A stretch of 45,089 nt of DNA from a virus: positions 1 through 45,089 of the IMG/VR virus record IMGVR_UViG_3300025012_000159; one strand, given 5' to 3'. Both the position numbers and the translations under genes were made by a program. The notes beneath the pieces are model-generated. The model had not been told where the DNA came from and did no database searches. It saw only the letters and a list, made by a program, of their open reading frames with translations. This document shows, in pieces, positions 1 through 45,089 of this stretch (the first letter of the stretch is position 1; each line of letters opens with the position of its first letter).

Positions 1-306
1 GTAGCCGGTATTCCTGTCGCCGGTATTCCTGTAGCCGGTATTCCCGTCGCCGGTATTCCTGTCGCCGGTATTCCCGTCGCCGGTATTCCTGTAGCCGGTA
101 TTCCTGTAGCCGGTATTCCCGTCGCCGGTATTCCCGTTGCCGGTATTCCCGTAGCCGGTATTCCTGTCGCCGGTATTCCTGTAGCCGGTATTCCCGTCGC
201 CGGTATTCCTGTCGCCGGTATTCCCGTTGCCGGTATTCCCGTCGCCGGTATTCCTGTAGCCGGTATTCCTGTAGCCGGTATTCCCGTCGCCGGTATTCCT
301 GTCGCC
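1..306 (-). repeat. 15-bp in-frame minisatellite, left part (20 full units plus a partial one)
   Basis: Twenty perfect-length 15-bp units fill 1-300, and a six-base partial unit follows. Thirteen of the fifteen bases are invariant. Only base 3 (a/c/t) and base 15 (c/t) vary. In the coding (minus) sense these are first codon positions, giving Y/D/N and R/G. The six-unit block in window units 10-15 is the same as the last unit of the window plus units 1-5, so the array shows a 90-bp higher-order repeat across the cut. Confidence 0.97.
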
Positions 307-648
307 GAACTTCACTTCTTCAAGTATTTCGATCTCAGCGCAGACCATTTTAAAATCCGCTCCCGGTTCAAATGGAGTATCAAGAACATCGTAGGCGCGA
401 ACTTTGAACACTTTACCGGTTGAGTAGTAAGCCCACACCCCTGAAGGTTGAGGGCAAAAGTGGAAGCCGTTCTTGCACAGTTCCAGCGCGTTACTATTGG
501 GTAACTTGTTCCGACCCATCTGAAACTGAAAAGTGTTTTTGTTAGGGCTGCACGTCATGTCTTCATTGAATATCTTGTAGCCGTCAATCGGTCCCGGTAG
601 TAAATTTTGCTGTGATCTCATATTCCCCCCTATCATTGTATTATTCAT
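1..648 (-). CDS. Pentapeptide-repeat protein, N-terminal part (gene continues at the other end of the window)
   Basis: The reading frame enters from position 1 without a stop and continues in frame at 45089 to a TGA at 44709-44711. On a circle it makes a protein of about 342 residues. The first ~115 residues form a non-repeated domain with a Cys-containing KNGFHFCPQ stretch, like the N-terminal domain (annotated DUF7666 in recent databases) that precedes GN-type repeats in phage and bacterial proteins. Then come pentapeptides of the form [R/G]-N-T-G-[Y/D/N], an xNxGx repeat predicted to form an elongated beta-helix-like rod. Start: ATG at 648 overlaps the upstream TGA and has GGGAG 8 bases before it. 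ATG at 621 behind a G-run is the alternative and would give 333 residues. Function unknown; an adhesive or surface-like rod is inference. Confidence 0.8.
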   Translation of the reverse strand, partial: MNNTMIGGNMRSQQNLLPGPIDGYKIFNEDMTCSPNKNTFQFQMGRNKLPNSNALELCKNGFHFCPQPSGVWAYYSTGKVFKVRAYDVLDTPFEPGADFKMVCAEIEILEEVKFGDRNTGDGNTGYRNTGYRNTGDGNTGNGNTGDRNTGDGNTGYRNTGDRNTGYGNTGNGNTGDGNTGYRNTGYRNTGDGNTGDRNTGDGNTGYRNTGDRNTGY

Positions 649-791
649 GGCACCGGCTCCCACCTGCACCGACTATCAGGATGGATGCACAGGTCGCAGA
701 GTTCGTCGTTGTGGACATGCTTACAGTTGGCGCAGCAGTCGCAGATATTTGACTTTTTGCAGTCTGAGCAGTTGTAACCGTTCTCGCTCAT
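645..791 (-). CDS. Small Cys-rich protein (48 aa)
   Basis: It has nine cysteines, spaced as CSDC, CDCCANC and CDLC, plus a CRW near the end. This looks like a knuckle-type metal-binding peptide. Start and stop are supported by 4-bp ATGA overlaps with the genes on both sides, which implies translational coupling in the XRE-led operon. No family is recognised. A zinc-binding role is inferred from cysteine spacing only. Confidence 0.65.
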   Translation of the reverse strand: MSENGYNCSDCKKSNICDCCANCKHVHNDELCDLCIHPDSRCRWEPVP

Positions 792-925
792 TGTTTGCCC
801 CCTTCGAGCCATTTACAGTTAGTAAAATTGAATTGGCACTCAGGGCACTCTTCGCCCTCTTTAATGCAGGCTCTACACGGCTTACAGCCTTTCCCTTTTT
901 CACATTGGGCACAGAAATCTTCCAT
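788..925 (-). CDS. Small Cys-rich zinc-ribbon-like protein (45 aa)
   Basis: Four CxxC-like pairs (CAQC, CKPC with CRAC, CPEC) fill a 45-residue acidic peptide. A strong ribosome site (GGGAGGATAAC) precedes the ATG at 925. It is the second gene of the operon behind the XRE regulator and overlaps the next Cys-rich gene by 4 bp. The pair may be paralogous metal-binding peptides; function unknown. Confidence 0.7.
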   Translation of the reverse strand: MEDFCAQCEKGKGCKPCRACIKEGEECPECQFNFTNCKWLEGGKQ

Positions 926-941
926 GTTATCCTCCCTCATT

Positions 942-1148
942 TCATTTAAGTAGTTTTGCCGCCTCAACTCCCAACGCTTCAGCTAACCTCTTGATGCTGG
1001 CCAAAGAGACGTTCTTTCCTTTTTCAGCCTTCCAGATAACTCCCATACAAACACGGTGTCCTTTTTCTGCGGTAAGGTCTGATAATTGCTGCATTGTCAA
1101 CAGTCGTTGCTCTCGTATCGCTTTCAGATTTACCAATGCTTTACTCAT
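942..1148 (-). CDS. XRE/Cro-C1-type helix-turn-helix regulator
   Basis: A 68-residue single-domain HTH_3 protein: QQLSDLTAEKG and GVIWKAEKGKN form the typical helix 2/helix 3 region, followed by SIKRLAEALGVEA, the family's helix 4-5. AAGGAGG precedes the ATG with good spacing. It is the first gene after the terminator at 1262-1291 and has its own promoter at 1171-1200, so it probably controls itself and the downstream minus-strand operon. There is no integrase nearby, so calling it a lysogeny repressor would go beyond the evidence. Confidence 0.85.
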   Translation of the reverse strand: MSKALVNLKAIREQRLLTMQQLSDLTAEKGHRVCMGVIWKAEKGKNVSLASIKRLAEALGVEAAKLLK

Positions 1149-1170
1149 TCTGTTATCCTCCTTGTTTCAC

Positions 1171-1200
1171 ACAATACTCTTCATTTTGTTACGTTGTCAA
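1171..1200 (-). promoter_or_regulatory. Promoter of the XRE-led operon
   Basis: Minus strand: TTGACA (1195-1200), 18-bp spacer, TATTGT (1171-1176), about 20 bp upstream of the XRE ATG. The -35 lies inside GTTGACAAC, a short inverted repeat. TTGTGAACAA nearby (about 1252-1262) is another inverted repeat. Both are operator candidates for the XRE protein. Confidence 0.6.
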
Positions 1201-1261
1201 CATTTATTTTGTATCCCCCCTTGCTTTTTTCGTAATCTGTGGTAGCGGTCATTTTGTTCAC

Positions 1262-1291
1262 AAAAAAGCCCCTGATCTGGCGACAAGGGGC
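1262..1291 (-). terminator. Rho-independent terminator closing the left early block
   Basis: Minus strand: GCCCCT / AGGGGC stem (1286-1291 with 1268-1273), 12-nt loop, then six T (1267-1262). It sits between the gene ending at 1319 and the XRE promoter, separating two transcription units. Confidence 0.75.
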
Positions 1292-1318
1292 GGGTGAAAC
1301 ATGAGGTTGTGAGATAGG

Positions 1319-1663
1319 TTATACGGTGAACTTGGCAAGCTCCATTTTCAGTTCGGCAATCTTGCGTGACAGCCTGAATCCGAGTTTGACGGGTAAGGTG
1401 TTGATGATTCCGGTGAGCCGGTCAATCTCAGCTAAGATAGCCTCTTCCGATGTGGCAATACCGGCAGTCCTCAATTGACTCTCTGCTCCGTGAAGTTTAC
1501 ATACCTCGCACAGCCTTTCGTTGCCCGTTACTTCATGGATTTCAGACCTTGCCCTATCCATCCCCGGATTACATATCGGGATGAAAACACCATTTATTTC
1601 GGTTGGTTTCCAGACGTGGTAAACCTTGCCAGTGGCCTTGATTTTGCCCTTGAACCGCTCCAT
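1319..1663 (-). CDS. Hypothetical protein with CxxC motif and C-terminal helical region (114 aa)
   Basis: A basic N-terminus (MERFKGKIKATGKVYHVW) is followed by CEVC and two predicted helices containing LAEIDRLTGII and KIAELKMELAKF. I chose ATG 1663 because AAAGGA lies nine bases upstream. The frame stays open to a TTG at 1705, but that sequence overlaps the 14-bp palindrome and lacks a ribosome site. Last gene before the terminator. No family recognised. Confidence 0.65.
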   Translation of the reverse strand: MERFKGKIKATGKVYHVWKPTEINGVFIPICNPGMDRARSEIHEVTGNERLCEVCKLHGAESQLRTAGIATSEEAILAEIDRLTGIINTLPVKLGFRLSRKIAELKMELAKFTV

Positions 1664-1685
1664 TTTGACCGTTCCTTTCCGTTGT

Positions 1686-1699
1686 GTAGAATATTCTAC
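1686..1699. promoter_or_regulatory. Perfect 14-bp palindrome, operator candidate
   Basis: GTAGAATATTCTAC is its own reverse complement. It lies 23 bp upstream of the ATG at 1663 and is directly preceded on the minus strand by TTGACA (1700-1705). It could be an operator for one of the phage regulators. The adjoining intergenic stretch 1706-1945 (240 bp) shows no convincing gene or RNA. Confidence 0.45.
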
Positions 1700-1945
1700 T
1701 GTCAAGAGTTATTATTTTGACGTTTGAAAATTCTTTCCGCAACTGGCTTGAAAAACCAGCTACGCAAAATTTTTCATATTGACTCTGTGCATTTTTATGC
1801 TGTAAAAGCTTAATTGTAAGCCGTTGGATAGCGAAGTCTTCCAGCGGCGTGCCTTCTGAGCCTACTTCAGTGGTTCATTTGCCCTTCTTAAAACCTTGCC
1901 TTTGAGAGTGAAAAACAAAACCCAAAGTCAGTTCATCGAAGATGC

Positions 1946-2146
1946 TTACAGAGAAGAGATTACCATCTTTCCCCGATGCTTCTCCATCCCCACCCTCTCC
2001 GCGTCAATCCCGATTAAGGTAAAGTGTGAGCAACCTTTTGTGCTTCGGTAAACGGCTGACCTGTCCACGGACTTGTGGCAGCAGTAGCCGGGGCGATGTC
2101 CTTTTACGAACGCTGATGAGCTACAGGCACCGCAGGATTTTTGCAT
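1946..2146 (-). CDS. Hypothetical Cys-rich protein (66 aa)
   Basis: It begins MQKSCGACSSSAF, with CC and a further C downstream, which suggests a small zinc-ribbon fold. AAAGGGGG precedes the ATG by five bases. Basic composition; function not recognised. Confidence 0.5.
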   Translation of the reverse strand: MQKSCGACSSSAFVKGHRPGYCCHKSVDRSAVYRSTKGCSHFTLIGIDAERVGMEKHRGKMVISSL

Positions 2147-2158
2147 GGCTACCCCCTT

Positions 2159-2365
2159 TTAGCGTGGAGCATTTAAGATAGCCCAAGCAATACGGGCCTC
2201 TTCACTTTTCATGCCTTCAATCCGATGTTGCTTAAATGTTCTTTCGGCCCAATCCAAAATAAAATCCAGTTGATTTGCCTCGGAAAATTTGACTATATCC
2301 CCGGACGCATCTTCACGGAGATAGCCACCATCAGCTTTAGCTTGGATTGAATATCTTTTAACCAT
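2159..2365 (-). CDS. Hypothetical protein (68 aa)
   Basis: A small, mostly helical protein with a clear GGGGGAAGGGGT ribosome site before the ATG. Charge is balanced and no known motif was seen. It lies head-to-tail with its neighbours in the early block. Confidence 0.55.
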   Translation of the reverse strand: MVKRYSIQAKADGGYLREDASGDIVKFSEANQLDFILDWAERTFKQHRIEGMKSEEARIAWAILNAPR

Positions 2366-2379
2366 ACCCCTTCCCCCTT

Positions 2380-2535
2380 TTAAATGAAAATGACCATCCC
2401 CACCACCACGGCAAGGACGTAAGCCGCTCCCGCGTACTCTGAAATCTTACTTTCTATCCGGTCAATGTCCCTGTCAATTCGGGAGTCCAGCCGGATCATG
2501 TCGGCAATTAGCCCTGTTGTCGTCTGTGGTATCAC
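2380..2535 (-). CDS. Small C-terminally anchored membrane protein (51 aa)
   Basis: GTG at 2535 has GGGGAG five bases upstream. The first half is a charged helix (IRLDSRIDRDIDRIESKI), and the last ~18 residues (YVLAVVVGMVIFI) form one membrane segment. The frame is open further upstream, but that part overlaps the RHH gene in another frame and is probably not translated. Likely a tail-anchored inner-membrane peptide of unknown role. Confidence 0.55.
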   Translation of the reverse strand: MIPQTTTGLIADMIRLDSRIDRDIDRIESKISEYAGAAYVLAVVVGMVIFI

Positions 2536-2564
2536 GTAGTCTCCCCTTCTCGCTCCCTGGTAGC

Positions 2565-2726
2565 TCACTGCTGTGCCTGCCGGTACTCTTCCAGTATCGT
2601 CCTGATATGGGTAGAGACTCCGATAGTTTTCCCCGCTGCCTGCTCCCGAAGAAACTTCTCGGTTTCCTTGCTGACCCTTACGGTGATGTTCTCCCCTAGC
2701 GTGTTGTCGGATTTCGTTCTGCTCAT
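2565..2726 (-). CDS. Ribbon-helix-helix (CopG/Arc-type) protein (53 aa)
   Basis: The N-terminal strand ENITVRVS is followed by helix KETEKFLREQAAG and helix STHIRTILEEYRQ, the RHH order and length. AGGAGACAAC precedes the ATG. RHH dimers use the strand to bind DNA, so this is probably a small transcriptional regulator. It overlaps a longer out-of-frame open frame; the RHH pattern and ribosome site favour this one. Confidence 0.7.
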   Translation of the reverse strand: MSRTKSDNTLGENITVRVSKETEKFLREQAAGKTIGVSTHIRTILEEYRQAQQ

Positions 2727-2737
2727 GTTGTCTCCTT

Positions 2738-2989
2738 TTATTCAATCTCAATAATTGGTTTCGCGCCTAACGCTTCCATCCCTGCTGCGTGTATCTTGCT
2801 GTTGATGAAGGTTTCGACCTCTCCCTTTGCCTGAGATACCATTTTCTCCATCTTTTCATCGAAACATTTACCGGCAAATTCGATATTACCGCCGATGCCG
2901 TGGGAAAGTTGAGTCAACAGTGAGAGGAGTTCTTCTTTTTCGGCTTTTTTGGGTGAGCCAGCGGTCACAATAGCCCTTGCCCGTTCCAA
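2738..2989 (-). CDS. Hypothetical helical protein (83 aa)
   Basis: The frame opens just after the gene ending at 3015 and starts at a TTG at 2989. No ATG is available and no clear ribosome site is visible, so the start is uncertain. Coupling to the upstream stop is possible. The product is predicted all-helical and amphipathic; function unknown. Confidence 0.45.
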   Translation of the reverse strand: MERARAIVTAGSPKKAEKEELLSLLTQLSHGIGGNIEFAGKCFDEKMEKMVSQAKGEVETFINSKIHAAGMEALGAKPIIEIE

Positions 2990-3014
2990 CAGCTTTTTGC
3001 TGTCATTAAACAGG

Positions 3015-3356
3015 TTATACGCCTAGCGCCGACATTGCCAGCGCGTGAAACTTCTCGAAAAACCGGGGGGCGAGGTCGTCATATTCCGGCCTACCAGTGA
3101 TCGGAAAACCGATTGCCGTATCCAGATAGTCAGTCAGTTCCCGCGTCCCTTCATGGACGGCCTCATAGTCGGAGTTGTCAACGGATGAAACCCGGTCAGG
3201 CTCTTGCCCCCGTACCGCAGCAACATAGAATTGACACAGCTCCCGGTGACGCAACGCCTTTTCAGCGCCATCCCATCGACCCTCGGCATTGCTCATGAGG
3301 TACCTGTGAATTGTCCATGCCGTGTGAATCCAGCAAACATGCTTAAATCGGTCCAT
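3015..3356 (-). CDS. Hypothetical protein (113 aa)
   Basis: AGGAGG lies eight bases before the ATG at 3356; a GTG at 3359 is the alternative. Trp/His-rich N-terminus (VCWIHTAWTIHRYL), then a helical, acidic middle. No family recognised. Confidence 0.6.
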   Translation of the reverse strand: MDRFKHVCWIHTAWTIHRYLMSNAEGRWDGAEKALRHRELCQFYVAAVRGQEPDRVSSVDNSDYEAVHEGTRELTDYLDTAIGFPITGRPEYDDLAPRFFEKFHALAMSALGV

Positions 3357-3426
3357 CACTATCGCCTCCTGACGGCGTATAACCCGCCTATAGACGCCGA
3401 CTCCGCTTCGCTACGCGGGTCATCGG

Positions 3427-3834
3427 CTACCCGTTGTTGAGCTTCTCTGCCATCTGGTCTTGTGATTCCTTTTGTACGGTGGAAAACTCTTCAATGCGTG
3501 GTCTACTTTCTCCATTGAACCGCGTGATAGTGCAAGGCACTCCATCCCCCACGTTCATGGAGGTCAACAATTCTCCCAACTGAGTGCCAGAAAAAGCAAC
3601 CTTGATGAGTTCGGTTCTCCCAAAGTTGAAATCTCGGTAGATAGAAGAATGACGTTCAGCTTCCTTGATGGTGAGTTCAACGTAATGCCCATGTTTTACA
3701 GCAGAACCGAACAACACCGCAGACGGGGAACATGAAACTCTTGATAATCCGATTAAGCCGAAAGCGGGATGAGTTTCTTTGACCTCTCCACGAAAAGCGG
3801 CCTTGCTGTCGTCTGTTACTCTCGTTATTTTCAT
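3427..3834 (-). CDS. Conserved phage protein of unknown function (135 aa)
   Basis: HPAFGLIGLSRVS, VLFGSAVKHGHYVEL, LIKVAFSGTQLGELLTSMN and GDGVPCTITR resemble a beta-rich family that I associate with accessory regions of proteobacterial phages, where it has no assigned role. ATG at 3834 closely follows the stop of the upstream small ORF. Seen: the motifs. Inferred: family identity. Confidence 0.65.
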   Translation of the reverse strand: MKITRVTDDSKAAFRGEVKETHPAFGLIGLSRVSCSPSAVLFGSAVKHGHYVELTIKEAERHSSIYRDFNFGRTELIKVAFSGTQLGELLTSMNVGDGVPCTITRFNGESRPRIEEFSTVQKESQDQMAEKLNNG

Positions 3835-3835
3835 T

Positions 3836-3985
3836 TCATCCCCCTGTTATCTCTGTAACTGTTCCATTTGCCCCGTTAAGGAAATCCTTCAGCTTGCATT
3901 TGCAGGGTATCCAGTCCCCGTCAAGCTCCCTCAATAGCCCTTGTGAGTACGTCCACTTGTACTTTGTCCTGCCAACCTCGAACAT
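3836..3985 (-). CDS. Small hypothetical protein (49 aa)
   Basis: It contains YKWTYSQGLL and DWIPCKCKLKDFLNG, a plausible compact domain, and ends just before the ATG of the next gene. No ribosome site precedes the ATG at 3985. The frame overlaps the end of the disrupted ORF upstream, so it may be the tail of a frame-shifted gene. Confidence 0.4.
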   Translation of the reverse strand: MFEVGRTKYKWTYSQGLLRELDGDWIPCKCKLKDFLNGANGTVTEITGG

Positions 3986-4192
3986 GCGCGTTGGGTAGCG
4001 GCCGTTTCATCCCTTTCACGTTGCCAAGGGTTCCATTAGCTCTTTCAAGGTTAAACCTTGCTGATTGCGCTTGCATGTTTGAGCAAGTGCGCGTGTGCAT
4101 CGTCCCAAGTGTCATGGTAGGTTCGCCAATCGCACGGCGGTTATTATTGCGCGGACTCCCCAAGTCACTCTTTCCGTCACATACTTAATCAT
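3921..4192 (-). pseudogene. Frame-disrupted small phage gene (WRTY-type)
   Basis: Protein-like sequence is spread over three frames in order. One piece, starting at ATG 4192, ends in AITAVR-type sequence. A second frame (about 4051-4137) reads DWRTYHDTWDDAHAHLL. A third (ending 3921) reads QSARFNLERANGTLG, then NVKGMKRP. Together they resemble one small helical phage protein family (W-R-T-Y ... DAHA ... GN.KGMK). Either two indels broke it, or there are assembly errors, or the pieces are separate mini-ORFs. The 80-aa ORF in the third frame has no ribosome site at its ATGs. Confidence 0.35.
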
Positions 4193-4231
4193 ACTCCCTC
4201 CCCTGTAATCCAAATGTAGGCAATTAGCATG

Positions 4232-4387
4232 TCAGTCTACTCCTTCCCAGAAAGCATCACATTTGTCATGACCTTCCGGCACTGTGAAATTTGTATAACT
4301 CTGCCAATGATAGCGCATAGAGGTATACCTGTAGCATCTTAACCGGCTAGGACATTCATGATTCGCACACATTGCTATGTCAGGCAT
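4232..4387 (-). CDS. Conserved small Cys-rich phage protein (51 aa)
   Basis: It begins MPDIAMCANHECPSRLRCYR, then SYTNF and a final CDAFW: a C-x5-C-x5-C ... C arrangement that recurs in short phage proteins. AAGGAG sits six bases before the ATG at 4387, ruling out the longer upstream start. Probably metal-binding; role unknown. Confidence 0.7.
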   Translation of the reverse strand: MPDIAMCANHECPSRLRCYRYTSMRYHWQSYTNFTVPEGHDKCDAFWEGVD

Positions 4388-4388
4388 G

Positions 4389-4676
4389 TTAAACTCCTTC
4401 CCCTCTGATACAGCGTGGAATTTCATCACCTATTGTATCCGGCACTCGTTTCTCCACTGTTGCCTGATACCGGAAAACCCGCTCTAAAAGAAGGTTCACG
4501 CTTTCGATATGTTCAAGGTTGGCCCCGATACGCTCACACTCATTGCGGTAGGCTATCAATGCGGCGGGGACAGCCTTGTCCTTCGCGCAAAGCAAAAGAG
4601 CGTTGCTTTCGTCGTACACCTTGCCGTTAACGGGGTTTACTGCCAGGATGCGAAATTTCCGGTCAATCTTTTCCAT
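4389..4676 (-). CDS. Conserved phage/prophage protein of unknown function (95 aa)
   Basis: FRILAVNPVNGKVYDE, LLLCAKDKAVPAALIAYR and IGANLEHIESVNLLLERV match a helical family that I recognise from many phages and prophages and that has no known activity. GGGAGG precedes ATG 4676; the longer frame upstream overlaps the next gene and is discarded. Confidence 0.7.
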   Translation of the reverse strand: MEKIDRKFRILAVNPVNGKVYDESNALLLCAKDKAVPAALIAYRNECERIGANLEHIESVNLLLERVFRYQATVEKRVPDTIGDEIPRCIRGEGV

Positions 4677-4677
4677 A

Positions 4678-4818
4678 TTATGCCTCCCTTGGGGGTTCGG
4701 TTGAAAGATTAGCGTAAACAGTAAGCCACTGGTCAAGCCTCGCGTCGAACGTGGGAGACTTGCGGTAATTTTCCAGTATAGTCACCATCTCATTAACTGC
4801 TGTTTGCGTGTCCATCAT
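4678..4818 (-). CDS. Hypothetical protein (46 aa)
   Basis: Short helical peptide (MMDTQTAVNEMVTILENYRK...) ending immediately before the next ATG, with AAAGGGAA upstream. Tandem ATG codons at 4818 and 4815 leave the start open by one residue. Confidence 0.5.
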   Translation of the reverse strand: MMDTQTAVNEMVTILENYRKSPTFDARLDQWLTVYANLSTEPPREA

Positions 4819-4819
4819 G

Positions 4820-4990
4820 TCAAATTCCCTTTCTGGCCGACTGCTTGCCGCGTTCAATATTGTTTAGAATGTTTGCCGTAATCTTACAGATTTCGATTGC
4901 GCGTTTCCGGCTGCAGCATGTGGGCAGCATGACAAGTATCTGTTTGCCCGTTTCATCCTCAAGACTGTTCTTGTTTGCCTTGTATAACAT
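4820..4990 (-). CDS. Hypothetical protein (56 aa)
   Basis: Lys-rich N-terminus, then LPTCCSRKRAIEICKITANIL. AAAGGAAATTTCA precedes ATG 4990. The longer frame to 5170 overlaps the regulator gene and is a shadow. No family recognised. Confidence 0.5.
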   Translation of the reverse strand: MLYKANKNSLEDETGKQILVMLPTCCSRKRAIEICKITANILNNIERGKQSARKGI

Positions 4991-5031
4991 TGAAATTTCC
5001 TTTCTGGCGGCACTTTGACCCCCGGTTAATA

Positions 5032-5115
5032 TCAATCCTCCACTGCAATCCTTATCGCCGTCCATACGGCCAGAATAACGGATGTAATGATTATGGCTGC
5101 GAGGATGAGCATCAT
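5032..5115 (-). CDS. Tiny membrane peptide (27 aa)
   Basis: Two ATGs, then LILAAIIITSVILAVWTAI, one membrane segment, and a short charged tail. AAGGAG is five bases upstream and the start overlaps the stop of the winged-helix gene, so it is probably translated by coupling. Confidence 0.55.
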   Translation of the reverse strand: MMLILAAIIITSVILAVWTAIRIAVED

Positions 5116-5483
5116 TTTGGCTCCTTGACGCTTCCTCTGCTTGCAAGGCTCTGGTGGACTTCAAAACCATTTACCCCATCCACATGAATCTTGGATATGG
5201 CGTTACAGTCAACAAGCTTCCTGATTGCCAGCGATACCTGAGATTTCGGCATCTTTAGTGCCTCGGCTATTGCTGACTGACTCGGGAAAGATCGGTTTTC
5301 GTAATTCATCCGGCTGAGAATAAACCACAATACCCGATGCTCCGTACCGTGAAGCTCTTTTACTTGTGAGATTTCTTCTGCGCTTTTGAGTGTGACCATA
5401 AGAAAAGGCTCCGTTCTTTTTAGTTTTTTCTGCCGTGGTTCGAGGATTACACCGGTATCTTCATCAAACAGTTTGTATGCCAT
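5112..5483 (-). CDS. Winged-helix DNA-binding protein (123 aa)
   Basis: The core HRVLWFILSRMNYENRSF, SQSAIAEALKMPKSQVSLAI and RKLVDCNAISKI is a winged helix like those of MarR-type regulators and RepL-type plasmid initiators. N- and C-terminal tails are short. It directly follows the extended -10 promoter at 5514-5542. Either an early transcriptional regulator or an initiator-like protein; the replication module elsewhere favours a regulator. Confidence 0.65.
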   Translation of the reverse strand: MAYKLFDEDTGVILEPRQKKLKRTEPFLMVTLKSAEEISQVKELHGTEHRVLWFILSRMNYENRSFPSQSAIAEALKMPKSQVSLAIRKLVDCNAISKIHVDGVNGFEVHQSLASRGSVKEPK

Positions 5484-5513
5484 TGGATACCCTTTACTAT
5501 CGTGTTAGGGCAT

Positions 5514-5542
5514 ATCCTAGCATACAAGAAGTTATGGTACAA
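5514..5542 (-). promoter_or_regulatory. Extended -10 promoter upstream of the winged-helix gene
   Basis: Minus strand: TTGTAC (5537-5542), 17-bp spacer ending in TATGC, TAGGAT (5514-5519). The TGC before the -10 matches the TGn extension also seen in the promoters at 8061, 11906 and 36765. Confidence 0.6.
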
Positions 5543-5608
5543 GATAAATATGCAAAGAACAGTTGTTATGAAATTCCGGTACACTCGTTATGCTATATCG
5601 AACCAAAG

Positions 5609-5722
5609 TTATATCCGGCAAGTTCTAAATAGCGGGTTACAAACATTTTCTGGCGGCTCTTTCTTCTCTGTCTTCTCGGAATACTCTGAAAAAGCCTTTC
5701 TGCCTATCTCCTCGACAGTCAA
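5609..5722 (-). CDS. Possible small protein with TTG start (37 aa)
   Basis: The open frame reads TVEEIGRKAFSEYSEKTEKK, with protein-like composition that extends upstream to about 5760 without any ATG or GTG. It follows the end of the 5757 gene in the +1 frame. It may be a TTG-started peptide, or the displaced tail of the upstream gene. Low confidence. Confidence 0.25.
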   Translation of the reverse strand: MTVEEIGRKAFSEYSEKTEKKEPPENVCNPLFRTCRI

Positions 5723-5756
5723 AACCGGCTTTGAAGGTGAAAAGCTAAGACAATTA

Positions 5757-5969
5757 TCAAATCCACGTCATCGCTCGGAGGACGCTTTCCCCTTCGTCGG
5801 TGAGTTTGGCCTTTCCGCCAGTTTCTGTTTTCTCCATCATCACCAGTTCAAGCGGCATTGCCTTGTGGAGTATCGGCCATAATGTAGCACTGACAACAGC
5901 CCATCCATCAGGGCCGCGGTCCCGCCCGATTAAATGGATAATGTGTTTGTGCTGGAGTCCCAATTTCAC
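5757..5969 (-). CDS. Hypothetical protein (70 aa)
   Basis: GTG at 5969 has AAGGAGG upstream. HKHIIHLIGRDRGPDGWAVV ... LTDEGESVLRAM looks like a small winged-helix-like fold common in phages, but it is too short to be sure. The protein-like +1 frame directly downstream is noted separately. Confidence 0.55.
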   Translation of the reverse strand: MKLGLQHKHIIHLIGRDRGPDGWAVVSATLWPILHKAMPLELVMMEKTETGGKAKLTDEGESVLRAMTWI

Positions 5970-5998
5970 TGTAAACCCTCCTTGATTAGTTGAATTAA

Positions 5999-6316
5999 TT
6001 ACATATCCCTTTCATAGCTTCCATCAATCCCCATGATCTGCAATTCCAGGGAATCGACCTCGGCGGCGAGCTTGGCTGCAGTCTCTTTGCCGGATTTCAG
6101 CGCGTCGGCTATAGCGGCTTCCCGCGTGTCACCGAAACCGGAAAGGGAGTATATGTTCCTGATTTCCATCTTGAGTGCAGCGTGATAGCGGTCTTTCATG
6201 CGATAGTTTGCAGGATCTGCCTTGCTGAACTCCACGGTGCCGATGACCTGTCCCGCTACGATGATATTCTCTTTCGTAATCGGCTGTACCTCTGCGGGTG
6301 TAAATTCTACTTTCAT
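5999..6316 (-). CDS. Hypothetical protein (105 aa)
   Basis: An N-terminal beta-like half (TVEFSKADPANYRMKDRYHA) is followed by GDTREAAIADALKSG, a dsRBD/HicB-like helix pattern, and a helical C-terminus. AAGGAGGGGAGA precedes the ATG, which overlaps the upstream stop by 4 bp. Function unknown. Confidence 0.6.
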   Translation of the reverse strand: MKVEFTPAEVQPITKENIIVAGQVIGTVEFSKADPANYRMKDRYHAALKMEIRNIYSLSGFGDTREAAIADALKSGKETAAKLAAEVDSLELQIMGIDGSYERDM

Positions 6317-6747
6317 TCTCCCCTCCTTGCGCCCTGTGCGCGTGTTAGATAGTAGCCTTCTTGAGTAGCCTTCTTGATTGCTGCGCGGATAACGTCGAGG
6401 GTCCCTTGCGTGGCTCTGCTCCCGTCAGGGGCAAGACGCTGAATTGTTGCCTCGGCCAGTTCAAGAGCTTCGAGCAGGTCCGCGTTTTCCCGCCGAAACT
6501 TCTCCACCGATGCCGCCATTGCCAGTACATTAATCGGCCATGCCTCGCGGTTTTCTATCACATCAGTCGGCACGCCATCCGAAAATGCGTTGACACATGC
6601 GACGATCCGGCGGGCGTTGGCGTGTCCCTCATCCCCTCCGGCACCCCCGTTGACTAATGCAACGTGTATCTCTCCCTGCTTTACTGCGTAGCTTGCTTTG
6701 CGAGTGCTCAAATCGGCTGTCCACGGTCCCGCTGTATGCTTTTCCAT
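6313..6747 (-). CDS. Conserved phage protein of the HTxGPW type (144 aa)
   Basis: The opening MEKHTAGPW and the later ANARRIVACVNA and LLEALELAEATI are hallmarks of a widespread phage/prophage family (HTPGPW ... ANARLIAAAPELLEAL) with no proven function. AAGGAGG before ATG 6747 sets the start; the upstream extension is discarded. Overlaps the next gene by ATGA. Confidence 0.75.
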   Translation of the reverse strand: MEKHTAGPWTADLSTRKASYAVKQGEIHVALVNGGAGGDEGHANARRIVACVNAFSDGVPTDVIENREAWPINVLAMAASVEKFRRENADLLEALELAEATIQRLAPDGSRATQGTLDVIRAAIKKATQEGYYLTRAQGARRGE

Positions 6748-6760
6748 CTCCCCCCCCTCC

Positions 6761-7408
6761 TTATCCTTTTTTAAATGCAATCCGACCGTCAACAACAGAA
6801 ATGTTCCCAGCTTCAACATCTTCCGCCAGACGGGTCTTCAATGTTTTGGATTCCTTTTTAACGGCGCTATACGGTTCGCTGATAGCATCAATGATGTATT
6901 TGATTCGTTTCCTATCCACCATGTGACGCTGCAACTCGGAATCAATGTACTCCTGCCTGCTCTGCCGTCCATAATGCCCATCTGATTCGTAATCCCCGCG
7001 TATTTTACTGAGCCATATGTTTTTCTGGTGTTCTTGGTCGAGACAGCACACGAGCAGATGGACTAATGCCGGGATAGCCATGTCGAGTAACATCCCTTCT
7101 ACGTCAAATTCTGTAGTTTCAGGCGGTAAATCCTGCTGTGCTGTCCTGTAGTCAATATCCAGAATGACGCGCTGTAGAAGTGAGGTCATGTACACGTTTG
7201 CCCACGTCCGGGCCGTTTCATTCAGCCCGTAATCCGTGAATATTCCTGCATCCTCGTCGTATTCGGGCCGGACAAACTCATATTCACGTTGTACGGTCAT
7301 GTGAGTTCCGTATTGGATCAGCCCGGATATTGCCTGCCAGTCAGACGACGACAGTGTAACCGATACCATCCCGAGTCTCATGATTCCATTATCCCTGTAT
7401 AATCTCAT
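6761..7408 (-). CDS. Hypothetical protein (215 aa)
   Basis: The largest gene of the left early block. Predicted mostly helical with no recognised motif; two Cys occur in VHLLVCCLDQEHQ. GGGGGGAGAGA precedes the ATG at 7408. The 95 bases upstream (7409-7503) hold nothing more than a possible 11-codon ORF. Confidence 0.65.
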   Translation of the reverse strand: MRLYRDNGIMRLGMVSVTLSSSDWQAISGLIQYGTHMTVQREYEFVRPEYDEDAGIFTDYGLNETARTWANVYMTSLLQRVILDIDYRTAQQDLPPETTEFDVEGMLLDMAIPALVHLLVCCLDQEHQKNIWLSKIRGDYESDGHYGRQSRQEYIDSELQRHMVDRKRIKYIIDAISEPYSAVKKESKTLKTRLAEDVEAGNISVVDGRIAFKKG

Positions 7409-7503
7409 TCTCTCCCCCCTTATGTGGTTAGACTATCTGCTCGACATTGACCGCTTCAACCATCCTTTCTTCGGGAAAGCCCCTCCGATTGAACTGTCAA
7501 ATA

Positions 7504-7836
7504 TTATTTGTCTGTTGGTTTATACCCGCAACTGCAAGCGTGGCCGTGGTGACACGGATGCGACAGTTTAGGCGGATTGTTGATAATGACAAGCGGAGGC
7601 CGTAAATCCCATACCGTTTGAGCCAAAAGAGGTTCTATCCCGTATCCCTTTGCCGCTTCGTGCCATTCGTCAAAGTCATGCCGATGTTTAAGGCACTTCT
7701 GGTATGCTGCATCAAAGCGGTCTTTTAAGAAAGCGTCTTTCTGCTCCGGCGTCCGGTCGGCTATGACTTCCCAAACTGCGGGGTTATCCATCATTTCCGG
7801 TAAAATTCTGAGGTATTCCGCTGTGTATCTGTCCAT
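7504..7836 (-). CDS. Hypothetical protein with His/Cys-rich C-terminus (110 aa)
   Basis: The helical N-terminus (MDRYTAEYLRILPEMMDNP) is followed by a metal-binding-like end, HPCHHGHACSCGYKP. GGAGGAAGGGACC precedes ATG 7836, so the longer upstream frame is rejected. Unknown role. Confidence 0.65.
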   Translation of the reverse strand: MDRYTAEYLRILPEMMDNPAVWEVIADRTPEQKDAFLKDRFDAAYQKCLKHRHDFDEWHEAAKGYGIEPLLAQTVWDLRPPLVIINNPPKLSHPCHHGHACSCGYKPTDK

Positions 7837-7861
7837 GGTCCCTTCCTCCTTATAGGTAGTG

Positions 7862-8029
7862 TTAAGCGTCTTTCCTGATTTTGCGCTGGCAATGCTTACA
7901 AGTGACTTGATTGCGGAAGATCGTATGGTTGCGCTGAATAGTTGAACCGCTGCCACCGTGAAGAGTTACGCCACAATAGGATTCTTCATCATTGTAAAAT
8001 CTCTGATAATGAATAGGCTGATTTTTCAT
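7862..8029 (-). CDS. Small CxxC protein, first gene of the left early operon (55 aa)
   Basis: It has a single Cys in the first half (SYCGVTL) and a C-terminal VTCKHCQRKIRKDA, the usual ending of small phage proteins that bind one metal. AAGGAGGGGG lies just upstream of ATG 8029. About 30 bp further up is the promoter at 8061-8089, making this the promoter-proximal gene. Confidence 0.65.
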   Translation of the reverse strand: MKNQPIHYQRFYNDEESYCGVTLHGGSGSTIQRNHTIFRNQVTCKHCQRKIRKDA

Positions 8030-8060
8030 ATTTTCCCCCTCCTTAATCGTTGATGATTAA

Positions 8061-8089
8061 CTTATAGCATAGGTCATTATTCCTGTCTA
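8061..8089 (-). promoter_or_regulatory. Leftward early promoter (extended -10)
   Basis: Minus strand: TAGACA (8084-8089), 17-bp spacer ending TATGC, TATAAG (8061-8066). It faces the left early block and lies in the divergent region between the early and late genes. Confidence 0.7.
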
Positions 8090-8383
8090 TAAAAAAAGTG
8101 TAAAAAAATGCAATAAGGGACAACTATTTTACGGAATGGCTCTAGTCAAGGGTTTACAGCCGATGAAAAATGAACCACAGAGAGAAACAAACCGGTATAG
8201 AGGGGAGAAAAACAAAGACATGATCCGGTAAAGATGATTGAATCCTATAGTATGTAGAGACTAAAGAACTTTAGCTTGTTGGTGCTCCCCCTGGGGGCGA
8301 ATGTAAAAATGTGTTGATTACAATGGAGGAAAAGGGTAAAAAAAGACTGTCCCGCCTAATGAACGAAAGGAAAGGGTACAAAC
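8090..8383. other. Divergent intergenic region between early and late blocks
   Basis: No gene. On the plus strand I see CTAAAG-AA-CTTTAG (8261-8274), a clean inverted repeat just downstream of a TATAGT (8246-8251) that lacks a -35. A GC-rich imperfect palindrome lies near 8285-8299 (CCCCCTGGGGG). No consensus plus-strand promoter is visible, so late transcription may need an activator or read-through. Confidence 0.5.
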
Positions 8384-8782
8384 ATGCCCGATAAACCCAC
8401 CAAAAAGCCTTCCTGCGCCTCGAAAAGAACTCCCGTGAAGAAAGTATTGAAGCTGTTAGAACTGGGCGCCACAAGAGCACAAGTAGCGAAATCCGTAAAC
8501 GTATCCCGTCCGGCAATATCTCAAATGCTCAAACGATATGCCATAGATGATAACCTCATAGATTCGTTCAAGAAGAATAGAGCTGATATTCTAGCGGGAT
8601 TACAGGAGACCGTCCTCGCTTCGTTAACGGAGGAAGATATTAAAAAGGCCAGCGTCCGCGACAGGATCATCGCTGCAGGCACTCTCTACGACAAAGAGCG
8701 CCTGGAACGGGGGCAATCGACGAGCAACCAGTCGGTGTTTTTCCACATTGTAGCCGAGGCTCCAGACCTGCCGGATGACTGA
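8384..8782 (+). CDS. Terminase small subunit-like HTH protein
   Basis: An N-terminal Lys/Pro-rich tail is followed by an HTH (LLELGATRAQVAKSVNVSRPAISQML is its region; key helix VSRPAISQML) and a C-terminal helical part with VRDRIIAAGTLYDKERLERG, which resembles DNA-recognition subunits of phage terminases. It is the first late gene, about 1.5 kb before the large terminase. Terminase small subunits bind the packaging site on DNA. An HTH regulator is the alternative. Confidence 0.6.
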   Translation: MPDKPTKKPSCASKRTPVKKVLKLLELGATRAQVAKSVNVSRPAISQMLKRYAIDDNLIDSFKKNRADILAGLQETVLASLTEEDIKKASVRDRIIAAGTLYDKERLERGQSTSNQSVFFHIVAEAPDLPDD

Positions 8783-9086
8783 GGGACCCACTAGATGTAG
8801 TGTTCGGCCACCCAGATAATCTTTTGAAACTGTCCACAATTGGCTATTCTTCAATACAGAAGCGGCTCTACAAAATTATGTCAGCGTCGGCTAAGATCTA
8901 TTATGTCAAGTACAAAAGTTATCCACAGGTTGAGCGGCCCGTCTGCTCGGCTAGCTGAAGGGTCCGGTGGCAGTGGGGGCGGCTCGTCGTCGGATCGCCA
9001 GGGCATAATCGGGGGTGGGGGTGGCTTGAGCATGGGGCGTGAAATTGTGTATGGTCCCCTTTCACCCCGCACCAAAATAAAGGGGC
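8783..9086 (+). other. Intergenic region with a perfect DnaA box and G-rich tract
   Basis: No convincing gene. TTATCCACA at 8919-8927 is an exact DnaA-box consensus, and a near match (TGTCCACA) lies near 8829. From 8955 to 9040 the plus strand is strongly G-rich (GGGGGTGGGGG and neighbouring runs), compatible with G-quadruplex structure. A replication origin or packaging-site role is inference from position next to the small terminase. Confidence 0.4.
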
Positions 9087-9172
9087 TGTATATACATTTC
9101 TGGTTTGTATATACGTTTTTAGTTGACTTGTACATACAGTGTGTATATACAGGCGGTAGAAGTGTATATACA
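9087..9172 (+). promoter_or_regulatory. Promoter with five TGTATATACA operators
   Basis: TTGACT (9123-9128), 17-bp spacer, TATACA (9146-9151). Five copies of the palindrome TGTATATACA occur at 9087, 9106 (ends in G), 9129 (TGTACATACA), 9142 and 9163. Sites 3 and 4 cover the spacer and -10. The following gene is an RHH protein, so autorepression is the natural reading. Confidence 0.75.
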
Positions 9173-9185
9173 ACGGGGGTGTTTT

Positions 9186-9521
9186 ATGGCGGTAATCAAC
9201 ATTCGGGTTGGTGCTGAGCGGAAGAAGATGTATGAGGCTGAGGCAAAGAATCAGGGATTGAGCGTATCGGAATGGTTGCGGGATTTGGCTGACACTGCTT
9301 GCGGTAGGGCTGATTTCGACGGTGAGCCTATTGAGGAACCTGTCAAACCTGCCAAAGTAGCAAAGACTGTCAAGGGCACTGCAAAGCAGTTATCAGAGGT
9401 CAAGCCTCCTGAAGCCGTACCTTGTCTCAAGATGCTTTTCGGGATACCTCACTACGAGGTTAAGCGGGCAGGCGGTGGAAGTGATTGGGTGCCTTACAAG
9501 AAAACAGAGGGGAAATCATGA
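9186..9521 (+). CDS. RHH (CopG/Arc-type) autorepressor-like protein (111 aa)
   Basis: The N-terminal strand AVINIRVGAE, helix KKMYEAEAKNQG and helix SVSEWLRDLADTA give a standard RHH DNA-binding domain in the first ~45 residues. A Pro/Lys-rich linker and a C-terminal part with CLKMLFGIPHYEV follow. ATG 9186 lies 14 bp after the last operator, so it very probably binds the TGTATATACA sites and represses its own promoter. The stop overlaps the next gene by ATGA. Confidence 0.8.
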   Translation: MAVINIRVGAERKKMYEAEAKNQGLSVSEWLRDLADTACGRADFDGEPIEEPVKPAKVAKTVKGTAKQLSEVKPPEAVPCLKMLFGIPHYEVKRAGGGSDWVPYKKTEGKS

Positions 9522-9733
9522 CTAACAAAATCATCAAAGGTTTCACCATCCTGTTTATCGTCGTTAATGCCATCTGCGGGGCATCATTCCTATGGGGCTT
9601 CACTGGTGAAATGATTGAAGCATGGCACATGAAATATTATAGGGACAAGGGATACCCTTTGGTTCGCACGGAATACGTCTATGTTTACAAAAGCGGCAAA
9701 ACGCTAAAGCCGGTATTTAGACGTTACTCATAA
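9518..9733 (+). CDS. Small membrane protein (71 aa)
   Basis: An N-terminal membrane segment (GFTILFIVVNAICGASFLWGF is its span; core ILFIVVNAICG) is followed by a charged C-terminal tail with EYVYVYKSGK. It starts on the ATGA overlap with the RHH gene and is presumably under the same operator control. Function unknown. Confidence 0.65.
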   Translation: MTNKIIKGFTILFIVVNAICGASFLWGFTGEMIEAWHMKYYRDKGYPLVRTEYVYVYKSGKTLKPVFRRYS

Positions 9734-9783
9734 CGATACGGGGGGGGGAGTCTTGACTACGATGATATTTAGGAGGAGGGGTT

Positions 9784-10209
9784 ATGACTACAGTAGCTTG
9801 GGACGGCAGAATGTTGGCGGCAGACCGTATGGCACAGGCAGGTTGGGCTTACCCGGTCACAAAGATATTCTCTACAAGATACAAGGGGAGTGATGCCTTT
9901 CTTGCCATATCAGGGGATTTGGAAGAAGGGATAGCTGTCAAGGAGTGGATTGATGATGGGATGCACTCCTGCGACAAACCTTCTGTCAATAAAGACAGCT
10001 TCGCCGCTTTGCTTCTAACTAAGGACGGTGTTTTTAGAATGGAAAGCAGGTTAGTCTTGTGGCCGGTAGAAGCTCCCCATGCTCTTGGTTCAGGGAGAGA
10101 TTTTGCTGTGATGGCAATGCACTTGGGGAAGAGTGCAGATGAAGCGGTAGTCTTGGCGGGAGAATTTGACTGCAACACTGGTATGGGAGTGAGCACTGCA
10201 AAATTATAA
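9784..10209 (+). CDS. Proteasome/HslV-like Ntn-hydrolase family protein (141 aa)
   Basis: MTTVAWDGRMLAADRMAQ is the N-terminus of the HslV/20S beta-like fold: after removal of Met, a Thr is exposed, followed by the D-G-x-x-A-A-D-R strand. FLAISGDLEEGIAVKEW and ALGSGRDFAVMAMHLGKSA are the other conserved blocks (G-S-G-x-x-x-A-xx-A-x-x-x-G). Such proteins recur near terminase genes of podo- and myophages; a head-maturation or host-targeting peptidase role is unproven. AGGAGGAGGGG precedes the ATG. Confidence 0.75.
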   Translation: MTTVAWDGRMLAADRMAQAGWAYPVTKIFSTRYKGSDAFLAISGDLEEGIAVKEWIDDGMHSCDKPSVNKDSFAALLLTKDGVFRMESRLVLWPVEAPHALGSGRDFAVMAMHLGKSADEAVVLAGEFDCNTGMGVSTAKL

Positions 10210-10244
10210 ATAAACATCGGTAAGCCAAAAAGGAGTGCTGCCGT

Positions 10245-11873
10245 ATGGCGCAAGAGGCGTATTCAAAGAAGCACCTCGACACCGTTACCCTCTGGAAAAT
10301 TCGACCTTTACAGTGGGTCAAGGATATGTTTGGGGACAGTATATACAAGGCTCAGGAGAGAGCGGGGAGGATACGGGATGGGGTCTTTGTCTACACCGGG
10401 CGTCCTGCGACTTCTTCGGGGTTATCTTACCAGCAGGAGGATGCTTTAAAGCAGTGGGGTGAGTTGATCGAGGCGAAGTTAAGACTTGCTTCGGGAAGAG
10501 AGTTGAATCCTCGACAGGAAGAGTTATCGAAGAAGATAGGTCTTTCGATTATGTCCTCCAATGGTAACGGCAAAGACTTCCTGGCGGGGATTATCACGTG
10601 GCACTTCATGAGCTGCTTTCGTGATGCAAGGGGGATGGCGACCGCTAATACGGGTCATCAGTTGAAGAATGTCTATTGGGCTGAGGTGGCGAATGTTAGG
10701 GGTCTGGCGAGGAAATTAGACCCCAAGAATCCCGAATCCCGAAATGATTTGCAAGTTAATTTTGAAGTTCAGAATGACAAACTGTTTGCGAAACTTCCGA
10801 TTAAAGAAGATTGGGGGAAGAGACACTTTCTTGAGTTGGTGACGATCAACACTAAGGCTACCCCTGAAGAACAGGGTGAGTCTCTGGCTGGGCGTCATGC
10901 GGATCACATGTTAGTTCTCATAGACGAATGGTCCGGTATCCCTGATGCCGTCTTTAAACCTATTGACCGGACCTTGACCGGTAAGCTGAATCTCGCTTTC
11001 GGGATCTTCAACCCTACTCGGACTTACGGGTATGCGATCGACACTCATGGTAAAGGCAGGGGTAATTCCGGTGCTCGGTCTGAGGATTGGTTAGCTATTC
11101 ATTGGGATGCAATGGATTCGGATAACGTCCCTCGTGAGCAGATTGATCGTTTGAAGAAGAAGGGTGAAGACTCGGCTCCGTATCGAATTGGCGTCCTGGG
11201 GCTTCCTCCGCTGTTGGATTCAGACGCTTTGATACCCTTTGACCTTATCATGGAAGCGGTTGATCGGGAGTTTGATGTTTCGGAGTTCGATCCTATTATT
11301 GGGGCTGTTGACGCAGGGGGTGGTGGGGATGACTCGACGGCAGGAACGAGACAAGGGCCTATAGTTAATCCTATCCATGCGAAAAAGACTTCTGACCCTG
11401 ATGAACTGGCTGATTGGTCCTCAAGTGTCTTTCTGAAGGAAGATGCTACTGTAGTCTTTGTGGATAATATCGGTTTAGGTTGGTATCTCCCGAAGGCTTT
11501 GAAAAATAGGAATATCGACGCTCGACCCGCCGATGCAAGGACTACCGCTGCTTTATCTGATTCTGAAGAGGTCAAGTTTTTCAATAAACGAGCTGAAATG
11601 TACTGGAATCTGAAGATGGATTTTGTGAATAAGTGTATCTCCATTCCCGATGACCCGGAGTTAATCGAACAGTTAGGCGCAATCAAAGAGGAAAGGGTGA
11701 ACGGTAAAGTGAAGATTGGCGACAAGAAGGAGATTCGAAAGAAATTCGGTTGGTCCCCTGACCGTGCCGACCTTCTAGCTTTACAGAAGTTCAAGCCTGC
11801 CCACCTGTTCAGGAAGGGAGAGCGGAAAAAAGATGGAAATAAGGTCAATTTCAAGGGGGTGTTCCTCCGCTAA
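10245..11873 (+). CDS. terL: Terminase large subunit
   Basis: The packaging motor ATPase and nuclease. Walker A is SSNGNGKD (about residues 104-111), Walker B is MLVLIDEWSG (222-231, catalytic Glu), and the coupling-type motif is in FGIFNPTRT. The RNase H-fold nuclease domain has Asp in AVDAGGGGDDS (about 355), VVFVDN (about 407) and SPDRADLLAL (about 506-509). At 542 residues it is of normal length. It lies upstream of the portal, as in most tailed phages. Confidence 0.92.
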   Translation: MAQEAYSKKHLDTVTLWKIRPLQWVKDMFGDSIYKAQERAGRIRDGVFVYTGRPATSSGLSYQQEDALKQWGELIEAKLRLASGRELNPRQEELSKKIGLSIMSSNGNGKDFLAGIITWHFMSCFRDARGMATANTGHQLKNVYWAEVANVRGLARKLDPKNPESRNDLQVNFEVQNDKLFAKLPIKEDWGKRHFLELVTINTKATPEEQGESLAGRHADHMLVLIDEWSGIPDAVFKPIDRTLTGKLNLAFGIFNPTRTYGYAIDTHGKGRGNSGARSEDWLAIHWDAMDSDNVPREQIDRLKKKGEDSAPYRIGVLGLPPLLDSDALIPFDLIMEAVDREFDVSEFDPIIGAVDAGGGGDDSTAGTRQGPIVNPIHAKKTSDPDELADWSSSVFLKEDATVVFVDNIGLGWYLPKALKNRNIDARPADARTTAALSDSEEVKFFNKRAEMYWNLKMDFVNKCISIPDDPELIEQLGAIKEERVNGKVKIGDKKEIRKKFGWSPDRADLLALQKFKPAHLFRKGERKKDGNKVNFKGVFLR

Positions 11874-11883
11874 TTGAAAATAA

Positions 11884-11911
11884 TTGCTTGACAAATTACA
11901 ATTGCTATGAT
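11884..11911 (+). promoter_or_regulatory. Promoter upstream of the portal gene (extended -10)
   Basis: TTGCTT (11884-11889), 16-bp spacer ending ATTGC, TATGAT (11906-11911). The TGC extension matches the other phage promoters. A TTGACA at 11888-11893 is too close to this -10 to pair with it. It would give the structural genes their own transcript; about 118 bp of leader precedes the portal ATG. Confidence 0.5.
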
Positions 11912-12028
11912 TACGTGCGAAACAGAGTACATTTTATACACTCTGAGCAGCACTAACCTACACAGTCCCTCACAACGGGTGGGAGGCTTACAAGAAGTCG
12001 GGACAGGCACACAGGAGCTACCCGCAAT

Positions 12029-14059
12029 ATGGATCTTTCCAAGCAGCGCGACCTTGAAGAGTCGTTCAACTCGTGGTTTGACAGCGGACTCAAGCAGACT
12101 ATCGACGATAACCGCTCTCGCTACCGCATGGAGTTGGCCGACGCCGAAGAACGCGCAAGTCGTAACCTTTCCTGCCTCCCCTCAGTAAAATCCACCACCG
12201 TAGTAGATCAAGCCGTAGACCGCGCCATTCAGGAGTTTCATCTTGACCCGCAGGCGTGGGGCTACACCGCTGTTGAAATGGGCGTACCGGAAAAGGACGC
12301 TCTCTGTCAGTGGCTTACCCAAATCGTCAAACGTCGCAGTAAAAGAACCTTCAAATTCGTCACCTGGCACAAGAAAGCACTGAAAGCCCTCTTCACCGAT
12401 GGGATTGTCTGTGCTATGGCATCGTGGAAGTACGAAGAAAAAGAAAAGAACCGGGATGAGTATTTTGTTTTAACTCCAAACGGTCCCATGCCGATTGACA
12501 AGATGGGTTATGAGTCTGCAAAGAAAATGACTCCCCAACTCGTTGGTAAGGAAACCGTCAAGGAAAATTTCACCGTCAGGGATACGTGGTGGCTTGACCT
12601 TCTCATGCCGGGGAGGGATGTCTGTTGGGACCCGAAGGCTCCTTTACTCGATGTAAACATGGGGCAGTGGTGTCTTGTTAAAATGAGACTTCCTCTCGCT
12701 GAAATAGAAAACAAGGTAAGGAACGGTGTTTTCGACAAGATCAGCACCGCTCAGTTGAAACAGTATGAAGTCCTCGGAACTGATATCCACACCGATATAG
12801 GAACCACCGCGACCAATCCCGATACCGTTGACTTCACCGATTTAAACAACATTCAAGTTTGGGCCTTTTTCGCTCGGTTGGGAAATGACTGGAAAGTTCA
12901 GTTTTCTCTTGAGGGGAAGGTTCCTGTTTCCAAGTACAAGCCGGTCAACGAGGTCTTTTTCAAAGGGAATGAGGTCAACTGTCTGCCCGTGGTCATCGGT
13001 TACGCAGATGATGAACTTTGGGAGAATGTCGGGCGAGGCTTACCAAAGATTATCGCTCCGCTGGAAGATGAAGCTACCGACCATCGAAACAACTTCAACG
13101 ATTACGCCAAACAACTCCTTCAAGGTAAGCGGTGGGTTAACCCCGACTCCGACATTGACATTGATGACCTTATTAACCGTCCGGTCGTGCGAGGGAAGTT
13201 CGGGGAGGATTTCGGCAACATCGACGTACCTCAAGGGGCGATGGACGTTTTAAGAGCGACCGATTCCATCACTTCCGAAATGAATGGCTTGATTCCTGTC
13301 GGCGTGAACGCAATGGGGCAACGGGTAGTCCAGAAGGGACAGAACGCAACCCTCGGCACAGTACAGATGAATCAGGCAGCGGCAGACGGAAAAATCGGCG
13401 TAGCTCTTACAATCTACAAGGAAACCTTCTTTGAGCAGCTTCTTTACCTTTTAGCTCAGCTTGAATTTGCATGGGAAACCGATGAAAACGTGGCGAGGTA
13501 TGCCGCTTCCAAAGTCCCTCCGATGGCAGGGCCTATGGGACCTCAGCCGTTTCAGACACCTCTTGATGGAATGAACGTAGACTTCAGGAAACTCGACTTC
13601 GACTTTGACGTTCAGGTGAACGCCGGTCTAGGAACAATCCCCCTCCAGCAGAAAGCACAGACGTTGATTCAAATTGCCGACTGGCGCAAGTCTCACGGAG
13701 TCCCCACCGACTTTGGCCAGATAGGCCAACAGTTGAACGTTGTAACCGGTTACGACGCAGGCGCTTTTACTCCCGCACAACCTCCCGCTCCCCCCCAGCC
13801 TGAAGTTGAATACAAGGCCACGGTAAGTATTGACCTCATGCAGCTTATGGCCTTGCAGCCTCAAGTGGCAATGGCTCTTATCCAAAAGATAGCCACAGGT
13901 CAGATGAGCGTCGATTCCAAGATAAACGCTCCGAAACTTGCCGAACAGCAGCAGAACGGTGGAGGTATGTTCACCCCGGACAGGACCGGACAGACGGTTG
14001 ACGCAACGGGACCGGCAGCAATGGGAATGAGCCAAGGGGGGCAGCAGAGTGCAAATTGA
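12029..14059 (+). CDS. Portal protein
   Basis: A 676-residue protein directly between the large terminase and the scaffold/capsid genes. DTWWLDLLMPGRDVCWDPKA is the conserved portal region around WDP, and KALKALFTDGIVCAMASWKY precedes it. The C-terminus is Pro/Gln/Gly-rich. Twelve copies form the ring through which DNA enters the head. AGGAGC precedes the ATG by about ten bases. Length and order match P22-like podovirus portals. Confidence 0.85.
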   Translation: MDLSKQRDLEESFNSWFDSGLKQTIDDNRSRYRMELADAEERASRNLSCLPSVKSTTVVDQAVDRAIQEFHLDPQAWGYTAVEMGVPEKDALCQWLTQIVKRRSKRTFKFVTWHKKALKALFTDGIVCAMASWKYEEKEKNRDEYFVLTPNGPMPIDKMGYESAKKMTPQLVGKETVKENFTVRDTWWLDLLMPGRDVCWDPKAPLLDVNMGQWCLVKMRLPLAEIENKVRNGVFDKISTAQLKQYEVLGTDIHTDIGTTATNPDTVDFTDLNNIQVWAFFARLGNDWKVQFSLEGKVPVSKYKPVNEVFFKGNEVNCLPVVIGYADDELWENVGRGLPKIIAPLEDEATDHRNNFNDYAKQLLQGKRWVNPDSDIDIDDLINRPVVRGKFGEDFGNIDVPQGAMDVLRATDSITSEMNGLIPVGVNAMGQRVVQKGQNATLGTVQMNQAAADGKIGVALTIYKETFFEQLLYLLAQLEFAWETDENVARYAASKVPPMAGPMGPQPFQTPLDGMNVDFRKLDFDFDVQVNAGLGTIPLQQKAQTLIQIADWRKSHGVPTDFGQIGQQLNVVTGYDAGAFTPAQPPAPPQPEVEYKATVSIDLMQLMALQPQVAMALIQKIATGQMSVDSKINAPKLAEQQQNGGGMFTPDRTGQTVDATGPAAMGMSQGGQQSAN

Positions 14060-14168
14060 ATGCCCCAAGTGCAAAAGGGATGTCTGGAATCCGTCAGGAT
14101 GTAAAACCTGCGGAAACTATTTCTATCCTGCGGAACTGCCGTGGATACCGATGACTAAACGGGATTAG
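14049..14168 (+). CDS. Small zinc-ribbon protein (39 aa)
   Basis: CPKC near the start and CKTC in the middle (about 14 residues apart) form a rubredoxin-like zinc knuckle. GTG 14049 overlaps the end of the portal gene and has AGGGGGG seven bases upstream. Unknown role; similar tiny ribbons often ride in phage structural operons. Confidence 0.65.
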   Translation: MQIECPKCKRDVWNPSGCKTCGNYFYPAELPWIPMTKRD

Positions 14169-14200
14169 GTAAGAGTTCGCAGAGCAGTAAGGGCCGCACA

Positions 14201-14509
14201 ATGACCGATGTCAAAGAAAAACTCCTAGCCGAAAAAGAGATTGTCAAGAAAGGGCTTGCCGACCCTGCGGTACAACTTGTTCTTGCCAAGCTCATTGAAG
14301 CCTCTAATAAGCTCCCTGAGAAAATGATCCGAGCTTACGGGGAAGGGGAAAGAAACCGTATCCAAGCCCTCTATGAAGCCTTTCACGATGAAGCCCCAAG
14401 ACTTCTGGACACCATCATGAACGCCGATTTTGACGTAAACGCAGGTAAACCCAAGTGGTCCTTTTGGTCATGGCTGAAAGACCACAAAGCCCGTCAGGGC
14501 AGAAAGTGA
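14201..14509 (+). CDS. Hypothetical protein between portal and scaffold (102 aa)
   Basis: Strongly helical and charged, with a Trp/Lys-rich C-terminus (KPKWSFWSWLKDHKARQGRK). Position in the head-assembly cluster suggests a head-related accessory protein, but no family is recognised. Confidence 0.65.
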   Translation: MTDVKEKLLAEKEIVKKGLADPAVQLVLAKLIEASNKLPEKMIRAYGEGERNRIQALYEAFHDEAPRLLDTIMNADFDVNAGKPKWSFWSWLKDHKARQGRK

Positions 14510-14516
14510 GTGAATC

Positions 14517-15497
14517 ATGGAAGTAGCACAGGAAGCCTCCACTGGTCAGGACATAGCTGTTGAGTCGGGTCAACAGGGCAATCCGGGCGAAGTAGCCGAT
14601 GGACTTGATACCACATCCGAAATGGATGCTCTTGAGTCGGGTCAAGAGGAAGGCAATGCCGACGAAACCACCGAACAGGAAACCGAAGAGGTAACGGAGG
14701 AAAGACAAGGAAATAAGAAGACCTTTGAAGAGCGCATGGCCGAAGTTCGCGCACAGGCAGCGGCAGAGGCAGAACAAAGGGTAATTGCTCGGTTGCAAGA
14801 AGCAGCACAGGCTAACCAGCAGATGCAGCCCAACTTCGCGCCACCCGCTGAAGTGTTTAGGACTGAGAGGGAAATAGCTGACACGTTGAGAGAAGTTCAG
14901 GGGATAGAAACAGACCTGTCTCTTATGTCGCCAGAAGAATATGCGGCCAACTGGCAGGTAGCTAACCATGCCCTTGAACTCAGGGACCGCATTGCCCGTG
15001 CAAGAGATTGGGTATTCCAACAAAAGCAGCTTGCCGCACAATTCCAGCAAAAGCTTAATGCTCAACAGCAGCAGCAACAAATAAGTGCTGAAAAGGTCAG
15101 ACAGATCGATAGGGCTTCCGATGCTCTTAGAACTGAACTGCACATACCTGTCGAATCATGGAATGCGGGCGTCAATTTTTTAAAGGCAGAGCTTTCAGTA
15201 AAGCCCTTTCTCCAACAACGGTTCAACGAACTTGTTGACTCCGGACGGGTTGGAGAAGGGGTAAAAATGCTCTATGACTATGCCGAAGCCAACATAGGCA
15301 AACAGGCTCAAGCCGACCAACAGGCAAAGATTGAAGGCAAGCAGAAGATGGTCAACCAATCCGGCACACTGACAGTAGGGGGCCAGGACGTGAAATCATG
15401 GAATGACCTGATGAAACTGCCTTCTACGGAAATCAACAAATTCGCACGGGAAAATCCGAAACAATTCCAGCGTATTAAAGACACGCACTTTAAGTAA
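14517..15497 (+). CDS. Putative scaffolding protein
   Basis: A 326-residue, Glu/Gln-rich, almost entirely helical protein located directly before the major capsid gene. It has an acidic N-terminal third, then an Ala/Gln coiled-coil region with a QQQQQQ-type stretch around residue 180, and a basic C-terminus (NPKQFQRIKDTHFK). Scaffolds typically have this profile and bind the capsid via their basic C-terminal end. Function is inferred from position and composition. Confidence 0.7.
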   Translation: MEVAQEASTGQDIAVESGQQGNPGEVADGLDTTSEMDALESGQEEGNADETTEQETEEVTEERQGNKKTFEERMAEVRAQAAAEAEQRVIARLQEAAQANQQMQPNFAPPAEVFRTEREIADTLREVQGIETDLSLMSPEEYAANWQVANHALELRDRIARARDWVFQQKQLAAQFQQKLNAQQQQQQISAEKVRQIDRASDALRTELHIPVESWNAGVNFLKAELSVKPFLQQRFNELVDSGRVGEGVKMLYDYAEANIGKQAQADQQAKIEGKQKMVNQSGTLTVGGQDVKSWNDLMKLPSTEINKFARENPKQFQRIKDTHFK

Positions 15498-15509
15498 GGA
15501 GACAAACTA

Positions 15510-16508
15510 ATGGCAACCACCAAACTTGCTGACATCATCGTACCGGAAGTCCTGGGTCCGATGGCATCCGCTGAAATTTCCAACTACTTCGATTTTGAGA
15601 AAACAGGCATCGCCGTCAGGGACTACAACAACGTGGATATCCGTGAAGGCGGTCACTTTGCAGAAGTCCCGTTCTACAACCAACTCGACGCAACCGAAGC
15701 CGATGAAGTCCTGAGCGATTCGACTTCCTTGACTCCCGGCAAGATCACCACCGGCAAGGATATTGGCGTAGTCTGTCACCGTGGCCGCGCATGGGGTACA
15801 AGGGACCTCGCCGCTATCGTTTCGGGCAACGATCCACAGAAAGCTCTCGCCAAGCAGGTTGGCTCGTATTGGGCGCAGAGAATGGCGCAGTCAGGCTTTT
15901 CCGTTCTCAACGCACTCTTTGCTTCGACCGGGCCTCTCGGCACCGGTGCGACCTCTCCTCATGTCTATGACGTAGCGGTGACTTCCGGCACTCCCGTTAC
16001 CATGTCGCACAACGCAGTTCTCACCACTATGAACCTCATTGGGGACGCAATGAATGACTTCGATACGGTCATCATGCACTCCAAGGTGTTCACCGACCTG
16101 CTGAACGCGCAACTCATTTCGTTCCCGTACAACTACGACCCGACCAAGCTTGACCCGGCGGCTATGGCGAAATCGGGCCGCTACCTCGGCAAAAACATCA
16201 TCGTCACCGATAAGGTCACGACCGACACCACCACCGAGAATTTCACAAAGTACACCACCTACATCATGAAGAAAGGGTGCATGTACTTTGGCCGGCAGAA
16301 AGACCTCATGACCGAAACCGACCGCGACATCCTGGCTTTTGAGGACGTGCTTTCGACCTCCATCCACTTTGTTCCTCACCTCAAACTGTGCAAGTGGAAC
16401 GTTACCGACACCAACCCGACCAACACCTCTCTCGCCACGGCAACCAACTGGGCGAGTGTCGCGAATGATCACAAATTTATCGGGGCCGTCGCAGTTGTGA
16501 CAAATTAA
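15510..16508 (+). CDS. Major capsid protein
   Basis: 332 residues directly after the scaffold, with an AAGGAG ribosome site. MATTKLADIIVPEVLGPM is a typical coat-protein opening. VIMHSKVFTDLLNAQLISF and KNIIVTDKV are typical of the HK97-fold coat family (MSBs such as 'h. fs..L..n..l'). The codon choice is unusually C-rich compared with flanking genes, as expected of a highly expressed gene. Confidence 0.88.
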   Translation: MATTKLADIIVPEVLGPMASAEISNYFDFEKTGIAVRDYNNVDIREGGHFAEVPFYNQLDATEADEVLSDSTSLTPGKITTGKDIGVVCHRGRAWGTRDLAAIVSGNDPQKALAKQVGSYWAQRMAQSGFSVLNALFASTGPLGTGATSPHVYDVAVTSGTPVTMSHNAVLTTMNLIGDAMNDFDTVIMHSKVFTDLLNAQLISFPYNYDPTKLDPAAMAKSGRYLGKNIIVTDKVTTDTTTENFTKYTTYIMKKGCMYFGRQKDLMTETDRDILAFEDVLSTSIHFVPHLKLCKWNVTDTNPTNTSLATATNWASVANDHKFIGAVAVVTN

Positions 16509-16531
16509 CGTAAAAACAAGGAGATACGACG

Positions 16532-16846
16532 ATGACAGCAATTACCAAAACCAAATCCATTCCGGCTACCCGCGCCCTTCATATTTATGAAGGAACGCTG
16601 GACCCGACTGAAATCCCCAACACCACCGATGCAATGGCGGAAATCGACCTGACTGTAACGGGTGTTCTCTCCACCGATATGGTCGTTTCCTTCTACGCCA
16701 CCGACCAGGTGACTTTCGGCATCGGCAATGCTCGTGTCAAAGCCGCCAACACCGTAGCGGTCATGTTCGTCAACACCGACACCGACACCGAAGTTAACCC
16801 CGCCGGGACGCTCAACTACCGGCTCATCGTCTGCCCGGCTATCTAA
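16532..16846 (+). CDS. Putative head decoration or minor structural protein (104 aa)
   Basis: Beta-rich, Thr/Val-rich single domain (ALHIYEGTLD, VTGVLSTDMVVSFYATD) immediately after the coat gene, with similar C-rich codon use. Position and size fit a decoration protein; no family signature was identified. Confidence 0.6.
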   Translation: MTAITKTKSIPATRALHIYEGTLDPTEIPNTTDAMAEIDLTVTGVLSTDMVVSFYATDQVTFGIGNARVKAANTVAVMFVNTDTDTEVNPAGTLNYRLIVCPAI

Positions 16847-16859
16847 AGAAAGGGACACA

Positions 16860-17018
16860 ATGGGAGTCGCAGCTTTCAAACGAGCAAGACAACGGCAGGA
16901 GGAAATCACCCCTCCTGCCCCTACCAACAAATTACAGTGCAGCGTGTGCGGAAGGGTCTGCGCCAACATGCTCGGCCTTAAAGCGCACGAACGCAGTCAC
17001 AAGGAGCAAACGACATGA
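16860..17018 (+). CDS. Small C2H2-type zinc-finger protein (52 aa)
   Basis: CSVCGRVCANMLGLKAHERSH has the C-x2-C ... H-x4-H spacing and the central Leu of a C2H2 finger, preceded by a basic Arg/Gln-rich N-terminus. AAAGGGACACA precedes the ATG. It overlaps the next gene by ATGA. Classical fingers are uncommon in bacterial phages, where they usually come as isolated Ros-like or HNH-linked units. Confidence 0.65.
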   Translation: MGVAAFKRARQRQEEITPPAPTNKLQCSVCGRVCANMLGLKAHERSHKEQTT

Positions 17019-17392
17019 AAAAACTTCTTCTTTTGGCATTGTCTCTGGCCTTCGCCGGGACAGCTTTTGCCGCAGGGTCCGTCCCCCTTGACGTGAACAG
17101 CAAGCCTCTTCCCGCGGGGGCGTTTTCGGGAATCTTCTCGGTAACTCCCGGCACTCAGGGAACTCAAAGCGTCAGCGCTACCGGCAAGACCGGCCTCAAG
17201 TTCAACTGCACCGCCAGCGCAACCAGTGGCACCGCTGCTGTCGTGAAAGTCGGCAGGAACGGCAGCGTATCGACCTACTACAACGCCTCATCCGATACCG
17301 TCTGGTTCGGCAACGGCACCGGTACTACCTCCATCACTTTCAAATCCTACAGCACTGCCAATGAAGTCAACTGTGCCGGATACTACTGGTAA
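17015..17392 (+). CDS. Secreted protein with Sec signal peptide (125 aa)
   Basis: MKKLLLLALSLAFAGTAFAA is a textbook signal peptide (basic n-region, Leu-rich h-region, AFA cleavage site). The mature part is Gly/Ser/Thr-rich, predicted all-beta, with two Cys that could form a disulfide in the periplasm (FNCTAS, VNCAGYYW). It is located just after the coat genes, although virion proteins normally lack signal peptides. Export to the envelope is inferred. Confidence 0.7.
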   Translation: MKKLLLLALSLAFAGTAFAAGSVPLDVNSKPLPAGAFSGIFSVTPGTQGTQSVSATGKTGLKFNCTASATSGTAAVVKVGRNGSVSTYYNASSDTVWFGNGTGTTSITFKSYSTANEVNCAGYYW

Positions 17393-17435
17393 CTGAGAGA
17401 GGGGGGCAACCCCCTCTTCTTTCAAGAGGCTTAAC

Positions 17436-17711
17436 ATGGCGAATGCTCCTTTTCTTCTCCCCACTGATAGAAACGGCAACGTAGTAAGTAGATTCCTCGA
17501 TGCTTTTGAAGCAGTCAGATTTGACATGGCTTCCGAACCGAAGTATTACGGCTACCTCCATCACGATGGCTTCTATGTCATTGCCAAGCACACCGATGCT
17601 GGCACGGCTGACGAACATATAACCTTTTACGCTTCCGGTACAGGCAGTTTGAACACAACGTGGGCAGACCGCGCAACCTTGGAGTACGTTGAATATGACG
17701 CTCTTTATTAG
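17436..17711 (+). CDS. Hypothetical protein (91 aa)
   Basis: No signal peptide. PKYYGYLHHDGFYVIAKH and EHITFYASGTGSL suggest a small beta-rich domain. It is flanked on both sides by genes for exported proteins and may belong to the same module. Confidence 0.55.
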   Translation: MANAPFLLPTDRNGNVVSRFLDAFEAVRFDMASEPKYYGYLHHDGFYVIAKHTDAGTADEHITFYASGTGSLNTTWADRATLEYVEYDALY

Positions 17712-18495
17712 CTTTATCGCCCTCATTGTTGTCATCGGCTTTTTCTTTAACAGAAAGCAGAAAGCTGAGGTTGTGACAAAAATTGTCACTGTTGAGGAAC
17801 CTTTGTTTAATGACCATGAAATAAAAAAACCGGTCAAAGGGACTCAGATACATGACAATCCCTACCAATACGACCCTGTAAAGCGCCACATAAAGCGCAT
17901 ATTGCCCTTTGTAGCCATTCTCTGTCTGGTAGGTATAGCCTACGCAGCGGATACGGTCTACAACCCGTTTACGGGGAAATTGGACTACGTGGCAGTACCG
18001 GGTACAGGTGGGCCGGTAACTAATTCTGTGTTCAGGGCGTACACCTCAACGCATAGTGGGGCAGCTACGGTAACTGCCGGGCAAGTTACCAATACCCCCT
18101 TCGGCAACATTTCATCTGTCACGGTGCAAGGCGCGGTCAATGAGTTAGAGTCGAGTAAAGCACCGTCTGAAATGACCGTCTACGACGCAGGCACCTGCAC
18201 AACCACCGTCGCTATCGACCCGGCCAATGGCGAAGAACAGACCCTCACCCTCGGCGGTAACTGCACCGCCACCATCGCCCTCAGCGCCAGCGGCAAGAGC
18301 CGGAAACTGTTTCTCCGCGTGGCACAGGGCGCAAGCCCTTACACCCTCGCGCTGCAGTACACAGGCGGAACACCGGTGAAATGGCCGGGGGGCAGCGCGA
18401 ATGTGCAATCGACCGGCGCGGGTCAGGTGGACGATATCGCTTGCCGTGTGTACGACACCATAGCCCACTGTGCTGCATCGCAAAACATGCAATAA
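17695..18495 (+). CDS. Membrane-anchored protein with second hydrophobic segment (266 aa)
   Basis: ATG 17695 lies within the end of the previous gene, with GGAG about ten bases upstream. The N-terminus is a membrane segment (LFISFIALIVVIGFFF), then a cytoplasmic-type charged stretch, then a second segment RILPFVAILCLVGIAYAA resembling a signal peptide. The rest is a Thr/Gly-rich beta domain with paired Cys (GTCTTT, GNCTAT). An internal start at TTG near 17907 could yield a plain secreted form. Function unknown. Confidence 0.6.
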   Translation: MTLFISFIALIVVIGFFFNRKQKAEVVTKIVTVEEPLFNDHEIKKPVKGTQIHDNPYQYDPVKRHIKRILPFVAILCLVGIAYAADTVYNPFTGKLDYVAVPGTGGPVTNSVFRAYTSTHSGAATVTAGQVTNTPFGNISSVTVQGAVNELESSKAPSEMTVYDAGTCTTTVAIDPANGEEQTLTLGGNCTATIALSASGKSRKLFLRVAQGASPYTLALQYTGGTPVKWPGGSANVQSTGAGQVDDIACRVYDTIAHCAASQNMQ

Positions 18496-18504
18496 GGAGG
18501 GGGG

Positions 18505-20649
18505 ATGCTAAGACAAATCGCAATAGTACTGATATTTACCCTTTCTGCTTCCAATGCGTGGGCTTATGCCTGCGTGTCGGCGCAATCGGGACTATGGACT
18601 GACGCGGCCACCTGGACCGACTGCAACAGCACCTACCCCCAGGTGGGGGATACCGCGACCATAACCAGCCGCAGCACTACCGGCGACCGTGTAGTCATAT
18701 CCGGGACAGTTACGCAACCGGCAACGACAGTAGGCACAGTCAGTGCCGGGAACACAGCTTTTCTCGTCTATTCCTCCAACGCGCACGTTACCGCAACCGG
18801 CGACCTGTCATTAGCCACCGCCAGCAATGTCAATTCCAATGTGACACTCCAGGCGGGGGCCTTTCTGAACATGAGTTCCAGTAGTGTCAGGATGAACCCG
18901 GCCACATTCACCACCGGCACCTATAATCTCACATCAGCAGGCACAGCCGTATCCCCGGTGACGATTTTCGGGACCACCGGCAGTTGGGTATCGTATCCGG
19001 CATACACAACGGGGTCGTACAACAAGGGTACTGTAAGTCTGGCGTACACCAACATAGTGGGTTTTGACGATGGCGCCAACACCAATGGCATTCACGCCTA
19101 CGATGGTCTCACGTTCGATCATGTCTATTTTGACGGCGTCACCGCGCCGATGGCATCGTGGAATTGGGGCGGGTCAACTCAGGTCTCCGGGGCCGTCATG
19201 GACATTCGCAACTGCGACGTGCGGGGATTAGTTACCTACCGGGCCGGTCGGAAAATTTATACCGGAGCAACCATCTATGTGGCATCCTCCGGGGCATCTC
19301 CTACCACTAGGCAAATCAAAGATTGCAGTTTTGCGGGGGATTACGACTCCCCGACTGTGCCAAGTTTAATTTTTGGTGCCTTTACGACTATCACCGGGAC
19401 CACACTCCTGAACTGGAAGGCTGTCGGCTATAACTCATTTTCCTCCACCATTACCGACTCTGCAGGATATTGGGAAGACGCACCATATGCCCTGGGGGAG
19501 ACTGTAATACTTACCCAGGGGGATGGTTTTGAAAACAATCTGCTCACTTCCACATCGGATAACTGGCACGGGGTAATAATTCAGTACACTGCTGGGAAAA
19601 CTCCCAGCATGATCACCGATAACGTGTTTGACGGTGAAAATGTGGGGGCGGATAACCTGGTTATATCGGGAGCAGGGGGAGCAGAGATAACTACCAATCT
19701 TTTTATTGGGGGTGGTGCAGCACTTAGCCAGCTGGGAACATCAGGGACAGAAGACATTTTATTCAAGCAAAACACCATTGTTCTGGATAACGGTACATCT
19801 GGCGACTACGGGTTTGGTCTGTTGACAGAAACAGGGTACAACCCGCAACATTCCAGCCTGAAAATGTCCAGCAACATTTTTGCTGGAACCGGCACTACCA
19901 CCGCGACCGCAGTATTTCAGCAAAACTCGAACATGCGACGTTTGTACTACAGCGATTACAACAGTTTCTACAATCTCGGCGGCGGCACGTTCACCGATTA
20001 CCGGTCAGCCGATTCGCCCTATATATTTGACATCCCGGCAATGAGTACTCCCGTGTTCACCGGTTCAGGACTGGATGACCTGAGTGTCTACCGCACCTAC
20101 CTCGGCAGCGGCACCACGAGTTTCCAGGTGAAAATCACCGCTAACGGCACTCCCGACAAATGGCAGTTTTCCAAGGATGGGGGTGCCACATGGAATGGTG
20201 TCGATCAAAACTGCGCTACCAGCTACGCCTCTGTGGATACCGCAGCCACATACCTCACGGTGAAATTCGGGGCCACTACCGGGCACACCGTAGGAGATGT
20301 TTGGGCGTTCGACGGCTCGCTATTAACCAAGGATACCAGCGAGGGGTGGGCGGCCCACGATATTCTCAGTACCAATTATGCATTCCTGGACAGGACCCGC
20401 GAGACCGCCACCTACAACGGCAAAACCAGCCGGACTGAAGTTTTTAACGAACTGGTGAAATTGAACGGACGGGACAGGTATGGCAGCGCAGCAACGTATG
20501 ACAATACATACATGACCTCAAAGATTTTGTCGTGGATCAGGAAAGGGTTCACTCCGACAACCGCAGCACTCAAGGGCGCAGGGGAAGGGGGCGTGGATAT
20601 CGGGGCGGTAGCTGTTACGACCGGCAACGCCATATGGTTCGGAATGTAG
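18505..20649 (+). CDS. Large secreted beta-helix-like protein (714 aa)
   Basis: The signal peptide MLRQIAIVLIFTLSASNAWA is followed by SGLWTDAATWTDCNSTYPQV with a P-x-x-GDTATI motif, the opening typical of G8-like/right-handed parallel beta-helix surface proteins (W..aaTW....P..GD.v.I). The body is repetitive, with many Asn/Gly/Thr turns such as FKQNTIVLDNG. AAGGAGGGGG precedes the ATG. It could be a polysaccharide-binding or -degrading spike, but export by signal peptide is atypical for a tailspike. Confidence 0.65.
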   Translation: MLRQIAIVLIFTLSASNAWAYACVSAQSGLWTDAATWTDCNSTYPQVGDTATITSRSTTGDRVVISGTVTQPATTVGTVSAGNTAFLVYSSNAHVTATGDLSLATASNVNSNVTLQAGAFLNMSSSSVRMNPATFTTGTYNLTSAGTAVSPVTIFGTTGSWVSYPAYTTGSYNKGTVSLAYTNIVGFDDGANTNGIHAYDGLTFDHVYFDGVTAPMASWNWGGSTQVSGAVMDIRNCDVRGLVTYRAGRKIYTGATIYVASSGASPTTRQIKDCSFAGDYDSPTVPSLIFGAFTTITGTTLLNWKAVGYNSFSSTITDSAGYWEDAPYALGETVILTQGDGFENNLLTSTSDNWHGVIIQYTAGKTPSMITDNVFDGENVGADNLVISGAGGAEITTNLFIGGGAALSQLGTSGTEDILFKQNTIVLDNGTSGDYGFGLLTETGYNPQHSSLKMSSNIFAGTGTTTATAVFQQNSNMRRLYYSDYNSFYNLGGGTFTDYRSADSPYIFDIPAMSTPVFTGSGLDDLSVYRTYLGSGTTSFQVKITANGTPDKWQFSKDGGATWNGVDQNCATSYASVDTAATYLTVKFGATTGHTVGDVWAFDGSLLTKDTSEGWAAHDILSTNYAFLDRTRETATYNGKTSRTEVFNELVKLNGRDRYGSAATYDNTYMTSKILSWIRKGFTPTTAALKGAGEGGVDIGAVAVTTGNAIWFGM

Positions 20650-20660
20650 GGAGAATAATC

Positions 20661-21257
20661 ATGGACTACTGCAACACAGCCGCAATCCTGACCGAAGCCC
20701 TCACAAGGGTACACGACAACTCAACAGACATGCGGACACGCCTGCTGTCGTGGCTCAACTCGGTCATGCGCTCAGTGGCGAACTATCCAAGAAAATGGGA
20801 GTTTCTGAAAAAAAGCGCGACCATCGCCATAGGAAGCGGAGTGTTTGCCCTCCCCTCAGACTTTGGCCGTGTCCGTTCCGTGAACACCGGGGATTATCTT
20901 TTCGTTCAACCTCTGTCTGACAGCGAAGTGTTTCAGGAAAGAATCGGTTTTACCGTTGGAGCTACTTCAATCACTCTGCACGAATTGGATGATGTCACTT
21001 CGATTGATCTGAATTACACCGCAGCCATGACCGCTGATTACACCGATGTTTCCACGGCAACAATCTTCCCCTATGAATGCCAGACTTATTTTGTCAGAGC
21101 ATTGGTTTCAGCGGCTTACGAGTACGATAAGGACAACGATATCCTCCCTTCCCTCGGTCTTACGGAAAAGGAACTGAAACAGTTGAGGGCTATGGACAAC
21201 CTCAGAAAGCCGTTGCCGGAAAGAAGCTCACGCGGCTACGTCACCTCCAGAGGATAA
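20661..21257 (+). CDS. Head-tail connector/adaptor protein (198 aa)
   Basis: Helical protein with ANYPRKWEFLKKSATIAI and FALPSDFGRVRSV, and a C-terminal helix region around YEYDKDNDILPSLGLTEKEL. This is the architecture of adaptor proteins that extend the portal (P22 gp4-like). GGGAGAATAATC precedes ATG 20661. It directly precedes the stopper-like gene. Confidence 0.6.
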   Translation: MDYCNTAAILTEALTRVHDNSTDMRTRLLSWLNSVMRSVANYPRKWEFLKKSATIAIGSGVFALPSDFGRVRSVNTGDYLFVQPLSDSEVFQERIGFTVGATSITLHELDDVTSIDLNYTAAMTADYTDVSTATIFPYECQTYFVRALVSAAYEYDKDNDILPSLGLTEKELKQLRAMDNLRKPLPERSSRGYVTSRG

Positions 21258-22712
21258 ATGCCGGAAATCATTCAACCAACATGGCTGTATGAAAAAGTCC
21301 TCGATTTCACGGGGGGGGAGAACCGCCAGCTTGTTCCTGACAGGATACAGGGGAATCAGGTCAGTCTTGCCCGCAACTGTATCATCACTTCCGAAGGCCT
21401 TCTACAAACCCGACTTGGTAAACGGAAACTGAACACTGATTCTCTCGGTACGGGCAAGGTCGTATCCGTCCATGAATACAATCAGGAGGACGGAACCACT
21501 TACCTTATTGTGCAGCACGGCACATCTTTGTATTCGGCAGAGTGGGACGGGACCACAGCAATCACGTCATGGACGGAAATAAAGACCGGCTTGACCACAA
21601 ACAGCAAACTCCGGTCAGTAGTCTGGCGCGACGTTATCATTCTCACCAACGGGACGGAGAACCCTTTTTCCTACAACGGGACAACATGCACCGATCTTGC
21701 CGGCAGTCCTCCCAAGTCTGCACTTATCGCTTTGTACGCTTCACGGCTTTGGTTCACCGATATAACCCATCCCAACTGGGTCAGGTTTTCAGGGCTGGAA
21801 ACCTACGCCACATGGGACGCTCTGAATATCATCTATGTCCGTGACGGCGATGGTGACGAGATAACCGCCCTTCTGCCTGTCGAGGGAGGGATGGTAATTG
21901 CCAAGCAGCAATCCATATTTGCTCTGTATGGGGCTACGTCAAGCGAGTTCAGCGTAAGCAATTCATCCATTACTGATGGTGTTGGGGTGGTAGCGACGGA
22001 CGCGGCAGACCCTTCTTCGAGAGTGTTCATTTCCAGAAACGGGATTTTCAGCTACAGCCTTTCAGGAGTACAGAAGTTTCCACCGACACATGACAACCTG
22101 CTGGCAAACTTGACCCCTTCGACGGTGGTCTGTGCTTTCCACCATGCAGACCGGCGACTTCTTGTCGGTATCGGTAGCGATACCGTTTTGAACATTGAAC
22201 AGAACTATGGGTGCATAACTAGCTTTACCAGTCTGAATATAGGCTCTATCTGTTCAAGCACTGCCGCAGGCGGTCCACACGGGGTCATTATAGGCGACAA
22301 TTCCAACGGGTTTGTCTATGTGCTGGATGATACAGATGACGATGACGGAACCGCTATCACAACCACGATCAAGACGGCGCTGAGAAACCAAGGGACTGCC
22401 AGGTCGAAACTTTACCGGATGTTCAAACCTGACTTTGACGCACTGTCGCAGTTCCAGTCTACGCTGGCAATTTCGTGGGATGTGGACTTCAGACGGATAG
22501 TCGGCTCAACTTCCACCGTCAGTTCTCCTTTGCTGTCTTTTAAGTGGGGGGAGCATTGGGATGAAAAACTATGGGGTCCGGTGGGGCGGTTCTCCCCTGA
22601 AATATGGCTTCATGCCGTGAGGGGGGATGCGATAACTTTTCAGGTGCAGACAACCAACAGACTGAAATTTCTCGGTTATTTAACCAAGTACCGGGAAATC
22701 GGGAGCTTATGA
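21258..22712 (+). CDS. Tail stopper/hub protein with beta-propeller-like repeats (484 aa)
   Basis: The N-terminal ENRQLVPDRIQGNQVSLARN and TSEGLLQTRLGKRKLN match phage neck proteins placed after the adaptor (P22 gp10-type position). Repeated short beta motifs (YLIVQHGTSLYSAEWDG, RDVIILTNGTENPF, IFALYGATSSEF) suggest a propeller. Abuts the upstream gene stop-to-start and the downstream tail fibre gene. Confidence 0.6.
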   Translation: MPEIIQPTWLYEKVLDFTGGENRQLVPDRIQGNQVSLARNCIITSEGLLQTRLGKRKLNTDSLGTGKVVSVHEYNQEDGTTYLIVQHGTSLYSAEWDGTTAITSWTEIKTGLTTNSKLRSVVWRDVIILTNGTENPFSYNGTTCTDLAGSPPKSALIALYASRLWFTDITHPNWVRFSGLETYATWDALNIIYVRDGDGDEITALLPVEGGMVIAKQQSIFALYGATSSEFSVSNSSITDGVGVVATDAADPSSRVFISRNGIFSYSLSGVQKFPPTHDNLLANLTPSTVVCAFHHADRRLLVGIGSDTVLNIEQNYGCITSFTSLNIGSICSSTAAGGPHGVIIGDNSNGFVYVLDDTDDDDGTAITTTIKTALRNQGTARSKLYRMFKPDFDALSQFQSTLAISWDVDFRRIVGSTSTVSSPLLSFKWGEHWDEKLWGPVGRFSPEIWLHAVRGDAITFQVQTTNRLKFLGYLTKYREIGSL

Positions 22713-22713
22713 C

Positions 22714-23424
22714 ATGGCTGATTTAATCATACCCTATGAGTTCACGGCGGGAACTGATGCGATTGCCGATGAGGTGAACGGCAACTTTACCGAAATTGAA
22801 ACTTACGTAAACGCCTTAAATGCCACGGTAGAAGCAAAAGCACCTATTGCAAGCCCTACCTTCACCGGCACGGTGATTATAACCACTCCGACAGCAGGAG
22901 ACAACAGCACCAAAGCGGCATCCACAGCCTTTGTGACAACGGCGATGGCAGGTAAGGCTCCGACCGCAGACCCGACCTTCACAGGCACTGTTACGATTCC
23001 AACACCATCGGGAGGCGACAGTTCAACTAAGGCAGCGTCAACGGCTTTTGTAGCTAATGCTGTATCCGGCATACAATCAACAGCAAATGCTTTCACTGGA
23101 TACCAGAGATTCGATGCAGGGATATTTTACAAATATCTAGCTCTTTCGGATACGGCAATCAACCCCACCTTGGCCTCTTACTTTTCAAAGACAGTCACCG
23201 GGAATATTACATTTACCGATTCCAACACTCCCGCCGCGCCAAGAGTCACGGTGTTCTGGCTGATACTCACAAACGGCGGAGCGCATACCGTGCAGTTTGG
23301 ATTCAGTCCGAAATGGGCGGGGGGTGTACAGCCAACTTTCACGACGGCAGGGGTAGACATTCTTAAATTCACGGTAGTCAACGGTGTGTACTACGGGAAA
23401 TTGGAAGACTTGAACACATTCTAA
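22714..23424 (+). CDS. Tail fibre-like protein (236 aa)
   Basis: It contains two copies of a ~38-residue repeat built on PTFTGTV, TP(T/S)(A/G)GD and STKAASTAFV, a repeat common in phage tail fibres and collars. The N-terminus DEVNGNFTEIETYVN is typical of fibre attachment regions. The C-terminal beta domain (VFWLILTNGGAHTVQFGF) could be the receptor-binding tip. Confidence 0.75.
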   Translation: MADLIIPYEFTAGTDAIADEVNGNFTEIETYVNALNATVEAKAPIASPTFTGTVIITTPTAGDNSTKAASTAFVTTAMAGKAPTADPTFTGTVTIPTPSGGDSSTKAASTAFVANAVSGIQSTANAFTGYQRFDAGIFYKYLALSDTAINPTLASYFSKTVTGNITFTDSNTPAAPRVTVFWLILTNGGAHTVQFGFSPKWAGGVQPTFTTAGVDILKFTVVNGVYYGKLEDLNTF

Positions 23425-23436
23425 AGGACGGACGGA

Positions 23437-23625
23437 ATGATAAAGAAGATTGCATCTTTCCCCCAACCGCTCGACCGGCAGATTCTGGAAATTATCGAGG
23501 GTGTCAAAAACCTTTCGGTTGGCAGTCTGCCTGTCTATGCCAATAACACTGCTGCTCTCGCAGGTGGATTGGCGGTGGGAAAAGTGTACAGGACTTCGAC
23601 CGGTGTTCTGATGGTGGTTTACTGA
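23437..23625 (+). CDS. Small fibre-associated protein with LPVYANN...GVLMVVY end (62 aa)
   Basis: The helical N-terminus is followed by LPVYANNTAALAGGLAVGK and VYRTSTGVLMVVY, a C-terminal block that I recognise at the ends of many phage tail or virion proteins. The stop overlaps the next ATG by one base. Likely a small structural part. Confidence 0.7.
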   Translation: MIKKIASFPQPLDRQILEIIEGVKNLSVGSLPVYANNTAALAGGLAVGKVYRTSTGVLMVVY

Positions 23626-24032
23626 TGTACCGTCCTCCTGAATGGGAAACTGTCGGGAGGAAACTGTTCAACGAGGTCATGGGTTTTCTTCAGGAGTGCG
23701 GCGGTCCTTATAAGGAGATTGAAGGCTACGTTCAGGAACACGTCATCTCCTGTCTCGCTACGGGACAGTTTCTTTACAGCAAAGATAGATATTTCGTCTG
23801 CTGGTGGCTGGTCACAAAAGAAGGCTTAAAGGATATTGAAAACCACCTAAGACCGGACGTTCTGACCAATGGGGAGATTATGTATATCCCCGAATGTGGA
23901 GTGAAGGAAGGCATGACGGAACTAATAAGAAGAATCCGCAAGAAAGGCAACAAGGGTGTCCACTGGCACCGTTCGGGAAAAGGCTGGAAAAACTACCCGT
24001 CGCAGAAAGGGGGATTTTATGGGCTCAAATAG
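23625..24032 (+). CDS. Conserved podophage protein, GNAT-like (135 aa)
   Basis: YFVCWWLVTKEGLKDIENHL, GEIMYIPECGVKEGMTELIR and VHWHRSGKGW followed by YPSQKG resemble a family found between fibre and ejection genes of podoviruses, related to acyltransferase folds. Enzymatic activity is not shown. Its end overlaps the start of the N/Q-rich gene. Confidence 0.55.
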   Translation: MYRPPEWETVGRKLFNEVMGFLQECGGPYKEIEGYVQEHVISCLATGQFLYSKDRYFVCWWLVTKEGLKDIENHLRPDVLTNGEIMYIPECGVKEGMTELIRRIRKKGNKGVHWHRSGKGWKNYPSQKGGFYGLK

Positions 24033-26547
24033 TACAAGTCAAACCAGTAAGCCGTTGACCCCTGAACAGCAGACGGCAGCGTATAATGCTTCACTGAAAG
24101 GAGTTTTCGGGAACGATATTTTCAACTCCCAGACAGACCCGAAGACCGGCAAGGTAACTCAGTCGGTTGATTACTCCAAACTTCAGACCGCCATGCCGCA
24201 ATACCAAGCATCGAACTATGTCGGTTCTGACAATATAATGTCTCCCGACTATCTGGCACCGGCGCTGCAAAACGACTATCAGACCAATTATAATATGCAA
24301 CTGGCGCAGAACTACGTAAAGCCGGAAGCAAACCCTTCAGCGCAGCAGTCAGGCTTTTCGTCTCTTAACATGACTCCCTACGGTAACGCGCAAACATCAG
24401 CCAACGTCGCAGCAAAAGGATTTGATTACGGTCAGGCGGCTACCGGCATAAACCAAACCTCAGCTTTGGGTGATTACGGCAAGGTGACGAATGCCGATGC
24501 AGCGACAGCCTCAGTCGGGAATTACGGCCAGTCAGCGCAGAGCCAAGCGGCAAACGCCGCGCTAGGCAACTATGGCGCAGTGGAAAGAGTAGATGGAGAA
24601 AAGGCCACCGCCAAAACAGGTGATTACGCCCCTGTTTCTCAAGCGGCTAACGTAAATTACGCTCCGGTAGCTCAGTCTTCGGCTACGCAGGCAAATGCAA
24701 CCCAAGCGAATACGGGTAACTTTGCCCCTGCCGAACGAGCAGCCACAGCTCAAGCTGAGTTTGCCAACTACGCTCCTGCCAGCCAAGCACAGTCTGGATG
24801 GTCGCTTTACAATCAAGCCCAACCCTTTGCAGGATCTCAATACGTCGATTCCGGACAAGGCAAAAGCCTCACAGGGCAGGATTACGACGCCCTTCAGCAG
24901 CAACTCACATCGGGGTATCTTGCGCCTATTCTGGCCCAAAGAGACAAGGATGTAGCAGGGCTTGACGAATCACTTGCTGCTCGTGGCATCTACAGCAGCG
25001 GCCTTGCTGAAAGGGACCAGAACGCTCTCAAGGGTGAGTACGCCGCAACCATAGCAAATGCCGCTGCAAACGCTACCAACCAACGGTACTCTTTACAGTC
25101 CCAAGAGCAGCAGGCGATGAACAATTACGCCCTTCAAAGAGCAGCGGGGGCTAACTCGGCAAACCAGTTCAACGCTTCGGGACTCAACAATTATAATCTC
25201 CAAAACACCAACGCTCAGAACAGTTTCAATCTCTCGACCGATGCTCAAAAGGCGGCTCTGGCTCAGTTCAACACAGGGCAGGAAAACGCCTATAACACAA
25301 ATATCGGCAATGCTCAAAACGCGTGGAGTCAATTCAACGCCGGTAACGCTAACAACATGAATCAGTTCAACGCCGGAAACCAAACGGCTTACAATCAAAA
25401 CGTGGGTAATCAGGAAACGGGCGTGAATCTCCAAAATGCCGGGGCGCAGAATCAGGTATCACTTGCCAATGCTTCCGCTCAAAACCAAAACTCCATGTCT
25501 AACGCTGCAGCCCAAAACGCCTACAACCAGAATATTGGTAATCAGACCGGGGCTAATAACCAGTTCAATGCACAAATGGCAAACGCCTACAACACCAATA
25601 CAGGCAACCAGCAGACTGCGATAAACCAGTTCAATGCGGGTAATCTCTCGCAGGCCGGACTTGCCAACGCCCTTGCCGCCAATAGCTACAACCAGAACAT
25701 CGGCAATCAGCAGACGGCGTTGAATCTTGCCAACGCGCAGAACCAGACGCAAAACTCGCAATTCAATGCCGGGGCGCAAAATGCATGGAATCAGAACGTC
25801 GGCAATCAGCAAACCGCAATAAGCCAATTTAACGCCGGAAACCTTACTCAGACCGGACTTGCCAATGCTTTGGCATCAAACACCTTCAATACTAATGTCG
25901 GCAACCAGCAAACGCAAAATAATCAGTTCAACGCTCAGAACGCAAATCAGATGTCGCAATACAACGCAGGACAGGTGAATGCCTACAATCAAAACGCCGG
26001 AAATCAGTACAACAATATGTCACAGTTCAATGCCGGAAATGCTCTACAGAATAATCAGTTTAACGCCGGTACTCAAAACTCATGGAATCAAAACACTACG
26101 GGTCAGACCAATCAATTCAACCTTGCACAGCAGGCGGCAGGGCTGCAAAATAATCAGTTCAACGCATCTCAGGGCAACGCCTATAATCAGGCTATGGCTC
26201 AGTTAAATTCGCAAAACGCGCAAAACCAGAATCAATTTAATCTGGCGAGTTCGGACCAGTACAACCAAAATATGCTGAACAATGCGAATCTTTACAACAC
26301 GACTCTCAATACGCAGAACCAGAACTCCATGAACGCGGCAAATGCTCAAAATGCCTGGGGCTTGAACGCTGCTCAGGCTTTTAACCAAGCGAACCTTGCT
26401 AATTCATCGGCACAGAATCAGTTCAACTTGACGCAAGATCAGAATCAGTTTGCGGCTAACTGGAAACCGGTTGAACAGCTCTCCGGTCTTTACACCGGCA
26501 ACGCCGGGACTATCTCAACCTCAACAGGCGGCGGGTGGAGCATATAA
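24019..26547 (+). CDS. N/Q-rich repetitive virion protein (842 aa)
   Basis: AGGGGGATTTT precedes ATG 24019, within the end of the previous gene. The first third carries imperfect repeats with G(N/D)YG or NYAP. The last ~450 residues are Asn/Gln/Ala-rich repeats built on QFNAGN, AYNQN and GNQ(Q/E)T at roughly 11-residue spacing. A region between (LAARGIYSSGLAERDQNALKG is typical; key GIYSSG) matches a motif of podophage ejection-type proteins. Likely an internal or tail-needle component; prion-like composition is striking. Confidence 0.6.
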   Translation: MGSNSTSQTSKPLTPEQQTAAYNASLKGVFGNDIFNSQTDPKTGKVTQSVDYSKLQTAMPQYQASNYVGSDNIMSPDYLAPALQNDYQTNYNMQLAQNYVKPEANPSAQQSGFSSLNMTPYGNAQTSANVAAKGFDYGQAATGINQTSALGDYGKVTNADAATASVGNYGQSAQSQAANAALGNYGAVERVDGEKATAKTGDYAPVSQAANVNYAPVAQSSATQANATQANTGNFAPAERAATAQAEFANYAPASQAQSGWSLYNQAQPFAGSQYVDSGQGKSLTGQDYDALQQQLTSGYLAPILAQRDKDVAGLDESLAARGIYSSGLAERDQNALKGEYAATIANAAANATNQRYSLQSQEQQAMNNYALQRAAGANSANQFNASGLNNYNLQNTNAQNSFNLSTDAQKAALAQFNTGQENAYNTNIGNAQNAWSQFNAGNANNMNQFNAGNQTAYNQNVGNQETGVNLQNAGAQNQVSLANASAQNQNSMSNAAAQNAYNQNIGNQTGANNQFNAQMANAYNTNTGNQQTAINQFNAGNLSQAGLANALAANSYNQNIGNQQTALNLANAQNQTQNSQFNAGAQNAWNQNVGNQQTAISQFNAGNLTQTGLANALASNTFNTNVGNQQTQNNQFNAQNANQMSQYNAGQVNAYNQNAGNQYNNMSQFNAGNALQNNQFNAGTQNSWNQNTTGQTNQFNLAQQAAGLQNNQFNASQGNAYNQAMAQLNSQNAQNQNQFNLASSDQYNQNMLNNANLYNTTLNTQNQNSMNAANAQNAWGLNAAQAFNQANLANSSAQNQFNLTQDQNQFAANWKPVEQLSGLYTGNAGTISTSTGGGWSI

Positions 26548-26834
26548 TGGGCGGCTACCAGACCAACCCGAAAACGGGGCAGCAGGATTTTGAACTTTCC
26601 CAAACGGCAAAGATATGGGGTGGTCCCATGCAGAACGGGATTAATCAGTATATCGGGGAAAGTTCCACTCCGGGGCATGAGCAGAACCTAGCCTCAGCGT
26701 GGGGAAATTACTCGCTGAACGCTTCCGCTCCGGGGATAGGGGAGAAGTTCACACCGAAGATGGATGAACAGAACAGGATAGGTTCTGACGCTGTAAACGA
26801 CATTCGTTATCTCGACAAGTTCAGGAGGCGGTAA
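26547..26834 (+). CDS. Hypothetical virion protein ending in FRRR (95 aa)
   Basis: Starts on TAATG with the previous stop. WGNYSLNASAP and FTPKMDEQNRIGSDAVNDIR, then a basic end KFRRR. The next gene also ends RFRRR, suggesting a shared targeting or cleavage end in this ejection cluster. Confidence 0.55.
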   Translation: MGGYQTNPKTGQQDFELSQTAKIWGGPMQNGINQYIGESSTPGHEQNLASAWGNYSLNASAPGIGEKFTPKMDEQNRIGSDAVNDIRYLDKFRRR

Positions 26835-27371
26835 ATGGGCGAGTGGTTTACAGGGTTTGCCAGTGCAGCCGAAGGGACGGGGGAAGCGGCGAGTGCTGCT
26901 AGTACAGCCGGAAGTGCCGCAGGGAGCGCAGCCGAAGGAATGGGCAGCGGGGCGAGTTTGGGCGAGGTGGGAGCTTCCAGCGGGGATGCGGTTATGAACG
27001 CCGGTTCTTCTGCCGGTTCAGTGCCGGGGGGATGGGACCCCAATGCTTTGAACAGCATCAATCAGGTGCAGGCGGCTAGAGGTGTAGAGGGAGCGGGCTC
27101 GGTAAACTCGGTTGACTCCATGAACTTCGACCGGTTCAACACGGAGTATTACAAGCCCTTCCAGCAGGGAGGAAACAAGAGTTGGAATGAAGTGGAATGG
27201 GGCAAGAACCCGGAAACGGCGGGATACGTTTACAAGAAACTTGACAGCTTTTCCAAGTCCGCCCCTTCTCCCGGCAGAGCGCAGATGATGGAACTCCCTC
27301 AAGGGAACCGCCCCCCTCAGCAGCAAAGAGAGGATGAATTTACCAAGCTGATGCGCTTCCGCAGGAGGTGA
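26835..27371 (+). CDS. Gly/Ala/Ser-rich putative ejection protein (178 aa)
   Basis: The N-terminal half is a low-complexity A/G/S region with possible membrane-active character, the second half is polar with FNTEYYKPFQQGGNKSWNEV, and the end is RFRRR. It directly follows the upstream stop. Gly/Ala-rich segments are common in proteins injected with phage DNA. Confidence 0.55.
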   Translation: MGEWFTGFASAAEGTGEAASAASTAGSAAGSAAEGMGSGASLGEVGASSGDAVMNAGSSAGSVPGGWDPNALNSINQVQAARGVEGAGSVNSVDSMNFDRFNTEYYKPFQQGGNKSWNEVEWGKNPETAGYVYKKLDSFSKSAPSPGRAQMMELPQGNRPPQQQREDEFTKLMRFRRR

Positions 27372-27372
27372 T

Positions 27373-28737
27373 ATGAACCGATACTATGACTTCGACCCGA
27401 TGAAAGTAATCCGACCTGTCATGGCGGGTTACGACCTGTACCGAACCATGAAAGGCGACTCGGAAGCGCGGCAGAACAACGCGGCAGCAACGGAAGTCCT
27501 CTCTGACTATCAGCAGGCGCAAAGTCCAGATGACGTGAAGTTTATCCAGCAAACCGCGCACAAGTACGGGGTGAATGACCCCAACACGATGGCGAATCTG
27601 ACCAAACAAGGGGATTCCCTTCTTGACCAGTTCCGCACCGGTGCAGACTCCCAAGGGTTTGGGGAATCTTACGGAAAGTTCCAACAGGTCATGAGGGATA
27701 ACCCCGGCATGGCTCCGGGGCGGGCTCTCGCCATGATACCCGACTCGGATGCTTCAAACCTTGCCAGATTTGCCAAAGGTGCCTTAAACGATATCACGAT
27801 GGCTTACAATGTCGGGATAAGGGAACGACAGGAGCAGGAGCAGAAGGGGCAACAGTCGAAAAGTCTCGCTGATTTCCAATCCTCGATAGCAGGGCTTACC
27901 GGACCTTCCACTTCACCGACCGAACAGAAAAGACTTTCAGGGAGGGGCGGTTATGCTCCCATGCCCGAAGTTGAAAGCGATATCCGGCAGGCGGCAGCGA
28001 CTTACAACGTGGGTGATTCGGATGAAGTGGGCAAGGCTATTGCCGAAGCGCGGGACCAATACCGGCAGACCTACGGACCTTCTGAGATACGAAAGCTTGG
28101 CAACAAGACCATCACCGGACAGAGTAATCTTCTAGGGGATTTCAGGAAGGATGCTGAAGATAAGGCACCGATAAACAACATCAATATTAGAAGCGGATAT
28201 GGGATTGCACCGAGAGGCTACAGATTTACCTCTGACGGGAACCTTGAGCCTATTCCCGGTGGACCGGCTGAAAAACTTCCTGCGGGTATTCAAGAAGATC
28301 TGTCTACAACTCGGCAACTGAGGGAAACCGTTCAAGCCATCAAGGACACATGGCAAGGTAACAAGAAAGCTCGTAAATGGGTAGGGATGATCGACAACGT
28401 GACGGGTGGTGTCACTGGGGCAACGGATATCGGGGCAGACAAAGAAGAACAGATATTCCGCTCTCTGGTACAAAACCAGTTCAACATTCAGGGTAAACTC
28501 CGCTCCGGTGCAGCATGGACGGCTCCTGAGATTGCCCGACTCGAAAAAGAACTGCCGAACACCAAAAATGGGGAAACCGCTTTCGGTGCGAAGCTGGAAA
28601 ACACGCTCAAGTATTTGGAAAAGAAAGAGCAGCAGATTCTCGGCGCACGGCAAAGTGGTGTCCCGAAAGGAAATACCCCCTCTAGCCCAAAAGCTCCAAC
28701 ATGGGAAGAGTACAAGAAATCAAGAGGAATTAAGTGA
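27373..28737 (+). CDS. Putative internal virion/ejection protein (454 aa)
   Basis: A largely helical, Gln-rich protein in the ejection cluster. FDPMKVIRPVMAGYDLYRTM opens it; LEKELPNTKNGETAFGAKLE occurs near the C-terminus, which ends in PTWEEYKKSR. It overlaps the next gene by ATGA. Function inferred from position and from the two-large-protein arrangement seen in P22-like cores. Confidence 0.6.
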   Translation: MNRYYDFDPMKVIRPVMAGYDLYRTMKGDSEARQNNAAATEVLSDYQQAQSPDDVKFIQQTAHKYGVNDPNTMANLTKQGDSLLDQFRTGADSQGFGESYGKFQQVMRDNPGMAPGRALAMIPDSDASNLARFAKGALNDITMAYNVGIRERQEQEQKGQQSKSLADFQSSIAGLTGPSTSPTEQKRLSGRGGYAPMPEVESDIRQAAATYNVGDSDEVGKAIAEARDQYRQTYGPSEIRKLGNKTITGQSNLLGDFRKDAEDKAPINNINIRSGYGIAPRGYRFTSDGNLEPIPGGPAEKLPAGIQEDLSTTRQLRETVQAIKDTWQGNKKARKWVGMIDNVTGGVTGATDIGADKEEQIFRSLVQNQFNIQGKLRSGAAWTAPEIARLEKELPNTKNGETAFGAKLENTLKYLEKKEQQILGARQSGVPKGNTPSSPKAPTWEEYKKSRGIK

Positions 28738-30113
28738 TGGCCGATATCTTCGCTATTGCCAAAGACCCTGAGTTTCAGAAACTCCCCATCGAGGAACAGC
28801 AGAAAGCCTTTGCGGAGATGGACCCCGACTTTGCCACTCTCCCCCCTGAAGAGCAGCTAAAGGGCGTGAGAGAAGCAACGGGGGTTAAAGAAACTCCGCA
28901 GCCACAAGAAGATGTTCCCGAATGGGGAAGAAAGAACCCGAACTTATACGGTCTGTACGGGGCGGGGAGGGCTGTTGCACGGGCTGGCATAGAGGGTGTG
29001 GGGGCAGGATTGGGAGCAGCAGGGGGTACGGCTGTCGCTGGTCCTGCTGGCGGGATTGGAGGCGCGGGACTTGGCTATGCTGGAAGCAAGAGGCTTGCTG
29101 ACTTTGCTCTCGGTAAGGAACAAGGAGAAGGGCCAGACTCTTTGAAAAAGTTTGCAACAGATACCGCATTAGGGGCTGCTTTTCAGATACCGGGGGCGGC
29201 TTTAGCTTCCCGTCCTATAAGGTCTGCTATTTCTGCTTTACCATCCAAACTTCCTAAAGTCCTGTACGAATCAGGGATGAAGTTCAGCAATAACCCAAAA
29301 GTTCTTTCTCCGGTAGACCGCAGACATGCTATCCAGACCGGCATTGAAGGGGGATATCTGCCGAATGAAAAAAGCTATGACCGCTTGTGGCAGACCGTAG
29401 CAGGCAACAAGTCGAAGGTAAACAGCATCATTGACAAAGGTGATACAGCAGGGGATGTGATTGATACCTCCCGGGCTTTGCGTCCTCTTGACAACATTAA
29501 GAAACGGTTTGACAGGGTACGCAATCAGCACCCTGAACTTTCCGAAGCGGTCGATGATGTGTATGCCCGTTATTCCCAAACTCCGACCATTGGGGTAAAA
29601 GATGCTCAGACTCTAAAAGAGACCTTGCAGGACATTGCCTCATTCGCCACCGATGACCGAAGCAAGGCAACCAACCGGGCATACAAGGCTGTCGGCAGAG
29701 GGTTAAGGATTGAACTTGAACGACTATACCCCGACCTTGCCAAAATCAATAAGGAATCAGCCGCCCTCCTGACTCTTGAAAATGAACTCGCTAAGGCTGT
29801 CGGCAGGGTTGGCAATCGGGACATCACAAGCCTTGGACTGAGGGTTGCCCTGAGTGGCGCACCTTCACCGGCAAGTACCGCGAATACGATCATGAGCATC
29901 TTTGAAATGCCCCGTATCAAGTCAAGGCTTGCGGTCATGCTCTACAAAGCACAGACAGGTAAAAATGTTCCTGTGAGCCAGTGGCGCAAAATAGCGGGTC
30001 AAGTTATGGGACCGGCTGCTCTAGGGGCGAAGGGTGGGCAGGAGCAAGCAGACCGCGACATGAGCCAACTTGAAGAAGCGGTTCTACTTGATCCCCTCGG
30101 TATTCGGCAATGA
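28734..30113 (+). CDS. Putative ejection protein with Gly/Ala-rich membrane segments (459 aa)
   Basis: The N-terminus has LPIEEQQKAFAEMDPDFATL followed by LPPEEQ, a repeat typical of internal virion proteins. Residues ~80-125 are a Gly/Ala-rich hydrophobic stretch (GVGAGLGAAGGTAVAGPAGG) that could insert into membranes. The rest is helical. Start ATG 28734 or 28737. Overlaps both neighbours by 4 bp. Confidence 0.6.
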   Translation: MMADIFAIAKDPEFQKLPIEEQQKAFAEMDPDFATLPPEEQLKGVREATGVKETPQPQEDVPEWGRKNPNLYGLYGAGRAVARAGIEGVGAGLGAAGGTAVAGPAGGIGGAGLGYAGSKRLADFALGKEQGEGPDSLKKFATDTALGAAFQIPGAALASRPIRSAISALPSKLPKVLYESGMKFSNNPKVLSPVDRRHAIQTGIEGGYLPNEKSYDRLWQTVAGNKSKVNSIIDKGDTAGDVIDTSRALRPLDNIKKRFDRVRNQHPELSEAVDDVYARYSQTPTIGVKDAQTLKETLQDIASFATDDRSKATNRAYKAVGRGLRIELERLYPDLAKINKESAALLTLENELAKAVGRVGNRDITSLGLRVALSGAPSPASTANTIMSIFEMPRIKSRLAVMLYKAQTGKNVPVSQWRKIAGQVMGPAALGAKGGQEQADRDMSQLEEAVLLDPLGIRQ

Positions 30114-30676
30114 TTGAGAAATTCCGCAAATCCCATCCCGAATACGACGACATGGACACCCCAGAACTGTGCGACTGTCTCCACCGGAAATTCTACTCTG
30201 ACATTCCAAAGGAAGAGTTCGACCTGAAGTTTGTTGGCAGACCTACCCATGACGATCTTGAAACTGCAGCGGTGAGGGGCAAAGACTCGCTGGAATTGCA
30301 GGATATCGACGGAACTGTCAAACCTGCGGTAAAGATGACGCTAAAAGAGTTTCAGAAAGCCGAAATTCAGCCTGAGAAGCCATTTCTCTCCCTCGGTAAT
30401 GGGACAGTGTACGTTTTTGCCAAAGACACGCCAGAAATCCAAAATCACCTTAATCAGATACTTTCCGGCAACGACAGCGAAGCCCTCGGTTATCCCTCCC
30501 CAGGACCGTGCGATTGTTGCGTGACCAGAGATGGAGAAGTGATTACCGATTATCCTTCCATGCACCATCATGCTCAAAAGGGAAATGTCATGTGGGCGGC
30601 AAGTGGAGAAATGGAACCGTTGATGGAAAAGGCGCAGGGAATAGCGGCAGCGGTTAAACAGAAAGGACGGGGATGA
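30110..30676 (+). CDS. Putative virion protein with IEKFRKSHPEYDDM N-terminus (188 aa)
   Basis: The opening IEKFRKSHPEYDDMDTPEL plus HRKFYSDIPKEEF is the short helical module that often starts ejection or lytic proteins of podophages. The remainder has GPCDCCVT, a Cys cluster, and a His run (MHHHAQK). Unknown function; position suggests the last virion gene before lysis. Confidence 0.55.
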   Translation: MIEKFRKSHPEYDDMDTPELCDCLHRKFYSDIPKEEFDLKFVGRPTHDDLETAAVRGKDSLELQDIDGTVKPAVKMTLKEFQKAEIQPEKPFLSLGNGTVYVFAKDTPEIQNHLNQILSGNDSEALGYPSPGPCDCCVTRDGEVITDYPSMHHHAQKGNVMWAASGEMEPLMEKAQGIAAAVKQKGRG

Positions 30677-30966
30677 ATATGGAAAAACAGTTAGATATTG
30701 ATATCAAAACATGTTTAGCAAATCCGATGAAAGTCAGAGGTTTTCCAAAAGAAAAGCAAGACTATCTCCGTGCTTTCCTCAAGGCAATGCAGGCAACTAA
30801 CCATGCTGTAGAAAGTATAGCCGGTGTCAGTCGCAGCATTGAATGGCAAAAGCGTAGAAATTACCCGAGCTGTATAGTCCCATCAGAAATAGCAGAAAAG
30901 GTCCTTGAGCGAGTCAATAACCAGTGGAGATACAAACAGGATGATTCACAACCGGGAGAAGCCTAA
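30673..30966 (+). CDS. Hypothetical DNA-binding-like protein (97 aa)
   Basis: KVRGFPKEKQDYLRAFLKAM and ESIAGVSRSIEWQKRRNYPS read like a small HTH (helix-turn GVSRSIEWQKRR), then a YaS-like helix. Overlaps the upstream gene by ATGA. Could be a late regulator; not a recognised family. Confidence 0.5.
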   Translation: MNMEKQLDIDIKTCLANPMKVRGFPKEKQDYLRAFLKAMQATNHAVESIAGVSRSIEWQKRRNYPSCIVPSEIAEKVLERVNNQWRYKQDDSQPGEA

Positions 30967-30992
30967 GTGAAGAAACCAACAAGGAGGGTGAG

Positions 30993-31058
30993 ATGAAAAA
31001 GACAGCGATGGCACCACGACCAAGGCCGATAAAGAAACCGAAAAGCGGTAAGGGCTAG
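30993..31058 (+). CDS. Tiny basic peptide (21 aa)
   Basis: AAGGAGGGTGAG precedes an ATG followed by KKTAMAPRPRPIKKPKSGKG, about half Lys/Arg/Pro. The ribosome site is among the best in the region, so translation is credible. Similar tiny basic ORFs occur in phage lysis regions. Confidence 0.5.
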   Translation: MKKTAMAPRPRPIKKPKSGKG

Positions 31059-31111
31059 ACCAAAAGGGGGTGTATGCCCCCTTACTTCAAGTGACCAAAG
31101 GAGGGGAGTAC

Positions 31112-31399
31112 ATGCCCGAATCGTATTATATCGCACATCCTGACGTTGTAACTGCCGCGATAAAATTTCTGTGTGCAACGGTATTCACTACCGGAGGGGC
31201 TTTAATTGGGACACTGCTTTATATTTGGCATAAGACGGACGGCAGAATCGCCACAATGGAAGTTACGATGGGCCGAATGGCGACAAGTCTTGAAGAACTT
31301 AAAACCAACACGGCCACCGAATTAGCTGGTGTGAACGGAGATATAAAGGCAATGAAGCAACTGTGTGATGAAAGACATCCACGGAAGGAGGGGAAATGA
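31112..31399 (+). CDS. Lysis-region membrane protein with coiled coil (95 aa)
   Basis: One membrane segment (FLCATVFTTGGALIGTLLYI) lies near residue 25 and is followed by a predicted coiled coil (RIATMEVTMGRMATSLEEL). AAAGGAGGGGAGTAC precedes the ATG. It overlaps the endolysin gene by ATGA. It could be a holin, antiholin or i-spanin-like protein; no lipobox partner was found. Confidence 0.6.
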   Translation: MPESYYIAHPDVVTAAIKFLCATVFTTGGALIGTLLYIWHKTDGRIATMEVTMGRMATSLEELKTNTATELAGVNGDIKAMKQLCDERHPRKEGK

Positions 31400-31908
31400 A
31401 TAACCGTGACTTGCTGAAAAGGTTTGTTGATATCGCTCAAGCTGAAGTCGGTGTTCGTGAAGTCGGCGGTAATAACTGCGGCGACCGTATCCGAGAATAT
31501 CAGTCTGCTACTTGGCTTGCACCGGGAGCATGGCCGTGGTGTGCGGCTTTCGTGGCATGGTGCCTGAGGGAATGGTTGCAGGAGGAAGGCGTTGCCGATG
31601 CGCTAAAACTCCATTCGTTGTCTGCATGGCGCTGCCGTGACGCTTCCGCCTTCGGGTGGGAGAAGTGGGCGAAGGCGAACAAGCTAAAAGTCCTGACTGA
31701 AACTGAGAAGGCTAAAGCCGGCGACTTGGTTATCTTTGATTTCTCGCATATCGGGATTGTTGCCGAAGATCAACATGGCGACTTCATCAAGACAATTGAG
31801 GGCAACACCAACGGCAAAGGCGAACGGGACAGCGTTTCCGGTGACGGGGTATGGAACAAGATCCGTCAACAGGCATTGACCAAATGCTACATTCGGTTGT
31901 TGGCATAA
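31396..31908 (+). CDS. CHAP-domain endolysin (170 aa)
   Basis: Cell-wall amidase/endopeptidase for lysis. The catalytic Cys is in WPWCAAFVAWCL (about residue 49), His in DFSHIGIV (about 118), and the third residue in TIEGNTN (about 135-138). Single domain without signal peptide, so it needs a holin for release. It sits between two small membrane-protein genes. Confidence 0.85.
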   Translation: MNNRDLLKRFVDIAQAEVGVREVGGNNCGDRIREYQSATWLAPGAWPWCAAFVAWCLREWLQEEGVADALKLHSLSAWRCRDASAFGWEKWAKANKLKVLTETEKAKAGDLVIFDFSHIGIVAEDQHGDFIKTIEGNTNGKGERDSVSGDGVWNKIRQQALTKCYIRLLA

Positions 31909-31925
31909 ACAAAAAGGAGACAATC

Positions 31926-32105
31926 ATGAAAGAGTTTCTTGTAGAGAAGAAAGACATTATCACCACCGTAGCAGGAGCTATTCCGGCAGTGGCAACCGCA
32001 GGATACCAAGCTTACGAGATGACACAAGGGCAATCCGGCAACGGGACAGGGATTGTCCTTGCGATGGTCATGGCACTTGTTGCGTGGTTCACCGGCAAAA
32101 AATAG
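31926..32105 (+). CDS. Small two-segment membrane protein, holin candidate (59 aa)
   Basis: Two hydrophobic stretches (IITTVAGAIPAVATAGY and GIVLAMVMALVAWF) separated by a short polar turn, with a charged N-terminus and a Lys-ended tail: class II holin topology. AAAAGGAGACAATC precedes the ATG. Last late gene before the terminator. Confidence 0.65.
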   Translation: MKEFLVEKKDIITTVAGAIPAVATAGYQAYEMTQGQSGNGTGIVLAMVMALVAWFTGKK

Positions 32106-32113
32106 TTGCTATG

Positions 32114-32155
32114 CCGCGCTGCCTCACCACCTCCTTGGGGCAGCGCGGGCTTTTT
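32114..32155 (+). terminator. Late-operon terminator
   Basis: Perfect 10-bp stem CCGCGCTGCC / GGCAGCGCGG (32114-32123, 32139-32148), then GC and five T (32151-32155). Placed right after the last plus-strand gene; convergent minus-strand transcription from the right also ends here. Confidence 0.9.
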
Positions 32156-32166
32156 CCTGCTTTCTT

Positions 32167-32457
32167 TCATGTAAACATAGCTAGGCTGTCCGTGCCACTA
32201 TCATAGCGTACTCCGCAGCGCGTCAGCATCAGAATGTCTTCTTCCGTCGCCACTGCCGCCAACTTCTCACAGTCAACATCAAGGAAAATCTCGTCGTGTT
32301 CAGCCCCGCAAACCATGTCGCGCCCATCATTCGGTAGCAGCTTGTCCAGCAGCAGAAAGGCGCAAAGGTCAGGCCGGGGGTGCAGTTTGTTTTCCACGCG
32401 CTTAAACTCCGAGTAGTCATCGTTGTACTTCTTAAAGGTCGCATCTAAGTCAATCAT
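32167..32457 (-). CDS. Conserved phage protein of unknown function (96 aa)
   Basis: RVENKLHPRPDLCAFLLLDK, GAEHDEIFLDVD and LTRCGVRYDSGTDSLAMF match a short phage family with acidic helices and a conserved D-L-x-x-C/R-C-G end. AAGGAGGGGAGA precedes the ATG. It is the last gene of the minus replication block. Confidence 0.65.
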   Translation of the reverse strand: MIDLDATFKKYNDDYSEFKRVENKLHPRPDLCAFLLLDKLLPNDGRDMVCGAEHDEIFLDVDCEKLAAVATEEDILMLTRCGVRYDSGTDSLAMFT

Positions 32458-32501
32458 TCTCCCCTCCTTTGCAGTACCGGAACAAGCCGTCCGGTTATCG
32501 G

Positions 32502-33074
32502 CTACTCTGCCAGGGTGAAATCCACGTAAAACGACTGGCCAGGTTTAATCTGCCCCTGCAACGCTGGATTGTTGACAAACATTTCCAATGAAGCTAAAGG
32601 GGTGAACTTGGCATAGGTGTTGTTTTCGTCGGTTCCGTCGGACGGATAACCGCTAGCCGCCACTGCGTTGAACTTCAGCCTTTCTCCAATTTCAAACTGC
32701 TCCACCGATGACACTTTCAGTTTTGCTCTCATCATTTGCGCTGCTCCTTTTTCTTCTGTATTCCCCTTTACAGGGGTTCTGCGGGCTACCATGCGATTTG
32801 CGGCCCATTTCAGTGCAGCGTAAAAATCCCTCCAGTCATCTACGCTCCACACGTCGCAAGGAAAGCCAAGCCCTTTTGTCAGTTTCAGTTTCATAAAATC
32901 CGCCCCTGAAATTCCCGCTCCCACACGCAAAATACAGCACGGCGGCAATACCTTACCCTCATCTCCCGCCAAAAGTCGAGCCACAGGGGAACATGGGACG
33001 CTTCTGCATGATTCCTGTGCTAGCCTCCGGTGCTCCTTGAACGTCCTCTTTACTGAGCGGGCGGGGTCGGCCAT
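32502..33074 (-). CDS. Possible fusion: hypothetical N-part plus phage MRAK-type protein (190 aa)
   Basis: One open frame runs from ATG 33074 (GGAG five bases upstream) to 32502. Its last ~77 residues, beginning at ATGs 32735/32732 behind AAGGAGCAGCGC, form a self-contained phage protein (SVEQFEIGERLKFNAVAASG, DGTDENNTYAKFTP) that is usually a separate gene. The middle (FPCDVWSVDDWRDFYAALKW) is a second unit. I suspect two genes, or a fusion with an internal start. Confidence 0.55.
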   Translation of the reverse strand: MADPARSVKRTFKEHRRLAQESCRSVPCSPVARLLAGDEGKVLPPCCILRVGAGISGADFMKLKLTKGLGFPCDVWSVDDWRDFYAALKWAANRMVARRTPVKGNTEEKGAAQMMRAKLKVSSVEQFEIGERLKFNAVAASGYPSDGTDENNTYAKFTPLASLEMFVNNPALQGQIKPGQSFYVDFTLAE

Positions 33075-33415
33075 TGCTTCTCCAATGATTCTTGTGCAAT
33101 TTTAGCAACGGCTGTTGGTTCACCGCACCCCATGTGACCGTACCCGATTTTATCTTGTGCAATCAGTTCCAGCGCCGTCTTATACTTTTGCGCTATATCA
33201 GGCAGGTCGTGTAGTTTCTGTTCCTCAAGTGGCTTAGGTTCGCCTTTGAGTGCATGGGCAGTGCGGCAAAGAACGTCAAACATCAGGTCGTTGACTGAAT
33301 CAATCCTTTTCATTACTTGTCGCAGTTCGTTATTCTCGGCCATCAGCCGGTCAATCTCCTTCTCATACCAGTTTTCCCGCTCAAAAATGTTCATTAGTAT
33401 AATCTCTTCTCTCAT
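33050..33415 (-). CDS. Coiled-coil protein, paralogous to the 33633 gene (121 aa)
   Basis: The heptad-type EIDRLMAENNELRQVMKRID resembles EIDRLTAENNELKKALEQI in 33633-33824, also at DNA level. The remainder includes RTAHALKGEPKPLEEQ and GYGHMGCGEPTAVA. GGGGAGGAGT precedes the ATG at 33415. Overlaps the next gene's end. Unknown function. Confidence 0.6.
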   Translation of the reverse strand: MREEIILMNIFERENWYEKEIDRLMAENNELRQVMKRIDSVNDLMFDVLCRTAHALKGEPKPLEEQKLHDLPDIAQKYKTALELIAQDKIGYGHMGCGEPTAVAKIAQESLEKQWPTPPAQ

Positions 33416-33636
33416 CACTCCTCCCCTATCACCCGTTTCAGTTCAATCAGCGTACAGTTATCCCCGTCTGCCAGATGACGGTTTTCGGATAAGGTCTGTT
33501 TGATGGCGTCGAGCAACGGCCTTGCAATGTGCAGGGCAAAGAGCTTAGCCGATGTGCTGGTAACATGGGTTCGGTCATCGGTGGGGAACTCAAAGAACCG
33601 GTCAAACTCTTCTTCAATGTGTTTCTTTTTCATCAT
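33415..33636 (-). CDS. Hypothetical protein (73 aa)
   Basis: Helical with acidic N-terminus (HIEEEFDRFFEFPTDDRTHV) and ARPLLDAIKQTLSENRHL. Overlaps both neighbours by about 4 bp in a tightly coupled chain from 34389 to 33050. Not recognised. Confidence 0.55.
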   Translation of the reverse strand: MMKKKHIEEEFDRFFEFPTDDRTHVTSTSAKLFALHIARPLLDAIKQTLSENRHLADGDNCTLIELKRVIGEE

Positions 33637-33824
33637 TTCCCCTCCTTAAGTGCTTCACGGGCTATGTCGAAAACGTCCCCCAGCTCATACCGCCCTGAGT
33701 ATATCTGCTCTAATGCTTTTTTTAATTCGTTGTTCTCAGCGGTGAGGCGGTCAATCTCCGCCCTCAGTGCGTTACGCTCCGAATGGTTGATATCTGCGTA
33801 CTCATGCAAATCACCCTTTGTCAT
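33633..33824 (-). CDS. Short coiled-coil protein (63 aa)
   Basis: ALRAEIDRLTAENNELKKAL is a clear coiled-coil segment, followed by an acidic end. Overlaps by ATGA with the genes on either side. Paralogous segment of the 33050-33415 product. Confidence 0.55.
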   Translation of the reverse strand: MTKGDLHEYADINHSERNALRAEIDRLTAENNELKKALEQIYSGRYELGDVFDIAREALKEGK

Positions 33825-34162
33825 TTCCCCTCCTTCTCAATCAACTGGATTACGCAACTTGTGATAGCTTCGGCAATGGTGGGGCCGAAACACATATCAA
33901 TATCTGACAGCAAATATGGGTTGCACCTCCACATCTTAGTTCCGTCGGGGTATTCCACACTACACAACTGCATGTGATACCCCCTCTCCACCAGAGCCGG
34001 TAGGAGGGCGATGGCGTCAGTGTCCCTATCGCGGAACCTTCCGTTTACGCTGGTACGGGAAGTCCACTCAGGCACAATCTTGGCGTACATTTCCCCATTG
34101 TGACCAAAGTAAACATCCGTCCACCCCAACCATAATGCAATTCTCTTGTTAATCTCGCTCAT
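33821..34162 (-). CDS. Phage ABA-sandwich-domain-like protein (113 aa)
   Basis: INKRIALWLGWTDVYF, DTDAIALLPALVERGYHMQL and YLLSDIDMCFGPTIAEAIT resemble the alpha-beta-alpha sandwich family that recurs in phage accessory regions (N-terminal W-G-W, C-terminal A-x-C-x-A-L). Role unknown. Member of the overlapping chain. Confidence 0.6.
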   Translation of the reverse strand: MSEINKRIALWLGWTDVYFGHNGEMYAKIVPEWTSRTSVNGRFRDRDTDAIALLPALVERGYHMQLCSVEYPDGTKMWRCNPYLLSDIDMCFGPTIAEAITSCVIQLIEKEGK

Positions 34163-34389
34163 ACCCCCTCCATCAACCTACCAAAATTTGACTCCGTAAA
34201 TACCAACCTCTTGTTCTCCATCTTCATCTTGACAGCTTTCTCGACTACCGGCGTATCAGCTAATCCGATTAACCTGAACTCTTCCTCTAGCCATATTCGC
34301 CCCCTCTTGTCCATATCGTTAAAGGCGGTTCGGCACTTTTGAGTGTTGCCGATGTAGATTATCTCTCCGCAAAGGGTAAGTGTTACCAT
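34159..34389 (-). CDS. Hypothetical protein (76 aa)
   Basis: A Cys at position 7 and basic helix VVEKAVKMKMENKRLVF. GGGAGTTATGAC precedes the ATG. It starts just after the hairpin at 34402-34425 and overlaps the ABA-like gene. No family recognised. Confidence 0.5.
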   Translation of the reverse strand: MVTLTLCGEIIYIGNTQKCRTAFNDMDKRGRIWLEEEFRLIGLADTPVVEKAVKMKMENKRLVFTESNFGRLMEGV

Positions 34390-34401
34390 GTCATAACTCC
34401 C

Positions 34402-34425
34402 GGTGGAGCGGGCTAGCCGCTCACC
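34402..34425 (-). other. Hairpin in the leader of the 34159-34389 gene
   Basis: GGTG/CACC plus AGCGG/CCGCT stems with one bulged G and a GCTAG loop. There is no T-run on the minus strand, so it is not a terminator. It lies in the 82-bp gap between the primase zinc-finger gene and the next chain gene; mRNA processing or translation control is possible. Confidence 0.45.
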
Positions 34426-34471
34426 TCAACACCCGTTATATCTCCCCCGACAGCCCTATGCCGTCGATGGG

Positions 34472-34963
34472 TTACTGTAGACGCTTGACTGCCGTTTTAA
34501 AATCACATCCGTACATAATCTGATATGCCCCTATTGAGTCGTACTTTGCACCACATGCGGGGCAAATGGCAGAGTTAGTCTTTGTACCGTGGTACATCGA
34601 CGGATTCTTATCTGCGTGGTCGGGGTTGATGCAATGAGTCAGCCGACGTTTAAACTCTATGATTGTTTCAATCGGAGTTGACCTTGCCCGTTGTATCATA
34701 TCGTCGGTGATTTCGTCCTTCCGCGCCTCAAGTGCCGACAGTTCTTTGTCTATCTTGGCTATCTCTGATTTGCAAAACCTTATCCGCTCCAAGATGTAAT
34801 GTGCCAGCACAGGGCATGTCGTTTCCTCCCACCAGTATTCTTCCCACTCTCCAGCTAAAACATCCTCAAGATATCTCTTCCGCTTCCAAAGGGCCAGTCT
34901 GTACGGGTAATCCATCGACTCGGCAGCTTTCTTTATTTCCCTCAGAGAATATCCTTGAAACAT
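34472..34963 (-). CDS. Primase zinc-finger protein (CHC2-like; 163 aa)
   Basis: The C-terminal half has HCINPDHADKNPSMYH and ICPACGAKYDSIGAYQIM, a DnaG-type CHC2 zinc ribbon. The N-terminal half is a helical region with Trp-rich EWEEYWWEETTCP. It lacks the TOPRIM/RNA polymerase part of a full primase. ATG 34963 overlaps the helicase stop (TAATG). Probably delivers template recognition for a host primase or helicase; inference. Confidence 0.7.
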   Translation of the reverse strand: MFQGYSLREIKKAAESMDYPYRLALWKRKRYLEDVLAGEWEEYWWEETTCPVLAHYILERIRFCKSEIAKIDKELSALEARKDEITDDMIQRARSTPIETIIEFKRRLTHCINPDHADKNPSMYHGTKTNSAICPACGAKYDSIGAYQIMYGCDFKTAVKRLQ

Positions 34964-35844
34964 TACCACACCTTCCTGTTGTAATAGTGGCAAGGCTCTT
35001 GCCCTAACTGGTCATGATACTGAAGCGTCCCCCTGTTGAAATACAATCCATACTTGCCTTCAGCTTCCGGTTCATCCCTTGACTTTGAGCAATACAGCAC
35101 AGCATCATACATGGCGTGAATATCCGTGATTGACTTCTTTGTGGTTTCACCCGCCTCCCATTTTTCAAGCTCATCCGCCTTAGCCTTATTGCGCCAGACG
35201 GTAAATACATTGTCTGCCATGTCGGTGATAGAGCCGGTTCCTCTCACGTCCATCTTCCCCGGTATTTGGTATTCATCCATCCCTTTGCGCGGGTGAGCTA
35301 CAAGATGGACATGCGCGTTGTATTTCTGAGCAAACCCTTGGAGCCAATCGGCAACCCTCTTTTGAGAGTTGTAATCATCTTCATCAAGGCCGCACTTCAT
35401 GAGGCTGTCCACCACAAATTGAGTTACCCCTTTATCCGCTTGTTCCGTGAATAGCTGGATCACCCTGTCTGCCTTTATCTGCCCCATGTGACCGTGGATC
35501 AGCAATTCATTGCCGTACCACTCTAAGCATTCGGTGATAGTCAACTCATCGGGGGCTACCTCTCCAATAGATTGCTTAATCAATCGGTGAAGTGTCCGCC
35601 CAGGGGTCATTTCATAAGAGGCGATACAAACCTGCTCCCCTTGCTCTATCGCTTCAAGCATCATCTGGTTAAGGAACAGGCTTTTGCCGTGACCGTTAAA
35701 CCCCGTCCACACCGACATTTCCCCTCGGCCAAAAAATATGTTTTTGCATTTATCCCACCGTGGCCGAAATCCTTTACGAACGTCATGCTTAGGAAAGAAA
35801 CGGTCAAGAACTTCTCCGATAAAACAACGGGCGGGTTTTATCAC
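34963..35844 (-). CDS. DnaB-like replicative helicase (293 aa)
   Basis: RecA-fold ATPase of the DnaB/Twinkle family. Walker A TGFNGHGKS is at about residues 47-55, Walker B VTQFVVDSL at about 140-148, a HLVAHPRK motif-3 block at about 180-187, and DVRGTGSITDMADN at about 200-212. At 293 residues only the C-terminal helicase domain is present; the primase zinc finger is a separate, translationally coupled gene downstream. The GTG start overlaps the replication gene's stop. Confidence 0.85.
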   Translation of the reverse strand: MIKPARCFIGEVLDRFFPKHDVRKGFRPRWDKCKNIFFGRGEMSVWTGFNGHGKSLFLNQMMLEAIEQGEQVCIASYEMTPGRTLHRLIKQSIGEVAPDELTITECLEWYGNELLIHGHMGQIKADRVIQLFTEQADKGVTQFVVDSLMKCGLDEDDYNSQKRVADWLQGFAQKYNAHVHLVAHPRKGMDEYQIPGKMDVRGTGSITDMADNVFTVWRNKAKADELEKWEAGETTKKSITDIHAMYDAVLYCSKSRDEPEAEGKYGLYFNRGTLQYHDQLGQEPCHYYNRKVW

Positions 35845-36554
35845 TTGACACCCCTCATTGCCGAGGCAACCCTTGATTCTTCTGCGAACAGAGAGGGTGG
35901 ATTCCAGTCGATGTAGTCAACCCAATACGAAGGGTTGAACCAACCTTGACCGTCTTTGATGGTTCGAGTTCTTTCGCTTTTGAGCATGGCAATGTAATTG
36001 CTCATTGCCGTACACATCTCGGCATACCGCTGTAGAGTTTTGACCTCATCCAGGAAATACTTCTTGGCGGGTTCTTTGCCTGATTTCTTGGGGTATCGCT
36101 TCCAAATGTTCTCAAAGAGAAAGGCAAAATACTTGAGGCGGTCAGCCTCTTTATATTCTACTTCTACTTCTACTTCTAGCGGGACTAGTTCAGGAGTAGT
36201 CCCGGAGTAGTCCGGCATATCATCCAAGCCTAGCCTATCTCTGCGTAATTCCTGATGTTCTGTCCAGTTAAGGCTGTGTATGAACCATAGGCCATTATGT
36301 TGGAAACGTTTGACGCTAGTTTTCTCGGTAATCTCTGACAAACACTTTTCAATAATGGGTATCGTAAAAGAATCAATCAGTGGGACCACTTCCCCTTTGA
36401 TGTAATGAGGGGAACCATTCATTTTCCCGTGGCTGGAAAAATGCGGTATAAGTAGAGTGAAAAGAACCATTGAATCTTTGGATAGTGAAGCAAATTTCAA
36501 TGAACGGCTAATATCCTTGCGTATCATCCTGCCCTTAGATGTTGGCGCTGCCAT
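35841..36554 (-). CDS. Replication initiation-like protein (237 aa)
   Basis: MAAPTSKGRMIRKDISRSLK, then SKDSMVLFTLLIPHF and the winged-helix-like LIDSFTIPIIEKCLSEIT resemble phage replication proteins of the O/DnaD type that load the helicase encoded next. The C-terminal YFAFLFENIWKRYPKKSGKE also occurs in that class. AGGAGG before ATG 36554 fixes the start. A frame in phase runs upstream to GTG 36728 but includes the terminator. Confidence 0.6.
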   Translation of the reverse strand: MAAPTSKGRMIRKDISRSLKFASLSKDSMVLFTLLIPHFSSHGKMNGSPHYIKGEVVPLIDSFTIPIIEKCLSEITEKTSVKRFQHNGLWFIHSLNWTEHQELRRDRLGLDDMPDYSGTTPELVPLEVEVEVEYKEADRLKYFAFLFENIWKRYPKKSGKEPAKKYFLDEVKTLQRYAEMCTAMSNYIAMLKSERTRTIKDGQGWFNPSYWVDYIDWNPPSLFAEESRVASAMRGVK

Positions 36555-36611
36555 TACAACCTCCTGGTGACTGCTCGCCCCAGTCGGAAAATAGAAACTA
36601 TCAATTTGGTT

Positions 36612-36660
36612 AAAAAAAGACCCCGGCCAGAACGTGTGCGCGTCCCAACCGGGGGTCTTA
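36612..36660 (-). terminator. Rho-independent terminator (attenuator candidate) before the replication operon
   Basis: Minus strand: a 10-bp stem (36649-36659 with 36617-36626, one extra base) around AAGACCCC / GGGGTCTT, then seven T (36618-36612). It lies about 58 bp before the replication gene's ATG and downstream of two promoters, so it either ends the upstream operon or attenuates the replication operon. Confidence 0.75.
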
Positions 36661-36764
36661 TTTCTGGGCATGGCCGATTCTCTTGCGGAGTTCGTACCGT
36701 CCCATATCTTGAAAAGGCTCTGCCGCACAACAGTTACCTTCCCTATTCAGTTGTCAGTGCCGCC

Positions 36765-36793
36765 ATTATCGCACGGCAAGATTACGATTGCAA
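36765..36793 (-). promoter_or_regulatory. Replication-operon promoter 1 (extended -10)
   Basis: Minus strand: TTGCAA (36788-36793), 17-bp spacer ending GTGC, GATAAT (36765-36770). The TGC extension is shared with the other phage promoters. Confidence 0.6.
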
Positions 36794-36813
36794 GAGATTT
36801 TAGTGAACCTACT

Positions 36814-36841
36814 ATAATATCTCCCGTAACCTTTCTGTCAA
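36814..36841 (-). promoter_or_regulatory. Replication-operon promoter 2
   Basis: Minus strand: perfect TTGACA (36836-36841), 16-bp spacer, TATTAT (36814-36819), or an 18-bp spacer to TTATAG. Directly upstream of promoter 1; the two are tandem. Confidence 0.6.
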
Positions 36842-36862
36842 GCAGGGGGAGGGTAAAAAAAA

Positions 36863-37159
36863 TTACAACTCCACTCGGTTGATGGTGTCCTCGATTCTGT
36901 TTAACGCGCACTTGATATCGGTGAACCTGATACGGAGTTCGTTGAACAAGGGCGGGTACTCCCTGTTGTCTTTGGCGTTTTCGCATAAAGGCGGTGAGGG
37001 GCAAGATGACGTGGTGATAGGGCTGAGTTTGCCTTCAATCCTGTCAGCAAGACGGGCAATCCTTTCAGCCAATTCATCCGCAAATCTGCCGATTTCATCC
37101 GCTACCGTTGGCCTTGCGGCTATCGTTGCTTTTTCCATTTCTCCATTTCCTTTGTACAT
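36863..37159 (-). CDS. Hypothetical helical protein (98 aa)
   Basis: Helix-rich with RFADELAERIARLADRIEGK and two Cys in the loop SCPSPPLCEN, then RIEDTINRVEL: a two-helix hairpin of the small phage protein type. AAAGGAGGTAACACT precedes the ATG. Last gene before the replication promoters. Confidence 0.6.
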   Translation of the reverse strand: MYKGNGEMEKATIAARPTVADEIGRFADELAERIARLADRIEGKLSPITTSSCPSPPLCENAKDNREYPPLFNELRIRFTDIKCALNRIEDTINRVEL

Positions 37160-37182
37160 AGTGTTACCTCCTTTGGTTGTTA

Positions 37183-37392
37183 TTACTCCGCATCCTTCAG
37201 ACACTTCTTCAGTGCTTTTGCAAATCGGTCGATGTCCTTTTCATCATCCAGCGCCCACCGCTGAGTTGATATGACGAGATAGTTCCCGCCGCCGCCGTCT
37301 TCTACGGTCACGGTAATGTCGTTGCAAATCAGGTCAGCCGGAGCGCAGCAGTCCAACTCTTGCGTATCGGTGAATGATGTAGGCTTTAGCAT
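37183..37392 (-). CDS. Hypothetical protein with single CC pair (69 aa)
   Basis: LDCCAPADLIC, then a beta hairpin (ITVTVEDGGGGNYLVISTQR) and an acidic helix RFAKALKKCLKDAE. It looks like a small phage protein of the HTH-less type; unknown. It nearly abuts the gene at 36863. Confidence 0.55.
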   Translation of the reverse strand: MLKPTSFTDTQELDCCAPADLICNDITVTVEDGGGGNYLVISTQRWALDDEKDIDRFAKALKKCLKDAE

Positions 37393-37505
37393 AATGTCCC
37401 CTCCTGCTTCTCAGCCATCAGCCAAGAAGATTTACCTACCTTGCGATACCACACCCCGTTGACCTTCTGCCAGCCGATGTTCTTTAGTGCGCCCTGTTGT
37501 CTCAT
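37386..37505 (-). CDS. Hypothetical protein (39 aa)
   Basis: AAGGAGACCCC precedes ATG 37505. WQKVNGVWYRKVGKSSWLM is Trp-rich. It overlaps the end of the zinc-ribbon gene by 74 bp in another frame, which is unusual, but its ribosome site is excellent. Confidence 0.45.
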   Translation of the reverse strand: MRQQGALKNIGWQKVNGVWYRKVGKSSWLMAEKQEGTLC

Positions 37506-37665
37506 GGGGTCTCCTTGTTATCGCTATCATTTCTTCCATTGGGTAAGCTCTGCGGCAGTCTTGGCAAGCACGACCGAGAGGCATATGCTTTGCGTATATC
37601 ACTCTGCTACCCTTTAGCGGCTTGAGGGTACGGCAGACGCAGCAATTGAGGTTCCGGAGGGTCAT
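37432..37665 (-). CDS. Zinc-ribbon-like protein (77 aa)
   Basis: CCVC and CQDC, 24 residues apart, form a C4 ribbon in a basic protein (SRVIYAKHMPLGRACQDCRR is the core). GAGAGGG precedes ATG 37665, which overlaps the upstream stop. Its C-terminal ~25 residues overlap the 37386-37505 gene and may not be functional. Confidence 0.55.
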   Translation of the reverse strand: MTLRNLNCCVCRTLKPLKGSRVIYAKHMPLGRACQDCRRAYPMEEMIAITRRPHETTGRTKEHRLAEGQRGVVSQGR

Positions 37666-37907
37666 GTGCAAGCCCTCTCTCTCCCTACCATTTGAGCCGC
37701 GCACTCGGTAATGAAAGCCGTTATCCCCTCGGCTACGCTGATACCGTCCTTGTCCGCGCACTTCTTCACGACCTCGTAAATTGAAGCAGGAAGCTCAAGG
37801 ACTACACTGTGGGTAAAGGCTCCGTTACAGGTGAGGCAAGTTGGATTGGTGCGCCGGATCTGATTACACTTGTCATGGGTCATCTTTGCAGACAGTGGGC
37901 AATTCAT
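37662..37907 (-). CDS. Cys-rich plus RHH-type protein (81 aa)
   Basis: The first 30 residues carry CPLS, CNQ and CLTC (metal-binding like). VVLELPASIYEVVKKCADKD and ISVAEGITAFITECAA read as an RHH-like strand-helix-helix. GGAGG precedes the ATG. Possibly a small regulator. Confidence 0.5.
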   Translation of the reverse strand: MNCPLSAKMTHDKCNQIRRTNPTCLTCNGAFTHSVVLELPASIYEVVKKCADKDGISVAEGITAFITECAAQMVGRERACT

Positions 37908-37964
37908 AAAAACCTCCGATAAGATAACAGGTTAAGCATGTTAGCAACTTTATCAAACACCCTC

Positions 37965-37994
37965 TTGACAGAAAAAACACTGCTTTTGTATAAT
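37965..37994 (+). promoter_or_regulatory. Plus-strand consensus promoter inside the minus-strand block
   Basis: Exact TTGACA (37965-37970), 18-bp spacer, exact TATAAT (37989-37994): the only perfect pair of hexamers that I found in the window. It faces right, against all genes nearby. Confidence 0.7.
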
Positions 37995-38000
37995 GGTTCT

Positions 38001-38085
38001 GCCGGTACATCGCGTTCAGCATCGCTGAAAAGCGAGGCAAAACCTTGGGACTAGCTCTTAGTCCCAAAGCCCCCTTCTCAAAAAT
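38001..38085 (+). ncRNA. Candidate small structured RNA (two hairpins)
   Basis: Starting just after the consensus promoter: hairpin TCGCT-GAAA-AGCGA (38022-38035, GNRA tetraloop, plus flanking GC pairs) and a 9-bp perfect hairpin TTGGGACTA / TAGTCCCAA with a GCTCT loop (38045-38067). No gene lies here on either strand (37908-38093). Read-through would be antisense to the gene at 38094-38366. The second hairpin on the minus strand, followed by GGTTTT, may instead end the minus transcript. Confidence 0.5.
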
Positions 38086-38093
38086 GAACAGGT

Positions 38094-38366
38094 TTAACCT
38101 TCTAAAACGTTACGAATGTCAGTACGCAAACTGATATTGTTGTTAGGGTCGCGGTTAAGTTCTATGAGTGCTTCCCTGAGCAATCCGGACATCCGGCTAA
38201 AATCCTTTAGCTGTGGCACCGACTCCACTCCATGCTTGAACCCATACAGAAAACTGCTACAGTAGTGAAACCCTATCAACTCCACCGTTGCCTCAGCTTC
38301 CCCGTGTGCCTCAAGTAGCGACTTCACGTAACTCCAATGTGCTTCTGCTAGGTCTTTTGCGGTCAT
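38094..38366 (-). CDS. Hypothetical phage protein with HWSYV motif (90 aa)
   Basis: AHWSYVKSLLEAHG and ELIGFHYCSSFLYGFKHGVE mark a helical protein of a kind common in accessory phage regions. AGGAGG before ATG 38366 sets the start. The adjacent plus-strand RNA could be its antisense partner. Confidence 0.55.
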   Translation of the reverse strand: MTAKDLAEAHWSYVKSLLEAHGEAEATVELIGFHYCSSFLYGFKHGVESVPQLKDFSRMSGLLREALIELNRDPNNNISLRTDIRNVLEG

Positions 38367-38377
38367 GGTGCCTCCTA

Positions 38378-38587
38378 TTATGATCTTTTGTTCCACTTCC
38401 GATTCGCCTCTAATCCATTTTTGTCAATAGGTCCAACGGCTCCACATGCTAGACACGTAATGGCTCCGTATGGTGGGCCTTGGGTCGCAGGCAATACCGT
38501 AGGCTTAATCAGTTCAGACTCTCCACAGAACGGACAGGGGATCAGATCATAACTCGCATCGGAGCGACAATAGTATTCAGGTGTCAC
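38378..38587 (-). CDS. Lar-like restriction alleviation protein (69 aa)
   Basis: LIPCPFCGESEL, ITCLACGAVGP and a final KWNKR are the marks of the Lar family (CPFCG ... C..CG, ending in AxxxWNxR). Lar proteins relieve type I restriction. GTG 38587 has AAGGAGGGAGT upstream. Family assignment by motif only; anti-restriction activity is an inference. Confidence 0.65.
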   Translation of the reverse strand: MTPEYYCRSDASYDLIPCPFCGESELIKPTVLPATQGPPYGAITCLACGAVGPIDKNGLEANRKWNKRS

Positions 38588-38597
38588 ACTCCCTCCT

Positions 38598-38927
38598 TCA
38601 GTATGGCACGTCGCCATCTTCGTTATCCGGGTCAAAGAATGTCCGTTGCGGTTCGGGTAGCCCCAACATTCGCCGCGCACTCCATTCGTCCATCGGCTTC
38701 TGTTGCAGTTGTCCCGCTGCGGCTCTGGCGGTTTCTTCATCGGTAATGGTAATGGCGTAGATTGCAGCGGCTCCGAGTAGCTTGGTAAAGGACTGGCAAC
38801 CGCAGACTTCTGGCACGTCCACCCTCACAAAGCTTGTCCCGCCGATTGCCTGCTCCGATACCTTGCCAGCTAAACGCTGATGCCCCATAACTTCTACCAT
38901 TGCCCATGCTTCAAATTTGTCAGCCAT
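38598..38927 (-). CDS. Conserved phage hypothetical protein (109 aa)
   Basis: EAWAMVEVMGHQRLAGKVSE, then SFVRVDVPEV and AAIYAITITDEETARAAA. This W-A-x-V-E ... GH.R.AG pattern belongs to a phage family of unknown activity. Located between Lar-like and Ref-like genes. Confidence 0.6.
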   Translation of the reverse strand: MADKFEAWAMVEVMGHQRLAGKVSEQAIGGTSFVRVDVPEVCGCQSFTKLLGAAAIYAITITDEETARAAAGQLQQKPMDEWSARRMLGLPEPQRTFFDPDNEDGDVPY

Positions 38928-38928
38928 T

Positions 38929-39231
38929 TTATCCCTCCTTCAGTTGATGTCCTGCCCGGACGTAATCAGCGTTGTACCGAAGTATCCTAGCTTCTGGGCA
39001 TCGGAGCCCGTATATTTCTTTACCTTTATCATGCCGGATGCGGTGGCAGATATAGCACATTGGTATACATCGGGTGTCGTCACATTTTCCGCCAAGAGTT
39101 GAATGACCTATGCGGTTCTCGTGGTGAGCCTGAACATTCTGAGTTGAACCGCAAATGGCGCAAGGCTTAGTTCTTATCCACTTGAGATAGTCAGGGTCGA
39201 GAATTCTTTTCTTCTTGGGTAAGAGGGTCAT
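38929..39231 (-). CDS. Ref/HNH-like nuclease-type protein (100 aa)
   Basis: KKKRILDPDYLKWIRTKPCA opens it, followed by CAICGSTQNVQAHHENR, DDTRCIPMCYICHRIRHDKG: a C-x2-C ... H-H ... C-x2-C-H arrangement as in RecA-dependent nuclease Ref and other HNH-type proteins. ATG 39231 has AGGAGCGG upstream and overlaps the HNH gene's stop by ATGA, so its translation probably depends on the HNH gene. Confidence 0.65.
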   Translation of the reverse strand: MTLLPKKKRILDPDYLKWIRTKPCAICGSTQNVQAHHENRIGHSTLGGKCDDTRCIPMCYICHRIRHDKGKEIYGLRCPEARILRYNADYVRAGHQLKEG

Positions 39232-39668
39232 TCTGCCGCTCCTGTCTTTTGCCACCATCCCCTTCCTTTTGCTGTCATATCGTCAACATTTTCCTTTTGC
39301 GTCCCGAGAAACAAATGGTTAGGGTTGCAGCATAGAGGGTTATCGCATTTATGCAGCACGTAAAAACCGTTAGGCACAGGACCATTTGTGATTTCCCATG
39401 CTATTCGGTGGGCTTTACAGCTTTTCTTGTTTCTTCTCAGGTTGCCATAACCATCAGTGTTTCTTGCTCCCTTCCAGTGCCAGCAATCATTTCCAGATCG
39501 TATTTCTACTTTGGGCCAAAAATCTGCGACCCCTTTAGGGTGAGGATGATGGTTGAATACGTATCGCAATGGCTCACCCTTTACATGACCACTTCTTGTA
39601 TGGTTTTTATCAGCTATTTTAGTCTTTTGACCACAACCACAATGACAATACCCATAAGGGATTTCCAT
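39228..39668 (-). CDS. HNH homing endonuclease (HNH_3-type, 146 aa)
   Basis: GNDCWHWKGARNTDGYGNLR, KAHRIAWEITNGPVPNGFYV and VLHKCDNPLCCNPNHLFLGT are the HNH_3 homing endonuclease motif set (H ... N ... H with Cys pairs), followed by ENVDDMTAKGR. The N-terminus has CHCGCGQ. Such genes are mobile and cut DNA at intron- or gene-free sites. The ATG and ribosome site lie in a 25-bp inverted repeat (39659-39717). Confidence 0.85.
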   Translation of the reverse strand: MEIPYGYCHCGCGQKTKIADKNHTRSGHVKGEPLRYVFNHHPHPKGVADFWPKVEIRSGNDCWHWKGARNTDGYGNLRRNKKSCKAHRIAWEITNGPVPNGFYVLHKCDNPLCCNPNHLFLGTQKENVDDMTAKGRGWWQKTGAAE

Positions 39669-39717
39669 AGCGCACTCCTTTTTTTGAGCGTGAAAAAGGA
39701 GTGCGCTATGGAAATCC
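39659..39717. repeat. 25-bp perfect inverted repeat covering the HNH start
   Basis: Arms 39659-39683 and 39693-39717 are perfect complements around a 9-base loop. On the minus transcript the 3' arm holds AAAGGAG and the HNH ATG (39668), so both would be paired. The 5' arm contains the TAG of a 21-codon leader ORF (39706-39771). Confidence 0.95.
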
Positions 39718-39771
39718 AGGATTAGGCCGGGGCTTCACAGCTACCCGATTCTCGTGCTTACTATCATTCAT
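39706..39771 (-). CDS. Leader ORF before the HNH gene (21 aa)
   Basis: AAAGGATAACAACA precedes the ATG at 39771. The product (NDSKHENRVAVKPRPNPGFP) ends at TAG inside the 5' arm of the inverted repeat. A ribosome finishing here would cover that arm and open the hairpin, so a regulatory leader role is inferred. Alternatively, it is a gene fragment cut by HNH insertion. Confidence 0.45.
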   Translation of the reverse strand: MNDSKHENRVAVKPRPNPGFP

Positions 39772-39798
39772 TGTTGTTATCCTTTACTGAGCGGAATC

Positions 39799-39827
39799 AT
39801 TGTAATATGTTATGGTGAAAATATCAA
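39799..39827 (-). promoter_or_regulatory. Promoter upstream of the leader/HNH gene
   Basis: Minus strand: TTGATA (39822-39827), 17-bp spacer, TACAAT (39799-39804). It overlaps the last codons of the upstream HNH gene and would give the leader-HNH-Ref unit its own transcript. Confidence 0.5.
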
Positions 39828-40120
39828 TTGTTTTTATGTTCTTTTTCATGACATTCAGGACACATGACTTGTAGGTGCTTTGGGTCACAGAGAAGGTGCC
39901 GGTACACATAGTCAATCATTTGCTCCCACTCAATGCCGTTTAAATGATGGACTTCCACTTTAAACTCTTTGCCTTTGGCTGTACTCTGCTTTCCTCCGCA
40001 ACCTTCACAACAGCCGCCTTCCCTTTTAATTGCTGCATTGCGCTCTCTTGACCTCAGCCATAATTGGCGAAGAACGGCGCGTACTCTTGACCGGGGAGTG
40101 GATGGTAGTTTCTTGCCCAT
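39824..40120 (-). CDS. HNH endonuclease (98 aa)
   Basis: The classical HNH fold: CEGCGGKQ, VEVHHLNGIEWEQMIDYVYR (H-H-L-N-G), then CPECHEKEH. Basic N-terminus. AGGAGGGAAATA precedes ATG 40120. The Zn-binding Cys pairs and H-N-H residues are all present. Could be a packaging-type HNH, though it lies far from the terminase. Confidence 0.8.
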   Translation of the reverse strand: MGKKLPSTPRSRVRAVLRQLWLRSRERNAAIKREGGCCEGCGGKQSTAKGKEFKVEVHHLNGIEWEQMIDYVYRHLLCDPKHLQVMCPECHEKEHKNN

Positions 40121-40263
40121 TATTTCCCTCCTAGCGGCCAAAGTGACCTTAACCGAGTGTAGTCCTGCTTTGGGATGTTGCGGCAGGTCACAGGGCAAAA
40201 TTCGCCGTAGAAACATAATTCGGTACAAGTATCGGGGCGCGGTACTAATTTGGGTAGCTCCAT
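40120..40263 (-). CDS. Small Cys-containing protein (47 aa)
   Basis: CTELCFYGEFCPVTC in a 47-residue peptide suggests a small metal-binding or disulfide knot. TAATG overlap with the HNH gene. No ribosome site is evident, but the upstream stop overlaps its ATG (TGATG), implying coupling. Confidence 0.5.
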   Translation of the reverse strand: MELPKLVPRPDTCTELCFYGEFCPVTCRNIPKQDYTRLRSLWPLGGK

Positions 40264-40514
40264 CACTGCACCGAATGACAGGTAGGGCAACGAGCCGCCA
40301 CCTTATGCGACTTGTTCACCTCTTCCAGTTGTTCCGCTAAGGTAAGCAGAGCCTCCTTGTGCGATTCGGTATGAGGGTTAAGGATATCCCTTCTCTCCAT
40401 CTTCCGGCCCTGGTAGATGCCGACCTGAACACAGACCATCCCCGCTACTCCCATAAGTACCAAGAGTAGAAAGATAATCCCCACGTTGGTTGACTTGTCA
40501 TCGTTGTACCTCAT
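40263..40514 (-). CDS. Membrane protein with C-terminal CxxC (83 aa)
   Basis: Single N-terminal membrane segment (VGIIFLLLVLMGVAGMVCV), polar middle with a helix, and CPTC at the end. GGAGGAGCAGT precedes the ATG. Unknown role. Confidence 0.6.
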   Translation of the reverse strand: MRYNDDKSTNVGIIFLLLVLMGVAGMVCVQVGIYQGRKMERRDILNPHTESHKEALLTLAEQLEEVNKSHKVAARCPTCHSVQ

Positions 40515-40558
40515 ACTGCTCCTCCTTCATTGCATGGAATGGTGTAGCGGTGAAGACT

Positions 40559-40756
40559 TTAAAAACGTTTTGCCATTGCTGAAGCTCCCCCTGCTGCGCG
40601 TATCCACCTTGAAAGCAGCAATGCAGGGTTGCCAGAACTGATTGCATCTTCAAGTTCAACGTGGTGAGAATTGCAGAGGTTCGCCCACTGCTTGCCACCT
40701 TTGTCAAGTTGTGGGATTGTGGCTTCCTCCATGCAATCTTTCCATGTACACTTCAT
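40559..40756 (-). CDS. Small zinc-finger-like protein (65 aa)
   Basis: CTWKDCMEEATIP followed by LCNSHHVEL forms a C-C ... C-H type knuckle; the C-terminal half is helical. AAGGAGGGGGAA precedes the ATG. No further clue to its role. Confidence 0.6.
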   Translation of the reverse strand: MKCTWKDCMEEATIPQLDKGGKQWANLCNSHHVELEDAISSGNPALLLSRWIRAAGGASAMAKRF

Positions 40757-40779
40757 TTCCCCCTCCTTTAGTAACAACG

Positions 40780-40953
40780 TTATCCTCCTATCTCTTCACA
40801 TCTGCAATATGCGTTTAACTCTGCACAATGGTCTGTTTCTATGCAGGGCTTCAATCCGTCCCACTCCGTTTGCCGTGGCTTGTGTGGCTTGTGTGGCTCC
40901 CTGTGTGGACATTTGCCGCACTTATTTCCGCTGAGGTTACATTTTACCTTCAA
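40780..40953 (-). CDS. Small Cys/His-rich protein (57 aa)
   Basis: Chosen start is TTG 40953, seven bases after AGGAGGG. Many Cys (CGKC, CIETDHC, CRC) with a HREPHKPHKPRQ stretch. Another ATG at 40971 gives six more residues but no better ribosome site. Metal-binding peptide, unknown function. Confidence 0.45.
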   Translation of the reverse strand: MKVKCNLSGNKCGKCPHREPHKPHKPRQTEWDGLKPCIETDHCAELNAYCRCEEIGG

Positions 40954-40979
40954 TTCGATACCCTCCTGCATGGCCGTTA

Positions 40980-41927
40980 TCAGTAATAAATCCCCGAATC
41001 CCACGTACTCATGAGGTCTTCCGGCTGAATGTCGCTGAGACTGAAAAGATGTGTCGGCAATTTGTAGTTTGGAAAGTTGCCGGTTAAGGTAGACTCTACT
41101 ATCAGACCTAACAGCCGGTGAGCTTCAGCCTGTGCATTGAGAAGCAGCCCCTCAGTGTCATTCGGGTTGTCCCGCAAGTAACCTATGCCGACGCGGTACG
41201 GGTCTTCAGCCTCAACCGGAATCAGCCCAAAGGTTAGCGGGTCAAGTCCGCACGCTTGCGCTCCGATGAGGTAGAAAGCCGCTTGCAGACCGTAACCGAG
41301 CTTGCGAATCTGGTAGCCGAAGTCATCAAACTTGCTGGTTTTCTTCAAATCGAAGATCTGCCGCGTTTTCGGACACCATATGTCCAATCGAACTTTGCAC
41401 AAAACGCCGGTTTCCGGGTCGATCCAGAAAAGTGAAAGTTCCTTTTCCGAGTTGCGGAGAATGTTACCGACGGTCGGGTGAGACTTAAGAGCCGCGTCAA
41501 CATTTCTCAGGCAGTCCATGATAGGAACACCGCCGTACTCGTAAGGCAGGGGAGTTTTACCGGGATTGGCGAGAATAGCATCTTCCCTTGCCATCATAGC
41601 TCCCTTGCTCTTACCCATCGTTTCCGGTCCCAAAAAGAAGCACTCTTCATATAGTGCGGCTTCTCCCTGTAAACAGAAAGCGTGTGCCGCAGTGCCTACG
41701 TTGGCGTCATCTTTAGGCTCGTAAGGAGTTCTGCATGTTGCCGGATTGGCTGCGTACCCTTTCAGAAGGGTAGAAGATATGGCGGGAATCCGGTGATACA
41801 CATTCGCAGGTAATCCCCTGACAATCATGCTGCCGCCTGCCGCCGATACCGATTCAAGAGTGATTTCCACCTTTGCCGGTTTAGATGACATTTCCTCCAA
41901 CTTCATCAAGTCACTGAAGAGGTCCAT
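40980..41927 (-). CDS. RecE-like exonuclease (PD-(D/E)XK, 315 aa)
   Basis: YHRIPAISSTLLKGYAANP and GTAAHAFCLQGEA (about 78-90, His ~82) lead into KVRLDIWCPKT (Asp ~182) and FDLKKTSKF (Asp ~193, Lys ~195), then QAAFYL, the RecE/DUF3799 core with metal-binding D...D-x-K. It digests dsDNA to make 3' single strands. It is next to the annealing protein gene, as in RecE/RecT pairs, separated only by a 98-aa gene. Confidence 0.8.
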   Translation of the reverse strand: MDLFSDLMKLEEMSSKPAKVEITLESVSAAGGSMIVRGLPANVYHRIPAISSTLLKGYAANPATCRTPYEPKDDANVGTAAHAFCLQGEAALYEECFFLGPETMGKSKGAMMAREDAILANPGKTPLPYEYGGVPIMDCLRNVDAALKSHPTVGNILRNSEKELSLFWIDPETGVLCKVRLDIWCPKTRQIFDLKKTSKFDDFGYQIRKLGYGLQAAFYLIGAQACGLDPLTFGLIPVEAEDPYRVGIGYLRDNPNDTEGLLLNAQAEAHRLLGLIVESTLTGNFPNYKLPTHLFSLSDIQPEDLMSTWDSGIYY

Positions 41928-42223
41928 TACTTCTCCCCCTTGCCCTTAATCCGCCATGTGTGACCACCGTAACCGTGGAAGGTCAACCATCCGGGGTCGC
42001 CGCTGCCAATACCGCCGAATCCAACATCAAAGCCGCAAGAGAAATCTTTACCGTCAACGGAGAAGAAAGCGGAATCTTTCCCGTTAGGCTCTAGCGTTAT
42101 CCCGGTAATCTCCGTTTCCATGCACATCCCCATGTCGAGGTCTTGGAGTATGCCGCCGACAAACTTGTCCTGCCCCTCTACAAATTGCCCCCAAAATGGA
42201 TACTCTTTGCCGTTTACTATCAT
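41927..42223 (-). CDS. Hypothetical protein between exonuclease and annealing protein (98 aa)
   Basis: MIVNGKEYPFWGQFVEGQDK, ETEITGITLEPNG and DPGWLTFHGYGGHTWRIKGK: beta-rich, with a conserved YGGHTWRIKG end. GGAGGGGAGAA precedes the ATG. Its location inside the recombination pair suggests a helper role, unproven. Confidence 0.65.
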   Translation of the reverse strand: MIVNGKEYPFWGQFVEGQDKFVGGILQDLDMGMCMETEITGITLEPNGKDSAFFSVDGKDFSCGFDVGFGGIGSGDPGWLTFHGYGGHTWRIKGKGEK

Positions 42224-43161
42224 TTCTCCCCTCCAAACAGGTCATCCGGTGGAGTAGCTTCCGGGCAAGATGCAGTGTGTCCGTTGACCTCATGGCAGAG
42301 TTCGCAGGGCTTGGTGGTCGCAGCGGCTACACGCTCGTTGATTGTTGCCGCTTTACCTTTGGGTGCCGGGTCAGCTTCTTTCAGGTCATCGAACCAGTCA
42401 GAAGGCTTGCTCATGCCGTCCTTCAGTGAGTTATAAACCTTCCTGAGACTGACTATCTGAGCGGCGGTGATGGACTCCAACCGGCGCTGAATCCGCTTCT
42501 CTATCATTTCCTGAGTGACATTGAACGCAAGGAACGCTTCGGCAAGTTTCTTCAGGGCTTCGGGAGAAGTGTCGGCCTTTGCTTTCAAAGTTTCATCGGT
42601 CTGTGTCACAACCGCCTCAACAATGTCACCGGGAATGACTCCGAGAATGCAGGCTCTCAGTCTCCTCGCCCCCTGATTAGCTACCATCTCGTAAACGTCG
42701 CGGGGATCGGTCAACCTTGTATTGGTCATGTTTCCAGTAGGCTTGTTGTTGACATATTCCTTCTTCGACCGGACATGCTGGACTTGGAACACCTTGACCT
42801 GCCGCACGTTGGTTTCAACATCCCAACAAAAGGCTTCGACCGTACTTTCTCCGTTACTTTGGGAAAGCTCCCTGACGCCGAACTGCAGGTTGCCCCAACT
42901 CTGAGCAATGGCTTCGGCGGCTCTGATAGAAGGGCCGGTCACTTCCGAACCTCCCCGGTTGTAGGAGTAAAGAGCCTGTTCAGCGAGTCCCTTTCTCTGG
43001 AAAGCTACCAACATCCGGTCAAGGGCCGCTTGTTCGTCACGCGGGAACTGCCGCGCCAAAATCATAGCCGCTTGAACTTCGGCAATCGCCCGTTGACTCT
43101 CAGCTACCGCTAATGCGCCTCCCTGCGGCTGCTGTACCATCATTTCATTGTTATCTGCCAT
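42220..43161 (-). CDS. Putative single-strand annealing protein (313 aa)
   Basis: GGSEVTGPSIRAAEAIAQSW, FCWDVETNVRQ, LTDPRDVYEMVANQGARRLR and CILGVIPGDIVEAVV are the conserved blocks of a phage recombinase-like family paired with exonucleases (E217 gp41-type; exact family should be checked). The C-terminal tail carries a CELCHEVNGH zinc knuckle. Expected role: anneal DNA ends made by the neighbouring exonuclease. Confidence 0.65.
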   Translation of the reverse strand: MADNNEMMVQQPQGGALAVAESQRAIAEVQAAMILARQFPRDEQAALDRMLVAFQRKGLAEQALYSYNRGGSEVTGPSIRAAEAIAQSWGNLQFGVRELSQSNGESTVEAFCWDVETNVRQVKVFQVQHVRSKKEYVNNKPTGNMTNTRLTDPRDVYEMVANQGARRLRACILGVIPGDIVEAVVTQTDETLKAKADTSPEALKKLAEAFLAFNVTQEMIEKRIQRRLESITAAQIVSLRKVYNSLKDGMSKPSDWFDDLKEADPAPKGKAATINERVAAATTKPCELCHEVNGHTASCPEATPPDDLFGGEK

Positions 43162-43172
43162 GACTTCCTCCG

Positions 43173-43388
43173 TTAAGGTTTATTTGATACGGCAATGATG
43201 CAATCTATACAGCCTTTTTTATGCTCACTGCCGAAATGATATGACGCTTCTGAATCACCGTGGCACCATTCGTCATCAATAAACAGGGTAGACTTCTCCT
43301 TGTTGCAGATAGGGCATTTCCACTCATTAACGGTGTACTTTGTTCCCTTGCGTGTTTCGCAACTTTGAATGGTGAATGGCTCTATCAC
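43173..43388 (-). CDS. Zinc-ribbon protein (71 aa)
   Basis: CPICNKEK, then HKKGCIDCIIAV: a C2-C2 ribbon flanked by beta strands. GTG 43388 with a GGGGGAAGAG site is the start. Small accessory protein just upstream of the annealing gene. Confidence 0.55.
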   Translation of the reverse strand: MIEPFTIQSCETRKGTKYTVNEWKCPICNKEKSTLFIDDEWCHGDSEASYHFGSEHKKGCIDCIIAVSNKP

Positions 43389-43412
43389 CTCTTCCCCCTC
43401 CGTTATCTGTAT

Positions 43413-43697
43413 TTAGCCTTTGCCCTCGCCATGAATGAAGTAGTGCATATTATCGATAAACTCTATCCCTGCACTGTTGAGGTCTTTTACCGAATAACAT
43501 TGTGCGAATTGGTCCTTGTTGAATATTTCTCCGAGATGGTTGATGACCTTCGCCATAGAGTCGCTTGCACATGCCTCCAAAACCTTTATTACATCTTCGG
43601 TCTTGAAAGCTACCTCATGTTCTACGGTGCAAGTCATGATTATTTCATCCGTAGTGCCATGATTTATGCGGCTATCAGCTATTTTTGTTATCTTCAC
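43413..43697 (-). CDS. Hypothetical protein (94 aa)
   Basis: GTG 43697 lies five bases after AGGAGGG, a better start than the ATG at 43721. Mixed alpha/beta with FIDNMHYFIHGEG at the end. Not recognised. Confidence 0.5.
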   Translation of the reverse strand: MKITKIADSRINHGTTDEIIMTCTVEHEVAFKTEDVIKVLEACASDSMAKVINHLGEIFNKDQFAQCYSVKDLNSAGIEFIDNMHYFIHGEGKG

Positions 43698-43726
43698 CGC
43701 TACCCTCCTTTTTCTTCGCATTGTAT

Positions 43727-44056
43727 TTAGCGGTTATCCCCGTTGCCGCAAAGTTTCCCTTCTGCCTTGCGCTTCCGCAGTTTGTCGATGTTGATTCCCG
43801 CAATCTGGTCAAGAGAGTATCCGAGTTCATGAGCGAAGTTCGCCACGTACCACAATACGTCTCCTATCTCTTTTGCCAGTTCCAGCCGGATATCCTCAGT
43901 GAGTTCTCCCGAATGGTCACGGAACAGCTTTTTCACCTTGTCTGCTACTTCTCCCGCTTCCCCTGCCATGCCAAGAGCCGGATAAACAATCATGTTCCCG
44001 ATACATGGGTATTGAGCAGTCTCACGGGCTAACATTTGATAGTGGTTCAAGTCCAT
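43727..44056 (-). CDS. MazG-like nucleotide pyrophosphohydrolase (109 aa)
   Basis: GMAGEAGEVADKVKKL (Glu ~33, ~36) and KEIGDVLWYVANFAHELGY (Glu ~63, Asp ~66) are the EExxE...ExxD metal-binding signature. All-alpha NTP-PPase; phage MazG enzymes hydrolyse NTPs or alarmones and can affect host nucleotide pools. Overlaps the next gene at 44056. Confidence 0.85.
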   Translation of the reverse strand: MDLNHYQMLARETAQYPCIGNMIVYPALGMAGEAGEVADKVKKLFRDHSGELTEDIRLELAKEIGDVLWYVANFAHELGYSLDQIAGINIDKLRKRKAEGKLCGNGDNR

Positions 44057-44340
44057 TACAGTGAATCCTCCTTTCTTGCCAACTCTTCAATCTTGTCACA
44101 AATGCGATCATTAAGCCTCTCCACCTCTGCCCTTAGCTCTGCCCCTGCCATTTCAGGGAGTACGGACAGTATCACCGCCTCAAGTGACGGATAGGATAGC
44201 AGTTCATATTCCACTTCGGGAAATTCCTCTGGATAGCAATCTTCCGGTGGTCCGTAAACCTTCGCCGGTCTGCCAGGGGTGAAATGTGCTTCGACTCCGA
44301 AAGTTATGTCCTCGTAGTCCACAGTCATTTCAAACCGCAT
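44056..44340 (-). CDS. Hypothetical protein (94 aa)
   Basis: An acidic beta half (TVDYEDITFGVEAHF) and a C-terminal helix (AELRAEVERLNDRICDKIEE). Overlaps by one base with MazG. No family. Confidence 0.55.
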   Translation of the reverse strand: MRFEMTVDYEDITFGVEAHFTPGRPAKVYGPPEDCYPEEFPEVEYELLSYPSLEAVILSVLPEMAGAELRAEVERLNDRICDKIEELARKEDSL

Positions 44341-44635
44341 CAGACAACTCCCTTTCCAAAGATGCTATTTCGTCTCGGAGGTTTTTTATTTCTGCCCGGA
44401 GGTCGTCAATCTCCTTATCCGCGTTTCTCCATGATTCTTCCCACTCTTCTGCCGATTCCCGTTGATCGTTGCCCCACGTCCGAAGGTCATCATTGTAGCT
44501 ACGGACCTTTTCAAGAGCCTGAATCGCGCTATGTGGGTCAAGGTCTTCACATTCACACTTGCTGAGTACTTCTATCGCCTCGTCAATGAACGGGCAGGTA
44601 TTTGGCACTCCTGATTCATCACGTCGCCTTGCCAT
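44330..44635 (-). CDS. Conserved phage coiled-coil protein (101 aa)
   Basis: RRRDESGVPNTCPFIDEAIE, then IQALEKVRSYNDDLRTWGND, and a C-terminal heptad helix (EIDDLRAEIKNLRDEI). This is a recognised but uncharacterised phage family. GGGGGAAGGG before ATG 44635 excludes the longer start. Confidence 0.7.
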   Translation of the reverse strand: MARRRDESGVPNTCPFIDEAIEVLSKCECEDLDPHSAIQALEKVRSYNDDLRTWGNDQRESAEEWEESWRNADKEIDDLRAEIKNLRDEIASLERELSDAV

Positions 44636-44712
44636 CCCTTCCCCCTTTTCATGAAACAGGCCATTGCCACCAGACCGAATACAGCCATGCAAATGATAGG
44701 AACGTACCTCAT
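44572..44712 (-). CDS. Small membrane protein (46 aa)
   Basis: The ATG overlaps the TGA of the repeat gene (TCATG on plus). RYVPIICMAVFGLVAMACF is a membrane segment. Its C-terminal half overlaps the coiled-coil gene by 64 bp, so the real protein may be short. Confidence 0.45.
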   Translation of the reverse strand: MRYVPIICMAVFGLVAMACFMKRGKGWQGDVMNQECQIPARSLTRR

Positions 44713-45089
44713 GGTTTAGCCTTCCTAGCCGCGATATGTGATTCATGCAGCTTTTTTATCGCCTTCTCGGTGGCATTCGGGATAGATAAAAACGGTGTTG
44801 GGTCAATAGGCTCATCCGAAATAAGCAGATCGGACAGCCTGTATACTAGATTCCACGGGATATCATCTCGTTTTACTTTAGTTATCTTGTTGAACAGGTA
44901 AATGGGGGCTTCACCATAGTTGAGGCTTCCACTGTGGAAGTCGCCGGTATTCCCGTAGCCGGTATTCCTGTCGCCGGTATTCCTGTAGCCGGTATTCCCG
45001 TAGCCGGTATTCCTGTAGCCGGTATTCCTGTAGCCGGTATTCCCGTCGCCGGTATTCCTGTCGCCGGTATTCCCGTTGCCGGTATTCCC
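44709..45089 (-). CDS. Pentapeptide-repeat protein, C-terminal part
   Basis: Continuation of the gene at 1-648. Ten more 15-bp units are followed by degenerate pentapeptides (DFHSG, SLNYG) and IYLFNKITKVKRDDIPWNLV, a C-terminal cap resembling the FNKP-W block that follows such repeats in related proteins. The frame at 45089 matches that at position 1. Stop TGA 44709-44711. Confidence 0.8.
   Translation of the reverse strand, partial: GNTGNGNTGDRNTGDGNTGYRNTGYRNTGYGNTGYRNTGDRNTGYGNTGDFHSGSLNYGEAPIYLFNKITKVKRDDIPWNLVYRLSDLLISDEPIDPTPFLSIPNATEKAIKKLHESHIAARKAKP
44940..45089 (-). repeat. 15-bp minisatellite, right part (10 units)
   Basis: Ten full units, same consensus and the same two variable bases as at 1-300, ending exactly on a unit boundary. 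The window ends share no identical long overlap, so the ends look like an arbitrary cut in a circular contig, and true copy number is uncertain. Confidence 0.95.

Follow-up and report, generated by a model that had tools for sequence, protein, structure and literature searches.

The window analysed here is the whole 45,089-nucleotide viral record IMGVR_UViG_3300025012_000159, a 45-kb tailed-phage record encoding capsid, portal-like, helicase, PDDEXK and MazG proteins. Its capsid and terminase resemble those of known phages at low identity only, and no relative of the terminase was found in IMG/VR viral contigs. Arrays of 15-bp units occupy both ends of the record, 20 units at the left and 10 at the right, as the original prediction had described. 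The two stretches are in phase and represent halves of one minus-strand gene (621..1 / 45089..44709), in which the 15-bp periodicity is kept across the join and a single frame stays open from the start at 621 to the stop codon at the 44709 end. The segment at 1-306 that had been singled out is a real array, but it belongs to only half of this gene.

The 5' part of the gene (1..621, minus strand) carries the N-terminal domain and the first 20 units and runs off the left end. A GGGGGG Shine-Dalgarno-like run, read directly from the sequence, precedes the ATG at 621, and a start at GTG 669 would give a longer frame that is likewise open. The encoded protein begins with a DUF7666 domain (PF24703; 307..585; hmmscan E 6e-16, 59.2 bits against a cut-off of 27), followed by a degenerate half unit, GDR (298-306), and then by 30 NTGxx units. 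Units 1-20 lie at 1..297, except for the last three bases of unit 20, which are found at 45087-45089; the end of unit 20 and units 21-30, the last reading NTGDF, occupy 44937..45089; and a C-terminal tail (HSGSLNYGEAPIYLFNK...AARKAKP) with the stop codon follows in the same frame at 44709..44936, all on the minus strand. This tail resembles that of L018, the closest relative. The protein also matches Pentapeptide_2 (PF01469) over the curated cut-off (131.3 bits against 26.4, E 1e-38) and the PHROG 14105 profile (E 3.3e-54), a PHROG without assigned function. Unit phase and internal order are kept across the join, as would be expected of a circular or circularly permuted phage genome. The longest exact repeat, 107 bp with copies 150 bp (10 units) apart, spans this join; since the record ends within its second copy, copy number and unit order at the join are provisional.

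The neighbouring upstream gene (942..1148, minus strand) encodes a small HTH_3 (XRE-like) regulator (Pfam E 6.9e-5). Cultured phages carry related genes: Salmonella phage ES18 gp53 and Barbavirus gp041 ("pentapeptide") likewise combine an N-terminal DUF7666 domain with an array of short units having two variable residues, in a phage accessory gene. In ES18, the early left operon contains gp53, flanked by a P22 gene-24-like antiterminator on one side and cIII/kil/erf-like genes on the other, and by analogy the window gene would be an accessory phage protein, probably expressed early. A role as an anti-phage defence protein was also considered and set aside, as no PADLOC defence model matched the window protein at E<=1.

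Within the array, the codons AAT-ACC-GGC are invariant in the 29 regular units, to which the claim of identical N-T-G codons in 30 units applies. Variation in units 1-29 is confined to nucleotide 10 (G13/T13/A3) and nucleotide 13 (A15/G14), both first-codon positions as predicted; the edge unit, NTGDF, departs from this two-position rule with TTC. The regular units comprise nine YR, seven DG, six DR, four YG and three NG, while unit 30 is DF, which lowers the count of R from the reported 16 to 15. The six-unit order noticed earlier (DR-DG-YR-DR-YG-NG) does recur, at units 6-11 and 16-21, inside the 107-bp exact repeat. The pairing of N exclusively with G holds in the three units concerned, two of which sit in the duplicated block, but as a rule it has a chance probability of about 0.10, given that 14 of 29 units have G. 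Counted as events, the window array shows about three non-synonymous changes against zero synonymous, an outcome expected by chance at about 0.15-0.2 and not significant alone; statistical weight therefore comes only from the family.

Profile scans recovered 80 viral and 47 genome loci with DUF7666, among which 67 distinct NxGxx arrays were recognised and 60 arrays entered the diversity test. The backbone codons of these arrays differ widely from one array to another (ACC, ACA, ACG, AGC, AGT, TCA and others; GGC, GGT, GGG, GGA) and are nearly fixed within each, a pattern that is concerted evolution. At residue 4, N, D, H and Y predominate, and at residue 5, R, W, C, S, Y and G; some within-unit pairs are favoured (NR, 191 against 127 expected; DW, 119 against 84) or disfavoured (DR, 49 against 118). 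Arrays range from 3 to 35 units, and unit order along them is random at short lags. In many relatives the contig breaks off within the array (L020, L033, L037, L048, L082, L093, L105, L109, L113, L116 and others), so that short-read assemblies systematically undercount the units. Downstream of many NxGxx arrays, the C-terminal tail has a conserved motif, LPNFDxxxFxEITGI (tails of L023-L134). No functional report on DUF7666 phage proteins was found in the literature searched, and the family is both widespread in phages and unstudied.

Arrays gain, lose and swap units in blocks, and unit order and number change faster than the flanking domain. The near-identical relatives L018 and L019, with flanks 99.6-99.7% identical, differ by exactly 10 units, and L076 and L078 differ by 6, although assembly collapse could contribute to these differences between metagenomic records. 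Together with the absence of synonymous variation and the duplicated 107-bp block in the window, these exact blocks bear out the proposed recent expansion. Among Rheinheimera Barbavirus isolates, 110 of 115 match the query gene at >=99% and most share one identical array; the variants examined show replacement of NR by DW, DQ/NQ exchange, and loss or gain of a single unit. All of these array differences are non-synonymous, and one synonymous change was seen in the tail. In Salmonella phages whose domains are 94-95% identical, with half of the domain differences synonymous, arrays contain 3, 11 and 22 units, and their letters differ. Only near-identical phages retain the same unit order; by about 95% domain identity it has disappeared, and it is reshuffled even between relatives with domains about 90-95% identical. 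Such block gain, loss and swap homogenises the backbone codons of an array.

Residues 4 and 5 always escape this homogenisation. Across the 60 NxGxx arrays, mean πN at these positions is 0.299 against a πS of 0.123 (medians 0.28 and 0.057), and πN exceeds πS in 54 of 60 (Wilcoxon p 7e-10), a count over partly related arrays that are not fully independent; after collapsing by backbone haplotype, the excess persists in 22 of 27 (p 4e-5). Minimum-change steps amount to 269 non-synonymous and 69 synonymous, where 57% non-synonymous would be expected, and πN extrapolated to πS=0 is 0.256 (s.e. 0.010). None of the NxGxx arrays has πN<0.1, although short-read assembly may hide homogeneous ones. In six of the 60 arrays, all diverged, πS>=πN, as expected if diversity at residues 4 and 5 is reached early and then saturates. 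Many synonymous differences, the observation that the original prediction had named as refuting it, are limited to six arrays that look old. A control gene of the MPTR type from Mycobacterium riyadhense gave πN ~ πS in most runs, with a broad residue set at both positions. These statistics show, across the family, that selection acts on the protein to maintain several types of unit in each array; the predicted selected variation of a two-residue surface is supported at this level and not by the window array alone.

The same behaviour extends to other repeat backbones. Where DUF7666 loci lack an NxGxx array, they have short units of other kinds, in which two positions (in some cases three) vary; these include 9-residue (NTGxxSAAT and SATGxxGAA types), 8-residue (TAGxxGAA) and 6-residue units (GVNxSx, AVxxSx and VAxSxG). 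Whereas the window array is built of NTGxx with only Y/D/N and R/G, many DUF7666 relatives have 9-residue units of the NTGxxSAAT type, in which residue 4 largely predicts residue 5 (MI/minH 0.70). Enterobacter plasmid pE76_003, for instance, contains 27 core units in which seven of nine codons are invariant (codon types per column 1,1,1,3,2,1,1,1,1), with a πS of 0, a πN of 0.375 and three letters, NR, YR and DY; ten further arrays from isolates or complete plasmid records resemble this pattern. Letters in cultured phages include NR, DY and YQ in Pseudomonas phi2, DQ, NW and YQ in ES18, and YC, DC, DR, DW, NR and others in SEN22. Different arrays occur on near-identical heads in cultured ES18, Barbavirus, and Pseudomonas phages phi1 and phi2. 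Overall, DUF7666 heads were seen with at least four unrelated short repeat types (L055, L059, L079; 8/9-residue arrays of L041-L144).

An AlphaFold2 (AF2) model gave pLDDT values mostly of 60-94 for the DUF7666 domain, while the array was modelled at about 40, with regular short strands. PF01469 repeats have been predicted to form a beta-solenoid with two pentapeptides per 10-residue coil (PMC9663297), a fold on which four methods agree, although AF2 over-predicts solenoids for near-perfect repeats (PMC11795689). No solved structure matching by sequence was found. Searched against BFVD, the DUF7666 model (m8949617c15e2) returned low-E-value matches among further phage proteins and repeat proteins of giant viruses; on these modelled structures, a DUF7666-like fold may serve viral repeat arrays generally as a head. 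These matches include some RIIB-annotated phage proteins and giant-virus ankyrin/DUF4116 repeat proteins; Pfam did not find DUF7666 in T4 RIIB. For an ADP-ribosyltransferase fold of DUF7666 there were weak structural hits only: the top Foldseek matches in the PDB were to Arr, at a non-significant E of 0.27-1.4, and a profile test of DUF7666 against a single Arr sequence matched nothing.

Several known systems resemble these arrays in part. TAL-effector repeats are near-identical DNA units with a repeat-variable diresidue, made of alpha-helical units of about 34 residues (33-35) that bind DNA by a known code, one base per unit. Two adjacent variable residues are common to both systems, but DUF7666 units have 5-9 residues and are probably beta-structured, making this an analogy of design only. 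The coding minisatellite of PRDM9 zinc fingers combines rapid unit turnover with positive selection at recognition residues (PMC3890296); these are vertebrate zinc fingers without homology to DUF7666 arrays. Mycobacterial PPE-MPTR proteins (Pentapeptide_2, PF01469) share NxGxx units with the window and undergo cassette duplications (PMC4858275). Unlike them, the window protein has no PPE domain, only DUF7666 and Pentapeptide_2 passing the cut-offs, and the many residues at positions 4 and 5 and the πN ~ πS of the M. riyadhense MPTR gene differ from what DUF7666 arrays show.

Neutral turnover, in which arrays expanded recently from few units and residues 4 and 5 are merely unconstrained, would agree with the evident block duplication, with the six old arrays, and with the window array, which does not reject it. 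Across the family, however, simulated neutral unit turnover left πN<0.1 in 93% of low-πS arrays, whereas none of 16 such NxGxx arrays was observed in that state, nor any of 43 when all unit lengths were pooled using the two most variable columns per array, a choice that inflates πN. Drift with recent expansion is rejected for the family by these simulations and by the diversity ratios, including the excess of non-synonymous steps, and we regard it as improbable. Diversity-generating retroelements are a source of localised non-synonymous variation in phage proteins, and a mutational mechanism of this or another hotspot kind directed at both codons would account for variation at nucleotides 10 and 13 in nearly all young arrays. 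As had been noted, the record lacks a reverse transcriptase (no RVT_1 match at E<=1, with positive controls). Adenine-directed mutagenesis would also strike nucleotide 11, yet this adjacent A and both A of AAT are invariant in the window units. Even 10-fold and 30-fold hotspots leave 41% and 16%, respectively, of simulated low-πS arrays with πN<0.1, and Barbavirus isolates differ by exchange, insertion and deletion of whole units. The targeted variation that the original prediction had entertained is consequently very unlikely. Equally slim are the prospects of chimeric short-read joining as the source of order and variation. The record does end in a 107-bp exact repeat and many relatives' contigs end inside the array, but misassembly, while able to alter copy number or order, could not generate five clean unit types. 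Arrays of this kind in cultured phages and complete plasmid records exclude a metagenome artefact, and with it read errors. Selection for DNA stability through the breaking of perfect repeats was discarded, as it would favour synonymous variants equally.

The explanation we favour, and hold to be somewhat probable, is that a DUF7666 head carries a narrow beta-solenoid array and a tail, with a backbone evolving in concert and an exposed diresidue kept diverse, probably for modular binding. On the basis of the PF01469 predictions, two NTGxx units would most likely form each 10-residue coil. Recombination of units by block gain, loss and swap homogenises the backbone, while selection on the protein retains several residue 4/5 types in every array. 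Residues 4 and 5 may then line the exposed solenoid faces and make up a modular surface that binds a variable target of host or phage origin, and unit shuffling could alter binding while the fold stays intact. Against this account stand the low array pLDDT together with the AF2 solenoid bias, the lack of a sequence match among solved structures, the six arrays with πS>=πN, homogeneous arrays that short-read assembly may hide, the incomplete independence of related arrays, and a random-looking order not conserved between relatives, which a bulk surface property would also fit.

Within this framework, a more specific proposal, which remains tentative, is that a small diresidue alphabet (NR, DY, YQ, DW and others) provides modular recognition, in which every unit would contact a single element of a polymer. 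Under that proposal, nucleic acid, glycan or host protein would be candidate targets, unit recombination would rewrite specificity, and the arrays could be a beta-solenoid counterpart in phages of TAL-effector or PRDM9 arrays. A fixed order code was rejected, since unit order is not conserved; of the two-residue code once suggested, maintained diversity is upheld by the family and a fixed code is doubtful. A less probable alternative is that the array is only a soluble spacer or rod: selection would then retain mixed polar, charged and aromatic units because they aid solubility or prevent self-stacking, recognition would not be sequence-specific, and unit order would carry no meaning. Random order at short lags and its loss between relatives, the variable length, and the favoured NR and DW and disfavoured DR pairs are all compatible with such a rod. 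Both properties sought in the NxGxx arrays were nevertheless missing and were dismissed: there is no lag-2 avoidance of the kind expected of a solenoid stacking order, and no charge balance, as array net charge is not near zero and the fractions of D and R (fD, fR) are uncorrelated. Moreover, a spacer needs neither a residue 4 that is mostly N, D, H or Y nor the linked diresidue letters of the 9-residue arrays.

The favoured solenoid reading gains its interest from the evolutionary footprint. Homogenised repeats in which only the presumed contact residues are diverse are the mark left by modular recognition arrays such as TAL effectors and PRDM9, and here the footprint recurs in phages of Firmicutes, Bacteroidetes and Proteobacteria, on unrelated 5-, 6-, 8- and 9-residue backbones attached to one head domain. 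The pattern suggests a phage binding module that has so far gone unrecognised. Should a ligand be found, it could expose a rapidly evolving phage-host interaction and provide a repeat scaffold that is both very small and designable.

No homologue of the Salmonella DUF7666 gene was detected in the E. coli genome set (ecoli_genomes). Members of the same family are annotated as "putative ADP-ribosyltransferase" in Acinetobacter phages and as "c-type lectin precursor" in Salmonella phages, and these labels, at loci L185 (1453-2490), L174 (1201-2346) and L145 (2013-2672), are unproven. Elsewhere in the window, a TIGR02594-like protein, perhaps an endolysin, is encoded at 31396-31908 (plus strand) with 35 bits, under the curated cut-off, and a large N/Q-rich structural-region protein at 23956-26547 (plus strand) contains degenerate NxFNAGN / NxYNQNxGNQ repeats.
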